DNA from: Phycisphaerales bacterium | Lineage (GTDB): Bacteria > Planctomycetota > Phycisphaerae > UBA1845 | NCBI GenBank assembly: GCA_003597935.1 | Contig: QZJT01000124.1 | Location: forward strand, 62,001-126,000 | Length of the DNA: 64,000 bases | Direction of reading: 5' to 3' | Shown: positions 1 through 64,000 of the stretch, piece by piece | Position numbering within the stretch: the stretch's first letter is position 1 | Layout of the letters: every line of letters starts with the position of its first letter | Program-made: the position numbers and the translations under genes | The notes under the pieces: model-generated | Told to the model about the DNA's origin: nothing | What the model saw: only the letters and a program-made list of their open reading frames with translations | The model's database searches: none

Positions 1-300
1 ACCAACACCTTGACCGAACAGGGACAGATCGAACTGGCCCGTTTCGTCAATCCGGAGGGACTCAAGCAGATCGGCCGCAACCTGTACGTGGCCACCGACG
101 CATCGGGCGAGCCGATCACCGGGGCGCCGCAGTCGGACGGCATGGGATCGCTCAACTCGAACCAGCTCGAAATGAGCAACGTCGACCCGGTGCGCGAGTT
201 GATCGACCTGATCCAGACGCAGAGGGCGTTCGAGCTGAACAGCCAGTCGATCGAGTCTGCGGACGAGACGCTCCGGGTGGTGTCGAACCTGAGGCAGTAG
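1..300 (+). CDS. flgG: FlgG, flagellar distal rod protein (C-terminal part)
   Basis: This is the last 99 codons of a flagellar basal-body rod protein; the 5' end lies outside the window and the frame is open from base 1. The conserved ARFVNPEGL stretch, the GSLNSNQLEMSNVDP segment and the helical end (LIDLIQTQRAFELNSQSI) are the usual C-terminus of FlgG/FlgE-type axial proteins, and the final helix belongs to the D0 domain that packs in the rod. FlgG is chosen over FlgE or FlgF because flgA, flgH and flgI follow, the normal order. It is exported by the flagellar type III apparatus and has no signal peptide. The ORF-track start at base 10 is an internal TTG, not the true start. Confidence 0.93.
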   Translation, partial: TNTLTEQGQIELARFVNPEGLKQIGRNLYVATDASGEPITGAPQSDGMGSLNSNQLEMSNVDPVRELIDLIQTQRAFELNSQSIESADETLRVVSNLRQ

Positions 301-400
301 GCGGAGCTGATGTAAGTCCAACAATGTCAGCGTTGGGAATGGCGAATGTCGAATAGCGAATAACGAACAACGCATGAAGAAGCGGCGGTGTTAGGGCGGA

Positions 401-1804
401 ATGCGGAGGTTTGACAGGATGTCAACGAATATGTGCAGGGACGGCAGACAATTCGAGCCACGTCGAGCGAACGCGCCGCGTCCGGGTCCTTCCAGCGAGC
501 CGCGGGCTTCAGCCGGCGCGGGTGCTCCGGTCTGTCATCGTGTTCACGACGGCGGGCGGGACTCGCCCACGCAGGAGCACGGGCGAATAGCCGCGTCGTG
601 GCGGCGCCGGACGCAGCCCCTTCCGCGTTGGTCGGCCCGCAACCGGCCGGCCCAGGGTAGCCCGAACCAGGCGACGCCGGGCCTTACGGGCCAACGTCGG
701 CGGCGTAACGGAGCGCACTGTTCTTCGGCAGTTGCAATCGTCTTCGTCTGCGCGGTCCACGCCATCCTGGCCACGGCGGCGTCGGCGCAGGTCGTGCGGC
801 TGTGGCCGAAGGCGACCGTCGTGTCGGAACGGATCACGCTAGCGGACGTCTGCGAGTTGAGCGGCTTTGATCGTCAGACGCTCGCAGCGCTGAGCGAGCT
901 GGAAATCGCCGACGCGCCGTCGCCGGGTCAGCAGGGCGCAGTCGAGATGCGCGACCTGCGCAGCGCCATCGACGCGTCGCGGCTGGCGTTGAGTGGGATG
1001 GTGCGCTTCGTCGGCGCCTCCAGGTGCCAGGTGAGCCGGCCGGCGCCTCCGAGTCTTCCATCCATCGGTCCGGGCGACGAGGCGCAGCTCGAAACTCCGC
1101 GGCCGTTGCGGGAGGAGCCGCCCGCGGCCCCGCCGCCGACGCTGCGCGATCTGCTGCTCAAGGAGATTCAGCGCCGTCCGCCCGTCGCTGGGGCGCGGGT
1201 GGAAGCCGAGTTCAACCCGGCCGATCGGCAGGTGCTGGCGCTGACGGCTTCGTCCTGCACCTTCCGCATCACGCTGGGTGAACCGGACCGCCACGGCGTG
1301 GCGACGGCGGCCGTGGAGATCAACGGCGCGACGGACGAATCGCTGCGCGTCCAGATCGCCTGTCACGTCACCTGGTTCGCGCCGATCGTGGTGGCGCGGC
1401 GCCCGGTCAACCGCGGCATGACCATCCGCGACGTCGACGTCGGCGTGGTGGAGATGAAGTTGAGCACGAGCGATCGCGACTTCGCCACCCACGTTCAGGA
1501 CGTCGTGGGGCGGCGGTCGAAGTCGTTCTTCCCCGCCGGTCAGGTCATTGCGACGCAGGCGCTGGAGGACGTACCGGTCGTCACCCGCAACCAACTGATC
1601 CGGCTGGTCTCGGTCGTGGGCGGCATCCGGGTCGAGACCGCCGCCCGCAGCACCGACGTCGGCTCGATGGGCGACGTGGTGACGGTGCGTTCGCTGGACG
1701 ATCGCGTGCGGGTCTTCGAGGCGGTGGTGACCGGACCGGGCGAAGTGACGCTGGCGGGCAGGAACCCGACGCGCGAGGAGGGCGCGAGGGTTGCGCAGCG
1801 GTAG
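401..1804 (+). CDS. flgA: FlgA, P-ring assembly chaperone, with an unusual repeat-bearing N-terminus
   Basis: FlgA is a periplasmic chaperone that helps FlgI assemble into the P-ring. The C-terminal half is clear: an SAF-like domain (APIVVARRPVNRGMTIRDVD, later AARSTDVGSMGDVV) and the terminal VTGPGEVTLAGR. A signal-peptide core (AVAIVFVCAVHAILATAASAQ) lies near residues 112-132. Ahead of it is about 110 residues of Arg/Pro/Gly-rich sequence that includes a copy of the palindromic repeat found around the neighbouring genes. I found no in-frame ATG, GTG or TTG between codon 11 and the signal peptide, so translation apparently starts in this odd region (401, 419 or 431), or a non-standard start is used. 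It lies between flgG and flgH. Function is certain; the start is not. Confidence 0.88.
   Translation: MRRFDRMSTNMCRDGRQFEPRRANAPRPGPSSEPRASAGAGAPVCHRVHDGGRDSPTQEHGRIAASWRRRTQPLPRWSARNRPAQGSPNQATPGLTGQRRRRNGAHCSSAVAIVFVCAVHAILATAASAQVVRLWPKATVVSERITLADVCELSGFDRQTLAALSELEIADAPSPGQQGAVEMRDLRSAIDASRLALSGMVRFVGASRCQVSRPAPPSLPSIGPGDEAQLETPRPLREEPPAAPPPTLRDLLLKEIQRRPPVAGARVEAEFNPADRQVLALTASSCTFRITLGEPDRHGVATAAVEINGATDESLRVQIACHVTWFAPIVVARRPVNRGMTIRDVDVGVVEMKLSTSDRDFATHVQDVVGRRSKSFFPAGQVIATQALEDVPVVTRNQLIRLVSVVGGIRVETAARSTDVGSMGDVVTVRSLDDRVRVFEAVVTGPGEVTLAGRNPTREEGARVAQR
493..523 (+). repeat. Family A palindrome within the flgA ORF
   Basis: CAGCGAGCCGCGGGCTTCAGCCGGCGCGGG, a slightly mutated 31-bp unit, read in frame as SSEPRASAGAG about 75 residues before the signal-peptide core. 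Confidence 0.8.
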
Positions 1805-1828
1805 GGAGCGTCGCGAATCGAGGAGTGC

Positions 1829-2052
1829 CAGCGAGCTGCGGGCTTTAGCCCGCGCGGAGGTTCCGGTGGAGGGACGTTCAGGAGTCCCGCGCGGCGAAGG
1901 CGACGGGTGTATGAGGCTCATTCACCGCCGGTGGTGTGAAGAGAGACGTGATTAAACATGACACGAATGGATCGACATTCTGAGAGCCGTGCGAAGATGG
2001 ACGCGTCGTACCGAGCCGAAGCTCCGCGCGGGCTGAAGCCCGTGGCTCGCTG
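1829..2052. repeat. MITE-like inverted-repeat element, family A, between flgA and flgH
   Basis: A 31-bp unit (CAGCGAGCTGCGGGCTTTAG CCCGCGCGGAG) at 1829 and its inverted partner at 2022-2052 enclose 162 bp. The whole 224 bp is similar in length and layout to the element at 2840. The flgH ATG (1958) lies inside it. No ORF of its own. Confidence 0.8.
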
Positions 2053-2803
2053 CCTGCGAAAGGCCGCGGCTCGCTGTTCGCGCGGCATCGCACACCCGGC
2101 GCTGGGAGTCGTCGTGTTTCTGCTCGGAGTCGGGCCGGCGCAGGTCTGCCAGGGGCAGAACTCATCCATCGGCCGCCGCCACGAGCGCGAGGCGGCCCAG
2201 ACGGCGCCGAAGATCGAATCGCGCGAGGCGCCGGCGCCGCCGGGCCACGCCGGGCTGGAGCGCTACTCGCTCATCGCGGTCAGGCCGCCGGCGCCGCGGA
2301 CGTTCAAGATCCACGATCACGTCACGATCATCGTGCGGCAGCAGAAGACGTTCGAGGCCGACGGCAGCCTGGACTCGAAGCGGGAGTGGGAGATCAAGTC
2401 GCAGCTCGACGCGTTCTTCAAGCCGATTACGGGCGGGCTGGGGGCCTCGCAGTTTACCCGCGGCCATCCCAACATCGACTTCCAGATCGAACAGGAAACG
2501 AAAAACGAAGCCGACGCCTCGCGTCAGGACCGGCTGATCGCGCGGCTGACCGGCGAGATCCTGGACGTGAAGCCCAACGGGAATCTCGTGATTTGGGCGA
2601 AGGCCCGCATCGAACACGACGAGGAGGTCAGCGTGATGACGCTGACGGGCACGTGCAGCAAGGAGAAAATCACCGCTGACGGGAGCGTGCTGAGCACGGA
2701 CGTGGCGGACCTGAACATTACCGTGAAGAACCAGGGCGCGGTGCGCGACGGATCGTCGCGCGGATGGATTCCGAGGGTGTTGGATGCGTTGAGGCCGTTT
2801 TAG
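1958..2803 (+). CDS. flgH: FlgH, flagellar L-ring protein
   Basis: FlgH forms the outer-membrane L-ring. The mature part has the family landmarks: KIHDHVTIIVRQQ, FQIEQETKNEADASRQDRL, IARLTGEILDVKPNGNLVI, and the end LNITVKNQGAVRDG. An export signal (LGVVVFLLGVGPAQVC) sits near residues 49-64; the cysteine suggests a lipoprotein as in other FlgH proteins, but the lipobox is poor. The ATG at 1958 and the only other reasonable start (GTG at 2042) both lie inside a 224-bp inverted-repeat element (1829-2052), so the first 20-30 codons are repeat-derived. Gene order flgA-flgH-flgI fits. Product sure; exact start unsure. Confidence 0.9.
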   Translation: MTRMDRHSESRAKMDASYRAEAPRGLKPVARCLRKAAARCSRGIAHPALGVVVFLLGVGPAQVCQGQNSSIGRRHEREAAQTAPKIESREAPAPPGHAGLERYSLIAVRPPAPRTFKIHDHVTIIVRQQKTFEADGSLDSKREWEIKSQLDAFFKPITGGLGASQFTRGHPNIDFQIEQETKNEADASRQDRLIARLTGEILDVKPNGNLVIWAKARIEHDEEVSVMTLTGTCSKEKITADGSVLSTDVADLNITVKNQGAVRDGSSRGWIPRVLDALRPF

Positions 2804-2839
2804 CCGAGCGTGAAAGACGTGCGCCGGCGGCGATCCTGC

Positions 2840-3067
2840 CGGTGAGCCGCGGGCTTCAGCCCGCGCAGAGTCACGAATTGGAACATGGCCACAAACCGTG
2901 CGTAGATGGACGCTATACGAACGAGTTCCAGCGTAGTTCTTTGAGGAAGCCCGGCCGCAAGTGTGAGCAAGTATGAAGTTGAGCAGGCAACATTGTGAGA
3001 GCGGTGCTGACGTTCGGACGTCGTTGCGAGCCGAACCTCCGCGCGGGCTGAAGCCCGCGGCTCGCTG
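2840..3067. repeat. MITE-like inverted-repeat element, family A, between flgH and flgI
   Basis: Inverted 31-bp units at 2840-2870 and 3037-3067. The right-hand 75 bp (ACATTGTGAGAGCGGTGC, then GAGCCGAACCTCCGCGCGGG) aligns with the flgH element. The flgI ATG (2973) lies at nearly the same offset as the flgH ATG in its element. Confidence 0.8.
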
Positions 3068-4205
3068 TCGGCGCGAGTTCGTGGCGGTTTCCATGATCGC
3101 ATGTCTGTTTGTCGCCGCGACGGCGCTCGGCCAGGGCTCCACCGCCTGGGTGGGCGACATCACCCGCGTCCAGGGTCAGGGCGCCAACACGATCATCGGG
3201 CTGGGCCTCGTATTCGGCCTGAACAAGACCGGCGACGGCGACAAGTTCGTTCAGACGCAGCGGGCGCTGCGGCAGGCACTCGCCGGCCTGGCCAGCCCGT
3301 CGGAATCGCTGCAAGACCTCGAACAGGCCAAAAATGTCGCCATCGTCGAGGTCCAGGCCACCATCCCCGAGCACGGCGCCCGCGAGGGCGAGCGCATCGA
3401 CGTGCGCGTCAGCGCTCTGGCGGCCAAGAGCCTGGAGGGGGGGACGCTGATGGTCACGCCGCTGATCTATGACGACCCGGCGGTGCAGCAGATCTTCGCC
3501 AAGGCCCAGGGTCCGATCGAACTTCCCAACCCGGACACGCCCAACTCCGGCCTGATCCGCGGCGGCGCGCGGATGGAAACCGACGTGATGCACCACTACG
3601 TCGCCACCGGGCGGGACCTGATGGCCGACGGTATCCGCAATCCGTGGCTCGACCCGCAGGGGCGATACATCACCCTGGTGCTCGATGACGCCCACGCCGG
3701 CTGGGCGACCGCCGCAGCCGTAGCCAACGCGGTGGATTCGACCATGCGGCAGGTCGCCAAGGTGGAACGGGCGGCGCTGGCGGTGGATTCCAAGAGCGTC
3801 ATCGTGCTGATCCCGCCGTTCCAGTATGACGACCCGGTCTCCTACATCCGCGACGTCCAGCGCATGCCGATCTTCGTCGAGTCCAACGAGGCCCGCGTCA
3901 TCATCAACAAGACGACGCAGACGATCGTGGTCACCGGCGACGTGCGCGTATCGCCGACGGTGGTGTCTCAGGCGGGCCTCACGGTGACGGTGATGAACGC
4001 CCCGCCGGGCCAGCCCGCGCCCGCGCCGGCCTTCGACAATCAGGTGTTCGTGCCGGTCGATAACCTCGCCGCCCGCGACGCCCACATGACGGACCTGCTC
4101 GAAGCGCTGAACCGGCTGAAGGTGCCATTCGAGGACCGGGTGGCGATTCTGGAATCACTGAAACGCTCCGGCTCGCTGCACGCGAAGGTGATCTATGAAC
4201 ATTGA
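2973..4205 (+). CDS. flgI: FlgI, flagellar P-ring protein
   Basis: FlgI builds the periplasmic P-ring around the rod. Recognisable family blocks are VGDITRVQGQGANTIIGLGL, GTLMVTPLI, RVIINKTTQTIVVTGDVRVS and the C-terminal DLLEALNRLKVPFEDRVAIL. A Sec signal peptide (RREFVAVSMIACLFVAATALG) precedes the mature protein. ATG 2973 lies inside a 228-bp inverted-repeat element (2840-3067), at almost the same offset as the flgH start in its own element. An alternative GTG at 3081, just outside the repeat, would remove the basic RR residues of the signal peptide. The 3' end overlaps the next gene by 11 nt, indicating translational coupling. Confidence 0.93.
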   Translation: MKLSRQHCESGADVRTSLRAEPPRGLKPAARCRREFVAVSMIACLFVAATALGQGSTAWVGDITRVQGQGANTIIGLGLVFGLNKTGDGDKFVQTQRALRQALAGLASPSESLQDLEQAKNVAIVEVQATIPEHGAREGERIDVRVSALAAKSLEGGTLMVTPLIYDDPAVQQIFAKAQGPIELPNPDTPNSGLIRGGARMETDVMHHYVATGRDLMADGIRNPWLDPQGRYITLVLDDAHAGWATAAAVANAVDSTMRQVAKVERAALAVDSKSVIVLIPPFQYDDPVSYIRDVQRMPIFVESNEARVIINKTTQTIVVTGDVRVSPTVVSQAGLTVTVMNAPPGQPAPAPAFDNQVFVPVDNLAARDAHMTDLLEALNRLKVPFEDRVAILESLKRSGSLHAKVIYEH

Positions 4206-4530
4206 TCCGACGACACCGGGCGTCGCCCCGTCGCCCGACCCGCGCCAGGCCGCGAAGCTGCGCGAACTCGAGCAAACGACCGGACAGGTCGTTGGGCGGT
4301 TGTTCTTCGGCGCGATCCTGGCTCAGGCCCGCTCCACCGGGCTGAAGGGCGAGTACGGGCACGGCGGCCGTGGCGAAGACGTGTTCGGGGCGCAGCTCGA
4401 CGGCCTCTTCGCCGAGCGCGTCGGCCAGGCGGGGGACTTCGGCCCGGCGAAGGCGCTCTACGAACACCTGGCGGACCAGCAGCGCCGCGTGGTCAGGTAT
4501 GAACGGTCGGTGCAGGAGATCTACGCATGA
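4195..4530 (+). CDS. flgJ: FlgJ-type rod-binding protein (N-terminal domain only)
   Basis: A 111-residue cytoplasmic-type protein matching the rod-binding domain of FlgJ by size and position. It shows the small helical pattern of that family (GRLFFGAILAQARSTGL, a GG-rich turn, then DVFGAQLDGLFAERV). It lacks the peptidoglycan hydrolase domain that enterobacterial FlgJ carries, so wall-cutting for rod passage must be done by another protein. In the family this domain acts as a rod cap or scaffold. It overlaps flgI by 11 nt and the next gene by 4 nt (ATGA), so it is in the same operon. The assignment rests on context and weak pattern similarity. Confidence 0.75.
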   Translation: MNIDPTTPGVAPSPDPRQAAKLRELEQTTGQVVGRLFFGAILAQARSTGLKGEYGHGGRGEDVFGAQLDGLFAERVGQAGDFGPAKALYEHLADQQRRVVRYERSVQEIYA

Positions 4531-5072
4531 CACAGCGGAACGCCCATCCGACAGACGTCCAGCGCCTCGATGCGCTCCTGCGCGACTTCGTGCGGCTGCT
4601 CGCCGAGCTTTGCCGACTCAACGGCGAACTCCTCCAGGCCATCCGCGACAAGCGCGACGCGATGAAGCGCGGCCACGTCGGCGACATCGCCGCGGCCGTG
4701 GAGCGAGAAGGGAACCTGATCGCGACCATCCGCGAGCGCGACGGGTTTCGCCGCCAACTCATGGCGCAGATCGGCCGCAGCCTGCGGGAACCGGAGCTGA
4801 AAGCCCGCAAGTGGCGGGCGAAAGACCTGGTGGCGCGGGTGCCGGCCGGCTGGGGCCGCGATATTCAGCAGGCCTCCGGCGCCCTGCGCGAGGTGATCGA
4901 GGAAGTCACGCGGGAGAACCGCGCGTGCGACGCCATCGCCGGCGGAGTGGTGGACCATCTCTCGCAGGTCTTCGGGTGGGTCGGCAGCGGCGCCGGACCG
5001 GCGGTCGGATATGACCCGAAGGGCAGACCGATCAGCACGCGGGAGCAGCGATTGATCGAGGCGGTCGGATAG
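4527..5072 (+). CDS. flgN: FlgN-like export chaperone for hook-junction proteins
   Basis: A 181-residue, mostly helical protein between the rod-binding gene and flgK. The N-terminal part (LDALLRDFVRLLAELCRLNG, LLQAIRDKRDAMKRG, VEREGNLIATIRERD) has the heptad spacing of FlgN chaperones, which keep FlgK and FlgL unfolded for type III export. The C-terminal GYDPKGRPIS segment is also common in FlgN-like proteins of other bacteria. It starts with an ATGA overlap and is followed by flgK after 111 nt, the usual chaperone-before-substrate order. That gap holds a short heptamer-type direct repeat. Sequence conservation in FlgN is low, so context carries much of the call. Confidence 0.72.
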   Translation: MTQRNAHPTDVQRLDALLRDFVRLLAELCRLNGELLQAIRDKRDAMKRGHVGDIAAAVEREGNLIATIRERDGFRRQLMAQIGRSLREPELKARKWRAKDLVARVPAGWGRDIQQASGALREVIEEVTRENRACDAIAGGVVDHLSQVFGWVGSGAGPAVGYDPKGRPISTREQRLIEAVG

Positions 5073-5183
5073 GGCGTGGGAATGTCGAGAGTTCAAGGTC
5101 GAAAGTCTAAGGTCGAATCGCGGATAGGTGGATTCTGATTGTCCGCACATTGAGGCAACGCGCAACTTCGAGATAGAATCATC

Positions 5184-6911
5184 ATGGGCTTGATGAACTC
5201 GGCATTACACATCGGACGCAACGCGCTGCTGACCTATCAGGATGCGCTGGCCGTCGTCGGCGGCAACATCAGCAGCGCCGGCAGCGCCGACTACACGCGC
5301 CTGACGCCGCAGCTCGCGCCGTTGCAGGGGATCTCCGCGGGCGATGGCCTCCAGCCCGGCGCCGGCGTCATCCTCAGCGGCATCCGCCGCAACATCGACG
5401 ACGCCCTGGAAAACCGCGTGCGGCTCGCCTCCGGCGAGGTCAAGCGCGTGGAGGCGGAGCAGCAGGCGCTCTCGCACGTGGAAACGCTCTTCGACGACAT
5501 CAACGGCGTCGGAGTCGCCACGCGCCTGAACGACTTCTTCAACGCCTTCGGCGATTTGCAGGCGAACCCCGAGGACGTCGCCACCCGCGACCTGGTCGTG
5601 GCGGCGGGAAACGGGCTGGCGGGGTCGCTGAGTTCGATGCGGCAATCGCTGATGCAGCTCGGCGCCGACATCGACTCGCAGATCCCGGGACTGGTCACCG
5701 AAGCCGACGACCTGGCGCGGCGGATCGCCGACCTCAACCACCGCATCACCGCCGCTGAGGCCGCCAAACGCGGACAGGCCACCGGCCTGCGCGATCAGCG
5801 CGAAGCGCTCCTGCGGCAGTTGGGCGAGCTGATGGACGTCACCGTCCGTGAAGAGCCGGAAGGCTCGATCAACGTGTACGTCGGCAGCGAGACGCTTATC
5901 CAGGGCGCCCGCGTCCGCGGCCTCACCACGCGCGAGTCCTTCGGCAACGGCGTCGTTCGGACCAGTGCCATCTTCGACGACAGCGGCGCGGCCGTGCAGA
6001 CGCGCGGCGGTCGGCTGGCCGGGCTGGCCCGCGCCCGCGACACGCACGCCTACGGCCGGGTCGCTTCGATCGACGAACTGGCGGCCGCGATCATCGCCGA
6101 CGTCAACGCGGTCCATGCGGACGGGCAGGGCATCGCCGGTTTCAAACGGCTGGTCGGCCAGACGCCGCTCCTGCGGGCCGACGCGCCGATCGTCTCCGAC
6201 CCCGCGGCCGTCGCGGTCAGCCCCACCGGCGGCAGCTTCTATGTCTCGGTGGCCGACGACGAAACGAACACCGTGACCGCCTTTCGCATCGACGTGCGCT
6301 TCGGCGGCGCGGCGGACACGTCGCTGGAATCGCTGGCGGCGTCGATCAACGACGTGGTCGAAGGCGTCACCGCCTCGATCACGCCGGACAACCGGCTGGA
6401 ACTGGTGGCCGACGACGGCCTGTCGTTCACGTTCGGCCATGACGGACAGGAGGCGCGCTCGGACACCTCCGGCGTGCTGGCAGCCTTGGGGTTGAACACG
6501 TTCTTCACCGGGACCAGCGCCGCCGACGTGGCGGTCAGCCCGTCCGTCACCGCCGATCCGAACCTGATCGCGGCCGCGCGCGTGTACGCCATCGGCGACG
6601 GCGACAATGCCGCCCGCATCGCGGAGCTGGACACGCTCGTCAGCGCCCACGTGCCGGGACGGTCGCTGGTGGACGGCTTCACGTCGATCGCCGCCGACGT
6701 GGCCGTGACCGCCGGCGCCGCCAACACGGCGGTGGACGCCTCGTCGTCGGTCTTCTCGGCGCTCAACGCCCAGCGCATCAGCATCAGCGGCGTCAGCCTC
6801 GACGAAGAGGCGATCGAGATGCTCAAGTTCGAGCGGGCGTTTCAGGGCGCCTCGCGCTTCGTGGGCAAGGTGGACGAACTGTTGCAGGAAGTCATGAGCC
6901 TGGTGATCTGA
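5184..6911 (+). CDS. flgK: FlgK, hook-filament junction protein 1
   Basis: FlgK (HAP1) joins hook and filament. At 575 residues it is a normal size. The N-terminal D0/D1 helix region (MGLMNSALHIGRNALLTYQD, VVGGNISSAGSADYTR) and the C-terminal helix (ISGVSLDEEAIEMLKFERAF, then FVGKVDELLQEVMSLVI) are classic for HAP1; the SGVSLDEE motif is diagnostic. No signal peptide, as expected for type III export. flgL starts 3 nt after the stop, so the two are co-transcribed and probably translationally coupled. A 1143-codon antisense ORF crosses this gene and flgL; it is a GC shadow. Confidence 0.95.
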   Translation: MGLMNSALHIGRNALLTYQDALAVVGGNISSAGSADYTRLTPQLAPLQGISAGDGLQPGAGVILSGIRRNIDDALENRVRLASGEVKRVEAEQQALSHVETLFDDINGVGVATRLNDFFNAFGDLQANPEDVATRDLVVAAGNGLAGSLSSMRQSLMQLGADIDSQIPGLVTEADDLARRIADLNHRITAAEAAKRGQATGLRDQREALLRQLGELMDVTVREEPEGSINVYVGSETLIQGARVRGLTTRESFGNGVVRTSAIFDDSGAAVQTRGGRLAGLARARDTHAYGRVASIDELAAAIIADVNAVHADGQGIAGFKRLVGQTPLLRADAPIVSDPAAVAVSPTGGSFYVSVADDETNTVTAFRIDVRFGGAADTSLESLAASINDVVEGVTASITPDNRLELVADDGLSFTFGHDGQEARSDTSGVLAALGLNTFFTGTSAADVAVSPSVTADPNLIAAARVYAIGDGDNAARIAELDTLVSAHVPGRSLVDGFTSIAADVAVTAGAANTAVDASSSVFSALNAQRISISGVSLDEEAIEMLKFERAFQGASRFVGKVDELLQEVMSLVI

Positions 6912-6914
6912 CGC

Positions 6915-8849
6915 ATGGCCATCACACCCATCAACCTGTCGCGCGTGACGTTCCAGACGAGCTTCGCCATCGACGTGCTGCGCGCCAACCAGCGCGAGCT
7001 GTTCGAAAGCCAGGTGCGGATCAGCACCGGCCGCAGCTTCGTCACCCCCAGCGAAGACCCGGAGGCGGCGCTGGCGTCGTTTCGATATAAGAACCTCTTC
7101 GCCCGCCAAACCCAGCTCGCCGAGAACATCCGCGCCGGCGGCTCGATGCTGCAGGAGGCCGACAACGCCGTCAACGACGTCAACGCCCTGCTGATCGAGG
7201 CCCAGACCATCGCCAGCCAGAACCTCAGCAATCTCGTCGGCGCCGACGAGCGGGCGGCGGAGGCGGAGCTGATCGCCGCCATCCGACAGCAGCTCGTCAA
7301 CGTCGGCAACCGTACGTTCAACGGCAAGTTCATCTTCGCCGGGCGGGAAACGAAGGACGCGCCGTTCATCGACGCCCCTGGCGGCGTCGCCTACGTCGGC
7401 GACGTAGGCGATCTGCACGTGCGCATCGCCGAGGGACGGCTCGAATCGGTCAACGTTCCGGGCAATCAACTGTTCGGAGCGCTGTCCGGCACCGTCTCCG
7501 GCCGCATCGACCTCTCCCCGGTGCTGACCGCCGATACCCGGCTGGACGCGCTGGGGGGGGCGACCGGGCGCGGCGTCGAGGCGGGCGTGCTGAAGTTCAT
7601 CGAGAATCCCGGCGCCGAAGACGCCCTCGTGTTTACCGTGGACGTGGGCGGGGCGGACACGATCGGCGACGTGGCCGCGCGGATCAACGAGGCCGCCGCC
7701 GCGGCCGGGTCCGGCCTGACGGCCTCCGTGGGGCAGCGCGGGCTTCAAATCTCGCCCGACGCGCCCGTGACCATCACCGATCTGAGCAGCGGCTCGATCG
7801 CCTCGGCGCTGGGCATCCGCACCGCCGATCCGATCACGACGCCGCTTTCCGGCAGCGACCTGTTCCCGCGGATCACGCGGACGACGCCCATCACGGCCCT
7901 GGGGGGGGGCGAAGGCGTCGATCTGGCCGGCGGCCTGCGCATCGTCAACGGCGACCTCGAGGTGCTGGTGGACGTCAGCGAAGCGGAAACCGTCCAGGAC
8001 GTCATCAACGCAATCAACAACGCGGGCGTCTACGTGACCGCCCGCATCAACGACGCCGGCACCGCCATCGATGTGTACAACCAGGTCTCCGGCACGACGT
8101 TGTCCATCACGGAGGGCGGCGGCAGCACCGCCGCGGACCTGGGGCTGCGCACCATGACGCTGGGCACGCCGCTGGCGCAGCTCAATCACGGCAACGGCGT
8201 GGACGTGGCCGCGGGAAAGCCCGATCTGCGCATCAGCGCGCAGGACGGCGCTGTGTCGTTCGAGGTCAGCCTGGACGGCGCGGTGACGGTCGGCGACGCC
8301 ATCGACCTCATCAACGCGGCCGCCGCCGACGCGGGCGCAACCGTGCGGGCCTCGCTGGCTCCGGGGGGGGGAATCCTGATCGAAGACACCGGCGGGGGGA
8401 CCGTCTCCGTCGGGCTCACGCCGTTCTCGAACGCCGCCGAGGACCTCGGATTGTTGACAACCCCGGATCAGGACACCGGCGCCGTGCTGGGCCTCGACGT
8501 GGGCGCCGCCCGGGCCGAAGGCGTGCTCGATGCCCTCATTCAACTGGAGCGCGCCCTGCGCGGCGACGACGACCAGGGCATCACCGACGCCGGCCAGCGG
8601 CTGGAACGCATCATCGAGGAGGTCATCCGGGTCCACGGCGTAGTCGGGGCCCGCTCGGCGGGAATGCAGTCCAGACTGCAGCAGATGGAAGACGCCGCCA
8701 TCACCACCGACACGCTGCTGTCGGGTGTGGAGGACCTGGATTTCGCGGAAGCGATCACGAAGCTCGAATCCGCCCAGACCGTGTTGCAGGCCAGCCTGCT
8801 CACGTCGTCGCGGCTTCGGGATCTGTCGCTGTTGGATTATTTGCGCTAA
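6915..8849 (+). CDS. flgL: FlgL, hook-filament junction protein 3, enlarged by three internal repeats
   Basis: FlgL (HAP3) is the second junction protein. The N-terminal flagellin-like helices (QRELFESQVRISTGRSFVTP, EDPEAALASFRYKNLF) and the C-terminal helix (GVEDLDFAEAITKLESAQTV, ending RDLSLLDYLR) fit the family. At 644 residues it is roughly twice the usual length. The extra material is three consecutive units of about 85-95 residues, each beginning near a Gly-rich ALGG/LNHGNG turn, containing a T-hGD-hh--IN-A core like the flagellin hook IN motif, and the first two ending in LG(I/L)RT. Two G9 runs and one G8 run occur within the gene. The enlarged middle is probably surface-exposed. Followed directly by an inverted-repeat element. 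Confidence 0.9.
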   Translation: MAITPINLSRVTFQTSFAIDVLRANQRELFESQVRISTGRSFVTPSEDPEAALASFRYKNLFARQTQLAENIRAGGSMLQEADNAVNDVNALLIEAQTIASQNLSNLVGADERAAEAELIAAIRQQLVNVGNRTFNGKFIFAGRETKDAPFIDAPGGVAYVGDVGDLHVRIAEGRLESVNVPGNQLFGALSGTVSGRIDLSPVLTADTRLDALGGATGRGVEAGVLKFIENPGAEDALVFTVDVGGADTIGDVAARINEAAAAAGSGLTASVGQRGLQISPDAPVTITDLSSGSIASALGIRTADPITTPLSGSDLFPRITRTTPITALGGGEGVDLAGGLRIVNGDLEVLVDVSEAETVQDVINAINNAGVYVTARINDAGTAIDVYNQVSGTTLSITEGGGSTAADLGLRTMTLGTPLAQLNHGNGVDVAAGKPDLRISAQDGAVSFEVSLDGAVTVGDAIDLINAAAADAGATVRASLAPGGGILIEDTGGGTVSVGLTPFSNAAEDLGLLTTPDQDTGAVLGLDVGAARAEGVLDALIQLERALRGDDDQGITDAGQRLERIIEEVIRVHGVVGARSAGMQSRLQQMEDAAITTDTLLSGVEDLDFAEAITKLESAQTVLQASLLTSSRLRDLSLLDYLR

Positions 8850-8859
8850 GTCGGCGCGA

Positions 8860-9023
8860 CAGCGAGCCGCGGGCTTCAGCCCGCGCGGAGTCGGCGGTCG
8901 CTGAGCGGTCGCGGACTGGCGGCACCTGAACCGGCGGAACCGAGCGATACAGAATGAGTTGTATCAAATGGCATATTTGGAAAGACGGCGCGTCCGCGCG
9001 GGCTAAAGCCACGCGGCTCGCTT
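8860..9023. repeat. MITE-like inverted-repeat element, family A, between flgL and fliW
   Basis: A consensus 31-bp unit (8860-8890) and an inverted, slightly mutated partner (8992-9023) flank an AT-richer centre. The element starts 10 nt after the flgL stop. The rest of the 8850-9206 gap has no gene. Confidence 0.78.
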
Positions 9024-9206
9024 GAAGAGATGGGTTCGCCCGCCGTTGGCCGCGGCGGGACGAGCCGGACAAGGAGCGGTTGCCCGGCGGGGACACGCCG
9101 GGACGCGGGATGCGGTTCCCGCGTGCGTCCGCGGCGGAAGTGAAGAGAAAAACTCCGCGCGATCGGACGCCGGCCGAAAGGATTCGGCCAGAAAGGAAGA
9201 CTCGCG

Positions 9207-9656
9207 ATGATCATAGAAACGTCGCGCTTTGGAAGCCTGGAGGTGGACGACGAGCGCCTGCTGGACTTCGAGGAAGGCATCCTCGGGTTCCCGCACCAGC
9301 ACCGCTACGCCCTCATCCAGACGGGAGAGGACAGCGTGTTCTACTGGCTCCAGTCGGTGGACCGGCCGGAACTGGCGTTCGTCGTGTGCGACCCGCGCAT
9401 GTTCGTGCCGGACTATCAGGTGCCGGTGAAGCGCGATGAGATCACTCGCATCGGCATCCGCAACCCGGCCGCCGCCCAGGTGTTCGTCATCGCCAACAAG
9501 GTGGACGGGATGCTCACCGGCAACCTCCAGGGGCCGCTGGTCATCAACGTCGAGAACCGCAAGGCCCGGCAGCTCGTGCTCAGCGAGAAGAAATACGGCA
9601 CCCGTCACCCGCTGGTGCGCGTCGATCAACCGGTGGCCATGGAGCGCACCGCGTAA
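9207..9656 (+). CDS. fliW: FliW, flagellar assembly factor that antagonises CsrA
   Basis: 149 residues with the FliW signatures: [46 protein letters not shown], and [20 protein letters not shown]. In Bacillus subtilis, FliW binds either flagellin or CsrA; when flagellin is exported, freed FliW sequesters CsrA and lifts repression of flagellin translation. The start has a good ribosome binding site (AAAGGAAG, about 7 nt upstream). csrA follows 196 nt later and flagellin 168 nt after that, so all three partners of the switch are adjacent. Function by homology is secure. Confidence 0.95.
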
Positions 9657-9852
9657 GCGGCAGGTGCGCGCCCCCATCGGACGGACGTCTGAGACGTCCG
9701 TGGATCAACCAGACGCCGCGCCGCAGCGCTCCGCCCACGGTCGCCCGCGGCCGGGCGTGCCACGACGCACGGCCCGACCCGGCGCTCGAACGGCGGCGGC
9801 GGACTTGGGCGCGGACGAACAGGCACGAGTGTGGACACGGAAGGAGCCAGGC

Positions 9853-10104
9853 ATGTTGGTGCTATCGCGACAACGCGATGAAACGATCATGATCGGCGAT
9901 GAGGTGCAGATCACGGTCGTGGACATTCGCGGCGACAAGGTGCGGCTGGGTATCGACGCCCCGCGCCATATCCAAGTGCATCGCAAGGAAGTGTATGAGG
10001 CGATTCAGCGCGAAAACCAGGCGGCGGCGCGGCTGAATCCCAGCGAGCTGAACGGACTCGTCGCCGGCGGACCGAGTGCGAATGGATCGCACCGCAAAGG
10101 TTGA
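9853..10104 (+). CDS. csrA: CsrA, RNA-binding post-transcriptional regulator
   Basis: 83 residues beginning [20 protein letters not shown], followed by [17 protein letters not shown] and [12 protein letters not shown], which is full-length CsrA. The ORF track begins far upstream in the same frame; the ATG at 9853 is chosen because it matches the invariant N-terminus and has AAGGAG 6-7 nt before it. CsrA dimers bind GGA motifs in mRNA leaders and block translation. The tail after residue 60 (about 20 residues, Asn/Gly-rich) is longer than in E. coli. Placement between fliW and flagellin indicates control of flagellin synthesis, as in Firmicutes. Confidence 0.96.
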
Positions 10105-10201
10105 GACGCCGGCCCCGCCGGGCGTTCCGGCGGCGGGATGCGTCTTGTAGTCTGAATCGGGGGTCTCCACGGCGTCGCGAGGCGATCCGCGGAGAAACCC
10201 A

Positions 10202-10276
10202 GGCTTGGAAAGCCCCAACCAGAAAGGCCGCGCGACCCGCGGCCCGGTGGGCGGATCACGGAGGATTGCTCATGTC
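10202..10276 (+). promoter_or_regulatory. Flagellin mRNA leader with probable CsrA sites over the ribosome binding site
   Basis: The 5' leader of the flagellin gene holds three GGA triplets (10207, 10253 and ACGGAGGA at 10258-10265). The last contains the Shine-Dalgarno sequence itself and resembles the CsrA target core (ACGGA). The FliW-CsrA switch is known to repress flagellin by occupying such a site. CsrA control of this mRNA is inference from motif and neighbours; RNA folding was not computed. Confidence 0.5.
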
Positions 10277-11699
10277 GACCATCAATACCAACGTTCCCGC
10301 GGTGACGGCTCAGCGGCATCTGGCCCGGTCGCAGCGCCAGCTCGGCGTCGCCCTCGAGCGGCTCTCGAGCGGCCTGCGCATCAATCGCGGCGCCGACGAC
10401 CCCGCCGGCCTGATCGTCTCCGAGCGGCTGCGGGCCGAGATCGAGGCGGTCAAACAGTCGATCAACAACACCGAGCGCGCCATCAACGTCATCGCCACCA
10501 CCGAAGGGGCGCTGAACGAGGTGGCCGCCCTGCTGATCGACATCAAGGGACTGACCATCGAGGCCGCCAACCGCGGCGCGTTCTCGGATGACGAGGTCGC
10601 GGCCAACCAGTTGCAGATCGACTCCGCCATCGAGTCGATCAGCCGCATCGCCAACACCAGCACTTTCGCCGGCACCAAGCTGCTCAACGGCGGCCTGGAC
10701 TACGTCACCAGCGGCGTGGTCGACGCCGACCTGGCCGCGGTGGACGTGCTCAGCGTCAAGTTCGGCACGCTCAACAGCATCGGCGTGGACATCGACGTGT
10801 CCCAGTCGGCCCTGACCGCGCAGCTCATCTTCAACGGGCCGATCCCGCTGGTCGAGTCCAAGACGGTGGACGTGGCGGGTCCGGACGGCATCGTCACCCT
10901 GACCTTCCCCACCAGCGCCACCGCGTCCGACATGGTGACCGCGATCAACTCGCGGACGCCCGACACCGGCGTCTCCGCGGTGGACGTGGGCGGCGCGGCC
11001 GTCAGCTTCAACTCGCAGACCTACGGGTCGAGCCGGTTCGTCAGCGTGGAACCGGTACCCGGAGCGCCGTCCTTCGACGTCGAGGATCGCAACGGCGCCA
11101 CCGTGAAGCGCACCGTCGGCCGCGACGCCGTCGCCACCATCAACGGCGTCTCGGGCGTGGGCGATGGGCTGAAGCTCGCCATCAGTTCCGCCAGCCTGAA
11201 GATGAACGTGCTGCTCGATCCGAGCTTCGGCGCCGGGCAGACGTCGTTCGCCATCATCGGCGGCGGGGCGCTCTTCCAGCTCGGGCCGGATGTCAACTCC
11301 AATCAGCAGGAGAACATCGGCGTCAAGTCGATGCAGGCCAACAAACTGGGCAACCGGGTGGTGGGGTTCCTCTCGCAGCTCACCAGCGGCCAGGCTTATG
11401 CCCTCAAGAGCGGCAAGTTCAAGGAGGCGTCGGACATCCTCAACGAGGTGCAGACGCAGGTCTCGGTCCTGCGCGGCCGGCTGGGCGCGTTCGAGCGCAA
11501 CACGCTCCAGACCAACATCAACGCCCTTCAGATCACCACCGAGAACCTGACGTCGTCCGAGTCCGTCATCCGCGACACCGACTTCGCCGAGCAGACCTCG
11601 GAGCTGACCCGCGCCCAGATCCTGGTCCAGGCCGGCAACAGCATCCTGGCCATCGCCAACGCCCAGTCGCAGAACGTGCTGACGCTCCTGGGCGGATAG
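10272..11699 (+). CDS. fliC: Flagellin, filament subunit
   Basis: 475 residues. The N-terminal D0/D1 helices (MSTINTNVPAVTAQRHLARS, LERLSSGLRINRGADDPAGL, NNTERAINVIATTEGALNEV) and the C-terminal ones (LGAFERNTLQTNINALQITT, ENLTSSESVIRDTDFAEQTS, NAQSQNVLTLLGG) are textbook flagellin. The variable D2/D3 region (about residues 150-370) is rich in Val, Ala and Gly with no motif I recognise. The ATG at 10272 has GGAGG 7 nt upstream; the ORF-track start at 10101 is upstream of the real one. No signal peptide; type III export. It is the last flagellar gene here and is followed by a strong hairpin that may end the transcript. Confidence 0.97.
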   Translation: MSTINTNVPAVTAQRHLARSQRQLGVALERLSSGLRINRGADDPAGLIVSERLRAEIEAVKQSINNTERAINVIATTEGALNEVAALLIDIKGLTIEAANRGAFSDDEVAANQLQIDSAIESISRIANTSTFAGTKLLNGGLDYVTSGVVDADLAAVDVLSVKFGTLNSIGVDIDVSQSALTAQLIFNGPIPLVESKTVDVAGPDGIVTLTFPTSATASDMVTAINSRTPDTGVSAVDVGGAAVSFNSQTYGSSRFVSVEPVPGAPSFDVEDRNGATVKRTVGRDAVATINGVSGVGDGLKLAISSASLKMNVLLDPSFGAGQTSFAIIGGGALFQLGPDVNSNQQENIGVKSMQANKLGNRVVGFLSQLTSGQAYALKSGKFKEASDILNEVQTQVSVLRGRLGAFERNTLQTNINALQITTENLTSSESVIRDTDFAEQTSELTRAQILVQAGNSILAIANAQSQNVLTLLGG

Positions 11700-11724
11700 C
11701 CACAAGGCAGCTAGGTTGGCAAGC

Positions 11725-11790
11725 GGCCACGCCCGGCGGGGGTGGAACATTGGTTATTGGGTTCCCCACCGGAGCGTGGCCCTGTTTCTC
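11725..11790 (+). terminator. Long hairpin after flagellin, possible terminator
   Basis: GGCCACGC at 11725 pairs with GCGTGGCC ending at 11781, with further pairing inside (GGTGGAAC against the GTTCCCCACC side). The loop contains TTGGTTATTGGG, and a related TGGTTATTGGG recurs 50 nt downstream. A short pyrimidine stretch (CCTGTTTCTC) follows. Its position 25 nt after the flagellin stop suits a terminator or a 3' stability element. The T-run is weak, so termination is uncertain. The rest of the gap up to 12425 shows only short GC palindromes and a TATACT at 12249 that could be a -10 box for cassette A. Confidence 0.5.
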
Positions 11791-12425
11791 ATCGGATAGG
11801 GTGACGACTGGTTATTGGGGGCGTACCGCTCCGTGCTTGCGCGGATCGGATGCGCCGGGCGGCTTCGCGACAGCATCCTCTTTTCGGAGGTGTGCGTGGT
11901 GCGTACGTCCTTGATAACCGCCGCTTCCCGGGCTCTTCACCGGGCTTGTTACCTCCCGAAGCACAGCAACGGTCATTCTGCGCCCCGCGGGCCGCGACCC
12001 TCCGGTCCGCGTGACGGCCTTGCCACGCCGCCCGCGCGGGCTCGCGGGCTTCCACAAGTGACATGAGCTGCGCCTAGAGATCCTGGCGGAAGAGGCGCTG
12101 GGGGTGCTCGAGGGAGCGTCGGGCCGGCCTCGGCGGGGAGGCGGGACCACCTCCGGATCGCCACGGCAGCTTCGTCGGCGGCGCGTGAATCAGCCTGAAA
12201 TCGCCGGCACGTTCAAGCCGGCCGGCGAACCCGTCGGGCCGGTCCGCGTATACTGACCAGAGGAGGCTTGAAAAGGCACGTGCCGCTTGAGCGTCTGCAA
12301 GGCGGTGAAACCCGAGACGTCCGGCGGCACGCACTTCAGAACTTCGCAGCGGCATGATCTTATCGCGGGCGGCGGCCGGTTTCAAGGCCGGCGCGGCCCG
12401 GACGTGCCGTGAAAGGAGCTTACGT

Positions 12426-12809
12426 ATGAAAGGCTCAGTGTTGCGAAACGCCGCCATCGTGGCGATGGCGTCGACGTCGATGGCGTCGGCGGCCGCGTAC
12501 GTGTGGGTCGGGCTGGGCGGCGGCTACTACAGCGCCGCAGGCAGTTGGAGCTGCTCCGGCGGCGGCTGCCAGACCTACCCGGACTCCACCGACGCGGACG
12601 TGCTGATCTCCAACCCCGGCGCCGTCTACCTCGACGTCGATTCGGAGGTGGACGATCTGACTCTCTGGGCGTCCGGAGAAGTGCTGTCGACCATCGACGG
12701 CCTGGACAGCGTGAACACCGTCGAGGCGGAGACGATCACATTCTCGGGATCGTCGTTCGGCGGCATCGTTCTGACCGGCAGCGCCGTCATCAAGACGGTG
12801 GACCGGTAG
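12426..12809 (+). CDS. Small exported protein, cassette A gene 1
   Basis: 127 residues, no recognised function. The ATG is chosen because AAAGGAG lies 7 nt upstream; the ORF-track start is 24 codons earlier. An N-terminal signal peptide (LRNAAIVAMASTSMASAAA) precedes a short extracellular domain with an aromatic motif (YVWVGLGGGYYSAAGSW), a Cys pair (CSGGGC), an Asp-rich turn (YPDSTDADVLI) and then alternating hydrophobic strands ending TGSAVIKTVDR. This pattern (W-x-G then PxxxDDxxI, then short beta strands) resembles the first rungs of secreted beta-helix proteins. It is paralogous in layout to the gene at 57734. The next gene begins 159 nt downstream on the same strand. Confidence 0.75.
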   Translation: MKGSVLRNAAIVAMASTSMASAAAYVWVGLGGGYYSAAGSWSCSGGGCQTYPDSTDADVLISNPGAVYLDVDSEVDDLTLWASGEVLSTIDGLDSVNTVEAETITFSGSSFGGIVLTGSAVIKTVDR

Positions 12810-12968
12810 ACCTGCGGATCGTCCGCCCGTTCGCGATGAACGGGCGGACGGGCGAGACGTATGTGTGTGTGTAGCGTACTGAAAGCAGGCGAATCGTGAG
12901 GGTTTCACGTCGCCGTCGCGGTCGATGTCGGAGACTACAGGATGATCTGGCTCACAGAGAACAACGAC

Positions 12969-14216
12969 ATGGCGCGGAACATGAATCCGGCAAAGGGCCC
13001 GGCGGCGCTCGCCGCCGCCGGGCTGGCGCTGGGCGCGACGCTGTTGGCCTCGGCCGGCGCGTCGGCGCAGGTGCCCGAAGGCTTCGAAATCGTGGAGTTC
13101 GCCGAGGGCGATTACTTCGCCGGTCCACCGCGCATGAACAACTGCGGCCAGATCGTCTATTACCAGCAGGTCGGTCCCGACTGGTATGACAAAGAGGTAT
13201 TCGTCTATGACAACGGACGGATCATGCAGATCAGCCGGACGGACCACGCAGATCGGAGTCCGGATATCAATGACCGCGGCGAAGTGGTCTGGAACAGGCG
13301 TCCGCGCGGCACCCACGGTAAGGACATCGAGATCATGCGATACCGAAATGGCCTGATCGACGTCGTGCAGCGATACGACGACGGCGTGCGCGAACCTGGC
13401 ATTAACGACCTTGGGCACATCGTCTGGCCGCGCTCCAGCGAAGGAGACTGCGAGGCCCCTTTCGTGATCATGCGGCTCGACGAAACGGGGCGAAAGCGAA
13501 TGACGCCGAAAGATGACATTACGGACCAATGGCCACAGATCAACAATCGCGGCTGGATCGCGTGGGATCATACAGATCACTGCCAGAATCCACGGCGCGG
13601 ATACATCCAGTTGTATCGCAGCAGCGAGATCATCACACTGCCGAGCGCTCAGGACTGGAGTCAGCTCACGACGATTAACGACGTTGGGCAGGTGGCCTGG
13701 AGTGCTGACTTCGTCGAACTCTGGGAGAATGGGCGTACTCAGGTTGTGGCTGATCCGGGACGGAACCCTCGCCTGAACAATCTCGGGGATTGTCTCTTCA
13801 TCCGTTGGCATGAGGATAGGAGAGTGTGGCAGACATGGTTGCGCCGCGTCTCGGAAGGTCACGAAGAGTATTTGCGCCTGGTCGATGAACCGCGATGGAA
13901 TACAAGCGGTGACATCAACGACTGGGGCGAGGCGTGCTGGAATTTCCTGACGACTCCTGACCCGCGGAATCTCGCCAGCGGACAACGCATCATGCGGCGT
14001 ACCCGCACGGGCGACGCAGACTTCGATTGGGACGTCGATCTTGCGGACCTGAGCCAGTTCTCCGCCTGCATGACCGATCCGGACTGGGACGAGGCGAACC
14101 AGCGCGGCCCCGAGGACTGCCTGTGCGATTGCCGTTTCCTGGACATCGACCACGACGGCGACGTGGACCTGAACGATTTCGCTCGCTTTCAGAACGCATT
14201 CACTGGACAGAGGTAG
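12969..14216 (+). CDS. Exported seven-repeat (HAF-like) protein with dockerin-like tail, cassette A gene 2
   Basis: About 415 residues. A signal peptide (LAAAGLALGATLLASAGASA) is followed by VPEGFEIVEFA and seven repeats carrying an IN-xxG-hhhW core (NNCGQIVYY, INDRGEVVWN, INDLGHIVWP, INNRGWIAWD, INDVGQVAWS, LNNLGDCLFI, INDWGEACWN). The core recalls the extracellular HAF repeat; seven copies suggest a beta-propeller (inference). The C-terminus has two Asp-rich loops (DADFDWDVDLADLSQFSAC and DIDHDGDVDLNDFARF) joined by CLCDC, like the paired Ca-binding loops of type I dockerins. ATG 12942 is an alternative start nine codons upstream. Closest relative seen is the gene at 58300. Role unknown; surface or matrix location is likely. 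Confidence 0.78.
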   Translation: MARNMNPAKGPAALAAAGLALGATLLASAGASAQVPEGFEIVEFAEGDYFAGPPRMNNCGQIVYYQQVGPDWYDKEVFVYDNGRIMQISRTDHADRSPDINDRGEVVWNRRPRGTHGKDIEIMRYRNGLIDVVQRYDDGVREPGINDLGHIVWPRSSEGDCEAPFVIMRLDETGRKRMTPKDDITDQWPQINNRGWIAWDHTDHCQNPRRGYIQLYRSSEIITLPSAQDWSQLTTINDVGQVAWSADFVELWENGRTQVVADPGRNPRLNNLGDCLFIRWHEDRRVWQTWLRRVSEGHEEYLRLVDEPRWNTSGDINDWGEACWNFLTTPDPRNLASGQRIMRRTRTGDADFDWDVDLADLSQFSACMTDPDWDEANQRGPEDCLCDCRFLDIDHDGDVDLNDFARFQNAFTGQR

Positions 14217-14281
14217 GCAGGCGTGACGGGTTTCTCACTCGATCACGACTGCTTTTCAGCTATGAAAGGAGCCGAAGGCTC

Positions 14282-15259
14282 ATGAAGATTGACTTTCGTA
14301 CTCTGATTCTGCTCGGCTGCTCGCTGCTGGTGCTGTTCGGCGCGGCAGTGGCGGAGGCGCAGGACAAGACATTCATCGGAGAGGATTTTGACCCGTGGAA
14401 CGTCGGGGCAAGTTGGAATCCGCCCGGCGAACCGGGTCCGGACGACGACGTCCTGATCCCCAACAACGTCGGCAACAGGTACTGCGTCATCCCGGAGGAC
14501 TACACGGACGCCGCGTGCAAGTCGCTGACCATCGAGGCCGGCGCGAAGCTGATCCTGGAGGACGGCTCGCAACTGACGCTGGGCGCCAACGACGCCCCCA
14601 ACAGCTCGAACATCGAAGGGCTGCTGGAGGTCGGCGAAGAGGGCGACCCGCTCAGCGCGGCCACCCTCACCATCGGCGACGATCACACGATGTACGGCGA
14701 CGGCGGCGTGCTGTTCGTCAACAAGCTCAGCACCGTCGACTATCCCGACGGCGAGGATCCCACGCTGACGCTCACCCACAACTGCCAGGGTGAACTCGGT
14801 CCGACGTGCTCGTTCATGATGCGCGGCGGCGGAAACATCGAGGTCGGACTCGTCAACAACGCCATCGTCCGCGCCGACCTGCCCTGGGCGGGAGATCCCG
14901 AAAATCCCTGCCCCATGTATCTTCAAGACCAGCCCAAGAGCGGTTCCGGGAGCTGGCGGGCCAAAGGCGCCGGACAGTTGATCGTGGAAACCTCGGTGAC
15001 CGGGTCGGCCCATTGGCGGCTGAGCAACCCGGCTGACGGGCACGCACCGGAGATCCACGTCGACTCGTGCCTGAACGGACTCAGCGGAGACGTCGACATC
15101 AGGGCTGGGCTTTTCCGGCTCACGGAGACCTTCTGTACCACCGGCAACCTCACCTGGGTCTCGACGGACTACGACTCGACCATCTCCTGGACGTCGTCGG
15201 GCATCTATGCCTTGTTCGGCGTCGACACTGCGTCGAGCTGCCCTTCCTGCGGCAATTGA
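14282..15259 (+). CDS. Exported beta-rich protein, cassette A gene 3
   Basis: 325 residues. The ATG at 14282 has AAAGGAG about 14 nt upstream and begins a clean signal peptide (LILLGCSLLVLFGAAVAEAQ). The mature protein starts with an aromatic block (DPWNVGASWNPPGEPGPDDD), then repeated short strands (LTIEAGAKLILEDGSQLTLG), the pattern of a right-handed beta-helix. Cysteines recur, including CLNGLSG and the terminal CPSCGN. Layout and end motif (C-GLSG, F-TTG-L, A-FG, CGN) are shared with the gene at 59675, so the two are paralogues. No catalytic motif is visible; a structural or adhesive extracellular role is the best guess. A perfect 24-bp palindrome covers the stop codon and a terminator follows. 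Confidence 0.75.
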   Translation: MKIDFRTLILLGCSLLVLFGAAVAEAQDKTFIGEDFDPWNVGASWNPPGEPGPDDDVLIPNNVGNRYCVIPEDYTDAACKSLTIEAGAKLILEDGSQLTLGANDAPNSSNIEGLLEVGEEGDPLSAATLTIGDDHTMYGDGGVLFVNKLSTVDYPDGEDPTLTLTHNCQGELGPTCSFMMRGGGNIEVGLVNNAIVRADLPWAGDPENPCPMYLQDQPKSGSGSWRAKGAGQLIVETSVTGSAHWRLSNPADGHAPEIHVDSCLNGLSGDVDIRAGLFRLTETFCTTGNLTWVSTDYDSTISWTSSGIYALFGVDTASSCPSCGN

Positions 15260-15276
15260 CGCGCGCGCGTCAATTG
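15253..15276. repeat. Perfect 24-bp palindrome over the stop of cassette A gene 3
   Basis: CAATTGACGCGC and its exact reverse complement meet at the centre. The palindrome contains the TGA stop codon of the preceding gene. It could be a protein-binding site or the base of an extended hairpin, and it lies 17 nt before the terminator. Confidence 0.7.
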
Positions 15277-15293
15277 TCCTCCTGACCCTCCTC

Positions 15294-15329
15294 GCCCGGC
15301 GCCGCCCCCGCGCGACGCCGGGCCTTTTT
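15294..15329 (+). terminator. Rho-independent terminator after cassette A
   Basis: GCCCGGCG at 15294-15301 pairs with CGCCGGGC at 15316-15323, an 8-bp GC stem with a 14-nt loop, followed by CTTTTTC. This is a standard intrinsic terminator for + strand transcripts and marks the end of the cassette. Confidence 0.75.
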
Positions 15330-15339
15330 CCTGTTCTTT

Positions 15340-15510
15340 CGAGAGATCACCAGCCCCCGCCCGCCGGCCGTCGCGAGAACGTTGTCGGGTTTCAGGTCGC
15401 GGTGAATGATCCCGCGTTGATGGTGTGGCGGACGGCGTCGCAGACCTGAGTGAGCAGTTCCAGACGCCGCCGGATGTCGAGCCTGCGCCCGCCCGCGTAG
15501 GCCATGATGG
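15340..15510 (-). pseudogene. Remnant of a serine/threonine kinase (catalytic-loop fragment)
   Basis: Reading the minus strand gives LDIRRRLELLTQVCDAVRH in one frame and, after a one-base slip, HQRGIIHRDLKPDNVLAT in the next. Together they are the alpha-E helix and catalytic loop (HRDLKPDN) of a Hanks-type kinase. Nothing resembling the N-lobe, DFG segment or C-lobe is in frame around it, and the first frame runs into a stop. It is a decayed fragment. No complete kinase gene lies next to it; the intact kinase at 60936 differs at this motif (HADMKPGN), so it is not an obvious donor. The rest of the gap 15511-15783 holds a disrupted copy of palindromic repeat family A (near 15599-15650). Confidence 0.7.
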
Positions 15511-15783
15511 AACTGGCGCCGTCCCCGGCAAAGCCGGGATGGCGCCCCGCAACGTATGGCGACGGTTGCGTCGACAGTGTGCGTCGTTGCGAGTGAGTCT
15601 CCGCGCGGGCTGACCTGCCTGCCGGCAGGCGGGAGCCCCGCGGCTGGCTGGCTGGCAGGGCCCGCCTGTTTTGTCACGTGCCCGGCCTTCCTGGCTCGTC
15701 CGTGGCATTGGCCCTGCGCCATAACTGCGGTTACGCTCGCCGGCGCTGTGCTGACCGCTTGCCGCAGCGACGGAGCCTGCTAG

Positions 15784-18219
15784 ATGCCCGCCAACTGGCT
15801 GGATGAACTCAACGACCCGCAGCGCGAGGCCGTCACCTATGGCGATGGGCCGCTGCTGGTCGTTGCAGGAGCGGGGACGGGCAAGACCAAGACGCTGGCC
15901 TGCCGGGTGGCGTGGCTGATCGAGCAGGGCGTGCGTCCCGAGCGGATCCTGCTGCTGACGTTCACCCGCCGCGCGGCCGCGGAGATGCTGCGGCGGGCGG
16001 AGCGGTTGGTCGGCGAGGGTTCGACCGGCAAGGTCTGGGGCGGCACGTTTCACGCGGTGTCGAACCGGCTGCTGCGGCTCTACGGCCGCGCCGTCGACCT
16101 GCCGCCCGACTTTACCGTCATCGACCAGTCGGACGCCGGCGACGTGATGAACCTGATCCGCTCCGACCTGGGCCTGGGCGGCAAGGACCGCCGCTTTCCG
16201 CAGCGCGGGACGCTGGTGAACATCTACTCGCGCACCGTCAACGCCCAGCAGCCGCTTGGCGAAGTGGTGCAGAAGCACTTCCCCTGGTGCAAACACGAAC
16301 TCGACGCCATCGCGGACGTTTTCGAGCGGTACGTGGCCCGCAAGCGCGAGCACCACGTGCTCGACTTCGACGACCTGCTGCTCTACTGGAGCGCGCTCAC
16401 CGACACCGAGGGCGCCGGCCGGGCGCTGAACCGCCGGTTCGATCACATCCTGGTCGATGAGTATCAGGACACCAACGCCGTGCAGGCGGAGATCCTCCAG
16501 GGCATGACAAAGCTCTCTCAGAACATCTGCGTGGTCGGCGACGACGCCCAGTCCATCTACGGCTTCCGTGCCGCCAGCGTCCGCAACATTCTCGACTTTC
16601 CGGAGCAGTTCGACGGCACGCACGTCGTCAAGCTGGAGCAGAACTACCGCTCGACTCAGCCCATCCTGGACGCCTCCAACGCGGTGATGGAAAAGGCCAG
16701 GGAGCGGTTCACCAAGAACCTGTGGTCGAAGCGCACTTCGGCCATCAGGCCGGCGCTGTGTACCTGCACCGACGAAACCCATCAGACGCAGATGGTGTGC
16801 GAACACATTCTGTCGCACCTGGAGCAGGGCGTGCCGCTGATGCACCAGGCGGTGCTCTTTCGCGCGTCGCATCATAGTGCGGAACTGGAGATCGAGCTGA
16901 CCAGGCGCAACGTTCCGTTTCACAAGTATGGCGGACTGAAGTTCATAGAAAGCGCACACATCAAAGACGTGGTGGCGGTGCTGCGCATCCTGGAGAACCC
17001 GTTCGACCAGGTGAGCTGGTTCCGCGTGCTTCAATTGCTGGAAGGCATCGGGCCGAAGAAGGCGCGGGCGATCATGGAGCGGCTGATGCTCGACGCCGCG
17101 CGGGAATCCAGCGAGCCGCGGGCTTCAGCCCGCGCGGAGTCACCGGCGGAGTCCGATCTGCGGAACTCGCAGATGCCGCCCGCCGCCAGTGCAGACGCCG
17201 ATGCGCAGTCGGAGGCGGGCGCCGAACCTGATCCTGCGGATGAACTCCTCGACGACTCCGTCGACATCGCGTCATTCGCCGACGCCGACGCCGGTAGTGT
17301 TTCGACCACCGGCACTCCAGCCGTGACCGGACCGCTCGCGCGGCTGGTCGCCAGCCCCCCGAAGCTCGCCGGCGCGGCCGCGCAGTCGCTGCACGCCCTT
17401 GTTGACGTGCTCGCCGCCTGTTGCGGCTACGTCGTCTGCCGGCCCGATGCGAAACCGGCGCCACCGGCGGTCGCAGACGAGCAATCGCGCGGCGTGCGAT
17501 CGGCGGCCGCGTCGAAGTTGGAGCGTCCGCGCGTGCCCGGGCCCGCGACTCGCCGGCGGCACTCGTCCGCTGCCCGCGATCTGGACGCGCCGCGGCTCGA
17601 ACCTGCCGGCTCGAAGCCCACGCTACCCGAGCAGATCGACCTGATCCGCGTCTTCTATGGGCCGATCGCCGAGCGCGTGTACAGCAACGCCGACGCCCGT
17701 TTGCGCGACGTCGAGCAACTGTCGCACATCGCCGCCCGCTTCCGCTCGCGCCGTCGCTTCGTGACGGATCTGACGCTCGACCCCCCGGCCGCGACCAGCG
17801 ACCTGGCCCAGCCGCCCTTCCTGGAGGAGGACTACCTGGTTCTCAGCACGATTCACTCCGCCAAAGGGTGCGAATGGGACGTGGTCCATATCATCCACGC
17901 GGCCGACGGCATGATTCCCTCCGACATGGCCACCGGCTCGGAGGAAGAGATCGAAGAGGAACGCCGACTGCTGTACGTGGCCATGACGCGGGCGAAGGAC
18001 ATGCTCTACGTCTACTTTCCGCTGCGCTACTACCACCACCGCTTCGGCGCCAGCGACGCCCACAACTACGCCCAGTTGACGCGATTCATTCCGCCCGAGG
18101 CGTATCGCCTGTTCGAGCAGCGGGTCAGTCGTTCCATCGACGACGACCTGGCGGATGGGGATGACTCGGGCGAATCGTCCGACGTGTCGGCCCGGCTGAA
18201 CCGGCTGTGGACGCGATGA
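15784..18219 (+). CDS. UvrD/PcrA-family superfamily 1 DNA helicase with a repeat-bearing insertion
   Basis: 811 residues. Helicase motifs in order: Q motif (LNDPQREAV), Walker A (VVAGAGTGKTKT, about residues 21-36), Ia (LLLTFTRRAAAEML), II (ILVDEYQDTNA), III (VVGDDAQSIYGFR), IV (VKLEQNYRSTQPIL), V (VLSTIHSAKGCEWD) and VI (RRLLYVAMTRAKD). It unwinds DNA 3' to 5' in repair or replication-fork processing. Between motifs IV and V, residues about 438-620 form a low-complexity Ala/Pro/Asp-rich stretch that begins with an in-frame copy of palindromic repeat family A (17109-17139). This makes it longer than the usual 650-750 residues. GGAG lies 6 nt before ATG 15784. A short T-run near 18312 might end the transcript. 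Confidence 0.92.
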   Translation: MPANWLDELNDPQREAVTYGDGPLLVVAGAGTGKTKTLACRVAWLIEQGVRPERILLLTFTRRAAAEMLRRAERLVGEGSTGKVWGGTFHAVSNRLLRLYGRAVDLPPDFTVIDQSDAGDVMNLIRSDLGLGGKDRRFPQRGTLVNIYSRTVNAQQPLGEVVQKHFPWCKHELDAIADVFERYVARKREHHVLDFDDLLLYWSALTDTEGAGRALNRRFDHILVDEYQDTNAVQAEILQGMTKLSQNICVVGDDAQSIYGFRAASVRNILDFPEQFDGTHVVKLEQNYRSTQPILDASNAVMEKARERFTKNLWSKRTSAIRPALCTCTDETHQTQMVCEHILSHLEQGVPLMHQAVLFRASHHSAELEIELTRRNVPFHKYGGLKFIESAHIKDVVAVLRILENPFDQVSWFRVLQLLEGIGPKKARAIMERLMLDAARESSEPRASARAESPAESDLRNSQMPPAASADADAQSEAGAEPDPADELLDDSVDIASFADADAGSVSTTGTPAVTGPLARLVASPPKLAGAAAQSLHALVDVLAACCGYVVCRPDAKPAPPAVADEQSRGVRSAAASKLERPRVPGPATRRRHSSAARDLDAPRLEPAGSKPTLPEQIDLIRVFYGPIAERVYSNADARLRDVEQLSHIAARFRSRRRFVTDLTLDPPAATSDLAQPPFLEEDYLVLSTIHSAKGCEWDVVHIIHAADGMIPSDMATGSEEEIEEERRLLYVAMTRAKDMLYVYFPLRYYHHRFGASDAHNYAQLTRFIPPEAYRLFEQRVSRSIDDDLADGDDSGESSDVSARLNRLWTR
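17109..17139 (+). repeat. Family A palindrome inside the helicase coding sequence
   Basis: A 31-bp copy of the repeat (AGCGAGCCGCGGGCTTCAGC core) read in frame as SSEPRASARAES. It matches the copies around the flagellar genes almost base for base, which shows that this part of the helicase insertion came from a dispersed repeat. Confidence 0.85.
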
Positions 18220-18448
18220 CGGCGTCGTCCTCATGGCCCGCGGCGCACCGCGCCGCATCAGGCACTCACCCAAAGCTACTCACAACGGTCTGGACTGCCG
18301 TCCCCGTGTCTTTTTTCTCCCGGCAGGAAGTTTGCCGCGGTAGCGCGAAATCCGCCCTGTTGGCTTGAGTCGCGGGCGACGCCCGCGCTCAGACGTCAGC
18401 TTCATCCGCAGTGACGCTTCAGCAGATCCCACGCAGCACACGCGCGCG

Positions 18449-19105
18449 TCAACGGGCCAGACCGGCGGGTCGTCGCTCGGCTTGAAGCATAGGATCCAGC
18501 AACGTGCGCAGCGCCTGGCGCGCGCGATGGAGCCTCACCTTGACGGCGCCCTCGCTGATGCCAAGTCGCTCGGCCACTTCCTGTGTATCCAACTCCTCGA
18601 TGTCACGGAGCAGGATGACCGTTCGATAGGACTCCGGCAGTTCGTTGATGCGTTGGCGGACGGCCGCGCGGAGTTCAGCGGCTTCGGCACTCTCGGAAGG
18701 CGGAAGGTGCCACGCGGACACCGGGCGGCTGTGATGACCGGTCTGGTCGAACGTCGGCAAGAGCGGCTCGATCGACGTGACGGGCCTGCTGCGCTCGGCG
18801 CGGAGCTTCATCAGGCAGGCGTTGACGACTATGCGGTGAAGCCAGGTGCTGATCTTCGATTGGCCGGCGAAAGCGTGGATCGACCGGAAGGCCATCAGGA
18901 ACGCCTCCTGAACGGCGTCGGCGGCGTCCTGCTCGCAGCGCAGCAGGCGCCGCGCCACCGCCAGCATCGGGCCGGCGTGCTGGCGGACCAGGGTCTCGCA
19001 CGAACGCTCGTCGCCGGCCTTCAGCGCCGCGACGAAGGCCGTCTCATCCTGATCCGGGCAGAAGCCCAGGATCGCTGCACTCAGGCCGTCAGATGGCGCC
19101 GTCAT
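18449..19105 (-). CDS. ECF-type RNA polymerase sigma factor
   Basis: 218 residues from the ATG at 19105. Region 2 is seen in AVARRLLRCEQDAADAVQEA and FLMAFRSIHAFAGQSKISTW, with the LHRIVVNACLMKLR helix; region 4 in LPESYRTVILLRDIEELDTQ and EVAERLGISEGAVKVRLHRA, the -35-binding helix-turn-helix. There is no extra C-terminal domain. The ORF track extends 75 codons further upstream, but the ATG here overlaps the stop of the STAS gene by 4 nt, which supports it. No anti-sigma factor follows; the co-transcribed STAS protein may be part of its control. Target promoters unknown. Confidence 0.9.
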   Translation of the reverse strand: MTAPSDGLSAAILGFCPDQDETAFVAALKAGDERSCETLVRQHAGPMLAVARRLLRCEQDAADAVQEAFLMAFRSIHAFAGQSKISTWLHRIVVNACLMKLRAERSRPVTSIEPLLPTFDQTGHHSRPVSAWHLPPSESAEAAELRAAVRQRINELPESYRTVILLRDIEELDTQEVAERLGISEGAVKVRLHRARQALRTLLDPMLQAERRPAGLAR

Positions 19106-19368
19106 GGCGAGGTCTCCGTGCGCATCAGCTCTGCCAGAAAACTGGAGGTCTTGTGAATGCGGCAGCCCTGGCTCGTCAGCACGTGAAGGCAGTACAGACC
19201 GCGGGAGTCGACGAACCGCACGTCCGTCAGGTCGAGCCAGATCGCATCGGGCGGGGTTTCCTCCCGTGCGATCGCGCTCTTGAACTCGTCCACCCAGGGG
19301 CCCACCAGCTTGCCCTCCAACCGCAGCCATAGCCCGCCGTCCTTCTGTGTCCGCGTGATTCTGAGCAA
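19102..19368 (-). CDS. STAS-domain protein, anti-sigma-factor-antagonist-like
   Basis: About 88 residues from a TTG at 19368, chosen because AAGGAG lies 8 nt upstream and the domain begins there; the ORF-track ATG adds 52 residues unlike the family. The sequence has the STAS fold pattern: GLWLRLEGKLVGPWVDEFKS, then AIWLDLTDVRFVDSRGLYCL, where the DSRG serine is in the position phosphorylated in SpoIIAA-like proteins, then HVLTSQGCRIH. It overlaps the ECF sigma gene by 4 nt. This suggests partner-switching control, but no kinase is adjacent; the PP2C phosphatase at 52617 is a possible partner at a distance. Confidence 0.72.
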   Translation of the reverse strand: MLRITRTQKDGGLWLRLEGKLVGPWVDEFKSAIAREETPPDAIWLDLTDVRFVDSRGLYCLHVLTSQGCRIHKTSSFLAELMRTETSP

Positions 19369-19539
19369 GGTCGACTCCTTCGGTGTCGGCGAGGCAAGGG
19401 CAGGTGTCGTGCCGCGCGGCGGCGGTATAAGTGTCGCGCTTAAGCCTTTATCAAATATCGCTTTGTGTGCGATGGCGATATCCGCGGTGGGATCGGGCCA
19501 CGACGATTGCGATGCGCAGGCCACGGAGTTTCGTGGGGG

Positions 19540-21513
<1,974 letters not shown>

Positions 21514-21606
21514 GGGGACATGCCGATCCTTCGCCGTGGCCGGCTCGCAGGCGACGGAGACGAGGGGACGTTTGACTTTGACTTCGGCCCAAGCGAACGA
21601 CGGCCC

Positions 21607-21636
21607 ATTCTAACAGGGCGATCCGCATGGTGGAAA
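21607..21636 (-). promoter_or_regulatory. Putative promoter of the sigma-54 activator gene
   Basis: On the minus strand TTTCCA (21636-21631), an 18-bp spacer and TAGAAT (21612-21607) lie about 95 nt before the ATG. The -10 box is good; the -35 is moderate. Confidence 0.45.
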
Positions 21637-21686
21637 GACCCGATGGCGGGCTGGCGGGCCGGGCCGGCGCGACAAAACCCGGCCCC

Positions 21687-21896
21687 GGGTGCGTGACACT
21701 TGCGGCGGGCGGCCTTTCGGTGTGGCACCGGCCTCTCGGTGTGGCACCGGCCTCTCGGTGTGGCACCGGCTTCCAGCCGGTGGCCGTGGTCTTCCAGGCC
21801 ACGCCAATCGTGGCTTCGCCGCGACCACCGGCAAGATGCCGGCGCCACACGCACAGCGGAGCACACTCTCAGTCTTGCCGCATCAGTCACGCACCC
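21687..21896. repeat. MITE-like element, family B, copy 1
   Basis: A 210-bp segment bounded by perfect 11-bp inverted termini (GGGTGCGTGAC and GTCACGCACCC). Inside are GGCACCGGC-type palindromes, three tandem units of TCGGTGTGGCACCGGCCTC type, and GGCAAGATGCCGG. An inverted, clearly homologous copy is at 38322-38491. It carries no ORF, so if mobile it depends on a transposase elsewhere. It lies between the divergent genes starting at 21513 and 21992. Confidence 0.75.
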
Positions 21897-21943
21897 CCGG
21901 GGCCCCTTCCCCCGCCCATCGTGCGGCGAACCACGGGGCACGG

Positions 21944-21952
21944 TGATATAGT
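21944..21952 (+). promoter_or_regulatory. Possible extended -10 promoter
   Basis: TGATATAGT fits an extended -10 box (TGn plus TATAGT) about 40 nt before the ATG at 21992. No -35 hexamer is seen. Confidence 0.35.
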
Positions 21953-21991
21953 CGCCACCGCCCGCCGTGAACGCCGCGCGGCATCGCAGCC

Positions 21992-23836
21992 ATGCGGGCG
22001 CGATTCGTCCCGGAGACCCATCACGTGCCGTCCGCGCGCATGCCTCCATCGAGCGAACATCACCCATCGCCGCCCGCCGGCCAGGAGCGAACCTCCATCC
22101 CCCGGATCGCCTTCCTCGCGCTGGCGGGCGCGCTGATCGTCCACGGACTGCTCCAACGCGGCCGGCCGTGGTTGGTGGATGGGCCGCTCTGGGACTTGCA
22201 GGACTCCGGCCGGCTGAAGGACCTGATCCTGGCGCTGTGTCGGGTGGGTGTCATCGCCCTCCTGGGTTACGCCGTGCTCGGCGTCTGCGCAGCAGCGTCG
22301 CAGCGGGTTGCGGCGGGTCGCACTGGTTCGGTCGAGCGTGCCGGCGGCGCCGGCGTCGCCTGTAAGGCGTTCGGCCTGGCGCTGTTGGCCGTGTTGTTGG
22401 TGTCCGTCATGGCCTCAATCGCCCGCTGCGGACCGGGTCTGCGTCCCCCGAACGCGCTGGACCTTCTGCCTGCCGCAATCGGCGGCCTGCCGGGGTGCTG
22501 GATCGGCCTGGGCCTGTCGGGGGCACGAGGTCGGGTGCGGCGCGTCTTGATCCGCAGCGCCACGGCGTCACTGATAGGTGCAGCGCTGATCGCGGTCGCC
22601 GCAGGGTTAGCGATCGAATCGAAGCCGTTGCCGTTCGAGACGGCCAGGCTGACCTCCGACGAGCGTGTGCGGCTGACCAGGCTGATCCGCAGCCACAGCC
22701 CGCGGGTCATCCCGCCGGGGCGGACGGTCACGCTGACGCTGACCGGCCGCGACGTGAACCTGTTGCTGGCGTGGGGGCTGTCGCTCGGTTCCGAGGACCG
22801 CAAGGCCCGGGTGGAACTGGAGCAGAACGAAGCGCGGCTGCTTGCGTCGATTCGGCTGCCCGTCGGCGGCGCGTCGCCGAACTACCTCAACGCGACCGTG
22901 GGCGGCCGGGCGTCGATGGATGACGGCCGGTTGCGGCTGGACGTCACTGCGTTGCAGGTCGGCCGCGTTCGCGTGCCGCGCGTTCTGCTTTGGCTGCTGT
23001 CGCCGGGGCTGGCGGATCGGATCGCATCGGATCCGCGGCTGAAGCCCGCGCTGGATCAGATCGAGCGCGTCGAGATCGCGCCGACGCACCTGGCCGCCAC
23101 GTATGGCAAGATCGACATGCCGGAGGGGTTCCGCAACGACATCTTCGGCGAGGTCGGCCCGAACGAGCAGGTGGTGGCGGCGATGCGGGCGCAGTTCGAG
23201 CGGATCTCGCGCCTGGGCCGGCGCCTGCCGCCCCCGGACGAGCGATTCGCCACGTTCCTGCAGGCCGCGTTCCGGCTCGCGCACGAGCGTTCGGCCAGCG
23301 CCGATCCGGTCGTCGAGAACCGCGCGGCCGTCATCGCACTGGGCATCGCGCTCGGGCACGACGTGATCGGCGAGTTCGTCACCGGGATACCAGGCGAGAG
23401 CGTTCCGCCGCAGTCGCTGCGGCTGACCCGGATGGTTCCGCTGCGCGGCCGGGTCGACTGGAGCCGCCACTTCCTGGTCAGCGCCGCGTTGGCGGTGCTC
23501 TCGACGGAGGGCATCAGCTACGACATCGGGCTGCTCAAGGAAGAGTTGGATGCCGGCGGCGGCAGCGGCTTTTCCTTCGCGGACCTCGCCGCCGACAGGG
23601 CCGGCACGCGCTTCGGTCACGCCGCTACCCGCGACGAGGTGTCTGCGCGAGCCATGCAGCAGCGCCTGGCTGGCGGCTTCGACGTCGACGCGTTCGTGCC
23701 GGTCATGGCCGACCTGCCGGAGGGATTGCAGGACGACCGTCTGGAGGCGGAATACGGCGGGACGACGGGGCAGCGCTATCGGGCACTGCTGGCGGAGATC
23801 GACCGGCGAATCGAGGCGTGTGCAGGGTACAAGTAG
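21992..23836 (+). CDS. Multi-pass membrane protein with a large extracytoplasmic domain, unknown function
   Basis: 614 residues, not recognised. Four hydrophobic segments lie in the first 210 residues (AFLALAGALIVHGLL, LALCRVGVIALLGYAVLGVC, FGLALLAVLLVSVMASIA, IGAALIAVAAGLAIE). After them comes a soluble domain with LTLTGRDVNLLLAWGLSLGS and TVGGRASMDDGRLRLDVTAL, a pattern that recalls lipid-binding LmeA/DUF2140-type proteins (weak, by eye only). The last third is helical and polar, ending YRALLAEIDRRIEACAGYK. No Shine-Dalgarno is obvious at 21992; ATG 22040 is an alternative. It converges on the DsbD-like gene, 37 nt away at the 3' ends. Confidence 0.6.
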   Translation: MRARFVPETHHVPSARMPPSSEHHPSPPAGQERTSIPRIAFLALAGALIVHGLLQRGRPWLVDGPLWDLQDSGRLKDLILALCRVGVIALLGYAVLGVCAAASQRVAAGRTGSVERAGGAGVACKAFGLALLAVLLVSVMASIARCGPGLRPPNALDLLPAAIGGLPGCWIGLGLSGARGRVRRVLIRSATASLIGAALIAVAAGLAIESKPLPFETARLTSDERVRLTRLIRSHSPRVIPPGRTVTLTLTGRDVNLLLAWGLSLGSEDRKARVELEQNEARLLASIRLPVGGASPNYLNATVGGRASMDDGRLRLDVTALQVGRVRVPRVLLWLLSPGLADRIASDPRLKPALDQIERVEIAPTHLAATYGKIDMPEGFRNDIFGEVGPNEQVVAAMRAQFERISRLGRRLPPPDERFATFLQAAFRLAHERSASADPVVENRAAVIALGIALGHDVIGEFVTGIPGESVPPQSLRLTRMVPLRGRVDWSRHFLVSAALAVLSTEGISYDIGLLKEELDAGGGSGFSFADLAADRAGTRFGHAATRDEVSARAMQQRLAGGFDVDAFVPVMADLPEGLQDDRLEAEYGGTTGQRYRALLAEIDRRIEACAGYK

Positions 23837-23873
23837 AGACCGGCTCGCGCGACGATGACCGGTCGCACAGTTG

Positions 23874-26345
23874 CTACGAGCACGCGTCCTCATGCGACGG
23901 ACCCGCCGTCTCCAGGGCGGCGGTCACCGTGTTCTGGGTGAGGATCACCGGTAACACCTGCACGTTGTCCGGGGCGCAGGCGGGTACGATGATGTTCAGC
24001 GGCACCGCGGAGCGATGGTATCGCTTGAGGTCTTCTTCGATCGCCGGGTCGGGGTTGGTGAAGTCCGCCTTGATCGGCACTACGCCGAGCCTGGCCATCC
24101 GTTCGCGCACCGCCACGGTCTCCAGCACCGTCTTCTTGTTGGTCTGGCACGTCAGGCACCAGGTGGCGGTGTAGTCGACGTAGACGGTGTATCCCTGTCG
24201 CGACAGGGCTTCTGCCTTGCCCGGTTCGTAGGGCTGCCACGGGATCCCATCGTCCCAGTTCAGGCGGTTGTACTCGGCCACCACCCCCCTTGAACCCGCT
24301 CGACGCGCCGCCACCGCCTCCTGCGGGTCGAACATGTAGCGGTAACAGAAAAACCAGCCCCCCACGGCGACGGCCACGGCTACCAACCAGGTCGCGAACT
24401 GGGCGCCGGACCGCCAGTTGACGTCGATCTTGCCGACCAGCCAGCACGCCAGTCCCAGAAACGCAAGGAACGCCACCGTCCACACCACGCCGCCCTCATA
24501 CCACTGGTGGGACAGCACCCACAACAGCCACACGGCCGTGCCGATCAGGAGGAACCCCATCGCCTGTTTGAACGTGATCATCCAGTTGCCGGGGCGCGGC
24601 AGATAACGCATCCATCCGGGCGCAGCGGACAGCACCAGATAGGGAAGCGCCATTCCCAACCCGGCGGCTGTGAAGACAACGAAGGCCACCGAGCGGGGTT
24701 GCGAGGCCGCCCAGGCCAACGCCCCGCCCAGCAGCGGCGCCGTGCAGGCCGTGCCGAGGATGGTGGCCAGCAGGCCCTTGAGGAAAGCACCGGTGTATCC
24801 TTCCCGCTCGGCGGCGCCCGCCAGGGACGTGGTCGCCACGCCGGGCAGGTTGATCTCGAAAACGCCGAACAGGCTCAGCCCGAACACGAACATCACGGCC
24901 GTCAGCGCCACGACGACGTGGGGATTCTGCAGCGGCAGGTTCCCGCCCAGGACGGAAATCGCGCCGAAGCCCCAGAACCACACCATGATCCCCGCGCAGA
25001 ACGCCAGCCCCAGCCTCAGCACACGGCTGCGATCTTCTCCCGCTTGCTGGACGAAACTGAGTACCTTGATCGAAATCACCGGCAGCACGCAGGGCATGAC
25101 GTTGAGGATTAGCCCTCCCAGGAACCCGAACAGCAGATAGATCCCGATGCCGCCGATGCCGTCCGGGTCGACCGGTGGAGGGATCGCCGAGCCGGACTGC
25201 GTCGAACCGGCAGGGGTGAGGAGGTCAACCGTCGCGGAGGGTGCTTCCGCCGCGGACTCCACCGCCGCCTCCACGGCAGCGTCCGTCGCCATCGGTTCGA
25301 CCGGCGCCGTGGTGGCGCGGGGGTCTTCGCCAGTGACGGCGCCCAAGTCCGCGGTCTTCGACGCCAAGGTCGCCTCGAACGTCACCGACTCGGGTGGATA
25401 GCACTGGCCACCATCGGTACACGCCTGCATGCGGAAGATCCCCGCCAGTCGCAGGGGCGATTCCAGATCGGTGGATTCCACCGTCGCGGGAATGCGGATC
25501 GGGATTTCGCCCGAGAATTCGCTGACCTTGCCCAGGAACCTGGCCTCGCGGATCTGCGGGTGCGGGTAGACCGGGTCGAAAAACCGGATGCCGTCGGTCC
25601 GTTCGAGAAACGTGTCGGCCGCGATGTACCACTCTTCAGTCGGCTGGTGGCTCTGGATGTGCAGTCCTTTGGGAACGGACACGGTGACGACGAAGTCGAA
25701 GGCCGCGCCCTTTTCCGGGCGGAAGCCGACGACTTCCGCGGCAACCTTCACGCCCCGTTGCGATCGGGCCAGCGGCATGGCCCGCTGTGCCCGTCTGAAC
25801 ACGTCCTCGTGGGCGGGCTTGGGCTTGCTGCCCGGCGCTGCGACCGGAATCTCAAGGGACAGTGTTTTCTCTTCGAGGTAGCAAGTCGTGTTGCAGATCA
25901 GCCAGTCCAGCCTGGCCGTGATCGAGACGGTGTCGGATGCGATGGCGGCAGGAGGCGCGATCGTCGCCAGCAGCGTGGGCGCGCCGTCCAGAACGAAAGT
26001 CGTGATGTCGCCCTCGGCGACGTGCCGTCGCGGCGGGGGAAAACGAAGGGGTCCGGCGGTGAACCCGTCCGGCAATTCCCAGGTCACGTACGGACGCCGT
26101 CCACTCTGGCCGGGGTTGATCCAGTAGATGTGGTAGTCCTCGTCCAGGTCGAACGCGATCGCGACGTCGAACGGCTTCCCCGGGACGACGGATGCGACGT
26201 CGGCGTACAGGGTCGGGCGGCCGTGCGGACCGGCCTTATCGGGTGCGGCCGTCTGGGCGGCCTCGGCGCACGGGGGCAGACCCCACAGCGGGCACAGGGT
26301 CAGCATCAGCGTCCCAAGACGGCGAGATAGACCATTCACGGACAT
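23874..26345 (-). CDS. DsbD/ScsB-like transmembrane thiol-disulfide reductase
   Basis: 823 residues. After a signal peptide (LMLTLCPLWGLPPCAEA) comes a periplasmic N-terminal domain of the DsbD/ScsB type (DEDYHIYWINPGQSG, later LICNTTCYLEEK with a Cys pair, and a second part with MQACTDGGQCYPPE). The central membrane domain (about residues 400-660) contains LLFGFLGGLILNVMPCVLPV and GLLATILGTACTAPLLGGAL, whose cysteines carry electrons across the membrane. The C-terminal thioredoxin domain has WCLTCQTNKKTVLE. The protein moves reducing power from the cytoplasm to periplasmic thiols. GGAGAG precedes the ATG. It is transcribed alone. Confidence 0.92.
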   Translation of the reverse strand: MSVNGLSRRLGTLMLTLCPLWGLPPCAEAAQTAAPDKAGPHGRPTLYADVASVVPGKPFDVAIAFDLDEDYHIYWINPGQSGRRPYVTWELPDGFTAGPLRFPPPRRHVAEGDITTFVLDGAPTLLATIAPPAAIASDTVSITARLDWLICNTTCYLEEKTLSLEIPVAAPGSKPKPAHEDVFRRAQRAMPLARSQRGVKVAAEVVGFRPEKGAAFDFVVTVSVPKGLHIQSHQPTEEWYIAADTFLERTDGIRFFDPVYPHPQIREARFLGKVSEFSGEIPIRIPATVESTDLESPLRLAGIFRMQACTDGGQCYPPESVTFEATLASKTADLGAVTGEDPRATTAPVEPMATDAAVEAAVESAAEAPSATVDLLTPAGSTQSGSAIPPPVDPDGIGGIGIYLLFGFLGGLILNVMPCVLPVISIKVLSFVQQAGEDRSRVLRLGLAFCAGIMVWFWGFGAISVLGGNLPLQNPHVVVALTAVMFVFGLSLFGVFEINLPGVATTSLAGAAEREGYTGAFLKGLLATILGTACTAPLLGGALAWAASQPRSVAFVVFTAAGLGMALPYLVLSAAPGWMRYLPRPGNWMITFKQAMGFLLIGTAVWLLWVLSHQWYEGGVVWTVAFLAFLGLACWLVGKIDVNWRSGAQFATWLVAVAVAVGGWFFCYRYMFDPQEAVAARRAGSRGVVAEYNRLNWDDGIPWQPYEPGKAEALSRQGYTVYVDYTATWCLTCQTNKKTVLETVAVRERMARLGVVPIKADFTNPDPAIEEDLKRYHRSAVPLNIIVPACAPDNVQVLPVILTQNTVTAALETAGPSHEDACS

Positions 26346-26487
26346 GTACTCTCCACACTGCGGTCGCGCCTGATTCGCACTGCGACGGATTCGGCCCGCA
26401 CCCCTGCCGGTAGGCAGCCATCCCTCATTGTAGAATGAAACCCCTAGATTCCCACGCGTTCCACGATTCCACGGTTCTAGGGCCTCA

Positions 26488-26518
26488 GAGCCCCGCCTTT
26501 CAAGGCGGGGTCCGGCCG
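26488..26518. repeat. Family C palindrome (CCCCGCCTTTCAAGGCGGGG type)
   Basis: A hairpin-forming unit preceded by CAGAG. Related units occur at about 26669-26697, 29205-29226 and several places between 56205 and 56490. It lies in the DsbD-RNase Y intergenic region. Confidence 0.7.
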
Positions 26519-26560
26519 GATTCCCGCCTCGACGGTTTCTGACGTTTCAGCACCTCTCCT

Positions 26561-26700
26561 CTCAGCGCTTCGCCTCTCTCAGCGCTTCGCCTCTCTCAGC
26601 GCTTCGCCTCTCCGATCTCCGTCTGTCAGAGCCCTGCCTGTCAGAGCCCTGCCTGTCAGAGCCCCGCCTGTCAGAGCCCCGCCTTTCAAGGCGGGCGGAT
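26561..26700. repeat. Two short tandem repeat arrays (17-bp x3 and 15-bp x4)
   Basis: Three exact copies of CTCAGCGCTTCGCCTCT (26561-26611) are followed by four copies of TGTCAGAGCCCTGCC or its CCCCGCC variant (26624-26683), running into a family C palindrome (TTTCAAGGCGGG). The 15-bp unit is the arm of family C, so the array looks like expansion of that repeat. Confidence 0.85.
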
Positions 26701-26870
26701 CCCAAGTCGCCGCTCCCTCCGTATTGATGCCCGCGACCGTGCGTCCATTGCACTCCTGCGGTTTCGACCCGAGGGTTCCTGCCGCGCTCCTCTCCGGCGA
26801 CGGGCCGGGCTGGCCCCCAGGCGGTCGGATTCTCGCCATCGGCTGCTTTCGTATCGGTCCGGACCGCAGC

Positions 26871-26898
26871 TTGACACCGGCTTGGGACCCAGTATACT
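26871..26898 (+). promoter_or_regulatory. Near-consensus sigma-70-type promoter upstream of RNase Y
   Basis: TTGACA, a 16-bp spacer and TATACT. This is the best -35/-10 pair I noticed in the window. The first gene downstream (rny) starts about 600 nt later, so the transcript has a long leader or contains a separate RNA. Confidence 0.8.
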
Positions 26899-26904
26899 CA
26901 CCGG

Positions 26905-27508
26905 GCTGGGAAGCCGCTCAGCGGGGGCGGCAACCATCTATGGATACGGAGCTTATCGTCTGGCGCGTTGATTGCTAGTCAACCGGTCGGACGGACGCGA
27001 TGCCCGGAGCGCATTGCAGAGACGTGCTCGCCGACATCAGTGGTTTGCGGGCCGTGGCGGGACTGTTCTCGATGACATCGACTCCGGTGCTGCCGGGGTT
27101 GATTCGGTGGTTGCAGGATTGATGGGCCGCCGTCACGGCGGCGGTCGGGTCAACAGGGGCTGAGGGTCGCACAATTGGTTCACTCGTGTACTGTCCGTCG
27201 CACACACTCGGATGTCGACGTCCCGGCGGGCGCGGCAGGGTGGGTCTCCGACATCGCCCGGACGGGTTTGACGCCCGAACACCGGCTTGGGTCTGTCCAG
27301 GCGAGTTGATCGCGGCGTCCGTAGAACCATTGTGTCAGGCCTGTCGACGCCGGCGTCGCCGCCGGATCCCGCGCGGCGCCTGACTGGCGGCTCTCGCCTC
27401 GGCCACACATCAGCACTCCCGTCACGCACTCCTCTGCGGCCTGCCGGCGCCGTCTCGACTGCGACGCGCCCGCGATACGGCCGGACTTGGACATAAAGGG
27501 TGGGTCGA
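26905..27508 (+). other. Long transcribed leader or unrecognised non-coding RNA
   Basis: About 600 nt between a strong promoter and the RNase Y start. No ORF here has a ribosome binding site or a family-like sequence. Local hairpins are visible (GTTGA with TCAAC near 26969-26985, GCCGCCGTCACGGCGGC near 27126). I looked for tmRNA, SRP RNA and RNase P core motifs and did not find them. It may be an autoregulatory leader, since RNase Y would act on it, or a novel RNA. Confidence 0.35.
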
Positions 27509-29098
27509 ATGATGGGGTTCGACGTTCTGGCAGAGAGCACGGCCGCGGTGACCACCGGCGTGGCGTTCCTGGCGTTCGCCCTCGGCGCGTCCGCGATGTA
27601 CGCGGTCCTGCACTACCTCGGAAAGCTGCAGATCGCCGCCGCCCAGGCGAAGGCCGAGGCCATCGTCGCCGAAGCGAAGGCGGACGCGGAGCAGATCCGC
27701 AAGACCGCGGAGGTCGACGCGCGCGACGAGTTCATCAAGAAGATGGACGAGTTCGAGAAGGAGTCCGCCGATACCCGCCGCGAACTGAAGGAAATCGAGA
27801 AGCGCCTCGCCAAGCGCGAGGACAACTTCGAGGCCAAGCTGGATACGCTGGTGGCCAAGGAAAAGAAGCTCGACCAGCGGCAGCAGCAGGTCGACGAGCG
27901 GGCCGCCGCGCTCAAGAAACTGCACGAGGAGGCGGATACGCTGCTCGTCAAGCGGCGGGAGGAACTCCAGCGCATCAGCGGCATGTCGGCCGAGCAGGGG
28001 CGCGAACTGCTGCTGAGCCAGCTCAAGACGGAACTCGAGCAGGAAAGCGCCCAGTTGGTTGCGGAGTCGGTCGCCGAGGCCAAGGAGGAGGCCAAGACCA
28101 AATCGCGCGACATCATCCTGACCGCCATCCAGCGCTATGCCGCCGAGCACACGTCGGAAGGCACCGTCTCCACCGTCACCATCCCCTCCGACGACATGAA
28201 GGGCCGCGTCATCGGCCGGGAGGGCCGCAACATCCGCGCCTTCGAGAAAGTCACCGGCGTGGACGTGATCGTCGATGACACCCCGGGCGTGGTGGTGGTC
28301 AGTTCGTTCGACCCGGTCCGCCGCGAGAAGGCCCGCGCCTCGCTGGAGCGGCTCATTCAGGACGGCCGCATCCACCCCGGTCGCATCGAAGAGGTCTTCA
28401 ACGAGGTCACCCGCGAGGTGGACCAGGACATCATCGACTCGGGCAAGGCGGCCGCCATGGAGGCGCACGTCGGCGGCCTCCATCGCAAGCTCATCGACTT
28501 GATGGGCCGCCTCAAATGGCGCACCAGCTACGGCCAGAACGTGCTGCGGCACAGCATCGAGGTCGCCTTCCTGTGCCAGGCGATCGCCGATGAACTCGGG
28601 CTGGATGGGCGCCTCGCCCGCCGGTGCGGCTTCCTGCACGACGTCGGCAAGGCGGTGGACCATGAAATCGAAGGGGGCCATCCGAAGATCGGCGCCGACA
28701 TCTGCCGCCGGCTTCGCGAGCGGCCCGAGGTGCTCAACGCCATCGAGGGCCACCACGGCGACGTCGAGTCCACGTCGCCCTATACGCCGATCGTCATGGC
28801 GGCCGATGCCATCAGCGCGGCCCGGCCCGGGGGACGCCGCGAGTCGCTGGAACGCTACATCCAGCGGCTGCGGCAGTTCGAGGAGATCGCCACCGCCCAC
28901 AACGGCGTCAAGGAGGCGTACGCGATCCAGGCCGGGCGCGAGGTCCGCGTCATCGTGGACGCCAAAAAGGTGGACGACGCGCTGGCCGCCAAGCTGGCGC
29001 GCGACATCGCCGTGCAGGTGGAGTCGGAGATGACCTACCCGGGCGAGATCAAGGTGACCGTGCTGCGGGAAGTGCGGGCGGTCGAATTCGCGAAGTAG
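27509..29098 (+). CDS. rny: Ribonuclease Y, membrane-anchored endoribonuclease
   Basis: About 529 residues from ATG 27509, preceded by AAAGGGTGG. Order: an N-terminal membrane helix ([20 protein letters not shown]), a long charged coiled coil (about 35-190), a KH domain ([20 protein letters not shown]) and an HD domain ([20 protein letters not shown], about residues 370-395) with metal-binding His/Asp. It starts decay of many mRNAs at the membrane, often in a degradosome. rny followed by a ymdB-type gene is a conserved pair in several phyla, seen here too. A palindromic repeat array separates the two genes. Confidence 0.97.
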
Positions 29099-29104
29099 AC
29101 TTGC

Positions 29105-29285
29105 TGTGTGTGGCACCGGTCCGGTGTGGCACCGGTCCGGTGTGGCACCGGTTTTCAACCGGTGATTCTGTGTGTGGCACCGGCTTCCAGCCGGTGTTCC
29201 GCCCGGCATGAATGCCGGGGCTCTGAGTGTGGCACCGGCTTGCAGCCGGTGATTCAGTGTGTGGCGCCGGCTTTCAACCGGTATC
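29105..29285. repeat. Mixed palindromic repeat array between rny and the ymdB-like gene
   Basis: Six variants of GTGTGGCACCGG...CCGGTG (two truncated to GGTCC), with a family C-type unit (GCCCGGCATGAATGCCGG) in the middle. Each complete unit can form a hairpin of about 6 bp. In mRNA they would be a run of stem-loops between the two coding regions. Confidence 0.8.
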
Positions 29286-29319
29286 GCTTCAGAGGGGTTC
29301 CCGGAAGGTCCAATCCCGC

Positions 29320-30123
29320 ATGACTCTGCGAATCCTGTGCGTGGGCGACGTTGTGGGGCAACCGGGTCGCCGCGCCCTGCGCCATGGTCTGGAAGAGATC
29401 GCAAACTCGCGTGCCGTCGACTGCGCCATCGTCAACGTCGAGAACGCCGCCGGCGGATCCGGCCTGACGGCCCAACTGTACGACAAGTTTCGCAACATGG
29501 GCGCTCACGTCTTAACGCTGGGCGATCACGTCTACCGCCGCAAGGAGATCATCCCGATTCTGGAGCGGTCGGACTGCGCCGTGCGGCCGGCAAACCTCCC
29601 CAAGGACGCTCCCGGAAAGGAGTTCGCGGTCTACCGCACCCGCAGCGGGCACGCCATCGCCGTGATCTCCGTCCTGGGCCGGCTTTTCATGAAGCAGCCG
29701 CTCGACTGCCCGTTCCGCACCGTCGATCGCGTGCTCGGCCTGCTGCCGCCGGACGTGCGGGTGGTCGTCGTGGACGTACACGCCGAGGCCACCAGCGAGA
29801 AGGTGGCGATGGGCTGGCACCTGGACGGGCGGGTCAGCGTCGTCTTCGGCACCCACACCCACGTCCCCACCGCCGACGAGCGGGTGCTGCCGCGCGGGAC
29901 GGCCTACGTCACCGACGTGGGCATGACCGGCCCCTACGACTCCGTCCTGGGCCGCCGCACCGACCGGGTGCTCTCAGCGATGATTACCGGTGTGCCCATC
30001 TCGTTCGACGTCGCCACGCAGGACGCCCGCATGAGCGGCATCATCGCCGAAGTGGACCCCCGCAACGGCAAGGCGCTCGCCATCGAGCGCGTCCACGTCC
30101 GCGTGGCGGACGCCCCGGAGTAA
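29320..30123 (+). CDS. ymdB: YmdB-like metallophosphoesterase (cyclic-nucleotide phosphodiesterase type)
   Basis: 267 residues from ATG 29320 (GGAAGG about 11 nt upstream). The start MTLRILCVGDVVGQPGRRAL, the IVNVENAAGGSGLT motif and FGTHTHVPTADERVLPRGTA with YVTDVGMTGPYDSVLG define the TIGR00282 family. Bacillus YmdB hydrolyses cyclic nucleotides and affects biofilm and motility decisions. One metal-site motif reads LGDHVY where most relatives have GNH; Asp can bind metal but activity may differ. It follows rny as in other bacteria. Confidence 0.9.
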   Translation: MTLRILCVGDVVGQPGRRALRHGLEEIANSRAVDCAIVNVENAAGGSGLTAQLYDKFRNMGAHVLTLGDHVYRRKEIIPILERSDCAVRPANLPKDAPGKEFAVYRTRSGHAIAVISVLGRLFMKQPLDCPFRTVDRVLGLLPPDVRVVVVDVHAEATSEKVAMGWHLDGRVSVVFGTHTHVPTADERVLPRGTAYVTDVGMTGPYDSVLGRRTDRVLSAMITGVPISFDVATQDARMSGIIAEVDPRNGKALAIERVHVRVADAPE

Positions 30124-30196
30124 ACGTGCACTCACGGGAGAGCGATGTACCGACATCGGCGTCGCGCGTGTCGCCGCCGCACGTGTTGCACGCGGA

Positions 30197-30730
30197 TTGA
30201 CGTCGAGGGACGATCCCAAAGCGCCGGGCCACGGGCCGACGCCGCGTGATCCCGTGAAGACCGTCCAGACGCTTACGTCGCTCCATCTGTCGCACCATCA
30301 GCGGGCGCAGTTGATCGAGCACGCCCTCGCGGCGTATCCGTTCGAGTGTTGCGGGCTGTTGCTGGGGCGGGTCCGCCGAGGCGCCGCCGTTGTCGAGCGG
30401 GTCATACCGGCCGCCAACATTGCCGAGGGCGATCGCTGCAAGCGTTTTCAGGTGGACTGGCGCACGCTGCTGGACGCTTATCGCCTGGCGCGGGTGGAAG
30501 CGCTTGAAGTCTTCGGCTCTTACCATTCCCATCCGGAAGGGCCGGTCCGGCCGAGCGTTCTGGATGAGCGTGAGGCACTGTCCGGGCACGTGTGCGTGAT
30601 CGTCGGGCCGGTCCTTCAGGCGGAGCCTCAGTGCGGCGCCTGGGTGCTGTCTCCGATGGGGACCATGACGGGTATCGATGTCATTCTCTCCGGCGACAGC
30701 GAGATCGCCACCGACGCGGATCACGTCTGA
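30197..30730 (+). CDS. JAMM/MPN+ metallopeptidase (Mov34 family)
   Basis: 177 residues from a TTG; GTG 30254 is an equally reasonable start just before the domain. The zinc motif is complete: the upstream Glu in YPFECCGLLLG and HSHPEGPVRPSVLD, which fits HxHP-x6-S-x2-D. Bacterial members cut C-terminal extensions from ubiquitin-like sulfur carriers (cysteine or thiamine/molybdopterin pathways) or isopeptide bonds. No ThiS/MoaD-like gene is adjacent, so the substrate is unknown. It follows the ymdB-like gene by 73 nt on the same strand. Confidence 0.88.
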   Translation: MTSRDDPKAPGHGPTPRDPVKTVQTLTSLHLSHHQRAQLIEHALAAYPFECCGLLLGRVRRGAAVVERVIPAANIAEGDRCKRFQVDWRTLLDAYRLARVEALEVFGSYHSHPEGPVRPSVLDEREALSGHVCVIVGPVLQAEPQCGAWVLSPMGTMTGIDVILSGDSEIATDADHV

Positions 30731-30783
30731 TGTCCGGCGGAAGGGTCGGACGGTGCCGCGGATGCTGCACCGCCCGCGTTTTT

Positions 30784-30812
30784 TTGAATCGACCAGCCGA
30801 TTCCGCTAAACT
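30784..30812 (+). promoter_or_regulatory. Putative promoter of the secreted NHL-like gene
   Basis: TTGAAT, 17-bp spacer, TAAACT, about 70 nt before the ATG at 30885. Good agreement with sigma-70 type boxes, so the gene is probably transcribed separately from the JAMM gene. Confidence 0.6.
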
Positions 30813-30884
30813 GCGTGAATCAGTCTTCAAGCCGCGGCGCCGTCGCGGCCGGTGTACTGGTTCCATGATCGAGGAGGAACGGAA

Positions 30885-31964
30885 ATGACGATCAGATGCC
30901 TGGCTTTGGGAGTGCTGCTCTGGGCCATCGCGCCGGTGGCGCAGGCGCAGTTGATGCTGGTGGACAGCGGCGGCGACCGCGTGATGCTGTTCGATCCCAA
31001 CGACGGGTCGGTGCTGGACGAGAACTGGCTGACCGACATCAACGCTCAGGGATGGGCCTTCACGACGCCCAAGGAGGCGACCATCGTGGACGGTGAGATC
31101 TGGGTAGCGGACCAGATCGAGGACGCGGTACACCGCTTCGACCCGGAACGTAACTTCCTGTCCAGCATCGAAACCGGGCCCAATGGGGCGCCGCTGGACA
31201 ACATCCGCAGCCTGGGGTTCGACGGGCAGACGGTCTACGTGGTCAACGCGGCCGGCCAGATCGGTAACGCGGTGGTCACCTACGACGCTGGCGGCAACAA
31301 CACCGGCTCCTTCGCGGTCAACGGAAGCTGTTTCGACGCCGAGGCCTTCGAGGGCGACGTGCTGGTGACCAACTCGACGACCCACGCCGTGCAGCGCTAC
31401 CGCAACGGGCAGTTCCTGGAAGATTTCGCCGTCGATCTCGATTTCGCCGAGCAACTGGTCGTCCTGCCGGACGGGACGGTGCTGGTGGCCAACGCCATCG
31501 CCCCGGCCGGCGAGCGCGGCCTCTACCACTACGAGCCGGACGGCGAGCTGATTACCTTCGTCGACGTGCAGTCGATCGGCAACCCGGTCGTCCGCGGCGG
31601 CTACCTGCTGGGCAACGGAAGCTACCTCGTCTCCTCCGGCGGCGGCATCTACACCGCCGAGCCGGACGGGCAGGGGGGGTACATCTTCACGAAGGTCTCC
31701 GACGCCGACGGACAGTACGTGACGACTCTGTCCACCGGGTGCGGCGAACGGGCCAGGCTGAAGGCCAGGTGCAAGCAGGGCGGCGAAAAAGTGGTCGGCA
31801 AGCTCAAACGGGCCGAGCCCAACACCGCCGTGACCTTCCGCCTCGACGGCGGCAACCCCCAGGGCGCTCAGACCAACAACGATGGCAAGGCGAAGACCCG
31901 GTGGAAAAACCAGCAGCCCGGTCCCCACGAGGTGACGGTGTGTGATCTAAGCGCCGAGTGCTGA
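30885..31964 (+). CDS. Exported NHL/SMP-30-like beta-propeller protein
   Basis: 359 residues from ATG 30885 with GAGGAGG upstream; the ORF-track start is 11 codons earlier. A signal peptide (LALGVLLWAIAPVAQAQ) leads into six blade-like repeats of a strand-turn pattern (LVDSGGDRVMLFDPNDGSVL, IWVADQIEDAVHRFDPE, VLVTNSTTHAVQRYRNG and others), as in NHL or gluconolactonase-like propellers. The last 75 residues are a separate basic, Cys-containing module (CGERARLKARCKQGG ... VCDLSAEC) with an immunoglobulin-like feel. No catalytic residues are identifiable. Its exported, repeat-built style matches cassettes A and B, but it has no EF-hand tail. Confidence 0.75.
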   Translation: MTIRCLALGVLLWAIAPVAQAQLMLVDSGGDRVMLFDPNDGSVLDENWLTDINAQGWAFTTPKEATIVDGEIWVADQIEDAVHRFDPERNFLSSIETGPNGAPLDNIRSLGFDGQTVYVVNAAGQIGNAVVTYDAGGNNTGSFAVNGSCFDAEAFEGDVLVTNSTTHAVQRYRNGQFLEDFAVDLDFAEQLVVLPDGTVLVANAIAPAGERGLYHYEPDGELITFVDVQSIGNPVVRGGYLLGNGSYLVSSGGGIYTAEPDGQGGYIFTKVSDADGQYVTTLSTGCGERARLKARCKQGGEKVVGKLKRAEPNTAVTFRLDGGNPQGAQTNNDGKAKTRWKNQQPGPHEVTVCDLSAEC

Positions 31965-32147
31965 CCCGCCCGGCGTCGGGTCGTCACACGGCGCGGGCGT
32001 TGCCCGCAACCGAAGACAAGAAGACGGAATGTTCGGCGCCGCAGCGGTGACCTTTGTCGGGAGCCGCCGCCAGACGGCGGCCTGCCCAGCAGCCGCGCCC
32101 GACCCGGCCGAATCTTCCGGACATGCGGTGCGTATCCATCGGTGCCG

Positions 32148-32176
32148 TTGGCTCGCCGGGCAACGTTGCGTAGAAT
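32148..32176 (+). promoter_or_regulatory. Promoter of the PIN-domain toxin operon
   Basis: TTGGCT, exactly 17 bp, then TAGAAT. The predicted transcription start coincides with the GTG at 32183, so the mRNA may be leaderless. Confidence 0.65.
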
Positions 32177-32182
32177 GCGGGT

Positions 32183-32659
32183 GTGCGACCGACGGTATAC
32201 ATCGAGACGACGATCCCGTTGTACTACTGCGATGACCGACCAGCCCTGGCGGCGGACATCGCTCGGACTCGTGAGTGGTGGGACCGGGAACGGGGCAGCT
32301 ACGAGTGCTTTATTTCGTCGGTCGTAGTCGACGAACTGGCTTCGGGCAGCTATCCGACACAGTCCGATTGCCCGTCCCTGATCGAGCGTATTCCATCGCT
32401 GGCGGTCGAATCCAACGTGCTGGAAATCGCGGAGGCATACCGGGCGCGCAAGCTGATGCCCCACGATCCGGCCGCCGACGCGGTCCATCTTGCACTGGCG
32501 TCGTTTTATCGCATGGACTATCTGATCACCTGGAATTGTCGTCACCTCGCCAACGCGAACAAAACAAAGCACCTTGAGGTGCTGAACGTCCAGATGGGAC
32601 TATCGGTTCCCATTCTGGTGACGCCTTATATGCTGATGCCGATGGAGTCAGTCGAATGA
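32183..32659 (+). CDS. PIN-domain ribonuclease, VapC-like toxin
   Basis: 158 residues from a GTG. The N-terminus (RPTVYIETTIPLYYCDDRPA) has the first acidic residue of the PIN fold in YIETT; later come VVVDELASG and the PAADAVHLALASFYRMDYLI segment with conserved Asp, then TWNCRHLANAN, the signature end of this PIN subgroup. Such toxins cleave RNA when not bound by an antitoxin. The next ORF overlaps by 4 nt (ATGA), making a toxin-first pair. The promoter lies at the start codon, with no ribosome binding site, which suggests a leaderless message. Confidence 0.85.
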   Translation: MRPTVYIETTIPLYYCDDRPALAADIARTREWWDRERGSYECFISSVVVDELASGSYPTQSDCPSLIERIPSLAVESNVLEIAEAYRARKLMPHDPAADAVHLALASFYRMDYLITWNCRHLANANKTKHLEVLNVQMGLSVPILVTPYMLMPMESVE

Positions 32660-32847
32660 GCGCGGACGGTCCCATCGTGGAAGAAGTCCGGCAACGCCGC
32701 CACGAGATCAGCGAGCGATTCGGACATGACCTGAAGGCGTATGCCGAGCACCTGAAGCGCGTCGAGGAGAAGTACCGTGACCAGGTGGTCAGCCAGATCA
32801 CGGTCGTGCCGTCCACGCCGAGGCAGCCGTCGCCGCCCCGGGCGTGA
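32656..32847 (+). CDS. Putative antitoxin of the PIN toxin
   Basis: 63 residues, acidic-basic and helical (VEEVRQRRHEISERFGHDLK, AYAEHLKRVEEKYRDQVV), overlapping the toxin gene by ATGA. No DNA-binding motif is plain. Small partners of this kind, beginning with I-EEVR--R--I and F-HD, commonly accompany PIN toxins of the YIETT group. The antitoxin role is inferred from size and coupling. A degenerate GC palindrome region (32870-32945) follows. Confidence 0.65.
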   Translation: MSADGPIVEEVRQRRHEISERFGHDLKAYAEHLKRVEEKYRDQVVSQITVVPSTPRQPSPPRA

Positions 32848-33045
32848 CGTCCGAGGGCAGACGCGGCCGGCCGGCGCGGGTGACGCCCGCAGACGGGCTT
32901 CACCCGCGGCTACAGCCCTCGGGCCGCTGCGCGGCAGCAGAGCGGGGCGGCTCCGTCGGGGATGTTGACCCTCCCACCCTCCGCGTCGTCTGCGTCCTCG
33001 GCGGCCTTCTTCTTCGCCCGCGCGATCGGCGCAGCGACCGCCGCG

Positions 33046-35247
33046 TCACGGCGGATTCTCCCGCTCCAGGATCTCGCGGGCGATCTGGGAGCATTGGCGC
33101 TGGCGGGCGGCGGCTTCGTTGAAGGCTTTTTCCAGGGATCGGGCGGGTTCGCCGTCCTTCCGGGCGGCTTCGTCGATGGCGGCGGTGCGGGCGTGGACGC
33201 GGTGCTGGGCGGCGCGGAGGAGCTTCAGCTCGGCGGAGGCCGGCAGCAGGGGGGGGGCGCCGTCGGGCGGCGGGCCGCCTCCGGGGGGGGGCTGCTGCTC
33301 GTTCTCCTGCTGCATGCGCTTGACGGCGTCGAGGAGCTGCTCGAGAGCGGCGATGATCTCAGCCTGCACGGCCTGAGTCAAAGGACCGAGTTGCAGGTCG
33401 CCCAGCCGCACGGCCACCGCGTCCATGTCCTCCGCCACCTGGCCCAGGATGCGCGGGAAGACCACGGTGGTCCCCTCCTCGTCGAGGACGTGGACGCAGG
33501 TCTCGGCGGCGCGGGCGAGCTGCTCCTGCCGGCGGGCGATGTCGGCCGCCTGGAGCCGGTCCGCCCGTGACAGGTTCTCCATGCCGATCTCGTTGAGGCT
33601 GGCGGTCGTTTCGTTGACGCCCTTCTGCCGGGCGAGCATGTCGCGGAAGCGGGCCTCCAGGTCGCGCAGGATCTCCTCACGTTCCTCCTTGCGCTTCTGG
33701 GCCAGTTCCTGTTCGAGTTGCTGCTTCGCCTGCTCCAGTGCGTCGATGGCGCGGTCCTGCTTGCGGGCGGCGTCTTCGGGGTTGTGTTGTTCCAGGTCTT
33801 CGGCGGCGCCGCGCATCTCCTGCTCGGCGCGGTTCAGGTCATCCTGGCCCGGGGTGGGCGGGTTCTGCCGATCCTGGCCGCCCTGCTGACCCTGTTGCCC
33901 GTGCTGACCTTGTTGACCCTGCTGTTCCAGTTGACCTTGTTGATCTTGTTGTCCTGGCTGGCCCTCCTGACCCTCCTGGTTTTCGCCGGATTCGCCGCCC
34001 TGGCGGTCCCGGTCCATCTGCTGGCTGAGCGCGCCGGCCTTGTCGGCGTTCTCCTCCTGCGCCCGAGCCTGATCCGCCCCCCCCCGGTCGCTTCGATCGA
34101 GCGACTCCTTCGCCCGCTCAAGTTCGTGCAGCGCCCGGCTGAGCTGCTCTTCCGCCTCCTGCTGCCGCCGCTGGGCCGACTCCGCATCGCTCTGCTCCAG
34201 CGCCTTTCCGGCCTGCGACATGCGCTGCGACGCGGACTTCAGCGATCGGGACGCTTCGCCGGCCGCCCGGCCTGCCGGCGACGGTTTCGCCTGCGGCCGT
34301 CCTTCCTGCGACTGCCCTTTTGTCGACTGCCCTTCCTCTGGCTGCCCGCCTTGCGGCGGCGCCTGATCGCCCGGTGGCGGTCCGTCCTGTCGCCGCGTGT
34401 TGTCGCTGCCCTGCGGCGACTCTGACTGATCCCGCCCGTCCGGCGCCGGCGCCGACCGGCCGTCCAGGCGCTGCGCTTCTTTGGCCAGTTCATCGACGTC
34501 ACGGGCGACGGCATCGGTCTGGTCGGCCAGCGCCTGCTGGCGCTCGGCGGCGGCGGGCGGTGGGCCGGTCGGCGCCTGCGATGGGTCCGCGCCGGGGGGG
34601 GGGTTCTGCGGGGCGGTCGGCGCGGCGTCTTGTGACAGTTGCTGCTGGCGGTTCAGCAGCGAGCGGACCCGCTCGATCGCCTGGTCCAGTTGCTGGCCGA
34701 GCCGTTTCCTGGCGGTGGCGTCGCCGCTGTCGGCCCGCAGCTCTTTTTCCCGGTTCAGGATGTCGCTCAGCTCCCTGCGGTATTCCTCCAGTTGCTGAAT
34801 CTGGCGGCGGCGCTCCTCGTTGTCCGTGTCGCGCTGCATCAGGATGGCCAGCACGCGCTCCAGCCCGGCCACCAGTTCCTCCTGCTGATCGCGGGCCTGG
34901 TGGAGCGCGCCGCCCTCGCCCAGCAGCCGAATCACCGCTTCGACGCGCTCCTGCACGCCCGCCTCGCCGATCTTCGTCAGCGCCCGTCTGAGCCGGGCGG
35001 CGCTTTCGGGCTCGGTCTCGGCAAGCTCTTCGCTGAGCCGGAACATGCGGTCGATCAGACGGTCGACGCGGTCACGGATGATCTCCTCCTTGCGCTGCAG
35101 GGGATGGATGGATCCCGGCTCGACGTCCTCCTGGGCGGGCGCGGGTGCGATGAAGAGCCATGCCATCGCCGCGCAAGCGGGCACGCGGATAAACGGTATC
35201 GGTTGTCTCGATCGCATGGGTTGTCTCGTATTCCGCGTCAACTGCAA
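33046..35247 (-). CDS. Exported Gln/Glu-rich coiled-coil protein, unknown function
   Basis: 733 residues from a TTG at 35247 (AGGA upstream) or ATG 35217. A signal peptide (FIRVPACAAMAWLFIAPAPA) is followed by almost continuous charged helix with Gln/Arg/Glu-rich heptads, a disordered Gln-Gly-Pro-rich middle (about 240-480, many QGQ repeats), another coiled coil and a Pro-rich part near the end. Long G or C runs encode Pro-Pro or Gly-Gly pairs. The gene lies downstream of the membrane protein at 35429 on the same strand, and the two may work as a pair in the envelope. Composition makes homology hard to judge. Confidence 0.65.
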   Translation of the reverse strand: MQLTRNTRQPMRSRQPIPFIRVPACAAMAWLFIAPAPAQEDVEPGSIHPLQRKEEIIRDRVDRLIDRMFRLSEELAETEPESAARLRRALTKIGEAGVQERVEAVIRLLGEGGALHQARDQQEELVAGLERVLAILMQRDTDNEERRRQIQQLEEYRRELSDILNREKELRADSGDATARKRLGQQLDQAIERVRSLLNRQQQLSQDAAPTAPQNPPPGADPSQAPTGPPPAAAERQQALADQTDAVARDVDELAKEAQRLDGRSAPAPDGRDQSESPQGSDNTRRQDGPPPGDQAPPQGGQPEEGQSTKGQSQEGRPQAKPSPAGRAAGEASRSLKSASQRMSQAGKALEQSDAESAQRRQQEAEEQLSRALHELERAKESLDRSDRGGADQARAQEENADKAGALSQQMDRDRQGGESGENQEGQEGQPGQQDQQGQLEQQGQQGQHGQQGQQGGQDRQNPPTPGQDDLNRAEQEMRGAAEDLEQHNPEDAARKQDRAIDALEQAKQQLEQELAQKRKEEREEILRDLEARFRDMLARQKGVNETTASLNEIGMENLSRADRLQAADIARRQEQLARAAETCVHVLDEEGTTVVFPRILGQVAEDMDAVAVRLGDLQLGPLTQAVQAEIIAALEQLLDAVKRMQQENEQQPPPGGGPPPDGAPPLLPASAELKLLRAAQHRVHARTAAIDEAARKDGEPARSLEKAFNEAAARQRQCSQIAREILERENPP

Positions 35248-35265
35248 TCGTGATCCTGCAAATGA

Positions 35266-35367
35266 CCCGCTCCCTCACGGTCGCGGTTCGGATCGGCGGA
35301 GCCGCTTCCTTACGGTCGCGGTTCAGATCGGCGGAGCCGCTCCCTTACGGTCGCGGTTCGGATTGGC
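35266..35367. repeat. Family D tandem repeat (35-bp period, three units)
   Basis: Three near-identical units of CCGCTCCCTCACGGTCGCGG plus TTCGGATCGGCGGAG. The same sequence forms the ends of the 110-bp elements at 48951 and 52038. It sits between the two large minus-strand envelope genes. Confidence 0.8.
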
Positions 35368-35411
35368 GACCTTCGACCCTCGACTTTGGACCTTGGACCT
35401 TCGACCTTTCC
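35368..35411. repeat. Heptamer-type direct repeats
   Basis: On the minus strand a run of 7-bp units GGTCGAA, GGTCCAA, GGTCCAA, AGTCGAG, GGTCGAA. A related run (TTCAAGGTCGAAAGTCTAAG) is at about 5097-5122 before flgK. Resembles the short tandemly repeated repetitive heptamers known from other phyla. Confidence 0.65.
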
Positions 35412-35428
35412 CTTCCTGCGCCGCCGGC

Positions 35429-37564
35429 TCATTCGTCATCGAATACGTCCGACCCCTGGCGTTCGAGTTCGATCTGCGTTTCCCGGTTCAGTTCCTTCTG
35501 CAGACCGACGATGTCGCGCAGGAGGGTGAGCGCTTCCTGGTATCCCTCCCACTGGATCATATGCGCGAGGATCTGTCGCATCCTGCCGAGAATCTCGTTC
35601 AATGACGCGTCGATCGCGGCCGGGTCGTCGGCGGTTTCCAGCCGGCCGTAGCGGCGCAGGGCGTCGGCGGCGTTGGTGCAATCGCGGCGGGCCAGCGTCT
35701 CCAGCGGGGCGATGATGCCTTCGCCCAGCCGCGCCTGCTCCACGCCCGTGTCCAGGCCGTTCACGCGCATTTCGGCGAGGATCTGGGCGAATTTCTGGCC
35801 GATCACGCCGACCGCGCCGCCGAGGTTGCGCTGCAGTCGCTCGACCGGGGCGACCGCCTCGGACCATGCGGCCGCGTCGGTGATCCGGCCCTCCTCGCCC
35901 ACCACCGTCAGGAACCGCCGCTGTACGTCCTCCTGCTGATCCAGCAGGCGCTCGAACTCCAGGCGGTATTCCTGCTCGCGGCGGGCCAGTTCCGCCAGCA
36001 GTTCTTCCCGCGTCACGATGCGGAAGACGCGCGGATCGGACGCCGCCACGTTCGGGCCGGAGACGTCGTCGAAGTCCGCCGCCCGCAGCGTCAGTGTCAG
36101 CCGTTCGCCGGGCGAGACGCCCTCATCGTGCAGGGGCAGTTCGATGCTCGCGCGGGCGTGGGTGACGCCGGGCGTGAAACCCCTGGGGACGATCGTTCGC
36201 GTCGAGGGCGCGTTCTTCTGAACGTCCACCTGCAATTCGATCGTCGCGATGCCATAGGTGTCGGCCACTTCCACGTCCGCGATCAACCGCGCCTCGGGGG
36301 TGAGCATCTCCCCTGCGCCGGGCGTGACGAGGCGGACGGTGGGCGGCTCATCGGGCTGGATGCGGATCGCAAAGCGCACCGGCCGCCTATTGGTCAGCCC
36401 CCCGGCGTCGGTGAGGGCGAAATGGCACGTCGTGGATTCGTACACCGTAAGCTCGGCCCGCCATGTGCCTTCGATCGGCGACGCCTGCGACAGTTCCTCG
36501 TCGCCGGCCATGAGCACGGCCGAGACCACCGGCGCCTGCGTGCGGATGGTGATGGCCACGTGGCTGCCGGGCAGCGTCTGGACGGCGCGGCGGCCGTCGG
36601 CGAGCGTGAAGGGTTCCAATCGGGCGTATCCGGGCGGCGTGACGTCGATCCGCGACCATGCCACGCGCGGGCGTTCGGCCAGCTTCGCCGGATACCAGGG
36701 CGTGCGGTCATCGCCGCCTTGCAGGTGGAACTCGAAGTCCTCGCGGGCGTTTTTCACCACGTACCGCAGGCCGAAATCGCCGACCGCAGTCATCGTCTCG
36801 CGCCCCTTGCGGCCGGAGGCGGTGCGGAAGACGAAGTCCGCCTGCCGTGGCATGACGCCCTCGACCTGGGCCGTGATCGGCAGGTCATCGCCGATCGCGC
36901 CGCGCAGCACGCCGTCTTCCAGTTGGACGTGGATGTGCGTGCGCTTGGGCCAGGGCACGTCCCGCAGCAGGACGTTTCGGCTGAACCACAGCGAGACAAC
37001 GTCCGGGGCCAGCGCGGCGAACAAACTGACGACCAGAACCATGGCGCCGAGGGCGGCGCCGCTGCGGTGGAAGCGGCGCGACGTGACGGGTCCGGCGAAA
37101 TCAAGACCGGCGGCGGCGTGGTTGGCACGAGCGATGGTGTCGGCGGCCAGGGCGCGCGAGTTGGTGGCAGGATCGCCGATGTCGCCGGTGGAGAACCGCA
37201 GGGCGGAGATCAACAGCGACGCCAGTTCGGGACGAACCGACTCGACCAGTCGGGCAGCGTCGCCGGGGGCGAGGGGCTTGCGCCAGGGGTGGATGACGCG
37301 CCGCCAGGCGATGAGTGCGGTGACCGCCATCACGATGGTGGAGACGAGACCGCGGATGCTCCACTCGACGTGGAACGAATAATCGAGCAGCAACTGGATG
37401 GCGCACAGTCCCAGGGCGGCGGCCGCCAGCCAGGCGAAGCCCTCGACGACGACGTAGGTACGCGCGCGGCGCAGGAGGCCCGCGAGTCCGTCGGTGACGG
37501 TCGCGCTGAGCCGCGGCAGCGGGGCGTGCTCCGGGGGGCGGGAAGTGAGGGGCGCGTCAGTCAT
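35429..37564 (-). CDS. Large membrane protein, DUF4175-like
   Basis: About 711 residues from ATG 37564. Three hydrophobic helices occur early (VEGFAWLAAAALGLCAIQLL, GLVSTIVMAVTALIAW, GAALGAMVLVVSLFAALAP). A large extracytoplasmic part follows with Ig-like segments (WSRIDVTPPGYARLEPF, PPTVRLVTPGAGEMLTPEAR) and then long helices up to FDDE. The overall plan, with N-terminal membrane helices, Ig-like strands and coiled coil, is like DUF4175-type proteins; in this genome the Gln-rich coiled-coil part may be the separate next gene at 33046. Function unknown. The two genes are 180 nt apart with repeats between. Confidence 0.6.
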   Translation of the reverse strand: MTDAPLTSRPPEHAPLPRLSATVTDGLAGLLRRARTYVVVEGFAWLAAAALGLCAIQLLLDYSFHVEWSIRGLVSTIVMAVTALIAWRRVIHPWRKPLAPGDAARLVESVRPELASLLISALRFSTGDIGDPATNSRALAADTIARANHAAAGLDFAGPVTSRRFHRSGAALGAMVLVVSLFAALAPDVVSLWFSRNVLLRDVPWPKRTHIHVQLEDGVLRGAIGDDLPITAQVEGVMPRQADFVFRTASGRKGRETMTAVGDFGLRYVVKNAREDFEFHLQGGDDRTPWYPAKLAERPRVAWSRIDVTPPGYARLEPFTLADGRRAVQTLPGSHVAITIRTQAPVVSAVLMAGDEELSQASPIEGTWRAELTVYESTTCHFALTDAGGLTNRRPVRFAIRIQPDEPPTVRLVTPGAGEMLTPEARLIADVEVADTYGIATIELQVDVQKNAPSTRTIVPRGFTPGVTHARASIELPLHDEGVSPGERLTLTLRAADFDDVSGPNVAASDPRVFRIVTREELLAELARREQEYRLEFERLLDQQEDVQRRFLTVVGEEGRITDAAAWSEAVAPVERLQRNLGGAVGVIGQKFAQILAEMRVNGLDTGVEQARLGEGIIAPLETLARRDCTNAADALRRYGRLETADDPAAIDASLNEILGRMRQILAHMIQWEGYQEALTLLRDIVGLQKELNRETQIELERQGSDVFDDE

Positions 37565-37885
37565 GGCCGGCGGCAATGGTCACAAGTGCAGAGAACAAGA
37601 GGCCAACGGCGTTATCCTCAGAGTCATTCACCATTCTGCCGATCACACAGGCCAAACCCCCGTTGCGGCCCAACGCCACCCGCCCGACCGGTGGGACACA
37701 TGTCAATCTCTTCGGGGCAGTCCGCGTCGTCGAAGTCCCCCGGCTTCGCGTTCACCGCGTGCTCGAACTTGCGCTCTGCCGCCGTCATGGGGTGAAGTCC
37801 ATCGCACGAACGCGCGGCCGCGCAGCGCATCGCGTGGACGATTCCTGGCCCTCGAGGTGTCCTTGCAGGCAATCGGTCACAGACA

Positions 37886-37969
37886 TGCGGATGAGAGGAA
37901 TCGAACCTCCACGGGGTTGCCCCCACAGGCACCTGAAGCCTGCGCGTCTGCCAGTTCCGCCACATCCGC
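37886..37969 (-). tRNA. tRNA-Leu (anticodon CAG)
   Basis: Minus-strand sequence begins GCGGATGTGGCGGAACTGG and ends CTCATCCGC plus A. The acceptor stem pairs fully over 7 bp (GCGGATG/CATCCGC). The anticodon stem CAGGC/GCCTG holds the loop TTCAGGT, giving CAG. A variable arm and the T loop TTCGATT follow. Length and long variable arm fit a class II leucine tRNA. CCA is not encoded. Confidence 0.93.
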
Positions 37970-38132
37970 TACACAGCCGCGGGCATCCTGTCTGTGCCCG
38001 CGTGCTGCGGGCTTCCTGCCCGCGCCATCGCGCTGCACGCATCCGGTTTCCGCCCGTCTGATACGGGCACCCTGCCGGCCAGGCCATCCCGCACCATCGC
38101 GGGCTGAATCACCCTGCGCGATCCGGCGCCAC

Positions 38133-38164
38133 CAGCGAGCCACGTGGCTACAGCCCGCGCGGAG
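38133..38164 (+). repeat. Family A palindrome, single copy
   Basis: AGCGAGCCACGTGGCTACAG with CCCGCGCGGAG, a variant of the 31-bp family A unit, lying downstream of the tRNA in + coordinates. The surrounding 37570-38320 interval holds no recognisable protein gene. Confidence 0.65.
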
Positions 38165-38321
38165 TCTCTGCTTCGGACGTCGCTACGAATCGCGCACGGT
38201 CATTGAGAACGGCGCACTGCGAGGCGTCCCGCAAGACGCGGCGACCCGTCTCTTGCGAAGCAGCATTCTGCAAGGCGGCTGCGGTGATGTCAAGCTGAAC
38301 GCCCCCGCTCGTCACCCGGCC

Positions 38322-38491
38322 GGGTGCGTGACTGATGCGGCGAGGCTGAGAATACGCTCCGCTGTGCGTGTGCCACCGGCATCTTGCCGGTTGTCGCGGC
38401 GAAGCCGCGAGTGGCGTCCTGGAAGGCCATGCCCACCGGCTGGAAGCCGGTGCCACACCGAATGGCCGCCCGCCGCAAGTGTCGTGCGCCC
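38322..38491. repeat. MITE-like element, family B, copy 2
   Basis: 170 bp starting GGGTGCGTGAC and ending GTCGTGCGCCC. Its reverse complement aligns along its length with the element at 21687-21896 (shared GACACTTGCGGCGGGCGGCC, GGCTTCCAGCCGGTG and GGCAAGATGCCGG blocks); the length difference is due to extra tandem units in copy 1. It ends 14 nt before the -35 box of the Nudix promoter. Confidence 0.75.
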
Positions 38492-38505
38492 TCACCCGGC
38501 CCGTT

Positions 38506-38534
38506 TTGGCGCTGCCCGGCCGCGGGCCTATAAT
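38506..38534 (+). promoter_or_regulatory. Promoter of the Nudix-rhomboid-S2P operon
   Basis: TTGGCG, exactly 17 bp, then a perfect TATAAT, about 50 nt before the GTG start at 38586. Confidence 0.8.
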
Positions 38535-38585
38535 CGCTGCCGCTTGCCGTTCCTGCCGGACCAGCGTCGGATCGGGGTCGATCCT

Positions 38586-39152
38586 GTGGAAGCCGAAGTC
38601 ATTCTCACCGCTCGGCGATTCCGGATCGAACGCCGCGTCTACCGGGACCGCGACGGCGCGCCGTTCACCTGGGAGGTGGTGGTCCACCCGGGGGCGGTGC
38701 TGGTGCTGCCGGTCCTGGACGACGGACGGATCGTGATGATCCGCCAGGTGCGGCGGGCGGTGGACGAAGAGCTTTGGGAATTGCCGGCCGGCACGCGCGA
38801 ACCGGACGAGCCGCCGGAGGTCACGGCCGGGCGGGAATTGATCGAGGAAACCGGCTATCGAGCGAGCCGCATCGAGCCGTTGATCGCTTTTTACACCTCA
38901 CCCGGCGTGATGACCGAACTCATGCACACCTATGTCGCCACGGGGCTGGAACACGTCGGCCAGCGGCTCGAGCCGGCCGAGAGGATCGAGACCGAGGTGC
39001 TCAGCCCGCAGACCGTACATAACATGCTGGTGTCCGGCCGCATCCGCGACGGCAAGACCATCGCAGCCTTGGCGGCGTACCTGCTGCGAAACGGCGCGGC
39101 CGGGCCGTACGAAGTCAATACCCGGCCGCCAGGCGGGATGGGACCTTTTTGA
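38586..39152 (+). CDS. Nudix hydrolase, ADP-ribose pyrophosphatase type
   Basis: 188 residues from GTG 38586. The ORF track begins 364 codons too early; the promoter and the family N-terminus (EVILTARRFRIERRVYRDRD) fix the start. The Nudix box is perfect: GTREPDEPPEVTAGRELIEE followed by TGY (G-x5-E-x7-REUxEE-xGU). The motif LIAFYTSPGVMTELMHTYVA, including the downstream SPG, is typical of ADP-ribose or ADP-sugar pyrophosphatases (NudF/MutT-like). The stop overlaps the rhomboid start (TGATG), so the genes are coupled. Cytoplasmic housecleaning or NAD recycling role. Confidence 0.92.
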   Translation: MEAEVILTARRFRIERRVYRDRDGAPFTWEVVVHPGAVLVLPVLDDGRIVMIRQVRRAVDEELWELPAGTREPDEPPEVTAGRELIEETGYRASRIEPLIAFYTSPGVMTELMHTYVATGLEHVGQRLEPAERIETEVLSPQTVHNMLVSGRIRDGKTIAALAAYLLRNGAAGPYEVNTRPPGGMGPF

Positions 39153-40069
39153 TGAGCTGGCAGGATCGAGAATACGCCCGCCGGGACGTCGGCGGTTGGG
39201 GTCGCGGCGGCGGCGCCGCCACCGCGCTCAGCGGATTCGGCCGCGGCAGCGTGGTGACGGTGCTGATCGTCGCCAACGTGGTCGTCTTCATGCTCCAGTC
39301 GCAGGCTGTTCTGGCCTGGGGCCTGCTGATCCCGCAGCGCGTCGTCGCCCACGGCGAGGTGTGGCGGCTGGTGACGGCCACGTTCCTTCACGCAGACTTC
39401 CCCCACATCTTCTTCAACATGTTCGGGCTGTACATGTTCGGTCGGCTGGTCGAGTCCCGCTGGGGTGCGAGGGCGACGCTCGGCCTGTACCTGATCTGCG
39501 GCGTCCTGGCCAACGTGGTGCTGACCGCCTCGGCCTACGTCGGGTTCCTGCCCATCCGGGCCAGCGCCCTGGGCGCGTCGGGGTGCGTGCTGGCCGTGCT
39601 CGGCGCCGCCGCGGTGCTGTTCCCGCACGAAGTATTCCTGGTCATGGGCGTCATTCCCGCCCGTCTGCGCACGCTCGCCCTCGTCTACGGCGCCGGCTAC
39701 GTGTACAACGTGGTCAACCAGGGATCGAACTACGGCGGAGACCTTTGTCACCTGGTGGGACTGGTTGGCGGCGCCTGGTGGGCGTGGCGCGGGCGATCCT
39801 GGTGGGATATCCGGCGTCGGGCGGCGTTTTTCGGCCGCGGGCAGGGGGTGGACGGCTCGCAGCCGGGCCGCCGGGAGGCCAGGGGGTCGTTTCGCGAACG
39901 CGTCCGCCAGCGGGAGGTTGACCAGCAGGCCGTGGACCGGATCCTGAAGAAGGTCCACGACTACGGCGTCCATTCGCTGACCGAGGCGGAAAAACGGACG
40001 CTGCTGCAGGCGACGGAGCGTTTGCAGGCGGCAGATCGCGGCGTCCGTGGCGCGGAGCGCTTGCCATAG
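39152..40069 (+). CDS. Rhomboid-family intramembrane serine protease with a C-terminal helical module
   Basis: About 305 residues. Six hydrophobic segments with the rhomboid landmarks: HADFPHIFFNMFGLYMFG (HxxxN region), the active-site serine in RASALGASGCVLAV (GxSG) and the catalytic His in GGDLCHLVGLVGGAWWA. It cleaves membrane-spanning helices of client proteins. After the last membrane helix comes a basic linker, then VDRILKKVHDYGVHSLTEAE, a small module also found at the end of the neighbouring S2P (FDQILVKISRTGIGSLTPRE). It overlaps the Nudix gene and lies 30 nt before the S2P gene. Confidence 0.93.
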   Translation: MSWQDREYARRDVGGWGRGGGAATALSGFGRGSVVTVLIVANVVVFMLQSQAVLAWGLLIPQRVVAHGEVWRLVTATFLHADFPHIFFNMFGLYMFGRLVESRWGARATLGLYLICGVLANVVLTASAYVGFLPIRASALGASGCVLAVLGAAAVLFPHEVFLVMGVIPARLRTLALVYGAGYVYNVVNQGSNYGGDLCHLVGLVGGAWWAWRGRSWWDIRRRAAFFGRGQGVDGSQPGRREARGSFRERVRQREVDQQAVDRILKKVHDYGVHSLTEAEKRTLLQATERLQAADRGVRGAERLP

Positions 40070-40099
40070 CCCCACCCGGCCGGCAAGAATCACAAGACG

Positions 40100-41182
40100 A
40101 TGGCTCCATTCGACCGGCCCATGGACAATCCGATCAACTGGTCACTGCCGATCGGGCGGCTCTTCGGCGTTCAGATCCGGCTGCACCTGTTGTTCATCTT
40201 CGGCGCGATGTACGTGCTCAGCCAGGACGTTTCGGCCGCCCGCGAATTCCACACGCCGCTATCGATGGCGATCCTGCACGGTTTCGGCACCGCCGCGGCG
40301 CTGTTCGTGATCGTCCTGCTGCACGAGTTCGGCCACTGCTTCGGGGCCCGTTACGTGGGGGGCAGCGCCCACGAGATTCTGCTGTGGCCGCTGGGCGGGC
40401 TGGCCTTCGTCCACACACCCCAACGGGCCAGTGCCCATCTGATCACCGCCGCCGCGGGCCCGGCCGTCAACGGCGTGCTGCTGGTCGTCATCGGCGGCGT
40501 GATCGCCCTGGGCTTCGGGGGGCTGGGCGGCATTCCGTGGAACCCGTTCCACCCATTCACCCCGGTGGGCGCAGTCGCGACACCGCATGGCCTGCACTAC
40601 TGGCTGCTGGTGCTCTTCGGCATCAACTACGTCCTGCTGCTGTTCAATGTGCTGCTGCCGATGTTCCCGATGGACGGCGGGCGCATCGTGCAGGCGATCA
40701 TCTGGAAGTTCCGCGGCTATCGCCGCAGCATGGAAATAGCCACCGGCGTCGGCATGATCGGCGCTATTGTTTTGGGCCTGTTCGCCTTTTTCGCCGACGA
40801 CAGCTCGATGCTGCTGCTGTGCATTGCCGTGTTCGGGTACATCGAGTGCCTGCGGCAGCGGCAGATCCTCCGGAATGAGGCCTACAGCTTCAGCGGCGAC
40901 TACTCGGATGAGTTCGCGTTCGAATTCTCGACGGGCGCGGAGCCGGAGACGCCCAGGAGGCCCGGCTGGTGGGCGCGGCGCAAAGCCCGCAGACTGGCGC
41001 AGCAGGCGCGGCGCGATCGTCTCGCGCTGGAGGCGCGGGAGCGGGAGTTCGACCAGATCCTGGTCAAGATCAGCCGCACCGGCATCGGCTCGCTGACGCC
41101 GCGAGAACGGCGCATCCTGGAGGAGGAGACGCAGCGGCGACGCACGCTCACCGGGGACTCTCCCAATTCGCAGCACAGTTGA
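40100..41182 (+). CDS. Site-2 protease family (M50) intramembrane metalloprotease
   Basis: 360 residues. The zinc motif HEFGH (IVLLHEFGHCFGARYVGG) and the second motif NVLLPMFPMDGGR identify an S2P/M50 peptidase; several hydrophobic helices surround them. Such enzymes finish regulated intramembrane proteolysis, for example of anti-sigma factors. There is no PDZ domain. The tail is basic (ARRKARRLAQQARRDRLALE) and ends with the same FDQILVKISRTGIGSLTPRE module as the rhomboid. Co-transcription with a rhomboid and a shared tail suggest a joint proteolytic pathway; the substrate is unknown. Confidence 0.92.
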   Translation: MAPFDRPMDNPINWSLPIGRLFGVQIRLHLLFIFGAMYVLSQDVSAAREFHTPLSMAILHGFGTAAALFVIVLLHEFGHCFGARYVGGSAHEILLWPLGGLAFVHTPQRASAHLITAAAGPAVNGVLLVVIGGVIALGFGGLGGIPWNPFHPFTPVGAVATPHGLHYWLLVLFGINYVLLLFNVLLPMFPMDGGRIVQAIIWKFRGYRRSMEIATGVGMIGAIVLGLFAFFADDSSMLLLCIAVFGYIECLRQRQILRNEAYSFSGDYSDEFAFEFSTGAEPETPRRPGWWARRKARRLAQQARRDRLALEAREREFDQILVKISRTGIGSLTPRERRILEEETQRRRTLTGDSPNSQHS

Positions 41183-41369
41183 GGCGGACGAACCGCGAAT
41201 ACACGCGAATAGGCGCCAAGGCCAGTATGGGTGGGGCGGTCGGGGGGGCCGCTGGGACCCTTTTCGGTCCCATAAAAGGCAGCTTTGGGCGAGGCTTGCC
41301 GGCATTTCCCGTTGACGGCGTTCGGGCGTATTATTGGCGCTTCCGGTCGTAAGTGCCGATATCAGGGGG

Positions 41370-42995
41370 ATGTTCTCCGGCACTGACGGGGTTGGGAGCA
41401 GAGTTCCGGCATTGGCACCTGAAACGCTCGAAACTCGACGGGCCGCGGCTTGGCTGGCGATTGTCACGGCGACGTGTTGCGGCGGCTGCAACTCCATCCT
41501 CAACGGCTGGCTCGACCCGACCGTGCTGGGGAACTTCCGCGACGAGGGTGGCCGCAGCATCCGCTCGGTGCTGACGGTCGAGGACTCGCCTTGGGACATC
41601 CCGGGGTCGTCTGAACCGACGCGCGAAGACCTGGTCCCGATCGTGCGGGAATACACCATCTCCGCCGGAGACGTGCTGGCCATCCAGATCGAGGAGCTGC
41701 TCATCCAGTTCGTGCCGTGGCAGGCGCAGGTGCTGGTCGATGAACTCGGCGACGTCACCGTGCCCCGACTGGGGCGCGTGCGCGCCGACGGACAGACGGT
41801 GCGCCATTTTGAGGACACGCTGCGCCGCCGCCTGGTCGCCGACGACATCCTCAAAAGCCCGGAAGTGCTGGTCAGCCCGATCTCGCTGCTGGAGGCCTCG
41901 TACTCCATCTTCGGCGTCGGCGTCAGCGCCGCCAGCGGCGCGCCGCTGCGGGCCGGCACCTTCCCGATCCGTCGGCCGGATCTTCGCGTGCTGGATGCGA
42001 TCAACCAGGTGGGCGGGCTCAATGAGTTCGTCACTGAAGTGTACGTGTTCCGCCAGGACGTGTACGACCGGCCGCCGCAGCCGCCTGCGCCGCCGGCCCC
42101 CCCCCCCGAGACCGACGCCGGCCGGGACGCCGACGTCAACGGCGCCGCGCCGCCGCCCGAGGCCGGCCACGGGGAGCGGCCGCAGGACGAGGCCGCGGAG
42201 GGCGCCCCGCCCGATGAGGCCGACCTGATCCGCGACATGATGGAGCAGGAGCAGCCCCAGTCCTTCGTGACAACCTCGCAGCCGCCCGAATCCGGGCAGG
42301 AGCAGGACGAGGTTCGTTTCGAATGGGACGCGGAAGCCGGCGAATTCAAGGTCAGGGAAGGCGCGACGGCACAAGAACGGGCCGCGCTGGAGGCTGCCGT
42401 CCCGCAGGTGCCCGAGTTCGAGTCGCTTCAGTCGGCGGTGGACTGGGACCGGATCGCGGGTGTGCGCAACTACCGCGTGATCCGCATCCCCGCCGAGGCG
42501 CTGCGCAGCGGCGACCGCGACTTCAACGTGATCGTGCGGCCCAAGGACGTCATCCGCATCACCAGCGGCGAGATCGGCCTCTACTACGTGATGGGCCAGG
42601 TGATCCGTCCGGGCGCTTACGGGTTCAACGCGGAGAGGGTGACGCTGAAGTCCGCGATCGCCGCGGCCGGCAGCCTCTCCGGGCTGGCCTGGCCGACCAA
42701 CTGCTCCGTCTACCGCCGCAACGGCCTGCGCGAGCAGATGATCCAGGTGGACCTGGACGCGATCTTCGCCGGCAAGGAGGACGACTTCCTCATCCGCCGC
42801 GGCGACATCATCAACGTCGGCACCAGCCCGCTGGCGCCCTTCCTGGCCCGCCTGCGGGCGTATACGCTGCCGAACCCGGTGTCGAACCTCGGCTACAGCT
42901 TCACCTATTCGAGGAACTTCGCGGACATCGACTCGTTCTCCTCGCAGATCAACCCTGAAAACGTCGCCCCCAGGTTCCCCGGCCTGTTTCCTTAG
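41370..42995 (+). CDS. Wza-like polysaccharide export outer-membrane lipoprotein with acidic insert
   Basis: About 541 residues from ATG 41370 (a TTG at 41334 is possible). The signal region AAWLAIVTATCCGGCNS has lipobox-like cysteines. A polysaccharide export domain (YTISAGDVLAIQIEELLIQF, VTVPRLGRVRADGQTV) and SLBB-like domains follow (RRPDLRVLDAINQVGGLNEF, GLYYVMGQVIRPGAYGFNAE, DDFLIRRGDIINVGTSPLAP). Between the SLBB parts is a Pro/Glu/Asp-rich low-complexity insert of about 100 residues (PPAPPAPPPETDAG, with a C11 run). Wza-type proteins form the export channel for exopolysaccharide. An exosortase and a Wzc-like kinase follow immediately. Confidence 0.88.
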   Translation: MFSGTDGVGSRVPALAPETLETRRAAAWLAIVTATCCGGCNSILNGWLDPTVLGNFRDEGGRSIRSVLTVEDSPWDIPGSSEPTREDLVPIVREYTISAGDVLAIQIEELLIQFVPWQAQVLVDELGDVTVPRLGRVRADGQTVRHFEDTLRRRLVADDILKSPEVLVSPISLLEASYSIFGVGVSAASGAPLRAGTFPIRRPDLRVLDAINQVGGLNEFVTEVYVFRQDVYDRPPQPPAPPAPPPETDAGRDADVNGAAPPPEAGHGERPQDEAAEGAPPDEADLIRDMMEQEQPQSFVTTSQPPESGQEQDEVRFEWDAEAGEFKVREGATAQERAALEAAVPQVPEFESLQSAVDWDRIAGVRNYRVIRIPAEALRSGDRDFNVIVRPKDVIRITSGEIGLYYVMGQVIRPGAYGFNAERVTLKSAIAAAGSLSGLAWPTNCSVYRRNGLREQMIQVDLDAIFAGKEDDFLIRRGDIINVGTSPLAPFLARLRAYTLPNPVSNLGYSFTYSRNFADIDSFSSQINPENVAPRFPGLFP

Positions 42996-43003
42996 CGCGA
43001 TCC

Positions 43004-43948
43004 ATGACGACGACGTCTACCATCTCGATCGGACCGCCCCGTCGCTGGGCCGAATACTTCGGCCCGGCGGCCCGGGTGCAGTTGTTGATCGTGGCGGTCC
43101 TGCTGGCAGTGGTGTTTCAAGCCACCGTCACGCGCTACCTGGTCTGGACCTGGCGGAACGACGCCAACTGGTCGCACGGTTGGATCATCCCGCTGATCAG
43201 CCTGTACTTTCTGGGCCTGCGGCGGGATGAGCTGTTCCGCGCGCCGGTGGTTCCCTGCTGGTGGGGCGCGGCCGCGCTGGCGGCGGCGCTGGCTGTCTTC
43301 CTGGCCACGTTCCTGTTCCCGCTCCCCTACGCCCGCGGCGTCGCCCTGGTCGTTTCGCTGGGGGCGCTGGCGCTGCTCTTCGGCGGGTGGTCCGTGTTTC
43401 GCATCGTGTGGTTCCCCATTGCGTACCTGCTGCTGGCGGTGCCGCTGCCGCAGCTTCTGTACGTGAACGTCACCTTTCCCCTGCGGCAGGTGGCGTCGCG
43501 TATGGCCGGTGGAATCCTGGACGCGGTGCTGCCGGGCGTGAGCATCGAGACGCAGAGCGTCGTCATCGACTTTTACAACAGCCACACCGGCCTGTACGGC
43601 CACCTGAACGTGGCGGAGGCGTGCAGCGGGATGCGCCTCATCATGGCCTTCGTCGCCATCGGCCTGGCGGTCGCTTACCTGATGCACGGGCCGAAGTGGC
43701 AACGGCTGCTGGTCGTGCTCTCGTGCATCCCGATCGCCGTGATCTGCAACATGGTGCGCGTGGTGGTCACCGGCGTGTTGCACATCTACGGCCACGAGGA
43801 ATGGGCCCGCGGCGCGCCGCACCAACTGCTGGGCATCGCCATGCTGCCGCTGGCGCTGGGGCTGTTCTCAGCGGTACGCTGGCTGCTGGCGAACCTGGTG
43901 ATCGAGGAAGAGGCGATGGAAGAAGGGAATCAGGGCGTGCGGCCGTGA
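43004..43948 (+). CDS. Exosortase (EpsH family) transpeptidase-like membrane protease
   Basis: 314 residues with about eight membrane helices. The active-site features are visible: Cys in NVAEACSGMRLIMAF, Arg in CNMVRVVVTGVLHIYG and a downstream His in GAPHQLLGIAML, the Cys-Arg-His set of exosortases. These enzymes process proteins carrying a C-terminal sorting tag (PEP-CTERM type: short motif, membrane helix, basic tail) and are often encoded with exopolysaccharide genes, as here. No protein in this window ends with such a tag. It starts 8 nt after the Wza-like stop. Confidence 0.92.
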   Translation: MTTTSTISIGPPRRWAEYFGPAARVQLLIVAVLLAVVFQATVTRYLVWTWRNDANWSHGWIIPLISLYFLGLRRDELFRAPVVPCWWGAAALAAALAVFLATFLFPLPYARGVALVVSLGALALLFGGWSVFRIVWFPIAYLLLAVPLPQLLYVNVTFPLRQVASRMAGGILDAVLPGVSIETQSVVIDFYNSHTGLYGHLNVAEACSGMRLIMAFVAIGLAVAYLMHGPKWQRLLVVLSCIPIAVICNMVRVVVTGVLHIYGHEEWARGAPHQLLGIAMLPLALGLFSAVRWLLANLVIEEEAMEEGNQGVRP

Positions 43949-43980
43949 GGAACCTCACTGCCTGACTCCCTGGGCTAAGC

Positions 43981-46176
43981 ATGAGTACCACCCCTGCCAC
44001 CATTTCGGAACGCATCCTGCCGCCGGTCCGCGGCGGGGGGCGCGCCGCCGCGCCGAACTTCGCCGACCTCACCGCGATCCTGCGGCGGCGGATGGTGCTG
44101 ATCCTCGTGCTCTTCGTGCTGCTGGGCGGCGCCGCCGGCGCGGGTTTCTACGTCTGGTGGAAATACTACCCGACGTATTACGCCGAGGGTTTCGTAGAAC
44201 TGATCACCAGCATCCCGCGCGACCCGCTCTCGCTGACCGACGTGCGCCTGGCCGACCGCGAGCAGGAACGCTTCGTCCAGACCCAGTCTTACTTGGTCAA
44301 GAACCCGGAAGTCATCCAGACGGCCCTGCGCACCGCCAACCTCCAGAACACCGCGTGGTACAAGTCAGTGCCGAAGGAGGAGCGGGAAGCCGAACTGATC
44401 GAAGACCTCATCAGCGCGCCGGTGCGCGGCACCAACTACATGCGCGTGGCCGTACGCACGCGGTCGATCGACGATCCGCACGTCATCGTCGAGGAGGTCG
44501 TCAACCGCTACCTCGACCACGTCAAGGACCGCTCCACCGAGAACTACCGTGAGGACAAGGCCAGGGCCCAGGAGGAACTGGATACGCACCGCCAGAAGCT
44601 GGCGGACAAGCGGCGCGACCTGCGGGCGGCGGCGGAACGGCTGCCGGGCGGCTTCATGGCCGGCGGCCTGGGGGGGGCGACGCGCGAGGCCTATCTCTAT
44701 ACCCAGCAGGTCGCAGCGCTGCGTTTGCAGTTGGCCCAGCTTGAGTCGTTGCGTGCGTTCTACGCCCAGGGCGCCCGCGTCACCGCCGAGGACGCGGCCG
44801 CGGTGGAAGCCGACCCTTACGTGCAGCAGCTCGCCGCCGGCGCCTTCGCCATCCAGCAGCAGATCGCCCTGAACACGTCGCGCTACGGACCGCGGCACGA
44901 GGTCATGCGGCGGCTGGACGGGGCGCTGAAGACGACCGAGGAGACCCTCCGCCAGACGCGCGAGCAGAAGCTCAACGAATACCGGGCGGCCGTGGCGCAG
45001 ACCGTCGAAAGCGCGTATCAGAACATGCAGTTCGCGCTGCTGTCCGCAATGGAAAACCTGCAACTGGCGGACGCGACGCAGCGCGACTACGACCGCGCTC
45101 TGAACGAGTACGCCATCCTTCGCAACGAAGTCGACGTCATGGCGGTCAAGGAGATCGAACTCGAAGAATACGTCAGCAATCTGGACCGGCTGGTGCGCAA
45201 CCGCAGCGGCGTGACCATCAAGTGGGCGCAACACCCGGTCCGGCCGCTGACGAAGAGCACGCCGACGATCGTCATGCTGCCGCTGATGATCCTGCTGGCG
45301 CTGCTGGCCTCGATGGGCGCGGCCGTGGGTCTGGATCTGCTCAATACCTCCATCCGCACCACGCAGGACGTGACGCGCCATCTGGAAATGGCTCTGCTGG
45401 GCTTCGTGCCGGACCGCGACGACGAAGAGGTCCACATCAGGCACCTGGAACTGGCGGTGGTGGAGGCGCCGCGCTCGATGGTCGCCGAAGCGTTCCGCCA
45501 GATCCGCGCCAACTTACAGTTCAGCGCCCCGGCCGCGCGGCAGCGCACGGTCGCCGTCACCAGCCCCAGCCCCGACGACGGCAAGACGACGGTGGCGTGC
45601 AACCTGGCGGCAGCGGTGGCGCAGGCGGGCCGGCGGGTGCTGCTGATCGACGCCAACCTGCGGCGGCCGGCGCTGCACGTGCACTTCGAGGCGCGACGCG
45701 ACGCCGGGCTGAGCAACATCCTGGTCGGCCAGTCCACGTTCGCCGATTGCGTCGTCACGACGGACGTCCCGAACCTGGACGTGCTCTATTGCGGGCAGTT
45801 GCCGCCCAACCCGGCCGAACTGCTGGGCAGCGAGCCGTTCAGCCGGCTGCTGGCCGACGCCGCCGGCCGGTATGACCAGATCATCATCGACACCGCTCCC
45901 GTGCTGCTGGCGTCCGACGCCTCGTTGGTGGCCAGCGCCGTGGACGGCGTGATTTTCGTGGTGCGCGCCAACGTCGATTCCCGCGGCGCCGCCCGCCGGG
46001 CCTGTTCGCTGCTGGCCGGCGTCTCCGCCCACTTCTTCGGCGCCGTCCTCAACGCCGCCCAGGTGACCCGCGGCGGCTACCTGCGGCAGCAGCTCCGCAG
46101 CTACTACGACTATCAGTCCACCATCCCCGCCGGCGGCCCGCCCGTGCTGCCGAAGCCGGAGGGAAAGAAGGAGTAG
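43981..46176 (+). CDS. Wzz/Wzc-like chain-length determinant with tyrosine-kinase domain
   Basis: 731 residues. An N-terminal Wzz domain has a membrane helix (MVLILVLFVLLGGAAGAGF) and a long coiled coil (about 190-430); a second helix (TIVMLPLMILLALLASMGAA) precedes the cytoplasmic kinase. The BY-kinase ATP site reads TSPSPDDGKTTVACNLAAAV with Walker A' in VLLIDANLRRPALHVHF and Walker B-like DQIIIDTAPVLLASDA. DDGKTT departs slightly from the usual GEGKS/T loop. The C-terminal SYYDYQ gives a short tyrosine cluster for autophosphorylation. It controls polymer length and export together with the Wza-like protein. Confidence 0.9.
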   Translation: MSTTPATISERILPPVRGGGRAAAPNFADLTAILRRRMVLILVLFVLLGGAAGAGFYVWWKYYPTYYAEGFVELITSIPRDPLSLTDVRLADREQERFVQTQSYLVKNPEVIQTALRTANLQNTAWYKSVPKEEREAELIEDLISAPVRGTNYMRVAVRTRSIDDPHVIVEEVVNRYLDHVKDRSTENYREDKARAQEELDTHRQKLADKRRDLRAAAERLPGGFMAGGLGGATREAYLYTQQVAALRLQLAQLESLRAFYAQGARVTAEDAAAVEADPYVQQLAAGAFAIQQQIALNTSRYGPRHEVMRRLDGALKTTEETLRQTREQKLNEYRAAVAQTVESAYQNMQFALLSAMENLQLADATQRDYDRALNEYAILRNEVDVMAVKEIELEEYVSNLDRLVRNRSGVTIKWAQHPVRPLTKSTPTIVMLPLMILLALLASMGAAVGLDLLNTSIRTTQDVTRHLEMALLGFVPDRDDEEVHIRHLELAVVEAPRSMVAEAFRQIRANLQFSAPAARQRTVAVTSPSPDDGKTTVACNLAAAVAQAGRRVLLIDANLRRPALHVHFEARRDAGLSNILVGQSTFADCVVTTDVPNLDVLYCGQLPPNPAELLGSEPFSRLLADAAGRYDQIIIDTAPVLLASDASLVASAVDGVIFVVRANVDSRGAARRACSLLAGVSAHFFGAVLNAAQVTRGGYLRQQLRSYYDYQSTIPAGGPPVLPKPEGKKE

Positions 46177-46228
46177 AGCGTAAGAGGTGTCCTTGGCCCG
46201 GCGCCCCGGCGGTACGGCGTGCGGTCGG

Positions 46229-46627
46229 TCAGGAGGTTGCGAACACTTTGCGATCAGCGTCCTTGCCCAGCCGCTGTTTGAGGCATTGGTACGCTTCCCG
46301 TCGCCGCGGACGATCGAGGTCATCCCCGGTCCAGTAGGCGCCCAGGATCAGAACGCCGACGGCTACCGCGCCGTCGCCGACGACGACTCCGAAATCGCCG
46401 AGAACCCGGTACAGCGCCGAAACACCCTTGATCTGAAAGCCGACAACCTCGGCGTCACACTCGTCGGAACGAAATAGCGTCAGAACTCCGTCCACCCGGT
46501 CGGCATGATAGGCATCGGGCACGAAGTGCCATTCGATGCAGTCACCCGCTCGGTTCAGCCACGGCTCCGCGACGAACTGGCGCGGCCCGCCGACTCTGTC
46601 CACGAAATCGGCTATGCTCTCGGCCAT
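46229..46627 (-). CDS. Conserved-looking hypothetical protein
   Basis: 132 residues, acidic, not recognised. It has WLNRAGDCIEWHFVPDAYHA, VDGVLTLFRSDECDAEVVGF and QIKGVSALYRVLGDFGVVVG, an ordered alpha/beta pattern with no low complexity, unlike the shadow ORFs. The central YRS--D-EVVGFQIKGV type motif occurs in small proteins often found near polymorphic-toxin loci; an immunity role is only a guess. It follows the minus-strand ORF at 46696 by 68 nt. Local GC is lower than in the flanks. Confidence 0.55.
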   Translation of the reverse strand: MAESIADFVDRVGGPRQFVAEPWLNRAGDCIEWHFVPDAYHADRVDGVLTLFRSDECDAEVVGFQIKGVSALYRVLGDFGVVVGDGAVAVGVLILGAYWTGDDLDRPRRREAYQCLKQRLGKDADRKVFATS

Positions 46628-46695
46628 AACGTCACCTTCATGCCGGAACGGTCCAACGGGTATCCGGGCTTGTCGGGGTCAGCTTGCACTCATCG

Positions 46696-47064
46696 CTACG
46701 GGAACAACTCGCCGCGTGGGTTGATGTAGACCGCGAACACCTTCCCCGGTTTGGAGGGGCACTCCGCGCCGCCTTCCGTCCAACTGCACGACGGAACTCC
46801 GCAGTAGCGCCTCCCGCCTTTCTGATACTCCCGAATCTCACCGAACACCACAGCGGGTTTCGAGAGAACTTCCTGTACACAACTGCCGACTCCATCGGGT
46901 CTCTTTCTGCCGACGAGTTCGAAGTGGCCGCTGGGCGGTCCTTTGCACATCCCGATCGCGACATAAGCAGTCAGCCGGTACTCCACCACCCCCTCGGTGA
47001 GTGGGCAGAACGCCGGAACAGGATGGTACGCCGCCCCGGACCCGCCCGACTGCGCTCTTACCAT
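46696..47064 (-). CDS. Hypothetical protein, Cys-containing
   Basis: 122 residues, not recognised. Segments such as EYRLTAYVAIGMCKGPPSGH, VVFGEIREYQKGGRRYCGVP and GKVFAVYINPRGELFP look like a real beta-rich domain, with four scattered cysteines in the central part. Codon use is less GC-biased than around it. It could be the C-terminal piece of a larger secreted or toxin-like protein, or a free-standing gene; no signal peptide is evident. The following 780 nt (47065-47844) contain no gene I can support, only a CAGGGACTGAAGTCCC-type palindrome near 47562. Confidence 0.5.
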   Translation of the reverse strand: MVRAQSGGSGAAYHPVPAFCPLTEGVVEYRLTAYVAIGMCKGPPSGHFELVGRKRPDGVGSCVQEVLSKPAVVFGEIREYQKGGRRYCGVPSCSWTEGGAECPSKPGKVFAVYINPRGELFP

Positions 47065-47844
47065 GCTCCGCTCCCTTATGACACGCAGGCGCCGGGGCTG
47101 AGAACGCGAGATTCTCCGAATGACTGAAGGTGCTGTGTAATGGAGACTTACGCAAGGCCCAACAGAGAACGTCAGACCCGCGGTGCTCGATTCTCACGGA
47201 GGACGTATCGACACCGCGCCACCTGCGCGTCGAGAATCGCCAGTGTCTGAACGCAGGCGCTACATCCTATAACTGTGTTTCGGTTCAAGTACGGTCCCGT
47301 GACTCGTTGAGGAACCGGTTTTCAACTGGTGCCTTCGACGCGCGGCAGGATGCCTCCACGCCCCCGCAAGGCCCATCAGCATGTGAAGTTGCCCGAAGCA
47401 GGCCGGCAGGGACGGATGCGCTGGCGAATCCGCCGATGGCTCCAAGCGTCGCGACTGCGACAGGCGGATGGGTGCTTCCCGACGGTGATAGCGGCCCCGT
47501 CCCACTCGAGCGCCTCGTCCGCCCTGCCGGGCGGGGGAGAATTGGGGGGGGGGCGTGCGCACCAGGGACTGAAGTCCCGAAGTCCCTGGCTACGATCGTG
47601 CGCCTTGCGGGCGAGGAACGCCAACGGAGTGAGGACGCGCCGTGAGCGAAGCGCACGACGTGGGGACGGCCGCACGGATTGTGTGCAGGGTCCGGCGCTC
47701 GCGCGCCCGCTGGAAGCCAACGGCACACTCGCCCACCGGTTCGAACCCCGGGCCCCGCCCGGTCCCCGATTCGAAACCGGCACCACGCCCCAAATCCGCA
47801 AAAACGGTCAAGCATGACGCAGGGTTTACGGGCATACTTCCCGC

Positions 47845-48900
47845 ATGAGCACCGGAAAGCGTCCCACCACGGCCGCGGACTACCGCCAGCGCATCCTGCG
47901 CGTGCTGGTCTACATCCAGACGCATCTGGACGAGGCCGTGTGCCTCGATGATCTGGCCGAACTCGCCTGTTTTTCGCCGTTTCACTTCCACCGCATCTTC
48001 AGCGGCATGATGGGCGAGGGCGTGATGGAGCACGTGCGGCGGCTGCGGCTGGAGCGGGCGGCGCACCGGCTGCGGTTCGACGACCAGCCGATCGTGCGGG
48101 TTGCGTTCGACGCCGGGTTCGAGACCCACGAGGCGTTCAGCCGTGCGTTCAAGGCCATGTTCGGCCGGTCCCCCAGCGAGTTTCGCGCCGCCCGCCGGGC
48201 CGCGGACGCCTCGGCCTCACAAGGCCCCCCCCCGGGCGACGCGCCCGCGCCCGCCCGTCGCGCCGACGACGACGCATCCGCCGCCGGTGCGGCGCCGCCG
48301 ACGCACGCCCCGTCTGCGCACGATCACCGAAGAAGCCCGGCCCGCCTGACGGCCGTAGACCTCCCCCCCGCCGCCAGCGGCGTTCACTATGACCAGCGGG
48401 GACGCGTCGACGCGTTCACGCCCTTGAAAGGAGACCCGACCGTGCATGTGCGCATCGAGACCCTTCAGCCCCAACGTGTCGCGTTCATCAGGCACGTCGG
48501 ACCCTACGAACAGGTGGGATACGCGTGGACGCGGCTGATGTCGTGGGCGGGGCCCCGCGGGCTGATCGGGGCGGGGCCGCCCATCGGATTGGCATACGAT
48601 GACCCGCAGATCACCCCGCCGGACAAGCTGCGCTATGACGCCTGCCTTCCCGTGGCGTCAAGCGTCCAGGGCGAGGGCGACGTCGGCGTGCAGGACGTGG
48701 CGGGTGGCGAATACGCGGTCACGGAGCACGTTGGCCCGTACGAACGCCTCCACTACACCTACACGCGCCTCTTCGGGCAGTGGCTGCCCGGCAGCGGCCG
48801 GACGCCGCGAAGCGACCCCTGCATCGAACGTTACCTGAACGACCCGCGCAGCACGCCGCCGGAGCAACTGCGCACTGAAGTGTGCGTGCCGGTGGCGTAA
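47845..48900 (+). CDS. AraC-family regulator fused to a GyrI-like ligand-binding domain
   Basis: 351 residues. The N-terminal 110 residues hold two helix-turn-helix units of AraC type (DDLAELACFSPFHFHRIFSG and IVRVAFDAGFETHEAFSRAF with FGRSPSEFR). A Pro/Ala-rich linker with C9 and C7 runs joins a GyrI-like domain (VHVRIETLQPQRVAFIRHVG, VTEHVGPYERLHYTYTRLFG, PSTPPEQLRTEVCVPVA-type end). Relatives bind small hydrophobic or cationic compounds and activate efflux or detoxification genes (Rob, BmrR-like domain). No efflux gene is adjacent, so the target is unknown. Transcribed alone, followed by family D repeats. Confidence 0.92.
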   Translation: MSTGKRPTTAADYRQRILRVLVYIQTHLDEAVCLDDLAELACFSPFHFHRIFSGMMGEGVMEHVRRLRLERAAHRLRFDDQPIVRVAFDAGFETHEAFSRAFKAMFGRSPSEFRAARRAADASASQGPPPGDAPAPARRADDDASAAGAAPPTHAPSAHDHRRSPARLTAVDLPPAASGVHYDQRGRVDAFTPLKGDPTVHVRIETLQPQRVAFIRHVGPYEQVGYAWTRLMSWAGPRGLIGAGPPIGLAYDDPQITPPDKLRYDACLPVASSVQGEGDVGVQDVAGGEYAVTEHVGPYERLHYTYTRLFGQWLPGSGRTPRSDPCIERYLNDPRSTPPEQLRTEVCVPVA

Positions 48901-48950
48901 AGCGATCCGACGGCGCGCATCCGAACCGCGCCCGAGGGGAAGCGGCTCCA

Positions 48951-49060
48951 ATCTGAACCGCGCCCGTGAGGAAGCGGCTTCTTTACGGCGGCGGCGTTCT
49001 CCGGCGCCGTGAGCGTAGCGCGACGCACCAGCCCCTCCCTGACGGTCGGGGTTCGGATTG
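48951..49060. repeat. MITE-like element, family D, copy 1
   Basis: About 110 bp with inverted termini (ATCTGAACCGCGCCCGTGAG against the reverse of CTGACGGTCGGGGTTCGGAT). The interior (ACGGCGGCGGCGTT, GCGACGCACCAGCCCC) matches the element at 52038. A further half copy (CATCCGAACCGCGCCCGAGG) lies just upstream at 48919. No ORF inside. Confidence 0.7.
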
Positions 49061-49168
49061 CGCCGCCCTCGTCCTGTGCGGCGCTCCTCGCGTTCTCCTT
49101 CACTCCCGTCACTGCCTCACTACGCCACTACCTCACTCTCTGACTTCCTCGCTTATTCCCTGACTCCC

Positions 49169-50113
49169 TCAATCCCTCTCTTCGGCGAGCTGTCGGGCTC
49201 TCGCCACGTCCACCTTCAGTTGCTCGGTCAACGCCTGGGGGCCGCTGAAGGGCCGATTGTCGCGCAAACGGTCGAGGAACTCGACCGAGATCTCGGCGTC
49301 ATAGAGGTCGCCGTCAAAGTCGATCAGGTGTGTCTCCACGCGCTCACCGGATTCGCCGAAGGTCGGCGCGGTCCCGATGCTGACGGCGCAGGGCCGGAGC
49401 AGATCGCCTACTTTCGCCCGGCCGGCGTATACGCCGTCGGCGGGGACCATCTGCCCTGCGACTTCGACGTTGGCGGTGGGAAACCCCAGCGAGCGGCCAC
49501 GATGGCGCCCGTGGATCACCCGGCCGCCGACCGCGTATGGCCGCCCCAGGCACAGACCCGCCCGCCGCACCTTGCCCACCGAAAGGAATGATCGGACCAG
49601 CGAACTCGAGACCATCACCGCCTCGCCCGGCTCGATCTCCAGCCGCACCGGGTCAACGACGTGTACCTGGAACCCGGCCTCATGCCCGGCGGCCGCCAGC
49701 AGGTCCGTCGTACCCCGACGCCCGCGTCCGAATCCGAACGAAGCTCCCTCCACCACGTGCGTGGGGTGGAACCGATCGACGATGACCTGCTGAACGAACG
49801 CTTCCGCCTCCAGCCCCAGCAGCGACGGCTCGCTGCGGGCCACGGCCACCACGTCCGCGCCGTAGTGAGCCAGGAGGTCGATCTTCTGCTGCCGTGTGCT
49901 CAGGCGAGGGGGGGCCTTCTGCGGCGCGACGACGGTCAGCGGGTGCGGCTCAAACGTCAACACCACCACCCGCCCGCCGGTGTGGGCGGCGAACATGCCC
50001 GACTGTGCCAGGAGCTGCTGGTGGGCACGGTGTACGCCGTCGAAGTTCCCGACGGTCAGCACGCACCCCCAAAGCGGCGGCGCCACCGCCTCGATGCCGT
50101 CCAGTACGATCAT
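49169..50113 (-). CDS. ribF: Bifunctional riboflavin kinase / FAD synthetase
   Basis: About 314 residues from ATG 50113 (the ORF track starts 20 codons earlier). The N-terminal FAD synthetase domain has VLTVGNFDGVHRAHQQLLAQ, VVLTFEPHP and the end of domain VSSSLVRSFLSVGKV; the C-terminal flavokinase domain has GRVIHGRHRGRSLGFPTANV and DGVYAG, GTAPTFGESGERVETHLID, then ISVEFLDRLRDNRPF. It makes FMN from riboflavin and then FAD. Normal length. It starts 13 nt after the stop of the exported protein at 50127, so they share a transcript. No FMN riboswitch was seen. Confidence 0.95.
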   Translation of the reverse strand: MIVLDGIEAVAPPLWGCVLTVGNFDGVHRAHQQLLAQSGMFAAHTGGRVVVLTFEPHPLTVVAPQKAPPRLSTRQQKIDLLAHYGADVVAVARSEPSLLGLEAEAFVQQVIVDRFHPTHVVEGASFGFGRGRRGTTDLLAAAGHEAGFQVHVVDPVRLEIEPGEAVMVSSSLVRSFLSVGKVRRAGLCLGRPYAVGGRVIHGRHRGRSLGFPTANVEVAGQMVPADGVYAGRAKVGDLLRPCAVSIGTAPTFGESGERVETHLIDFDGDLYDAEISVEFLDRLRDNRPFSGPQALTEQLKVDVARARQLAEERD

Positions 50114-50126
50114 GCGGTCGAACCCA

Positions 50127-51188
50127 CTATCGCCGCTGGCCTTCCTGCTGCTCCCGCCGGCCGACGCCGTCACGCTGGCCCTGCGTGGGGATGCCGTCCA
50201 GGCGCGACTTGAGTTGCTCGAAAAGCTGGTCGATCGGGCCGTACAGGTCGGCGATGCGCGTTTCGAGTTCGCTGAGTTCTTCCGGCGTACCGTCGTGCCG
50301 GGCGATCCGGCGCTCCAGGTCCTCGATCTCCTGGCGGTGAGCGTCGCGATGGCCGATCGCCCGTTCGCGCAGCTCCTTCAGGATGGAATGGGCCGCGGCC
50401 GTCTGCGGATCGTCCAGCTTGTACGTGCGGATGAACCGCTCGACGTATTTCTGCCAGTTGTCCAGCTCGATCTCGATCTGATCGGGCGGACTGTCCGCGG
50501 CGGCGGGAGCGATGTTCCCCCCGTCGCCCGGCCGACCACCGCCGGCCGCATCGCCGGCCGCGCCCTCGGCCGTTTGCGCGGCATTCTGCTCGGCCCGCCG
50601 CCGGTCTCTTTCGCTACGAGGGGGATCCCAGAAGTCGCGCTCGTTGAACTCGCCCGACTGCCACAAGTCGAGCTTCTTGCGGGCCGTCTCCAGCGCCGCC
50701 GTCATGCCCATCATGTCGGTGTCGAACCTGGCACGCTGCCCCGGCTTGAGCAGGTCGCGCAGCTCCTGGCCGCCGGCGACCAGTTCCGCCCGGAACAGGT
50801 CGAACGCCGGGCCGGCTTTCTCCGCGAAGGCGCGCACCTCGTCGGCGGTCGGCGGCTTCATGTCCAGCCGCATTTCGATGAACTGGTTGACGATGGGCGC
50901 CATCCGCTCGCGATACTGGCGCGAGAACCGCGTCCAGCGGTCCGCCATCCCGTCGGCCCAGGCCGCCTGCTGCCGATCATCCAGGCCGTAACGCTGACGG
51001 ACCTCGTCCGCCCAGCGGCGCGTCATCAGTTCGATCATGCGCTCGGTAGGCCAGAATCCGCCGGGATCCGCGGCGGCGCCCTCCTGAAGCGCGTGAACAG
51101 GAGGTTCGGCCGGCTGGTCCTGAGCACCGGCTTGGGGGGCCGGCGCTGCCACCATTGCCAACCACGCCGTGCAAGCCCAAACTGCCAT
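50127..51188 (-). CDS. Exported helical protein, unknown function
   Basis: 353 residues from ATG 51188, chosen because GGAGG lies 6 nt before it and a signal peptide (VWACTAWLAMVAAPAPQAGA) begins there; the ORF track runs 236 codons further. The mature part is helical and charged (WADGMADRWTRFSRQYRERM, LVAGGQELRDLLKPGQRARF), with an Ala/Gly/Asp-rich linker near residue 230 and a second helical half with IARHDGTPEELSELETRIAD. The spacing and LKPGQRARFD recall Spy/CpxP-type periplasmic helical proteins, weakly. Co-transcribed with ribF. Divergent from the glycosyltransferase at 51279. Confidence 0.7.
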   Translation of the reverse strand: MAVWACTAWLAMVAAPAPQAGAQDQPAEPPVHALQEGAAADPGGFWPTERMIELMTRRWADEVRQRYGLDDRQQAAWADGMADRWTRFSRQYRERMAPIVNQFIEMRLDMKPPTADEVRAFAEKAGPAFDLFRAELVAGGQELRDLLKPGQRARFDTDMMGMTAALETARKKLDLWQSGEFNERDFWDPPRSERDRRRAEQNAAQTAEGAAGDAAGGGRPGDGGNIAPAAADSPPDQIEIELDNWQKYVERFIRTYKLDDPQTAAAHSILKELRERAIGHRDAHRQEIEDLERRIARHDGTPEELSELETRIADLYGPIDQLFEQLKSRLDGIPTQGQRDGVGRREQQEGQRR

Positions 51189-51278
51189 ACTCAGCCTCCA
51201 CGTCCGCAGGCGTCGCGGCCGGGCCGCGCCGCGCGTGACGCAGTGGACCCGTGACTGGAACGGTAAGCGATAGCACTC

Positions 51279-52058
51279 ATGGTGACGCAGCCCACGGTTT
51301 CCATCATCGTACCGACCTTCAATCGGCTCAACAAACTCCAGCGCTGCATCGACAGAATCCGACACAACGTCTCGACTGCGTGCCATACCCTTGTTGTGGA
51401 CGGCGGTTCCACCGATGGCACGCGGGAATGGCTGGCGCAGCAAGGCGACCTGCGCGTGATCCTGGAAGAGCGGCGCGAGGGGGCGGTGCGGGCGTTCAAC
51501 AAGGGGTTTCGCGCCGCCGAGGGCACGTACGTGACGTGGCTCAACGACGACGCCTATCCGCTGCCGGGCAGCGTCGAGGCGGCGGTGCGGTTCATCGAGC
51601 GTCCTGACCTGGCCGACGTGGGCATGGTCGCCTTCTACCACAATTGGCACAGCGTGCGGAACGTGCTGGACCGCGTCGAACGCGACGGCGAATCGTACGA
51701 GATCTGCCACGTGCGCGGCTACCCATACGCCAACTTCGGCCTGCTGCGGCGCACGCTGCTGGAGCGCGTCGGTTTCGCGGACGAACGGTACTACTTCTTC
51801 GCCTTCGACCCGGACCTGTCGCTGAAGATCCAGTTCGGGGAGGGGCTGAAGGTGATCGGCTGCCGCGACGCTCTGATCCACCACGACGAGCTGCACGACG
51901 AACGCAAGAAGGCCGACCTCGACCGCGGAGCGGAGGACAACGCCAAGCTCTTCGCCAAGTGGGACCTGCCGCCCAGAGACGGCTACCCGGATCCGCGACC
52001 GGCGTATCGCGCGATGCTGACAGCGCGCGGGATATTGCCATCCGAACCGCGCCCGTGA
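51279..52058 (+). CDS. Family 2 glycosyltransferase
   Basis: 259 residues. GT-A fold motifs: VSIIVPTFNRLNKLQRCIDR, VVDGGSTDGTREWLA (nucleotide-sugar site), FNKGFRAAEGTYVTWLNDDA (the NDD acidic pair in the DxD position) and a C-terminal FAFDPDLSLKIQFGEGLKVI region. It probably transfers a sugar to a lipid, protein or polysaccharide acceptor; it has no membrane helix. It is about 5 kb from the export cluster, so a link is only possible. The last residues (PSEPRP and stop) are encoded by the end of a family D repeat element. Confidence 0.9.
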   Translation: MVTQPTVSIIVPTFNRLNKLQRCIDRIRHNVSTACHTLVVDGGSTDGTREWLAQQGDLRVILEERREGAVRAFNKGFRAAEGTYVTWLNDDAYPLPGSVEAAVRFIERPDLADVGMVAFYHNWHSVRNVLDRVERDGESYEICHVRGYPYANFGLLRRTLLERVGFADERYYFFAFDPDLSLKIQFGEGLKVIGCRDALIHHDELHDERKKADLDRGAEDNAKLFAKWDLPPRDGYPDPRPAYRAMLTARGILPSEPRP

Positions 52059-52148
52059 CGAAGCGGCCTCTGCACGGCGGCGGCATTGTGCAGCACCCGG
52101 ATCGTCCCGCGACGCATCAGCCGCTCCCTACGGTCGCGGTTCGGATGG
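52038..52148. repeat. MITE-like element, family D, copy 2
   Basis: 111 bp with inverted termini CCATCCGAACCGCG and CGCGGTTCGGATGG (14 bp perfect). The interior matches copy 1 at 48951. The left end lies within the coding sequence of the glycosyltransferase and supplies its stop codon. Confidence 0.8.
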
Positions 52149-52238
52149 CCCGGCGCCGCGCGCACGATTGCCTCTTGGGTGCGTCCAGCCGGACCCCGAC
52201 GGTAAGGGAGGGGCCGCACGCGTCAGGGGCGGTGTGAA

Positions 52239-52544
52239 TCAGACCATCGCCGCCTCATCATGGATGATCGGCTCGCCCAGTTCGTGCAGCGGCAGCAGGT
52301 CCATCGCCCGGCCGCCGTTGAAATCGAGCACGCGCAGGTCGTCGCTCTCGTGCAGGTCTTCCGTGACGATGTCGAAGTGGATGCCGTAACGCTCCTTCAG
52401 CGTCGCGACCGGCACCGGATAGGCGATGAACTTGCCGATGCCCTTCTGGTGCAGTCGCTCGACGATGTCCGGGTCCTCGAGTCCCTCATGGCTGGTGAGC
52501 ACGACGATCGGGCTGCTCCCCGAAAAAATGACGGCGCCTTTCAT
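52239..52544 (-). CDS. Small conserved-looking hypothetical protein
   Basis: 101 residues, soluble, not recognised. MKGAVIFSGSSPIVVLTSHE, KGIGKFIAYPVPVATLKERY, FDIVTEDLHESDDLRVLDFN and GGRAMDLLPLHELGEPIIHD read as a real alpha/beta protein. It lies upstream of nothing on its own strand for 180 nt, and the PP2C gene (52617) is 72 nt upstream in transcription direction, so the two may be co-transcribed. A regulator or cofactor partner of that phosphatase is possible but unsupported. Confidence 0.62.
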   Translation of the reverse strand: MKGAVIFSGSSPIVVLTSHEGLEDPDIVERLHQKGIGKFIAYPVPVATLKERYGIHFDIVTEDLHESDDLRVLDFNGGRAMDLLPLHELGEPIIHDEAAMV

Positions 52545-52616
52545 GGCTGCTCTCCCGGGACGGGCGCCCCGTGGACGGTCCGCCGCGGGCCGTCCAGGGA
52601 CGATCCCCCACCGGGA

Positions 52617-53816
52617 TTATAGCCCGCCGTTCCGCGCTGCGGCGGCGCCGGCGATCTCCAGGCACACGACGGTGATGTCGTCCCTGGGTTCCAGCGAGCC
52701 GGTCTGATCGTCGATCTCGTCCTCCAGCCGCTCGACCATCTCCGGCAGCGGCAGGCGGCCCATGCGGGCGAACAGGTCCAGGTGACACGCGTTCGGACCG
52801 GCCGCGCCCGGCTCGGTCGGAAACGCCAGCTCGATGCCGTCGGTGTAGAGCACCACCTTGTCGCCGGGCGCGAGCTGCACCGCGTCGGACGGGAACGTCT
52901 CGCCCGCGAACAGGCCCATCAGGCCGCCGAGGGCCTGAAGTTCCCGTACCGCCCCGCCGGCCCGGATGAGCACCGGGTAGGGATGCCCCCCCCGGGCGAA
53001 GCGCAGCGTCAGCGTCCGCGTGTCCAGCAGGCAGTAGCAGGCCGTGACGAACTGGCAGTTGGGCAGCATCTGGTCCGCCAGCCCCACGTTGAGCGCACGC
53101 AGGACCTCGGAGGGGTCCAGCACTTCGTAGGACTGGCCGGTGACGCGCTTGGGCGAGACGGCCTGCTTGATGAACATGGTCAGCAGGCTGGCGGCCACGC
53201 CGTGGCCCACCGCGTCCGCGATGAAGAACCCGACGTGGTGCTCGTCGATGCGAAAGTAGTCGTAGATGTCCCCGCTGACCCACATGGCGGGGCGGAAGAT
53301 GGTGGTGAACTTCACTCCGGGGATCGGCTCGGCGCCGCGGGGCAGGAAGTCGCGCTGCAAACGGCCCGCCAGCCGCATCTCCTGGTCCAGTTCGTTGAAG
53401 TGATCGTTGAGGCGCTTGCCCAGCCGCTGCATGTTCTCCAGTTCGGACTCCATCCGGCGCACCCACACGTGGTAGCGCATCACCGTGGACAGGCGGTTGA
53501 CGAGGTCCGATTCGGTAGCGCCGGTGCCCGTGACGTCCACCAGGGTGCGGGCGTCGGGGCCGATTGAGAAGCGTTCGTCGGTCACCACCGCGGGCAGGCC
53601 GCGCCGGTTGATCGCCTGGGCCAGGGCCTGGAATGCCTCGTATTGGGCGTCGGCGGGCCGGCCGCGGACGATGACGGCATCCGTGTCACCGACCTGCACG
53701 GCTTGGCGGGCCATGGACCAGTCCTGGGCTTCGATGACCTGCCATCCCCCCTCCTGCAAGCGCCGGGTGAGCGGCTGCAGCGACGTGCCGTCGGAATTCA
53801 CCACGAGTACGCGCAT
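52617..53816 (-). CDS. PP2C/SpoIIE-type serine phosphatase with receiver-like N-terminal domain
   Basis: 399 residues from ATG 53816. The ORF track runs 78 codons upstream through a repeat array, but the family start MRVLVVNSDGTSLQPLTRRL and the edge of the array fix the ATG. Domains: receiver-like fold (about 1-115) without an obvious full acidic pocket, coiled linker (WVRRMESELENMQRLGKRLN), then SpoIIE domain with LAGRLQRDFLPRGAEPIPGV, VSGDIYDYFRID, FFIADAVGHGVAASLLTMFI, LRFARGGHPYPVLI and VVLYTDGIELAFP. The metal-binding Asp residues are present. Typically it dephosphorylates a STAS anti-sigma antagonist. Confidence 0.92.
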   Translation of the reverse strand: MRVLVVNSDGTSLQPLTRRLQEGGWQVIEAQDWSMARQAVQVGDTDAVIVRGRPADAQYEAFQALAQAINRRGLPAVVTDERFSIGPDARTLVDVTGTGATESDLVNRLSTVMRYHVWVRRMESELENMQRLGKRLNDHFNELDQEMRLAGRLQRDFLPRGAEPIPGVKFTTIFRPAMWVSGDIYDYFRIDEHHVGFFIADAVGHGVAASLLTMFIKQAVSPKRVTGQSYEVLDPSEVLRALNVGLADQMLPNCQFVTACYCLLDTRTLTLRFARGGHPYPVLIRAGGAVRELQALGGLMGLFAGETFPSDAVQLAPGDKVVLYTDGIELAFPTEPGAAGPNACHLDLFARMGRLPLPEMVERLEDEIDDQTGSLEPRDDITVVCLEIAGAAAARNGGL

Positions 53817-53820
53817 AGCT

Positions 53821-54066
53821 GGTGTGGCACCGGCTTCCAGCCGGTGTCCGAGTGTGGCACCGGTGTTCAACCGGTGTCCATGTGTGGCACCGGTGTTCAA
53901 CCGGTGTCCATGTGTGGCACCGGCTTCCAGCCGGTGTCTGAGTGTGGCACCGGTTTTCAACCGGTGTCCATGTGTGGCACCGGCTTCCAGCCGGTGTCTG
54001 AGTGTGGCACCGGTTTTCAACCGGTGTCCATGTGTGGCACCACTTTCCAACCGGTGTCCGTGTGGC
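53821..54066. repeat. Tandem array of eight 30-bp palindromic units (family B core)
   Basis: Eight units of GTGTGGCACCGG - TTCCAGC or TTCAACC - CGGTGTCCAT follow head to tail without spacers, plus a partial ninth. Each has a palindromic core (ACCGGCTTCCAGCCGGT). The 30-bp length keeps frames open on both strands, which creates the spurious N-terminal extensions in the ORF track. It lies directly before the ATG of the PP2C gene. Confidence 0.92.
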
Positions 54067-54120
54067 GCCCGGGCGCACCCCGCCCCTGCACGGACGTCGA
54101 CCGTCCGAGAAATCGGCGTG

Positions 54121-54621
54121 TTACTCCTCCGTCTTTAGCACGGAAGGCGGGATTTCGACGTGATCGCCCGTCTTGATGCCCAGTTCGGCAAACAGGTTGG
54201 CCCGGACTTCGAGGGCGAATCGGGCGGGCCGCTCGGAAGGGTAGCTGCCCAGGTCCAGCGGCTTCATCGTGTGCTGCTTGACGATGATCCCGTCGGCGTC
54301 GATGAACGCGATGTCCAGCGCCGTAATCGTGTTCTTCATCCAGAACGACAGCAGCCTCTCGGTCTCGAAGACGAAGATCATGCCCCGATGCGCGCCGTCC
54401 GACAGATCGGCCAGTTGCTCCGCCGGGACGAACATCAGCCCCTTCTCGCGGGTCGCGTCGTCGGCGGCCACCCAGACCTCGAAGGCGTGCTCGCCGATGG
54501 TGATGCGCGCGGTGGTCATGTCGTCCAGGGGGTTGCTCTTCGATGGAGAGCACGAGCCGCCGGCCGTCAGCCCCAACGCCGCCGCCGTCAGGCAGGTCCG
54601 CCACGTCCGCCGCGCGCTCAT
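54121..54621 (-). CDS. DUF192 family exported protein
   Basis: 166 residues from ATG 54621, which overlaps the upstream gene by 4 nt. An N-terminal signal (CLTAAALGLTAGGSCSPSKS) with a cysteine suggests a lipoprotein. The DUF192 pattern is clear: EVWVAADDATREKGLMFVPA, GMIFVFETERLLSFWMKNTI, ALDIAFIDADGIIVKQHTMK, VRANLFAELGIKTGDHVEIP. The family is widespread, its biochemical role unknown; many members are periplasmic or secreted. Last gene of a five-gene minus-strand operon. Confidence 0.9.
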   Translation of the reverse strand: MSARRTWRTCLTAAALGLTAGGSCSPSKSNPLDDMTTARITIGEHAFEVWVAADDATREKGLMFVPAEQLADLSDGAHRGMIFVFETERLLSFWMKNTITALDIAFIDADGIIVKQHTMKPLDLGSYPSERPARFALEVRANLFAELGIKTGDHVEIPPSVLKTEE

Positions 54622-54980
54622 CGGGGTTCGTCTCCGCCGCGGCCATCGGCGCCGGCCCAGCGCTGCCGCGCCTCGCGCCGGCGGCGCGCCAGGATCGAAC
54701 AGGTGAAGCAGGCGTCCCGGATCGCCAGCACGCACAGCCAGAACACCAGAAAGAGGATGATGCTCCAGTAGATCAGGCCGATGCGGGGCGTCTGGAACTC
54801 GTCCATCAGGGCGACGCCGGCGACGAACATCACGGTCGTCACCACGCAGATGGCCGCCCCCAGCCGGCGCCACGGGCGCGGCCCGCCCATCTGGCTGCTC
54901 AACGGCGCCGGCCTGAAAAGATACAGCCAGCCGACGGCGGCGCCGATGGCGATGATCAGGATGAGGAGCAGGATTCTCAA
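54618..54980 (-). CDS. Small membrane protein with three hydrophobic helices
   Basis: 120 residues: MRILLLILIIAIGAAVGWLY, LGAAICVVTTVMFVAGVALM and IGLIYWSIILFLVFWLCVLA form three likely membrane helices, followed by a basic tail with CFTCSILARRRREARQRW. Overlaps the DUF192 gene by ATGA and starts 4 nt after the stop of the gene at 54985. Function unknown; the CFTC pair could be redox or metal active, but that is speculation. Confidence 0.75.
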   Translation of the reverse strand: MRILLLILIIAIGAAVGWLYLFRPAPLSSQMGGPRPWRRLGAAICVVTTVMFVAGVALMDEFQTPRIGLIYWSIILFLVFWLCVLAIRDACFTCSILARRRREARQRWAGADGRGGDEPR

Positions 54981-54984
54981 GTCG

Positions 54985-55347
54985 CTACGGGCGCGGCCGG
55001 CCGCGCTGCGGCGGCGGCGTTCCGCGCGGCGGAGTCGGCTGCTGCGGCGCCTTCGCGGCCTCGCGGAGTTTCTTCAGATCGACGGCGTCGGTCATCTTCA
55101 GCTCGCGCCGGTTCACATCGCACGTGTAGGCGATCATCTTCTCCTCGACGGTGTCGATGACGTACAGCAGGTCGTCGGGGGAAGACCGCTGCACCTTGCC
55201 GATGGACATCACGTAGTCGCCGCCGGAGGTGGTCATTCCGGCCGCAAACGCCGGCGCCGGTCGCGTCTGCACGATCACCAGGCCGACCAGCAGAATCAAC
55301 GCCGTCACGCTCAGCACGCCAATGGTCAGGTCTTTGTTCGGATTCAT
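54985..55347 (-). CDS. Exported or membrane-anchored small protein, paralogue of 55415
   Basis: 120 residues from ATG 55347 (GAGGGAA upstream). One N-terminal membrane helix (TIGVLSVTALILLVGLVIVQ), then SGGDYVMSIGKVQRS, DDLLYVIDTVEEKMIAYTCD and RRELKMTDAVDLKKL, ending in a Pro/Arg-rich tail. The LLYVIDT--E-M-AY core is shared with the neighbour (ILYVLDLSTRRLHAF), so these are tandem paralogues. The core resembles a single propeller blade. Function unknown. Confidence 0.75.
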   Translation of the reverse strand: MNPNKDLTIGVLSVTALILLVGLVIVQTRPAPAFAAGMTTSGGDYVMSIGKVQRSSPDDLLYVIDTVEEKMIAYTCDVNRRELKMTDAVDLKKLREAAKAPQQPTPPRGTPPPQRGRPRP

Positions 55348-55414
55348 GGAAGTTCCCTCAGCGAATGGGGACTGCGACAATCTTCGGTTCCCGGCCCGCG
55401 CCGGAAACCTCCGG

Positions 55415-55699
55415 TCAGCGGCGGAAGTCCGCCTCCAGGTCCCGTTCGTCGAGATGCTCCAGCCGCTTGGTCTGGATGTTGGTCGGGGCGAAAGCATGGA
55501 GCCGCCGCGTGCTGAGGTCCAGCACGTAGAGGATCTCATACTGCTGACCATCGATGGCCGCGGTGGCGGCCAGGTAGTTACCGACCGAGCCGCCGCTCTG
55601 GGCCCGCGCCGCCGGCAGCACGTCGCCGGACAGCAGCAGCGCCCCCGCCAGCAGCAGGTTCAGACCGACCAGAAACGCGATCAGAGTCTGCTTGGACAC
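55415..55699 (-). CDS. Small exported protein, paralogue of 54985
   Basis: 94 residues from a GTG at 55699, chosen because GGAGG lies 8 nt upstream; the ORF-track start is far upstream. N-terminal helix KQTLIAFLVGLNLLLAGALL acts as signal or anchor, then SGGSVGNYLAATAAIDGQQY, EILYVLDLSTRRLHAFAPTN and RLEHLDERDLEADFRR. It shares the SGG--Y and LYV-D-----AF/AY pattern with the protein at 54985. Part of the five-gene operon ending with DUF192. Function unknown. Confidence 0.75.
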   Translation of the reverse strand: MSKQTLIAFLVGLNLLLAGALLLSGDVLPAARAQSGGSVGNYLAATAAIDGQQYEILYVLDLSTRRLHAFAPTNIQTKRLEHLDERDLEADFRR

Positions 55700-55728
55700 G
55701 TCGAACACCTCCGTCCTGCCGTCTCGCG

Positions 55729-55944
55729 TCAGTCCTGGTGCGTGCGCTTCGGATTCATGAAGACGACCGCGCCGAACAGCACCGCGATGAGCAATACGAT
55801 GACCCACTGAAACACGCCGTTGGCCTCCCCCGGCAGCCGGCCGGGCATCTGGGCCAGGACCGGCTCGGTCCACGACAGGATGGCCGCGGCCGCAAGGCCG
55901 GGTGCCAGGCGGCGCAGACCGTCAAAGATCAATGAATAAGTCAC
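55729..55944 (-). CDS. Small two-helix membrane protein, first gene of the DUF192 operon
   Basis: 71 residues from a GTG at 55944; GGAGG is about 9 nt upstream, so this start is preferred over the ORF-track ATG. Two hydrophobic segments (LAPGLAAAAILSWTEPVLA, probably a signal or helix, and VFQWVIVLLIAVLFGAVVFM) end in NPKRTHQD. It opens the minus-strand operon that runs to 54121. Function unknown. The 575 nt upstream (55945-56519) contain family C palindromes and no gene. Confidence 0.68.
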   Translation of the reverse strand: MTYSLIFDGLRRLAPGLAAAAILSWTEPVLAQMPGRLPGEANGVFQWVIVLLIAVLFGAVVFMNPKRTHQD

Positions 55945-56204
55945 GTGAAGCAACCTCCAGGTCCGCCGCCCGCGGCCGGGACTCGGCATGACGCAGCGAC
56001 GGTCAGTCTCAGCCCGAGCAGTCACCCGCACGAAAGTCCATCGGCCCCGCCTGACCGCCTGATAAGGCGCTAGCGCGAGCGCGGCGCCCCCAGGCGCCTG
56101 CCGTTGCGGATTATAGCCCCATCAGCCCGGCAGTAAAGCAGCGGTGCGGCGCCGACGTTCAGCGGGTCTGCGCGTGTGTCAGCCGCGTCCAGCCGGCGGA
56201 CTCC

Positions 56205-56490
56205 TGCCTCGAAAGGCGGGGTTCTGGGAGGGACGGGTATCCGCCGCCGGAGCTTCGGCATTCATGGCGGGAGGTTCGGCGGCGTGCGATCGGACGACTC
56301 CGCCGGGGGTGCGGTGCTGCGAACAACTCCCGCCTTGAAAGGCGGGGCTCTGAGCGGAAGTGTACACTCGTCCTCAGAGCCCCGGCATTCATGCGCATTC
56401 ATGCCGGGCGGTCGGCCTGCGCGTGATCGCACGTTCGGATCGGAACGCCATCCTGCGACCCCCGCCCGCCCTGAAAGGCGGGGCTCTGGG
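56205..56490. repeat. Cluster of family C palindromes
   Basis: At least four units: GCCTCGAAAGGCGGGGTTCT (56208), CCCGCCTTGAAAGGCGGGGC (about 56328), CAGAGCCCCGGCATTCATGC with TTCATGCCGGGCGG (56380-56412), and CCGCCCTGAAAGGCGGGGC (about 56465), each next to CTCTG/CAGAG. They lie in the gap between the DUF192 operon and the thioesterase gene, in both orientations. Confidence 0.75.
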
Positions 56491-56519
56491 GGGTCGGTGC
56501 AGCGCACGTGCCGCGATGG

Positions 56520-57002
56520 TCACGTCGTGGGCGCCGAGGTTTTGAACGTATCGGGCATCTCCACTGCGACGACCTCGCCACGGGCGCACACCTGACCCGC
56601 TGCACTCAGCGTGACCGCGACGATGACCTTGCGGCCCTTGAGTTCCTGCACGTGGCCGCGCAGCTCAAGGACCGGCCCCAGCGGCGTGGGGCGCAGATAG
56701 TCCACCTTCAATGATGCGGTGACGTAGCGGAACGGCGGCTGCGTTCCCGGCGCCCGGCCGGCGGCGCGATACGCCACGGCCGCGGCCGTGCCGGTGCCAT
56801 GGCAGTCGATCAGCGACGCGATCAGCCCGCCGTAGACGAACCCCGGAACGGCGGTGTGATACGGCTTCGGTTGGAACTCGGCGACGGTCTGTTCGCCGTC
56901 CCAGCGGGTCTTGAGCTGATGCCCGTGGGGATTGAGCCGGCCGCAGCCAAAGCAGTGGCTCAGGTCTTCGGGGTAGTGGTCCTGAATCGCCTCGTCAGAC
57001 AT
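56520..57002 (-). CDS. Hotdog-fold thioesterase, PaaI-like
   Basis: 160 residues. N-terminal CFGCGRLNPHGHQLKTRWDG is the motif of the CFGC-type PaaI/YbgC-like hotdog subgroup; FVYGGLIASLIDCHGTGTAA holds the catalytic-helix region with Asp, and TASLKVDYLRPTPLGPVLEL the central strand. It hydrolyses an acyl-CoA or similar thioester in the cytoplasm; the substrate cannot be told. Normal length. Transcribed alone. Confidence 0.88.
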   Translation of the reverse strand: MSDEAIQDHYPEDLSHCFGCGRLNPHGHQLKTRWDGEQTVAEFQPKPYHTAVPGFVYGGLIASLIDCHGTGTAAAVAYRAAGRAPGTQPPFRYVTASLKVDYLRPTPLGPVLELRGHVQELKGRKVIVAVTLSAAGQVCARGEVVAVEMPDTFKTSAPTT

Positions 57003-57163
57003 GTCGCGCGTCCGTCGTCAGATGCTCTCGTCGCGAACGCTCCCCGGCGGGAATGTCGCGTTCGGAGAGACCGAGGGATCCATGATACGCATCGCAGCGG
57101 GGTGTTGTCACACGGCACGCAACCCCGGTATTCGGCCCCGCCGGAAGTTTTTTCTGAATTTCT

Positions 57164-57193
57164 TGGTTTTTTGCCTGCACGATCGGATATCAT
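57164..57193 (+). promoter_or_regulatory. Possible promoter upstream of cassette B
   Basis: An AT-richer patch in otherwise GC-rich DNA with TTGGTT, 18 bp and TATCAT. If used, the leader to the first cassette B gene would be about 530 nt. The rest of the 57003-57733 gap shows no gene; GGGAATCGAACC near 57646 looks like a tRNA T-arm but does not fold as one. Confidence 0.3.
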
Positions 57194-57733
57194 GTGTTAG
57201 ACTCATGTTATCGGGCATGTCGTCAGCAATGGGTGGCGAGAGCCCGAAGGCAAGGTTTGCGGGCACGCATTCCACGCCTGCCCGCAAAACGGCGGTCCAT
57301 CCGCCATCCGCCATCCGCGCGCGTGAGCGGTTGGGAATGCGATGACGTAATTTGATCGGGCATCCGGCCGCATAGGCGGGGCTCGGTCAGCAGTGTCGGT
57401 GTGCGCCCTCGAGAGTCGGCGCCACCGATTGGTGGTTGAAGTGCGCTAAGTGGACCGAGTGCGTCGGAGTCCGCGTGCCGCGAGCGCTTAGAGTGCGCCC
57501 GCCGCGAGACGTGCGGCGGGGCGCCATCCGAGAGACGTCCGGGCGCGCGCCTTGGGGACTGCGACGGTCGAGGAGCGGTCTTCTCGCGCAAAGCACGCTC
57601 CTGCGGGCATGAAGCCCTGGACGGAGGCGGCACGGACGCCGAATCCGGGAATCGAACCTCCGCGCGTTTTTCCTGGACGTTTTTGTGGACGTCCACCGCC
57701 GCGGATTCGTGTTCAGCGTCTGGAGGTAGTAGA

Positions 57734-58162
57734 ATGGCTGTGTTGAGGAAGATGTTGCTGGAGGGGCCCCCGGCGTTGCGGGTCCTGGTCGCCGCGCTGG
57801 TTGTGCTGGTGCCGGCCGCTTCTGTCCTGGCGGCGGGCACGTTCATCTGGGACCAGCCCCCCGGGAATGGGGTCTGGAGCAACGAGGACAACTGGACGGC
57901 GCCTGCCACGTGTACGGCGGACTGTTATCCGCACACGACGGACGACGACGCCATCATCGACGACGAGCGACAACCGACCCTGACGTTGGACGACGATTAC
58001 ACCATCGACGATCTGACGGTCTCGTCGGGCCTGATCATCGCCATCGCGGGACAGGGCTACCAACTCTCCTGCGACTCCATCGTGATCGACAGTGGCTCTG
58101 AGCTGTCCGTCTGGGATCAGGTGAAGGTGGTCGCGCGGAAGACGGGTGACCCGGAACCGTGA
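57734..58162 (+). CDS. Small exported protein, cassette B gene 1
   Basis: 142 residues from ATG 57734 with GGAGG 7 nt upstream. Signal peptide LRVLVAALVVLVPAASVLAA, then FIWDQPPGNGVWSNEDNWTA, a Cys pair (CTADC), the acidic turn YPHTTDDDAIIDDE and strand repeats (LDDDYTIDDLTVSSGLIIAI, LSCDSIVIDSGSELSVWDQV). The W---G-W---NW opening followed by DDD-hI is the usual entrance of secreted beta-helix domains. Counterpart of the gene at 12426. Followed after 137 nt by cassette B gene 2. Confidence 0.77.
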   Translation: MAVLRKMLLEGPPALRVLVAALVVLVPAASVLAAGTFIWDQPPGNGVWSNEDNWTAPATCTADCYPHTTDDDAIIDDERQPTLTLDDDYTIDDLTVSSGLIIAIAGQGYQLSCDSIVIDSGSELSVWDQVKVVARKTGDPEP

Positions 58163-58299
58163 CCCGAGGCGGGTCGACGCGCCGGCGGCGAAAGCGCCGC
58201 CTTCGCCGCCGGTGCGGCCGAGCATTTTGAGCATTTGAAAGGCGAATTGGAATCGGGACGAGGTCGTCCAGGTCTGCGTCCCGTGAAGAGTCGAGGTCG

Positions 58300-59544
58300 A
58301 TGGCCCGGTGCGCCGGGCGGCGGAAGGGAACGGCTCAGAGCGTGTCTGCACGTCGCGTTAGTTGGATGATCGGGAGCATTGCGGCCGTCCTGGGGGCAGC
58401 CCAAAGCGTCTGCGCCCAGACGGAGGTGCCGGAGGGTTTCGAGCTGATCGAAATCGTGGCGTGGCCTCGCTACGCCTTTCGCGCGACGATCAACAACTGC
58501 GGCGAACTGGCCTTTACGATGCAGCTTGATGAATCGCAGGATTCGCAGGAGATCTTCCGCTACGACAACGGGTCGCTCGTGCGCCTGACGCACGACGACT
58601 ACCGTGACAAGGGCGCCAAGATCAACGACGACGGCGACATCGTATGGGCTCGAAGGATCCTGCCGCCGAGCGACGACCAGATCATCTTGTGGCAAGACGG
58701 GCGGGAGGCGATTATCGATGCCGTCGGCCCGGACGAGATGACGATCTACACGGCCATCAACAACCTTGGCTGGGTCGCCTGGGGACGCGGACCGCAGAAC
58801 GGCTGCAACGGCGACGCGATGCTGTGGGACGGCCGGTCCGTGCGGCGGATCAGCAAGCGTGACGACGACCGCTGGAACCTGTCGCCGAGCCTGAACGACC
58901 TGGGCGACATGGTGTGGTCGCGGATGAACGTCTGCGTCAATCCCTGGAACGCCCGGATCCAGCTTTGGTCGGACGGGAAAAGATCCACGCTGCCATCCGC
59001 GTTCACGCAGCTTCAGAACCCGGAGATCAACGACCGCAGGCAGATTACCTGGAGTGCAGCCGGTGAACGCACATTGATCGAACTGTGGTCGGATGGACGG
59101 ACCCGCGTGCTGACCGACAGGGGCCTGCTGGCGAACATCAATGATCTCGGCGACGTGATCTTCAACCGTACGGACGACGCTTACGGGGTGGCGCAGATCT
59201 GGCTGTACCGCGCGGCGGACGGTCGCTTCATGCGGCTGGTCGACGACCCGGACGCCAACCACACGTGGCCCGACATCAGCGAATGGGGAGAAGCAGTGTG
59301 GGAGTGGGGCTACGGTCCACCGGAGCGGTGGTTCGGCATCATCATGATGCGCCGCATTCGGACCGGAGACTCGCAATTCGATGGCGTCATTGACGCCATA
59401 GACTACGCCACGCTCGCCGACTGCTTGACGGGTCCCGGACGAGTTGACCGTCTCTGCGACTGCCGCTTCCTCGACCTCGACTGCGACGGGGATGTGGACC
59501 TGGGCGACTTCGCCCGGTTTCAGAACGCCTTTCAGGGACGGTAG
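58300..59544 (+). CDS. Exported seven-repeat (HAF-like) protein with dockerin-like tail, cassette B gene 2
   Basis: 414 residues. Signal peptide WMIGSIAAVLGAAQSVCAQ, then VPEGFELIEIV (compare VPEGFEIVEFA in cassette A) and seven repeats (INNCGELAFT, INDDGDIVWA, INNLGWVAWG, LNDLGDMVWS, INDRRQITWS, INDLGDVIFN, ISEWGEAVWE). Linkers contain a hhLWxDGR motif between repeats. The C-terminus MRRIRTGDSQFDGVIDAIDY and RLCDCRFLDLDCDGDVDLGD FARFQNAFQGR carries the paired acidic loops seen in type I dockerins. Same architecture and motifs throughout as 12969-14216, so a paralogue. Function unknown; exported. Confidence 0.8.
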   Translation: MARCAGRRKGTAQSVSARRVSWMIGSIAAVLGAAQSVCAQTEVPEGFELIEIVAWPRYAFRATINNCGELAFTMQLDESQDSQEIFRYDNGSLVRLTHDDYRDKGAKINDDGDIVWARRILPPSDDQIILWQDGREAIIDAVGPDEMTIYTAINNLGWVAWGRGPQNGCNGDAMLWDGRSVRRISKRDDDRWNLSPSLNDLGDMVWSRMNVCVNPWNARIQLWSDGKRSTLPSAFTQLQNPEINDRRQITWSAAGERTLIELWSDGRTRVLTDRGLLANINDLGDVIFNRTDDAYGVAQIWLYRAADGRFMRLVDDPDANHTWPDISEWGEAVWEWGYGPPERWFGIIMMRRIRTGDSQFDGVIDAIDYATLADCLTGPGRVDRLCDCRFLDLDCDGDVDLGDFARFQNAFQGR

Positions 59545-59674
59545 GAACGCACACACATCGGCAGGGATGCCGCCAGTTTCTTTTTCCAATCGGCGCCTGT
59601 GCGCGGCTTTCGCCGCGACGGGCAAGAGTCAGATGTTCCAACGCGCGGCCGACGCGCGGAATGGGAGACAGGCT

Positions 59675-60739
59675 ATGCGATTTCTGGCAGTCATATTCAT
59701 GGCGCTGCTGGTCGCCTTCGGGGCGGTCGGCGGCTTCACGCAGCCGGCAGTGGCGCAAGATTCTACCACCTGGGAGGGTGACAGCGGAGAAAGTTGGTAC
59801 GAGGAGAAATGGAGCAACGGCGTTCCCACCGCCAGCCTCGAGGCCATCATCAACAACGGCACGGTCCCCCATGTTCCGCCGAACGCGAACGCGGCCGTGT
59901 GCAAGAAACTGACCATTGCCAACGCCGAGAACTTCACTGGCACGAGTCTGACCATCAAGGCGGGCGGGCGGCTCATCGTCGGCGACGGTACCAGCGCGAC
60001 GTCCGTGCTCGATGCGGAGGACAACGTCCTCACCATCGAGGGCGGGACGGTCGATCCTGAGTTGGACGGCGGTAAGCTGCTGATCTCCGGCGTGCAGACC
60101 TTCACCGGCGCCGGGAGCATCGTTCTTGAGCTGTACGATGGGACCAGGACTTCGCTGATCGCGGAGGCGACCGATGACGAAGACCGGCTCATCCTGGGCT
60201 CGGACTGCGGGTTCTCGCCCATCGAGCAGTCCTGCTCCATCAGGCTCATCGGGCAGGGCGACGTGCAGGTCGCCCTCGACAATCGGGCCTTCGTCATCTC
60301 CAACGACGGCAACTACAACAGCGGCGTCGGCCTGCACCTGTCAACACGCCAGAAGATCACCGACGATGAGGCGGAAGGCTACTGGATCGCGCAGGCGGAC
60401 TCCATTCTGTGGGTCGACACCCTCGTCACCGGACCCGGAGAGTGGCACGTGACGGATCCCGCCTGCCAGGGCGCCATCATCGTGGGGCACGGCGGCAACG
60501 ACGGCTGTGTGGTGGGCAGCGGCAAGGTCATCCTCAATACCGGTTGCGGCGGCCTCAGCGGTCACACGCTCAAGGTCGAGAACAATACATTCTCCACTAC
60601 CGGACGACTCGTGGGGGAGTCGGTTTACAGCGACGACGAAGGAAAATGGACGCGTCCAACGATCGCCGCCCCCGGTGGCACGGCCATGTTCGGCCTCAGC
60701 GCCGAGCCAGACCCCGCGAACGTGTGCGGCGGAAACTGA
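59675..60739 (+). CDS. Exported beta-rich protein, cassette B gene 3
   Basis: 354 residues from ATG 59675 (GGGAGACAG upstream). Signal peptide AVIFMALLVAFGAVGGFTQP with AVAQ cleavage. The mature part starts TTWEGDSGESWYEEKWSNGV and continues with beta-helix-like strands (LTIKAGGRLIVGDGTSATSV, GGKLLISGVQTFTGAGSIVL). Near the end it shows CGGLSGHTLKVENNTFSTTG and AMFGLSAEPDPANVCGGN, matching the C-terminal pattern of 14282-15259. No catalytic motif. Convergent with the kinase gene at 60936; an inverted-repeat element separates them. Confidence 0.77.
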   Translation: MRFLAVIFMALLVAFGAVGGFTQPAVAQDSTTWEGDSGESWYEEKWSNGVPTASLEAIINNGTVPHVPPNANAAVCKKLTIANAENFTGTSLTIKAGGRLIVGDGTSATSVLDAEDNVLTIEGGTVDPELDGGKLLISGVQTFTGAGSIVLELYDGTRTSLIAEATDDEDRLILGSDCGFSPIEQSCSIRLIGQGDVQVALDNRAFVISNDGNYNSGVGLHLSTRQKITDDEAEGYWIAQADSILWVDTLVTGPGEWHVTDPACQGAIIVGHGGNDGCVVGSGKVILNTGCGGLSGHTLKVENNTFSTTGRLVGESVYSDDEGKWTRPTIAAPGGTAMFGLSAEPDPANVCGGN

Positions 60740-60807
60740 CGTCCGTTGATCCGGGCCCATCCGGCGCGACTGCCCGGCCCGGCGCTGCCCCGCGCGGCGC
60801 CGGGCAG

Positions 60808-60930
60808 AAAAAAAGGTGTCAGGATGATTTTTGCGGGTGCGTCAGATGCCGTTCAGCCGCAAACCATCCCGGAGCCGATCCGGGCATCCGGGTGGTGCAT
60901 TACAGAAAAATCATCCTGACACCTTTTTCG
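60808..60930. repeat. Element with perfect 23-bp inverted termini between convergent genes
   Basis: AAAAAGGTGTCAGGATGATTTTT at 60810-60832 is the exact reverse complement of 60906-60928. The 73-bp interior has a smaller CCGGAGCCGATCCGG hairpin. T-runs at both ends mean it could act as a two-way terminator for the cassette B and kinase transcripts. GGTGTCAGG-type ends are common in dispersed inverted repeats of related genomes (recollection, not checked). Confidence 0.8.
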
Positions 60931-60935
60931 TACCG

Positions 60936-61889
60936 TCAGATGCCTTCGTCCTGCGCGCTCTCGTTCAGAAACGCGCTCAACTCGTCGTCCGTGAACACTT
61001 CCCGTGGCCGGTCATCGAAGGCGTGCTCGTCGTCCTCGCCGAACTCGAATTCATCTTCGATTTGCGGCTTGGTCAGCACGGCGTGCGCCAGGACCAGCCG
61101 CTGCTGCACCTTGATGATGTCGGACGGCCGCTCGTCCGGCGAGGAGCGGCAGCACTCGTCGATGAGCTTCGCCACCGGCAGCGGCAGCTCGGTCAGCACG
61201 GGCTGCGGCGCCTCCTCCACCCGCTTACCCAGCAGCCGCTGGGAGTGTGGATTGACCGTCTGGTTCATCTCCGTCGGAACCGGCTTGCCGGTCAGCACGC
61301 GGTGCAGGGCGGCGCCCAGGCCGAACACGTCGGTCCGCTGGTCGATGGTGTTGCGCAGGGCCTGCTCGGGGGCCATGTAGTCGATCGTGCCCTGGATTCG
61401 AGGTTTCACTTCGCCCAACTTGCAGCTCTGCCCCAGGTCGATGAGCTTCACGTCGCCTTCGGGCGTGACGATGATGTTGCCCGGCTTCATGTCGGCGTGG
61501 ACGTAGCCGGCCCGGTGCATGGCCGCCAGCCCCGCCGCCACCCGGGCGAACAGGCGCAGCACGTCCGCCAGAGAGGCCTTGAAGTTCTTGTCCGACATGG
61601 AGATGCCCGGAACGTACTCCATGAACAGCAGCGCCCCACGGGTGCGCAGCCGCTGGCGGATCAGGCGGAATTCATACACCTTTCGGATCACCGGATGGTC
61701 CAGGCGCGATCCGACGGTGTATTCGTCCCGCATGAGGTCGATGACCTTCATGTCCTCGGGCGCGCGGACCTTGGCGGTCTTGATGGCGTAGTCCGTGCCG
61801 GTCCTCATGCAGCGGGCACGGTAGATGGCCGTGTCCGCGCCGCTGCCGATGCGTTCAACTACCCGGTAATTCGGGATGTCCAGCGTCAT
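60936..61889 (-). CDS. Hanks-type serine/threonine protein kinase
   Basis: 317 residues. Gly-rich loop RVVERIGSGADTAIYRA, ATP-binding Lys in YAIKTAK, catalytic loop YVHADMKPGNIIVT (HAD in place of HRD, catalytic Asp kept), metal motif KLIDLGQ (DLG rather than DFG), APE in TIDYMAPEQAL and DVFGLGAALHRVLTG of the F helix. An acidic C-terminal tail (EDEFEFGEDDEHAFDD) ends the protein. There is no membrane helix or sensor domain, so it is cytoplasmic. The HAD/DLG variants suggest an active but divergent kinase. Neighbour of cassette B, convergent. Confidence 0.93.
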   Translation of the reverse strand: MTLDIPNYRVVERIGSGADTAIYRARCMRTGTDYAIKTAKVRAPEDMKVIDLMRDEYTVGSRLDHPVIRKVYEFRLIRQRLRTRGALLFMEYVPGISMSDKNFKASLADVLRLFARVAAGLAAMHRAGYVHADMKPGNIIVTPEGDVKLIDLGQSCKLGEVKPRIQGTIDYMAPEQALRNTIDQRTDVFGLGAALHRVLTGKPVPTEMNQTVNPHSQRLLGKRVEEAPQPVLTELPLPVAKLIDECCRSSPDERPSDIIKVQQRLVLAHAVLTKPQIEDEFEFGEDDEHAFDDRPREVFTDDELSAFLNESAQDEGI

Positions 61890-62329
61890 CTTGCGTCGTT
61901 ACCCACGCCTGTCCACCGCAGCCGGCGACTCCTCCGCCCGCCGTCCGGTCGACACACGTATCCCCCTGGCTCACCCTCGGATAGAGCGTCTTGGAGGGGC
62001 CCATCAACTCGTCGAGACGATGGAACGTCCCCTCTCACACCCTACGATCCACGTCCTCGACGGTCCGCCCTGTCGACACGCCCATCTCGCGCTTCACGCC
62101 CGTCGGCACGTGCCAACGGGGCCATAAAAGCGACGGCGCGGCGCTCGCGGACCGCCTGCGCTGGTCTCCGCAACGGAGAACTCAGCCTCGAAGCCTCTGG
62201 CTTCGGGTAGCGATAATCGGCTCGGGGCGGGTCAGGGGAGCGCGGGTGTGATGAATGAAGCTGAGAGTATGATGGCTGGTATACGCTTCGGCGCCACGCT
62301 CCAGATTTCCGATCCAAGCTGACAATATC

Positions 62330-63142
62330 TTACGCCGAACGCCGCCGCGGGTCAACCCGCCGGTTCGGATTCTCGACGTCGCCGGTGCCGTCGTGCGCCG
62401 CGGCCGTCGACTCGGGCGGTACGATCCGCAGGAACGTCACCTCCGGCGGGCAGTTCCAGCGGATCCGGATCGGCGGCGAGACGCCGATTCCGGCGCTGAC
62501 GTGGAGCGCGGTCCGCCCCACCCGTGTCAGGCCCCAGGCACAGCGGGCCGGCAGTCGATCGTTGCTCCAGATGCAGCCCAGCCTGGGAAGGCGGACCTGC
62601 CCGCCGTGGGTGTGACCGGAGAGCTGGATGTCCACGCGGCGTCCGGCGAGGGCGTACACGGTCGAGGGATAGTGGGCCAGGAGCACCGTCGGCAGGTCGT
62701 CATCGTCCGCCAGGGCGGCCTGTATGTCGCCGGCGCCGGGCCGGAGCTGCTCCACGCCGCCGATGCGGATGCGGCCGCCGTGGGTGCGATGGACGGTGGA
62801 GCGGTCGGGCAGCATCGTCAAGACCGGCGCCAGCGCGTCACGAAGGCACTCGTGGTCGTGGTTGCCCAGGACGGCGTATACAGGTCGTCGAGCGGCGACC
62901 GGAGCGAGGAGTCGCGTGGTCAGTGCGGCCGCCCGGCGGTAGTCGCGCGGGACCCGGCAGAAGTCTCCGGTCACGGCGACGAAGTCCGCGGGCCGGGCGA
63001 TCAGAAGCCGCTGAAGCTCCTCCACCATCGGCGTCCAGCGGCTTAAGTGGAGGTCGCTGACGTGGGCGATGCGAAGCCCGTGCAGGGCCCGCGACGCGCG
63101 CGGCGACGGCACGTCGAGATGTCGGACGACCAGTTCGGGCAT
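62330..63142 (-). CDS. Calcineurin-like metallophosphoesterase (YkuE/YaeI type)
   Basis: 270 residues from ATG 63142; the ORF track begins 72 codons upstream with sequence unlike the family. Metal motifs are all present: RIAHVSDLHLS (DxH), FVAVTGDF (GD), VYAVLGNHDHE (GNHD), LLAHYP and LSGHTHGGQVRLP (GHxH). Relatives hydrolyse UDP-diacylglucosamine or other phosphodiesters at the membrane; this one lacks an N-terminal membrane helix. The C-terminal PPIRIRWNCPPEVTFLRI is typical. The 440 nt between its stop and the kinase start hold no gene. Confidence 0.9.
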   Translation of the reverse strand: MPELVVRHLDVPSPRASRALHGLRIAHVSDLHLSRWTPMVEELQRLLIARPADFVAVTGDFCRVPRDYRRAAALTTRLLAPVAARRPVYAVLGNHDHECLRDALAPVLTMLPDRSTVHRTHGGRIRIGGVEQLRPGAGDIQAALADDDDLPTVLLAHYPSTVYALAGRRVDIQLSGHTHGGQVRLPRLGCIWSNDRLPARCAWGLTRVGRTALHVSAGIGVSPPIRIRWNCPPEVTFLRIVPPESTAAAHDGTGDVENPNRRVDPRRRSA

Positions 63143-63518
63143 GACTGCCTGCCGAATCAGCGCAAGCGACCGCGTCAACGGCGGCCTCGTCGTAAGGCCG
63201 GCCGCGGCGCAGCACGGGCCGCCGATTCTATCATACGCGGCGCCCGGCGCGACGGCCGTGCCGGGGATACCCGGACCATCGGCAGCAGGGGCACGTGGCC
63301 TGAAGCTGTGCCCGGTCCCACGTTCGACGACCCGGTATATGCCTCGATGACCCGGCAAGCGTCAAAGGTACAGAGAAAGCGGCAGGAGCCGCTTCGTGTG
63401 AAGCGACTCCCACCATCGGTTGGAGTTCCGGCGTGTGTGGTGGTCAAACCGTGGCCCTTCTCGATGGAGGGGCCCGGCGGAAGCGGGGAAGCAGGGGTGA
63501 GGGCGTGCTCCCGCCGCC

Positions 63519-64000
63519 CTACTGGCAGCGCCGTTTCTTGGCCTTGACTTTGCAGAACCCGTTACCGCCATCGGGGCAGGCGAGCCTGGTCTTGAGCTTC
63601 CGGGCACAGTCCCGCTTTTGAACGCAGGGGGAGTTGGCGTCGACGTACTCATCACCTACGGACGGACACGCCTCGCAACCGTGTTTGGCCTTGCTCTTCT
63701 TGACCGTGTACGCACACGTCGGTCCGCCGCACCGACCGACGAATGTGTAGCGGGCGCGGACGCGGTTCAGGCCGACGTATGCGCGGCCGTCACGAACCAC
63801 GCCGGTATCGCCACCCCCCCGCAGCGCCCAGTTGTCGCCGAGCGGCCCGTCCGGACGCTCAAAGTCATCGCACACGCCGTCGGTTACGATCCCGAAGTCG
63901 TCCATCGCAGCGATCCCGGTGTAGCCGGCGATGCCGATTTCCTCGCCGTTCCGCGGTATCCACCCGCCGCGCTCGTAGACCTGATCCGGACCCGGAGGCG
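63519..64000 (-). CDS. C-terminal part of an exported multi-domain protein (5' end outside window)
   Basis: The frame is open from the window edge through the ORF-track ATG at 63905, so the real start lies beyond base 64000. The visible 160 residues contain GIAGYTGIAAMDDFGIVTDG, then CDDFERPDGPLGDNWALRGG, the opening of a laminin-G/concanavalin-like domain (DDF-R-DG-LG-NW). The end is Cys- and Lys-rich (CGGPTCAYTVKKSKAKHGCE, CPDGGNGFCKVKAKKRRCQ). It is probably a secreted or surface protein. The 63143-63518 gap downstream holds small hairpins (AGCGGCAGGAGCCGCTTCG) and no gene. Confidence 0.65.
   Translation of the reverse strand, partial: PPGPDQVYERGGWIPRNGEEIGIAGYTGIAAMDDFGIVTDGVCDDFERPDGPLGDNWALRGGGDTGVVRDGRAYVGLNRVRARYTFVGRCGGPTCAYTVKKSKAKHGCEACPSVGDEYVDANSPCVQKRDCARKLKTRLACPDGGNGFCKVKAKKRRCQ

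Follow-up and report, generated by a model that had tools for sequence, protein, structure and literature searches.

A dispersed three-gene cassette of exported proteins, centered on a predicted TolB-like propeller, in uncultured Phycisphaerae

Introduction

The propellers of TolB and of the S9 peptidases (PDB codes 2w8b and 5yzm) are the described structures that most resemble the central protein, P (propeller), of a three-gene cassette found twice in a stretch of Planctomycetota DNA. The likeness lies in the propeller fold, which for P is a predicted structure, whereas P has neither the N-terminal domain of TolB nor a peptidase domain and carries a dockerin-like tail instead. The repeats of P recall the family TIGR05002 (choice-of-anchor NxxGxxAF; also TIGR02913, HAF repeat), whose proteins are likewise exported, with tandem IN-xxG-type repeats and exchangeable anchors; all P proteins, however, score below the cut-off of this family, the model of which is silent on S and L partners and on mobility. 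These two partners, S (short) and L (long), share an N-terminal module that resembles the G8 domain (PF10162), for which two relatives of L pass the cut-off, but only part of the domain is covered, the proteins studied here remain below the cut-off, and S and L are bacterial, stand-alone small proteins.

The tail of P has the two acidic loops of type I dockerins (PF00404) and is found on exported proteins of Planctomycetes, yet its score is below the cut-off and the genome has no cohesin above the cut-off. For other Planctomycetes, a "planctosome" based on cohesin and dockerin has been proposed (PMC6461901), whose proteins (peptidases, lamin-tail, and HYR proteins) differ from S, P, and L. In its genomic setting the cassette is comparable to integrative elements that target gene 3' ends and to integron-type cargo, in that it has no recombinase of its own, is dispersed, and lies beside a duplicated gene 3' end; it differs from them in having no integrase, no shared attachment core that could be seen, four unrelated targets, and repeats of 136–350 bp.

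The fold and the anchor types of the cassette proteins are already known. To our knowledge the S-P-L system itself is undescribed, and a search of published work found no description of the three genes together, of their copy number, or of the way in which they insert, although this is weak evidence of absence. On balance, we favor the reading that S-P-L is one genetic and functional unit, which encodes an exported surface assembly and has been inserted behind host genes and amplified into a variable repertoire.

Results

Two Cassettes in One Window

The window, i.e. the whole analyzed stretch of 64,000 nucleotides, contains six open reading frames in two sets of three, with the same strand and the same S-P-L order in both (cassettes A and B, Table 1), exactly as laid out in the preliminary description, and the motifs quoted there as common to the middle and to the large proteins were also found. 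All six genes encode a signal-peptide-like N-terminal stretch. In P of A, an alternative upstream start at 12942 would give a protein of 424 aa.

Table 1. Positions of the cassette genes and of the P tails in the window
Cassette	Feature	Position	Strand	Description and basis
A	S	12426..12809	+	127 aa; short exported protein, G8-like N-terminal module; ORF; profile matches to 20+ other S/L proteins
A	P	12969..14216	+	415 aa; exported propeller protein; ORF; TolB-like fold predicted for partner in B
A	Dockerin-like two-loop tail of P	14010..14213	+	Tail common to ~38 other proteins of the genome
A	L	14282..15259	+	325 aa; long exported β-rich protein; ORF; profile; G8 sub-threshold, E 0.0011
B	S	57734..58162	+	142 aa; ORF; 50% identity to S of the C142 cassette
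B	P	58300..59544	+	414 aa; ORF; AlphaFold2 model and Foldseek search (see text)
B	Dockerin-like tail of P	59366..59541	+	Dockerin_1, E 0.0017
B	L	59675..60739	+	354 aa; ORF; alignment to L of A (see text)

In an all-against-all alignment of the six genes, the positional partners are similar. The two P proteins align over their whole length with 38% identity (E about 1e-78). The cassette had been made to depend on similarity between the outer genes of the two loci, and this was detected in both cases: the L proteins share 27% identity (E about 4e-15), and the S proteins, a weak pair on their own (E 1e-3, z = 6.1, with none of 200 shuffles reaching the score), are firmly linked by a profile built from all copies. 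Matches across positions are all weaker, with the exception of the N-terminal module common to S and L, which the first reading had overlooked. S is a short paralogue of the L N terminus, and most S proteins match the L profile at 1e-5 to 1e-26. A chance likeness of the two loci is ruled out by the alignments, the profile, and the synteny in other genomes.

Kinase sequences lie behind both cassettes on the minus strand, with a protein-kinase remnant (HRDLKPDN, 15260–15722) following A and an intact Ser/Thr kinase gene (60936–61889) following B; the two share 37% identity over 27 aa (E 7e-4). Kinases are common in the phylum and this neighborhood may be a coincidence. Just 3' of cassette B, at 60808–60930, an inverted repeat (aaaaaaaggtgtcaggatgattttt ... 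aaaaatcatcctgacaccttttt) has the look of a transposon- or REP-type palindrome.

Copies in the Window Genome

The cassette had been described as present twice, which holds for the window but not for the genome (4.3 Mb in 155 contigs, 77% complete), where at least five further loci have two or three of the genes around P. P was found at 10 places, representing 9–10 copies, and P of A is 38–47% identical to seven full-length paralogues. The order S-P-L occurs at six or seven sites (A and B on contig C1, and contigs C94, C142, C103, and C116/C84); on C113 an S-P pair runs up to the contig end, on C28 the order is S-L-P, and on C53 P is alone. C116 and C84 start with an identical 98 bp in identical orientation (L057:1-98 and L056:1-98), inside two P-gene halves that are probably one gene, split by an element with 98-bp inverted-repeat ends that the assembly could not cross.

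Pairs or arrays of S and L without P are found on C26, C43, C5, and C1 (132.9–136.1 kb). Those at C5:66.3–69.6 kb (L061), C43:29.7–31.8 kb (L060), and the C1 position (L062) alternate as S-L-S-L and constitute a second type of S/L locus. Contigs C13 and C14 both terminate within near-identical S genes.

Distribution in Other Genomes

P has matches at 1e-10 in 16 of 60 relatives, a count that includes the window genome and a few genomes matched mainly through the tail, and reaches 14, 13, 11, and 8 copies in genomes G048, G038, G021, and G006, respectively. The propeller part of P had no match among the 391 other genomes of a phylum-wide draw (392 with the window genome, the sole match), and P is present in 6 of 27 genomes of the family of G038. 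The named relatives with the cassette are Phycisphaerae/Phycisphaerales metagenome-assembled genomes (MAGs).

Most P sites have the arrangement S-P-L or S-L-P, at dozens of dispersed loci within a single order, across two families and several genera. Of the 13 P genes of G038, 12 have S upstream and 12 have L, whether whole or broken, downstream. Strong full-length L is confined to genomes with strong P (8 of 8), with three genomes having P without strong L (Fisher p 6e-8). Across cassettes, the distances of the three proteins covary (r = 0.47 for P-S, 0.64 for P-L, and 0.61 for S-L; 0 of 2000 permutations as high), and this covariation persists when the permutation is made inside genomes. The synteny at dozens of loci, the P-L co-occurrence, and the distance covariation bear out the earlier proposal that the three genes are an evolutionary unit, and we have very little doubt that S-P-L (or S-L-P) is a real one. 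The propeller gene without its flanking pair had been named as the observation that would undo the cassette; it does occur, but in the minority of cases (at C53, in G031, and, for a divergent P clade, in part of G021, with G011 only partly resolved), the trio being usual at most sites. P alone at some sites, together with the S-L arrays without P, reveals that the trio is not obligatory.

A tree of P sorts the copies by genome, with all 13 copies of G038 in one group and six of G006 in another, and the window genome requiring four changes; the pattern is mainly one of lineage-specific amplification. A phage origin was rejected, with no PHROG match of note and no P relative in viral contigs, as was a known anti-phage defense system, for which PADLOC gave only a spurious 12-bit match.

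Predicted Fold and Anchor of P

Structure models were made from few sequences, comprising the window proteins and those of related loci. The AlphaFold2 model of P from cassette B is a propeller (mean pLDDT 83, pTM 0.83) with an unreliable tail, and a Foldseek search with this model found TolB (E 4e-10, probability 1.00, 13–15% identity) as well as S9-peptidase propellers (12–15% identity over both groups). No TolB family model matched P in Pfam and NCBIfam scans, and no TolB sequence match was obtained in a search of PDB sequences. The scores of P against TIGR05002 (25.6 and 22.2 bits in the window, at most 33.7 in relatives) do not reach the cut-off of 50. The preliminary description had suggested a Ca-dependent propeller: the repeats, seven in number, are indeed modeled as a propeller of the TolB-like type, but the acidic loops are located in the dockerin-like C-terminal tail and not in the propeller.

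This tail scores 19.0 bits against Dockerin_1 in B and 20.8 in a relative, with no match in A, and the gathering cut-off of 22.9 is not reached. The tail alone is common to ~38 unrelated proteins of the window genome and consequently has the look of a tag for sorting or anchoring. The anchor varies among P homologues, being dockerin-like, Cys-rich (G006), or an IPTL-CTERM above the Pfam cut-off (G031). The Cys-rich form, at L105–L110 of G006, is an extra C-terminal domain of P (DDHNCC..H..PGC...CVC...CC...W...C...CGECP), the last residues of which are Cys-Pro, an ending that is also found on many L proteins.

For L, only the first 115 residues are well modeled, as β structure, and the model beyond residue 115 was too poor for use. 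Against G8 (cut-off 22.9 bits), L of A scores 19.3 and two L relatives 23.0 and 24.4, with no match for L of B.

Glycan binding is frequent among β-solenoid and G8-like folds, and it is conceivable that S-P-L is a nutrient-binding or polymer-handling module that presents polysaccharide to secreted enzymes, with copies that differ by substrate and a mobility that is incidental. Dockerin tails in Planctomycetes with extracellular degradation (PMC6461901) would fit such a module. Against it, domain scans of S, P, and L gave no match to a catalytic domain or a glycan-binding family, the insertion sites described below are unrelated housekeeping genes and not polysaccharide loci, and no cohesin (PF00963) was above the cut-off in the 77% complete window genome (best 18.7 of 24.1 bits), a result that also led us to reject a cohesin scaffold as the partner of the tail. 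We consider this module unlikely. In the surface assembly that we favor, P would be a TolB-like propeller whose exchangeable C-terminal anchor, usually the dockerin-like tail, keeps it on the cell surface. S and L would be short and long G8-like β-solenoid proteins acting with P, perhaps in a physical complex. The layer so formed would most likely bind ligands, perhaps varied ones, or mediate adhesion.

Selection, Decay, and Recombination of Copies

P is under purifying selection, with dN/dS values of 0.09–0.23 as compared with 0.26–0.47 for L and mostly 0.24–0.34 for S (NG86 counts, with dS often near saturation). All 13 P genes of G038, a genome whose loci were identified by way of P, have an open frame, whereas 6 of the 13 sites have a broken L or none; a search for L in this genome found none without P, bar one weak match. 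The L gene of the L089 cassette of G038 is interrupted by an antisense ORF of 255 aa (L089:6278-7045).

In G006, three L genes have an in-frame TGA (at about 4067 in L106, about 4058 in L107, and about 233 in L108) behind which the homology continues. The TGA is in the same variable loop of all three, whereas a fourth L gene is intact and a fifth, a mere fragment, has a TAG. Recoding of TGA was considered and rejected: the position of the TGA shifts within the loop, and one more copy is plainly broken, which makes decay likelier.

Identity between cassettes can be mosaic. In a comparison of L087 with L091, S and the start of P are mostly 97–100% identical, the remainder of P 45–87%, and the start of L 96–100%, and in two cassettes of MAG SJ659 the start of P is 100% and L mostly 89–96% identical, with only about 50% in the body of P. 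These patterns indicate that cassettes recombine.

It might be argued that S, P, and L are a selfish or passenger unit, riding a mobile process with no joint surface function and spreading because its insertion behind genes is harmless. The dispersed, patchy, and multi-copy occurrence, the clear insertion scars, and the decay of L at many sites are in keeping with this, but the low dN/dS of P, its open frame at every G038 site, the export signals kept in all three genes, and the lack of any likeness to a mobility protein among them are not, and we regard a mere passenger as distinctly improbable. The reading of S-P-L as a functional surface unit would instead have its copies diverge under purifying selection and recombine together, giving a variant repertoire specific to each lineage.

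Insertion Scars behind Host Genes

At four loci, the cassette is bracketed by direct repeats of a host-gene 3' end. The repeated sequence is the end of a DUF3419 gene in L085 (G038; 305 bp, copies 99.3% identical), that of a GNAT gene in L095 (G038; 350 bp, 99.4%), and that of recO in L204 (G466; 138 bp, 95.7%), where the repeat stops exactly at the stop codon. At L115 (G021), repeats of about 136 bp (90.5%) bracket an insert in which P is present twice, alongside a truncated gene of the S/L type; the host gene, which has no Pfam match, is read from its P-loop as that of an AAA-like ATPase, and the repeat reaches its stop codon, with weak similarity continuing slightly beyond. The edge of the repeat lies 6 bp short of the stop-codon end in L085, inside the stop codon in L095, at its end in L204, and about at its end in L115. 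In all four cases the host gene is upstream of the cassette and on the same strand, and removal in silico of the cassette and one repeat from L085 and L095 restored one continuous gene. The inserts of L085, L095, and L204 are about 3.0–3.2 kb and are filled by S-P-L, with no recombinase or transposase gene found by ORF inspection. The location of cassettes between duplicated pieces of host genes indicates that the unit spreads as a package, without a known recombinase inside. This mobility as a unit is the most unusual property of the cassette and had not been anticipated in the preliminary description.

A further copy of a gene end was observed at L087, where a 130-bp copy (91%) of the leuS 3' end follows L, and intact leuS is directly upstream of the sister cassette L091. 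Weaker scars are found at L200, where P alone is between copies of a gene end plus terminator, at L092, where the repeats are a palindromic element located 55 bp beyond a stop codon, and at L087, with a 61-bp repeat. The repeats of L117 (84%) and L213, the latter being internal copies of L, were excluded from the 3'-end scars. Flanking repeats were not found around A, B, or the other copies of the window genome, and no scar is visible at most older cassette copies. A pile-up of contig ends was rejected as proof of flanking repeats, most ends being without a second copy in the stretches examined; two contig ends of G006 are near-identical P 3' ends. In G038, a family of palindromic repeats of 100–120 bp (TCCGAACCCGCCGCGCCAAGCGGCGGG...) is scattered around cassettes and elsewhere (L084, L085, L086, L089, L092, and L095).

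As a control, 77 stretches (793 kb) were searched for direct repeats (length 100 bp or more, identity 88% or more, spacing 0.8–6 kb). All seven pairs found bracket or abut a cassette gene, although the stretches are cassette-centered and the control is therefore suggestive and not a rate.

When an element brings along the 3' end of the gene that it targets, duplication up to the stop codon classically results, and such duplication is seen here at four host genes. Site-specific integration by a tyrosine or serine recombinase in trans, with the unit carrying its own copy of the gene end, is nevertheless very unlikely given four unrelated targets without a shared core, identity over 136–350 bp, and no integrase ORF in the three fully S-P-L-filled inserts.

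Discussion

Collectively, the data point to a surface assembly encoded by a unit that multiplies within chromosomes. By the mechanism that we propose, the entire unit with its own leader would be copied to new chromosomal sites that follow immediately on the stop codon of a co-oriented host gene, and the last 136–350 bp of that gene would be duplicated on the far side, so that the host gene and its downstream neighbor both remain intact. The simplest mode of movement would be a piece or circle of DNA, consisting of a host-gene 3' end and the cassette, that re-enters by homologous recombination; alternatively, a recombinase might act in trans.

Whether S-P-L deserves to be called a new kind of mobile unit is a more tentative matter: it may be one of three exported proteins that is free of a recombinase, duplicates 0.14–0.35 kb of a host-gene end, and maintains a diversifying surface repertoire. 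By analogy, and with similar reserve, the proposed logic of such a repertoire may be comparable to that of antigenic-variation families, but with spread by an insertion that duplicates 3' ends.

In S-P-L, uncultured Phycisphaerae have a multi-copy gene system whose unit is clear, whose core protein has a predicted fold, and for which a phylogenetic range is available. Its insertion scars offer a handle on how cargo free of a recombinase multiplies in a chromosome while leaving genes unbroken. If P is a variable surface receptor, the system would also provide a model of how surfaces diversify in a bacterial group for which almost no genetics exists.
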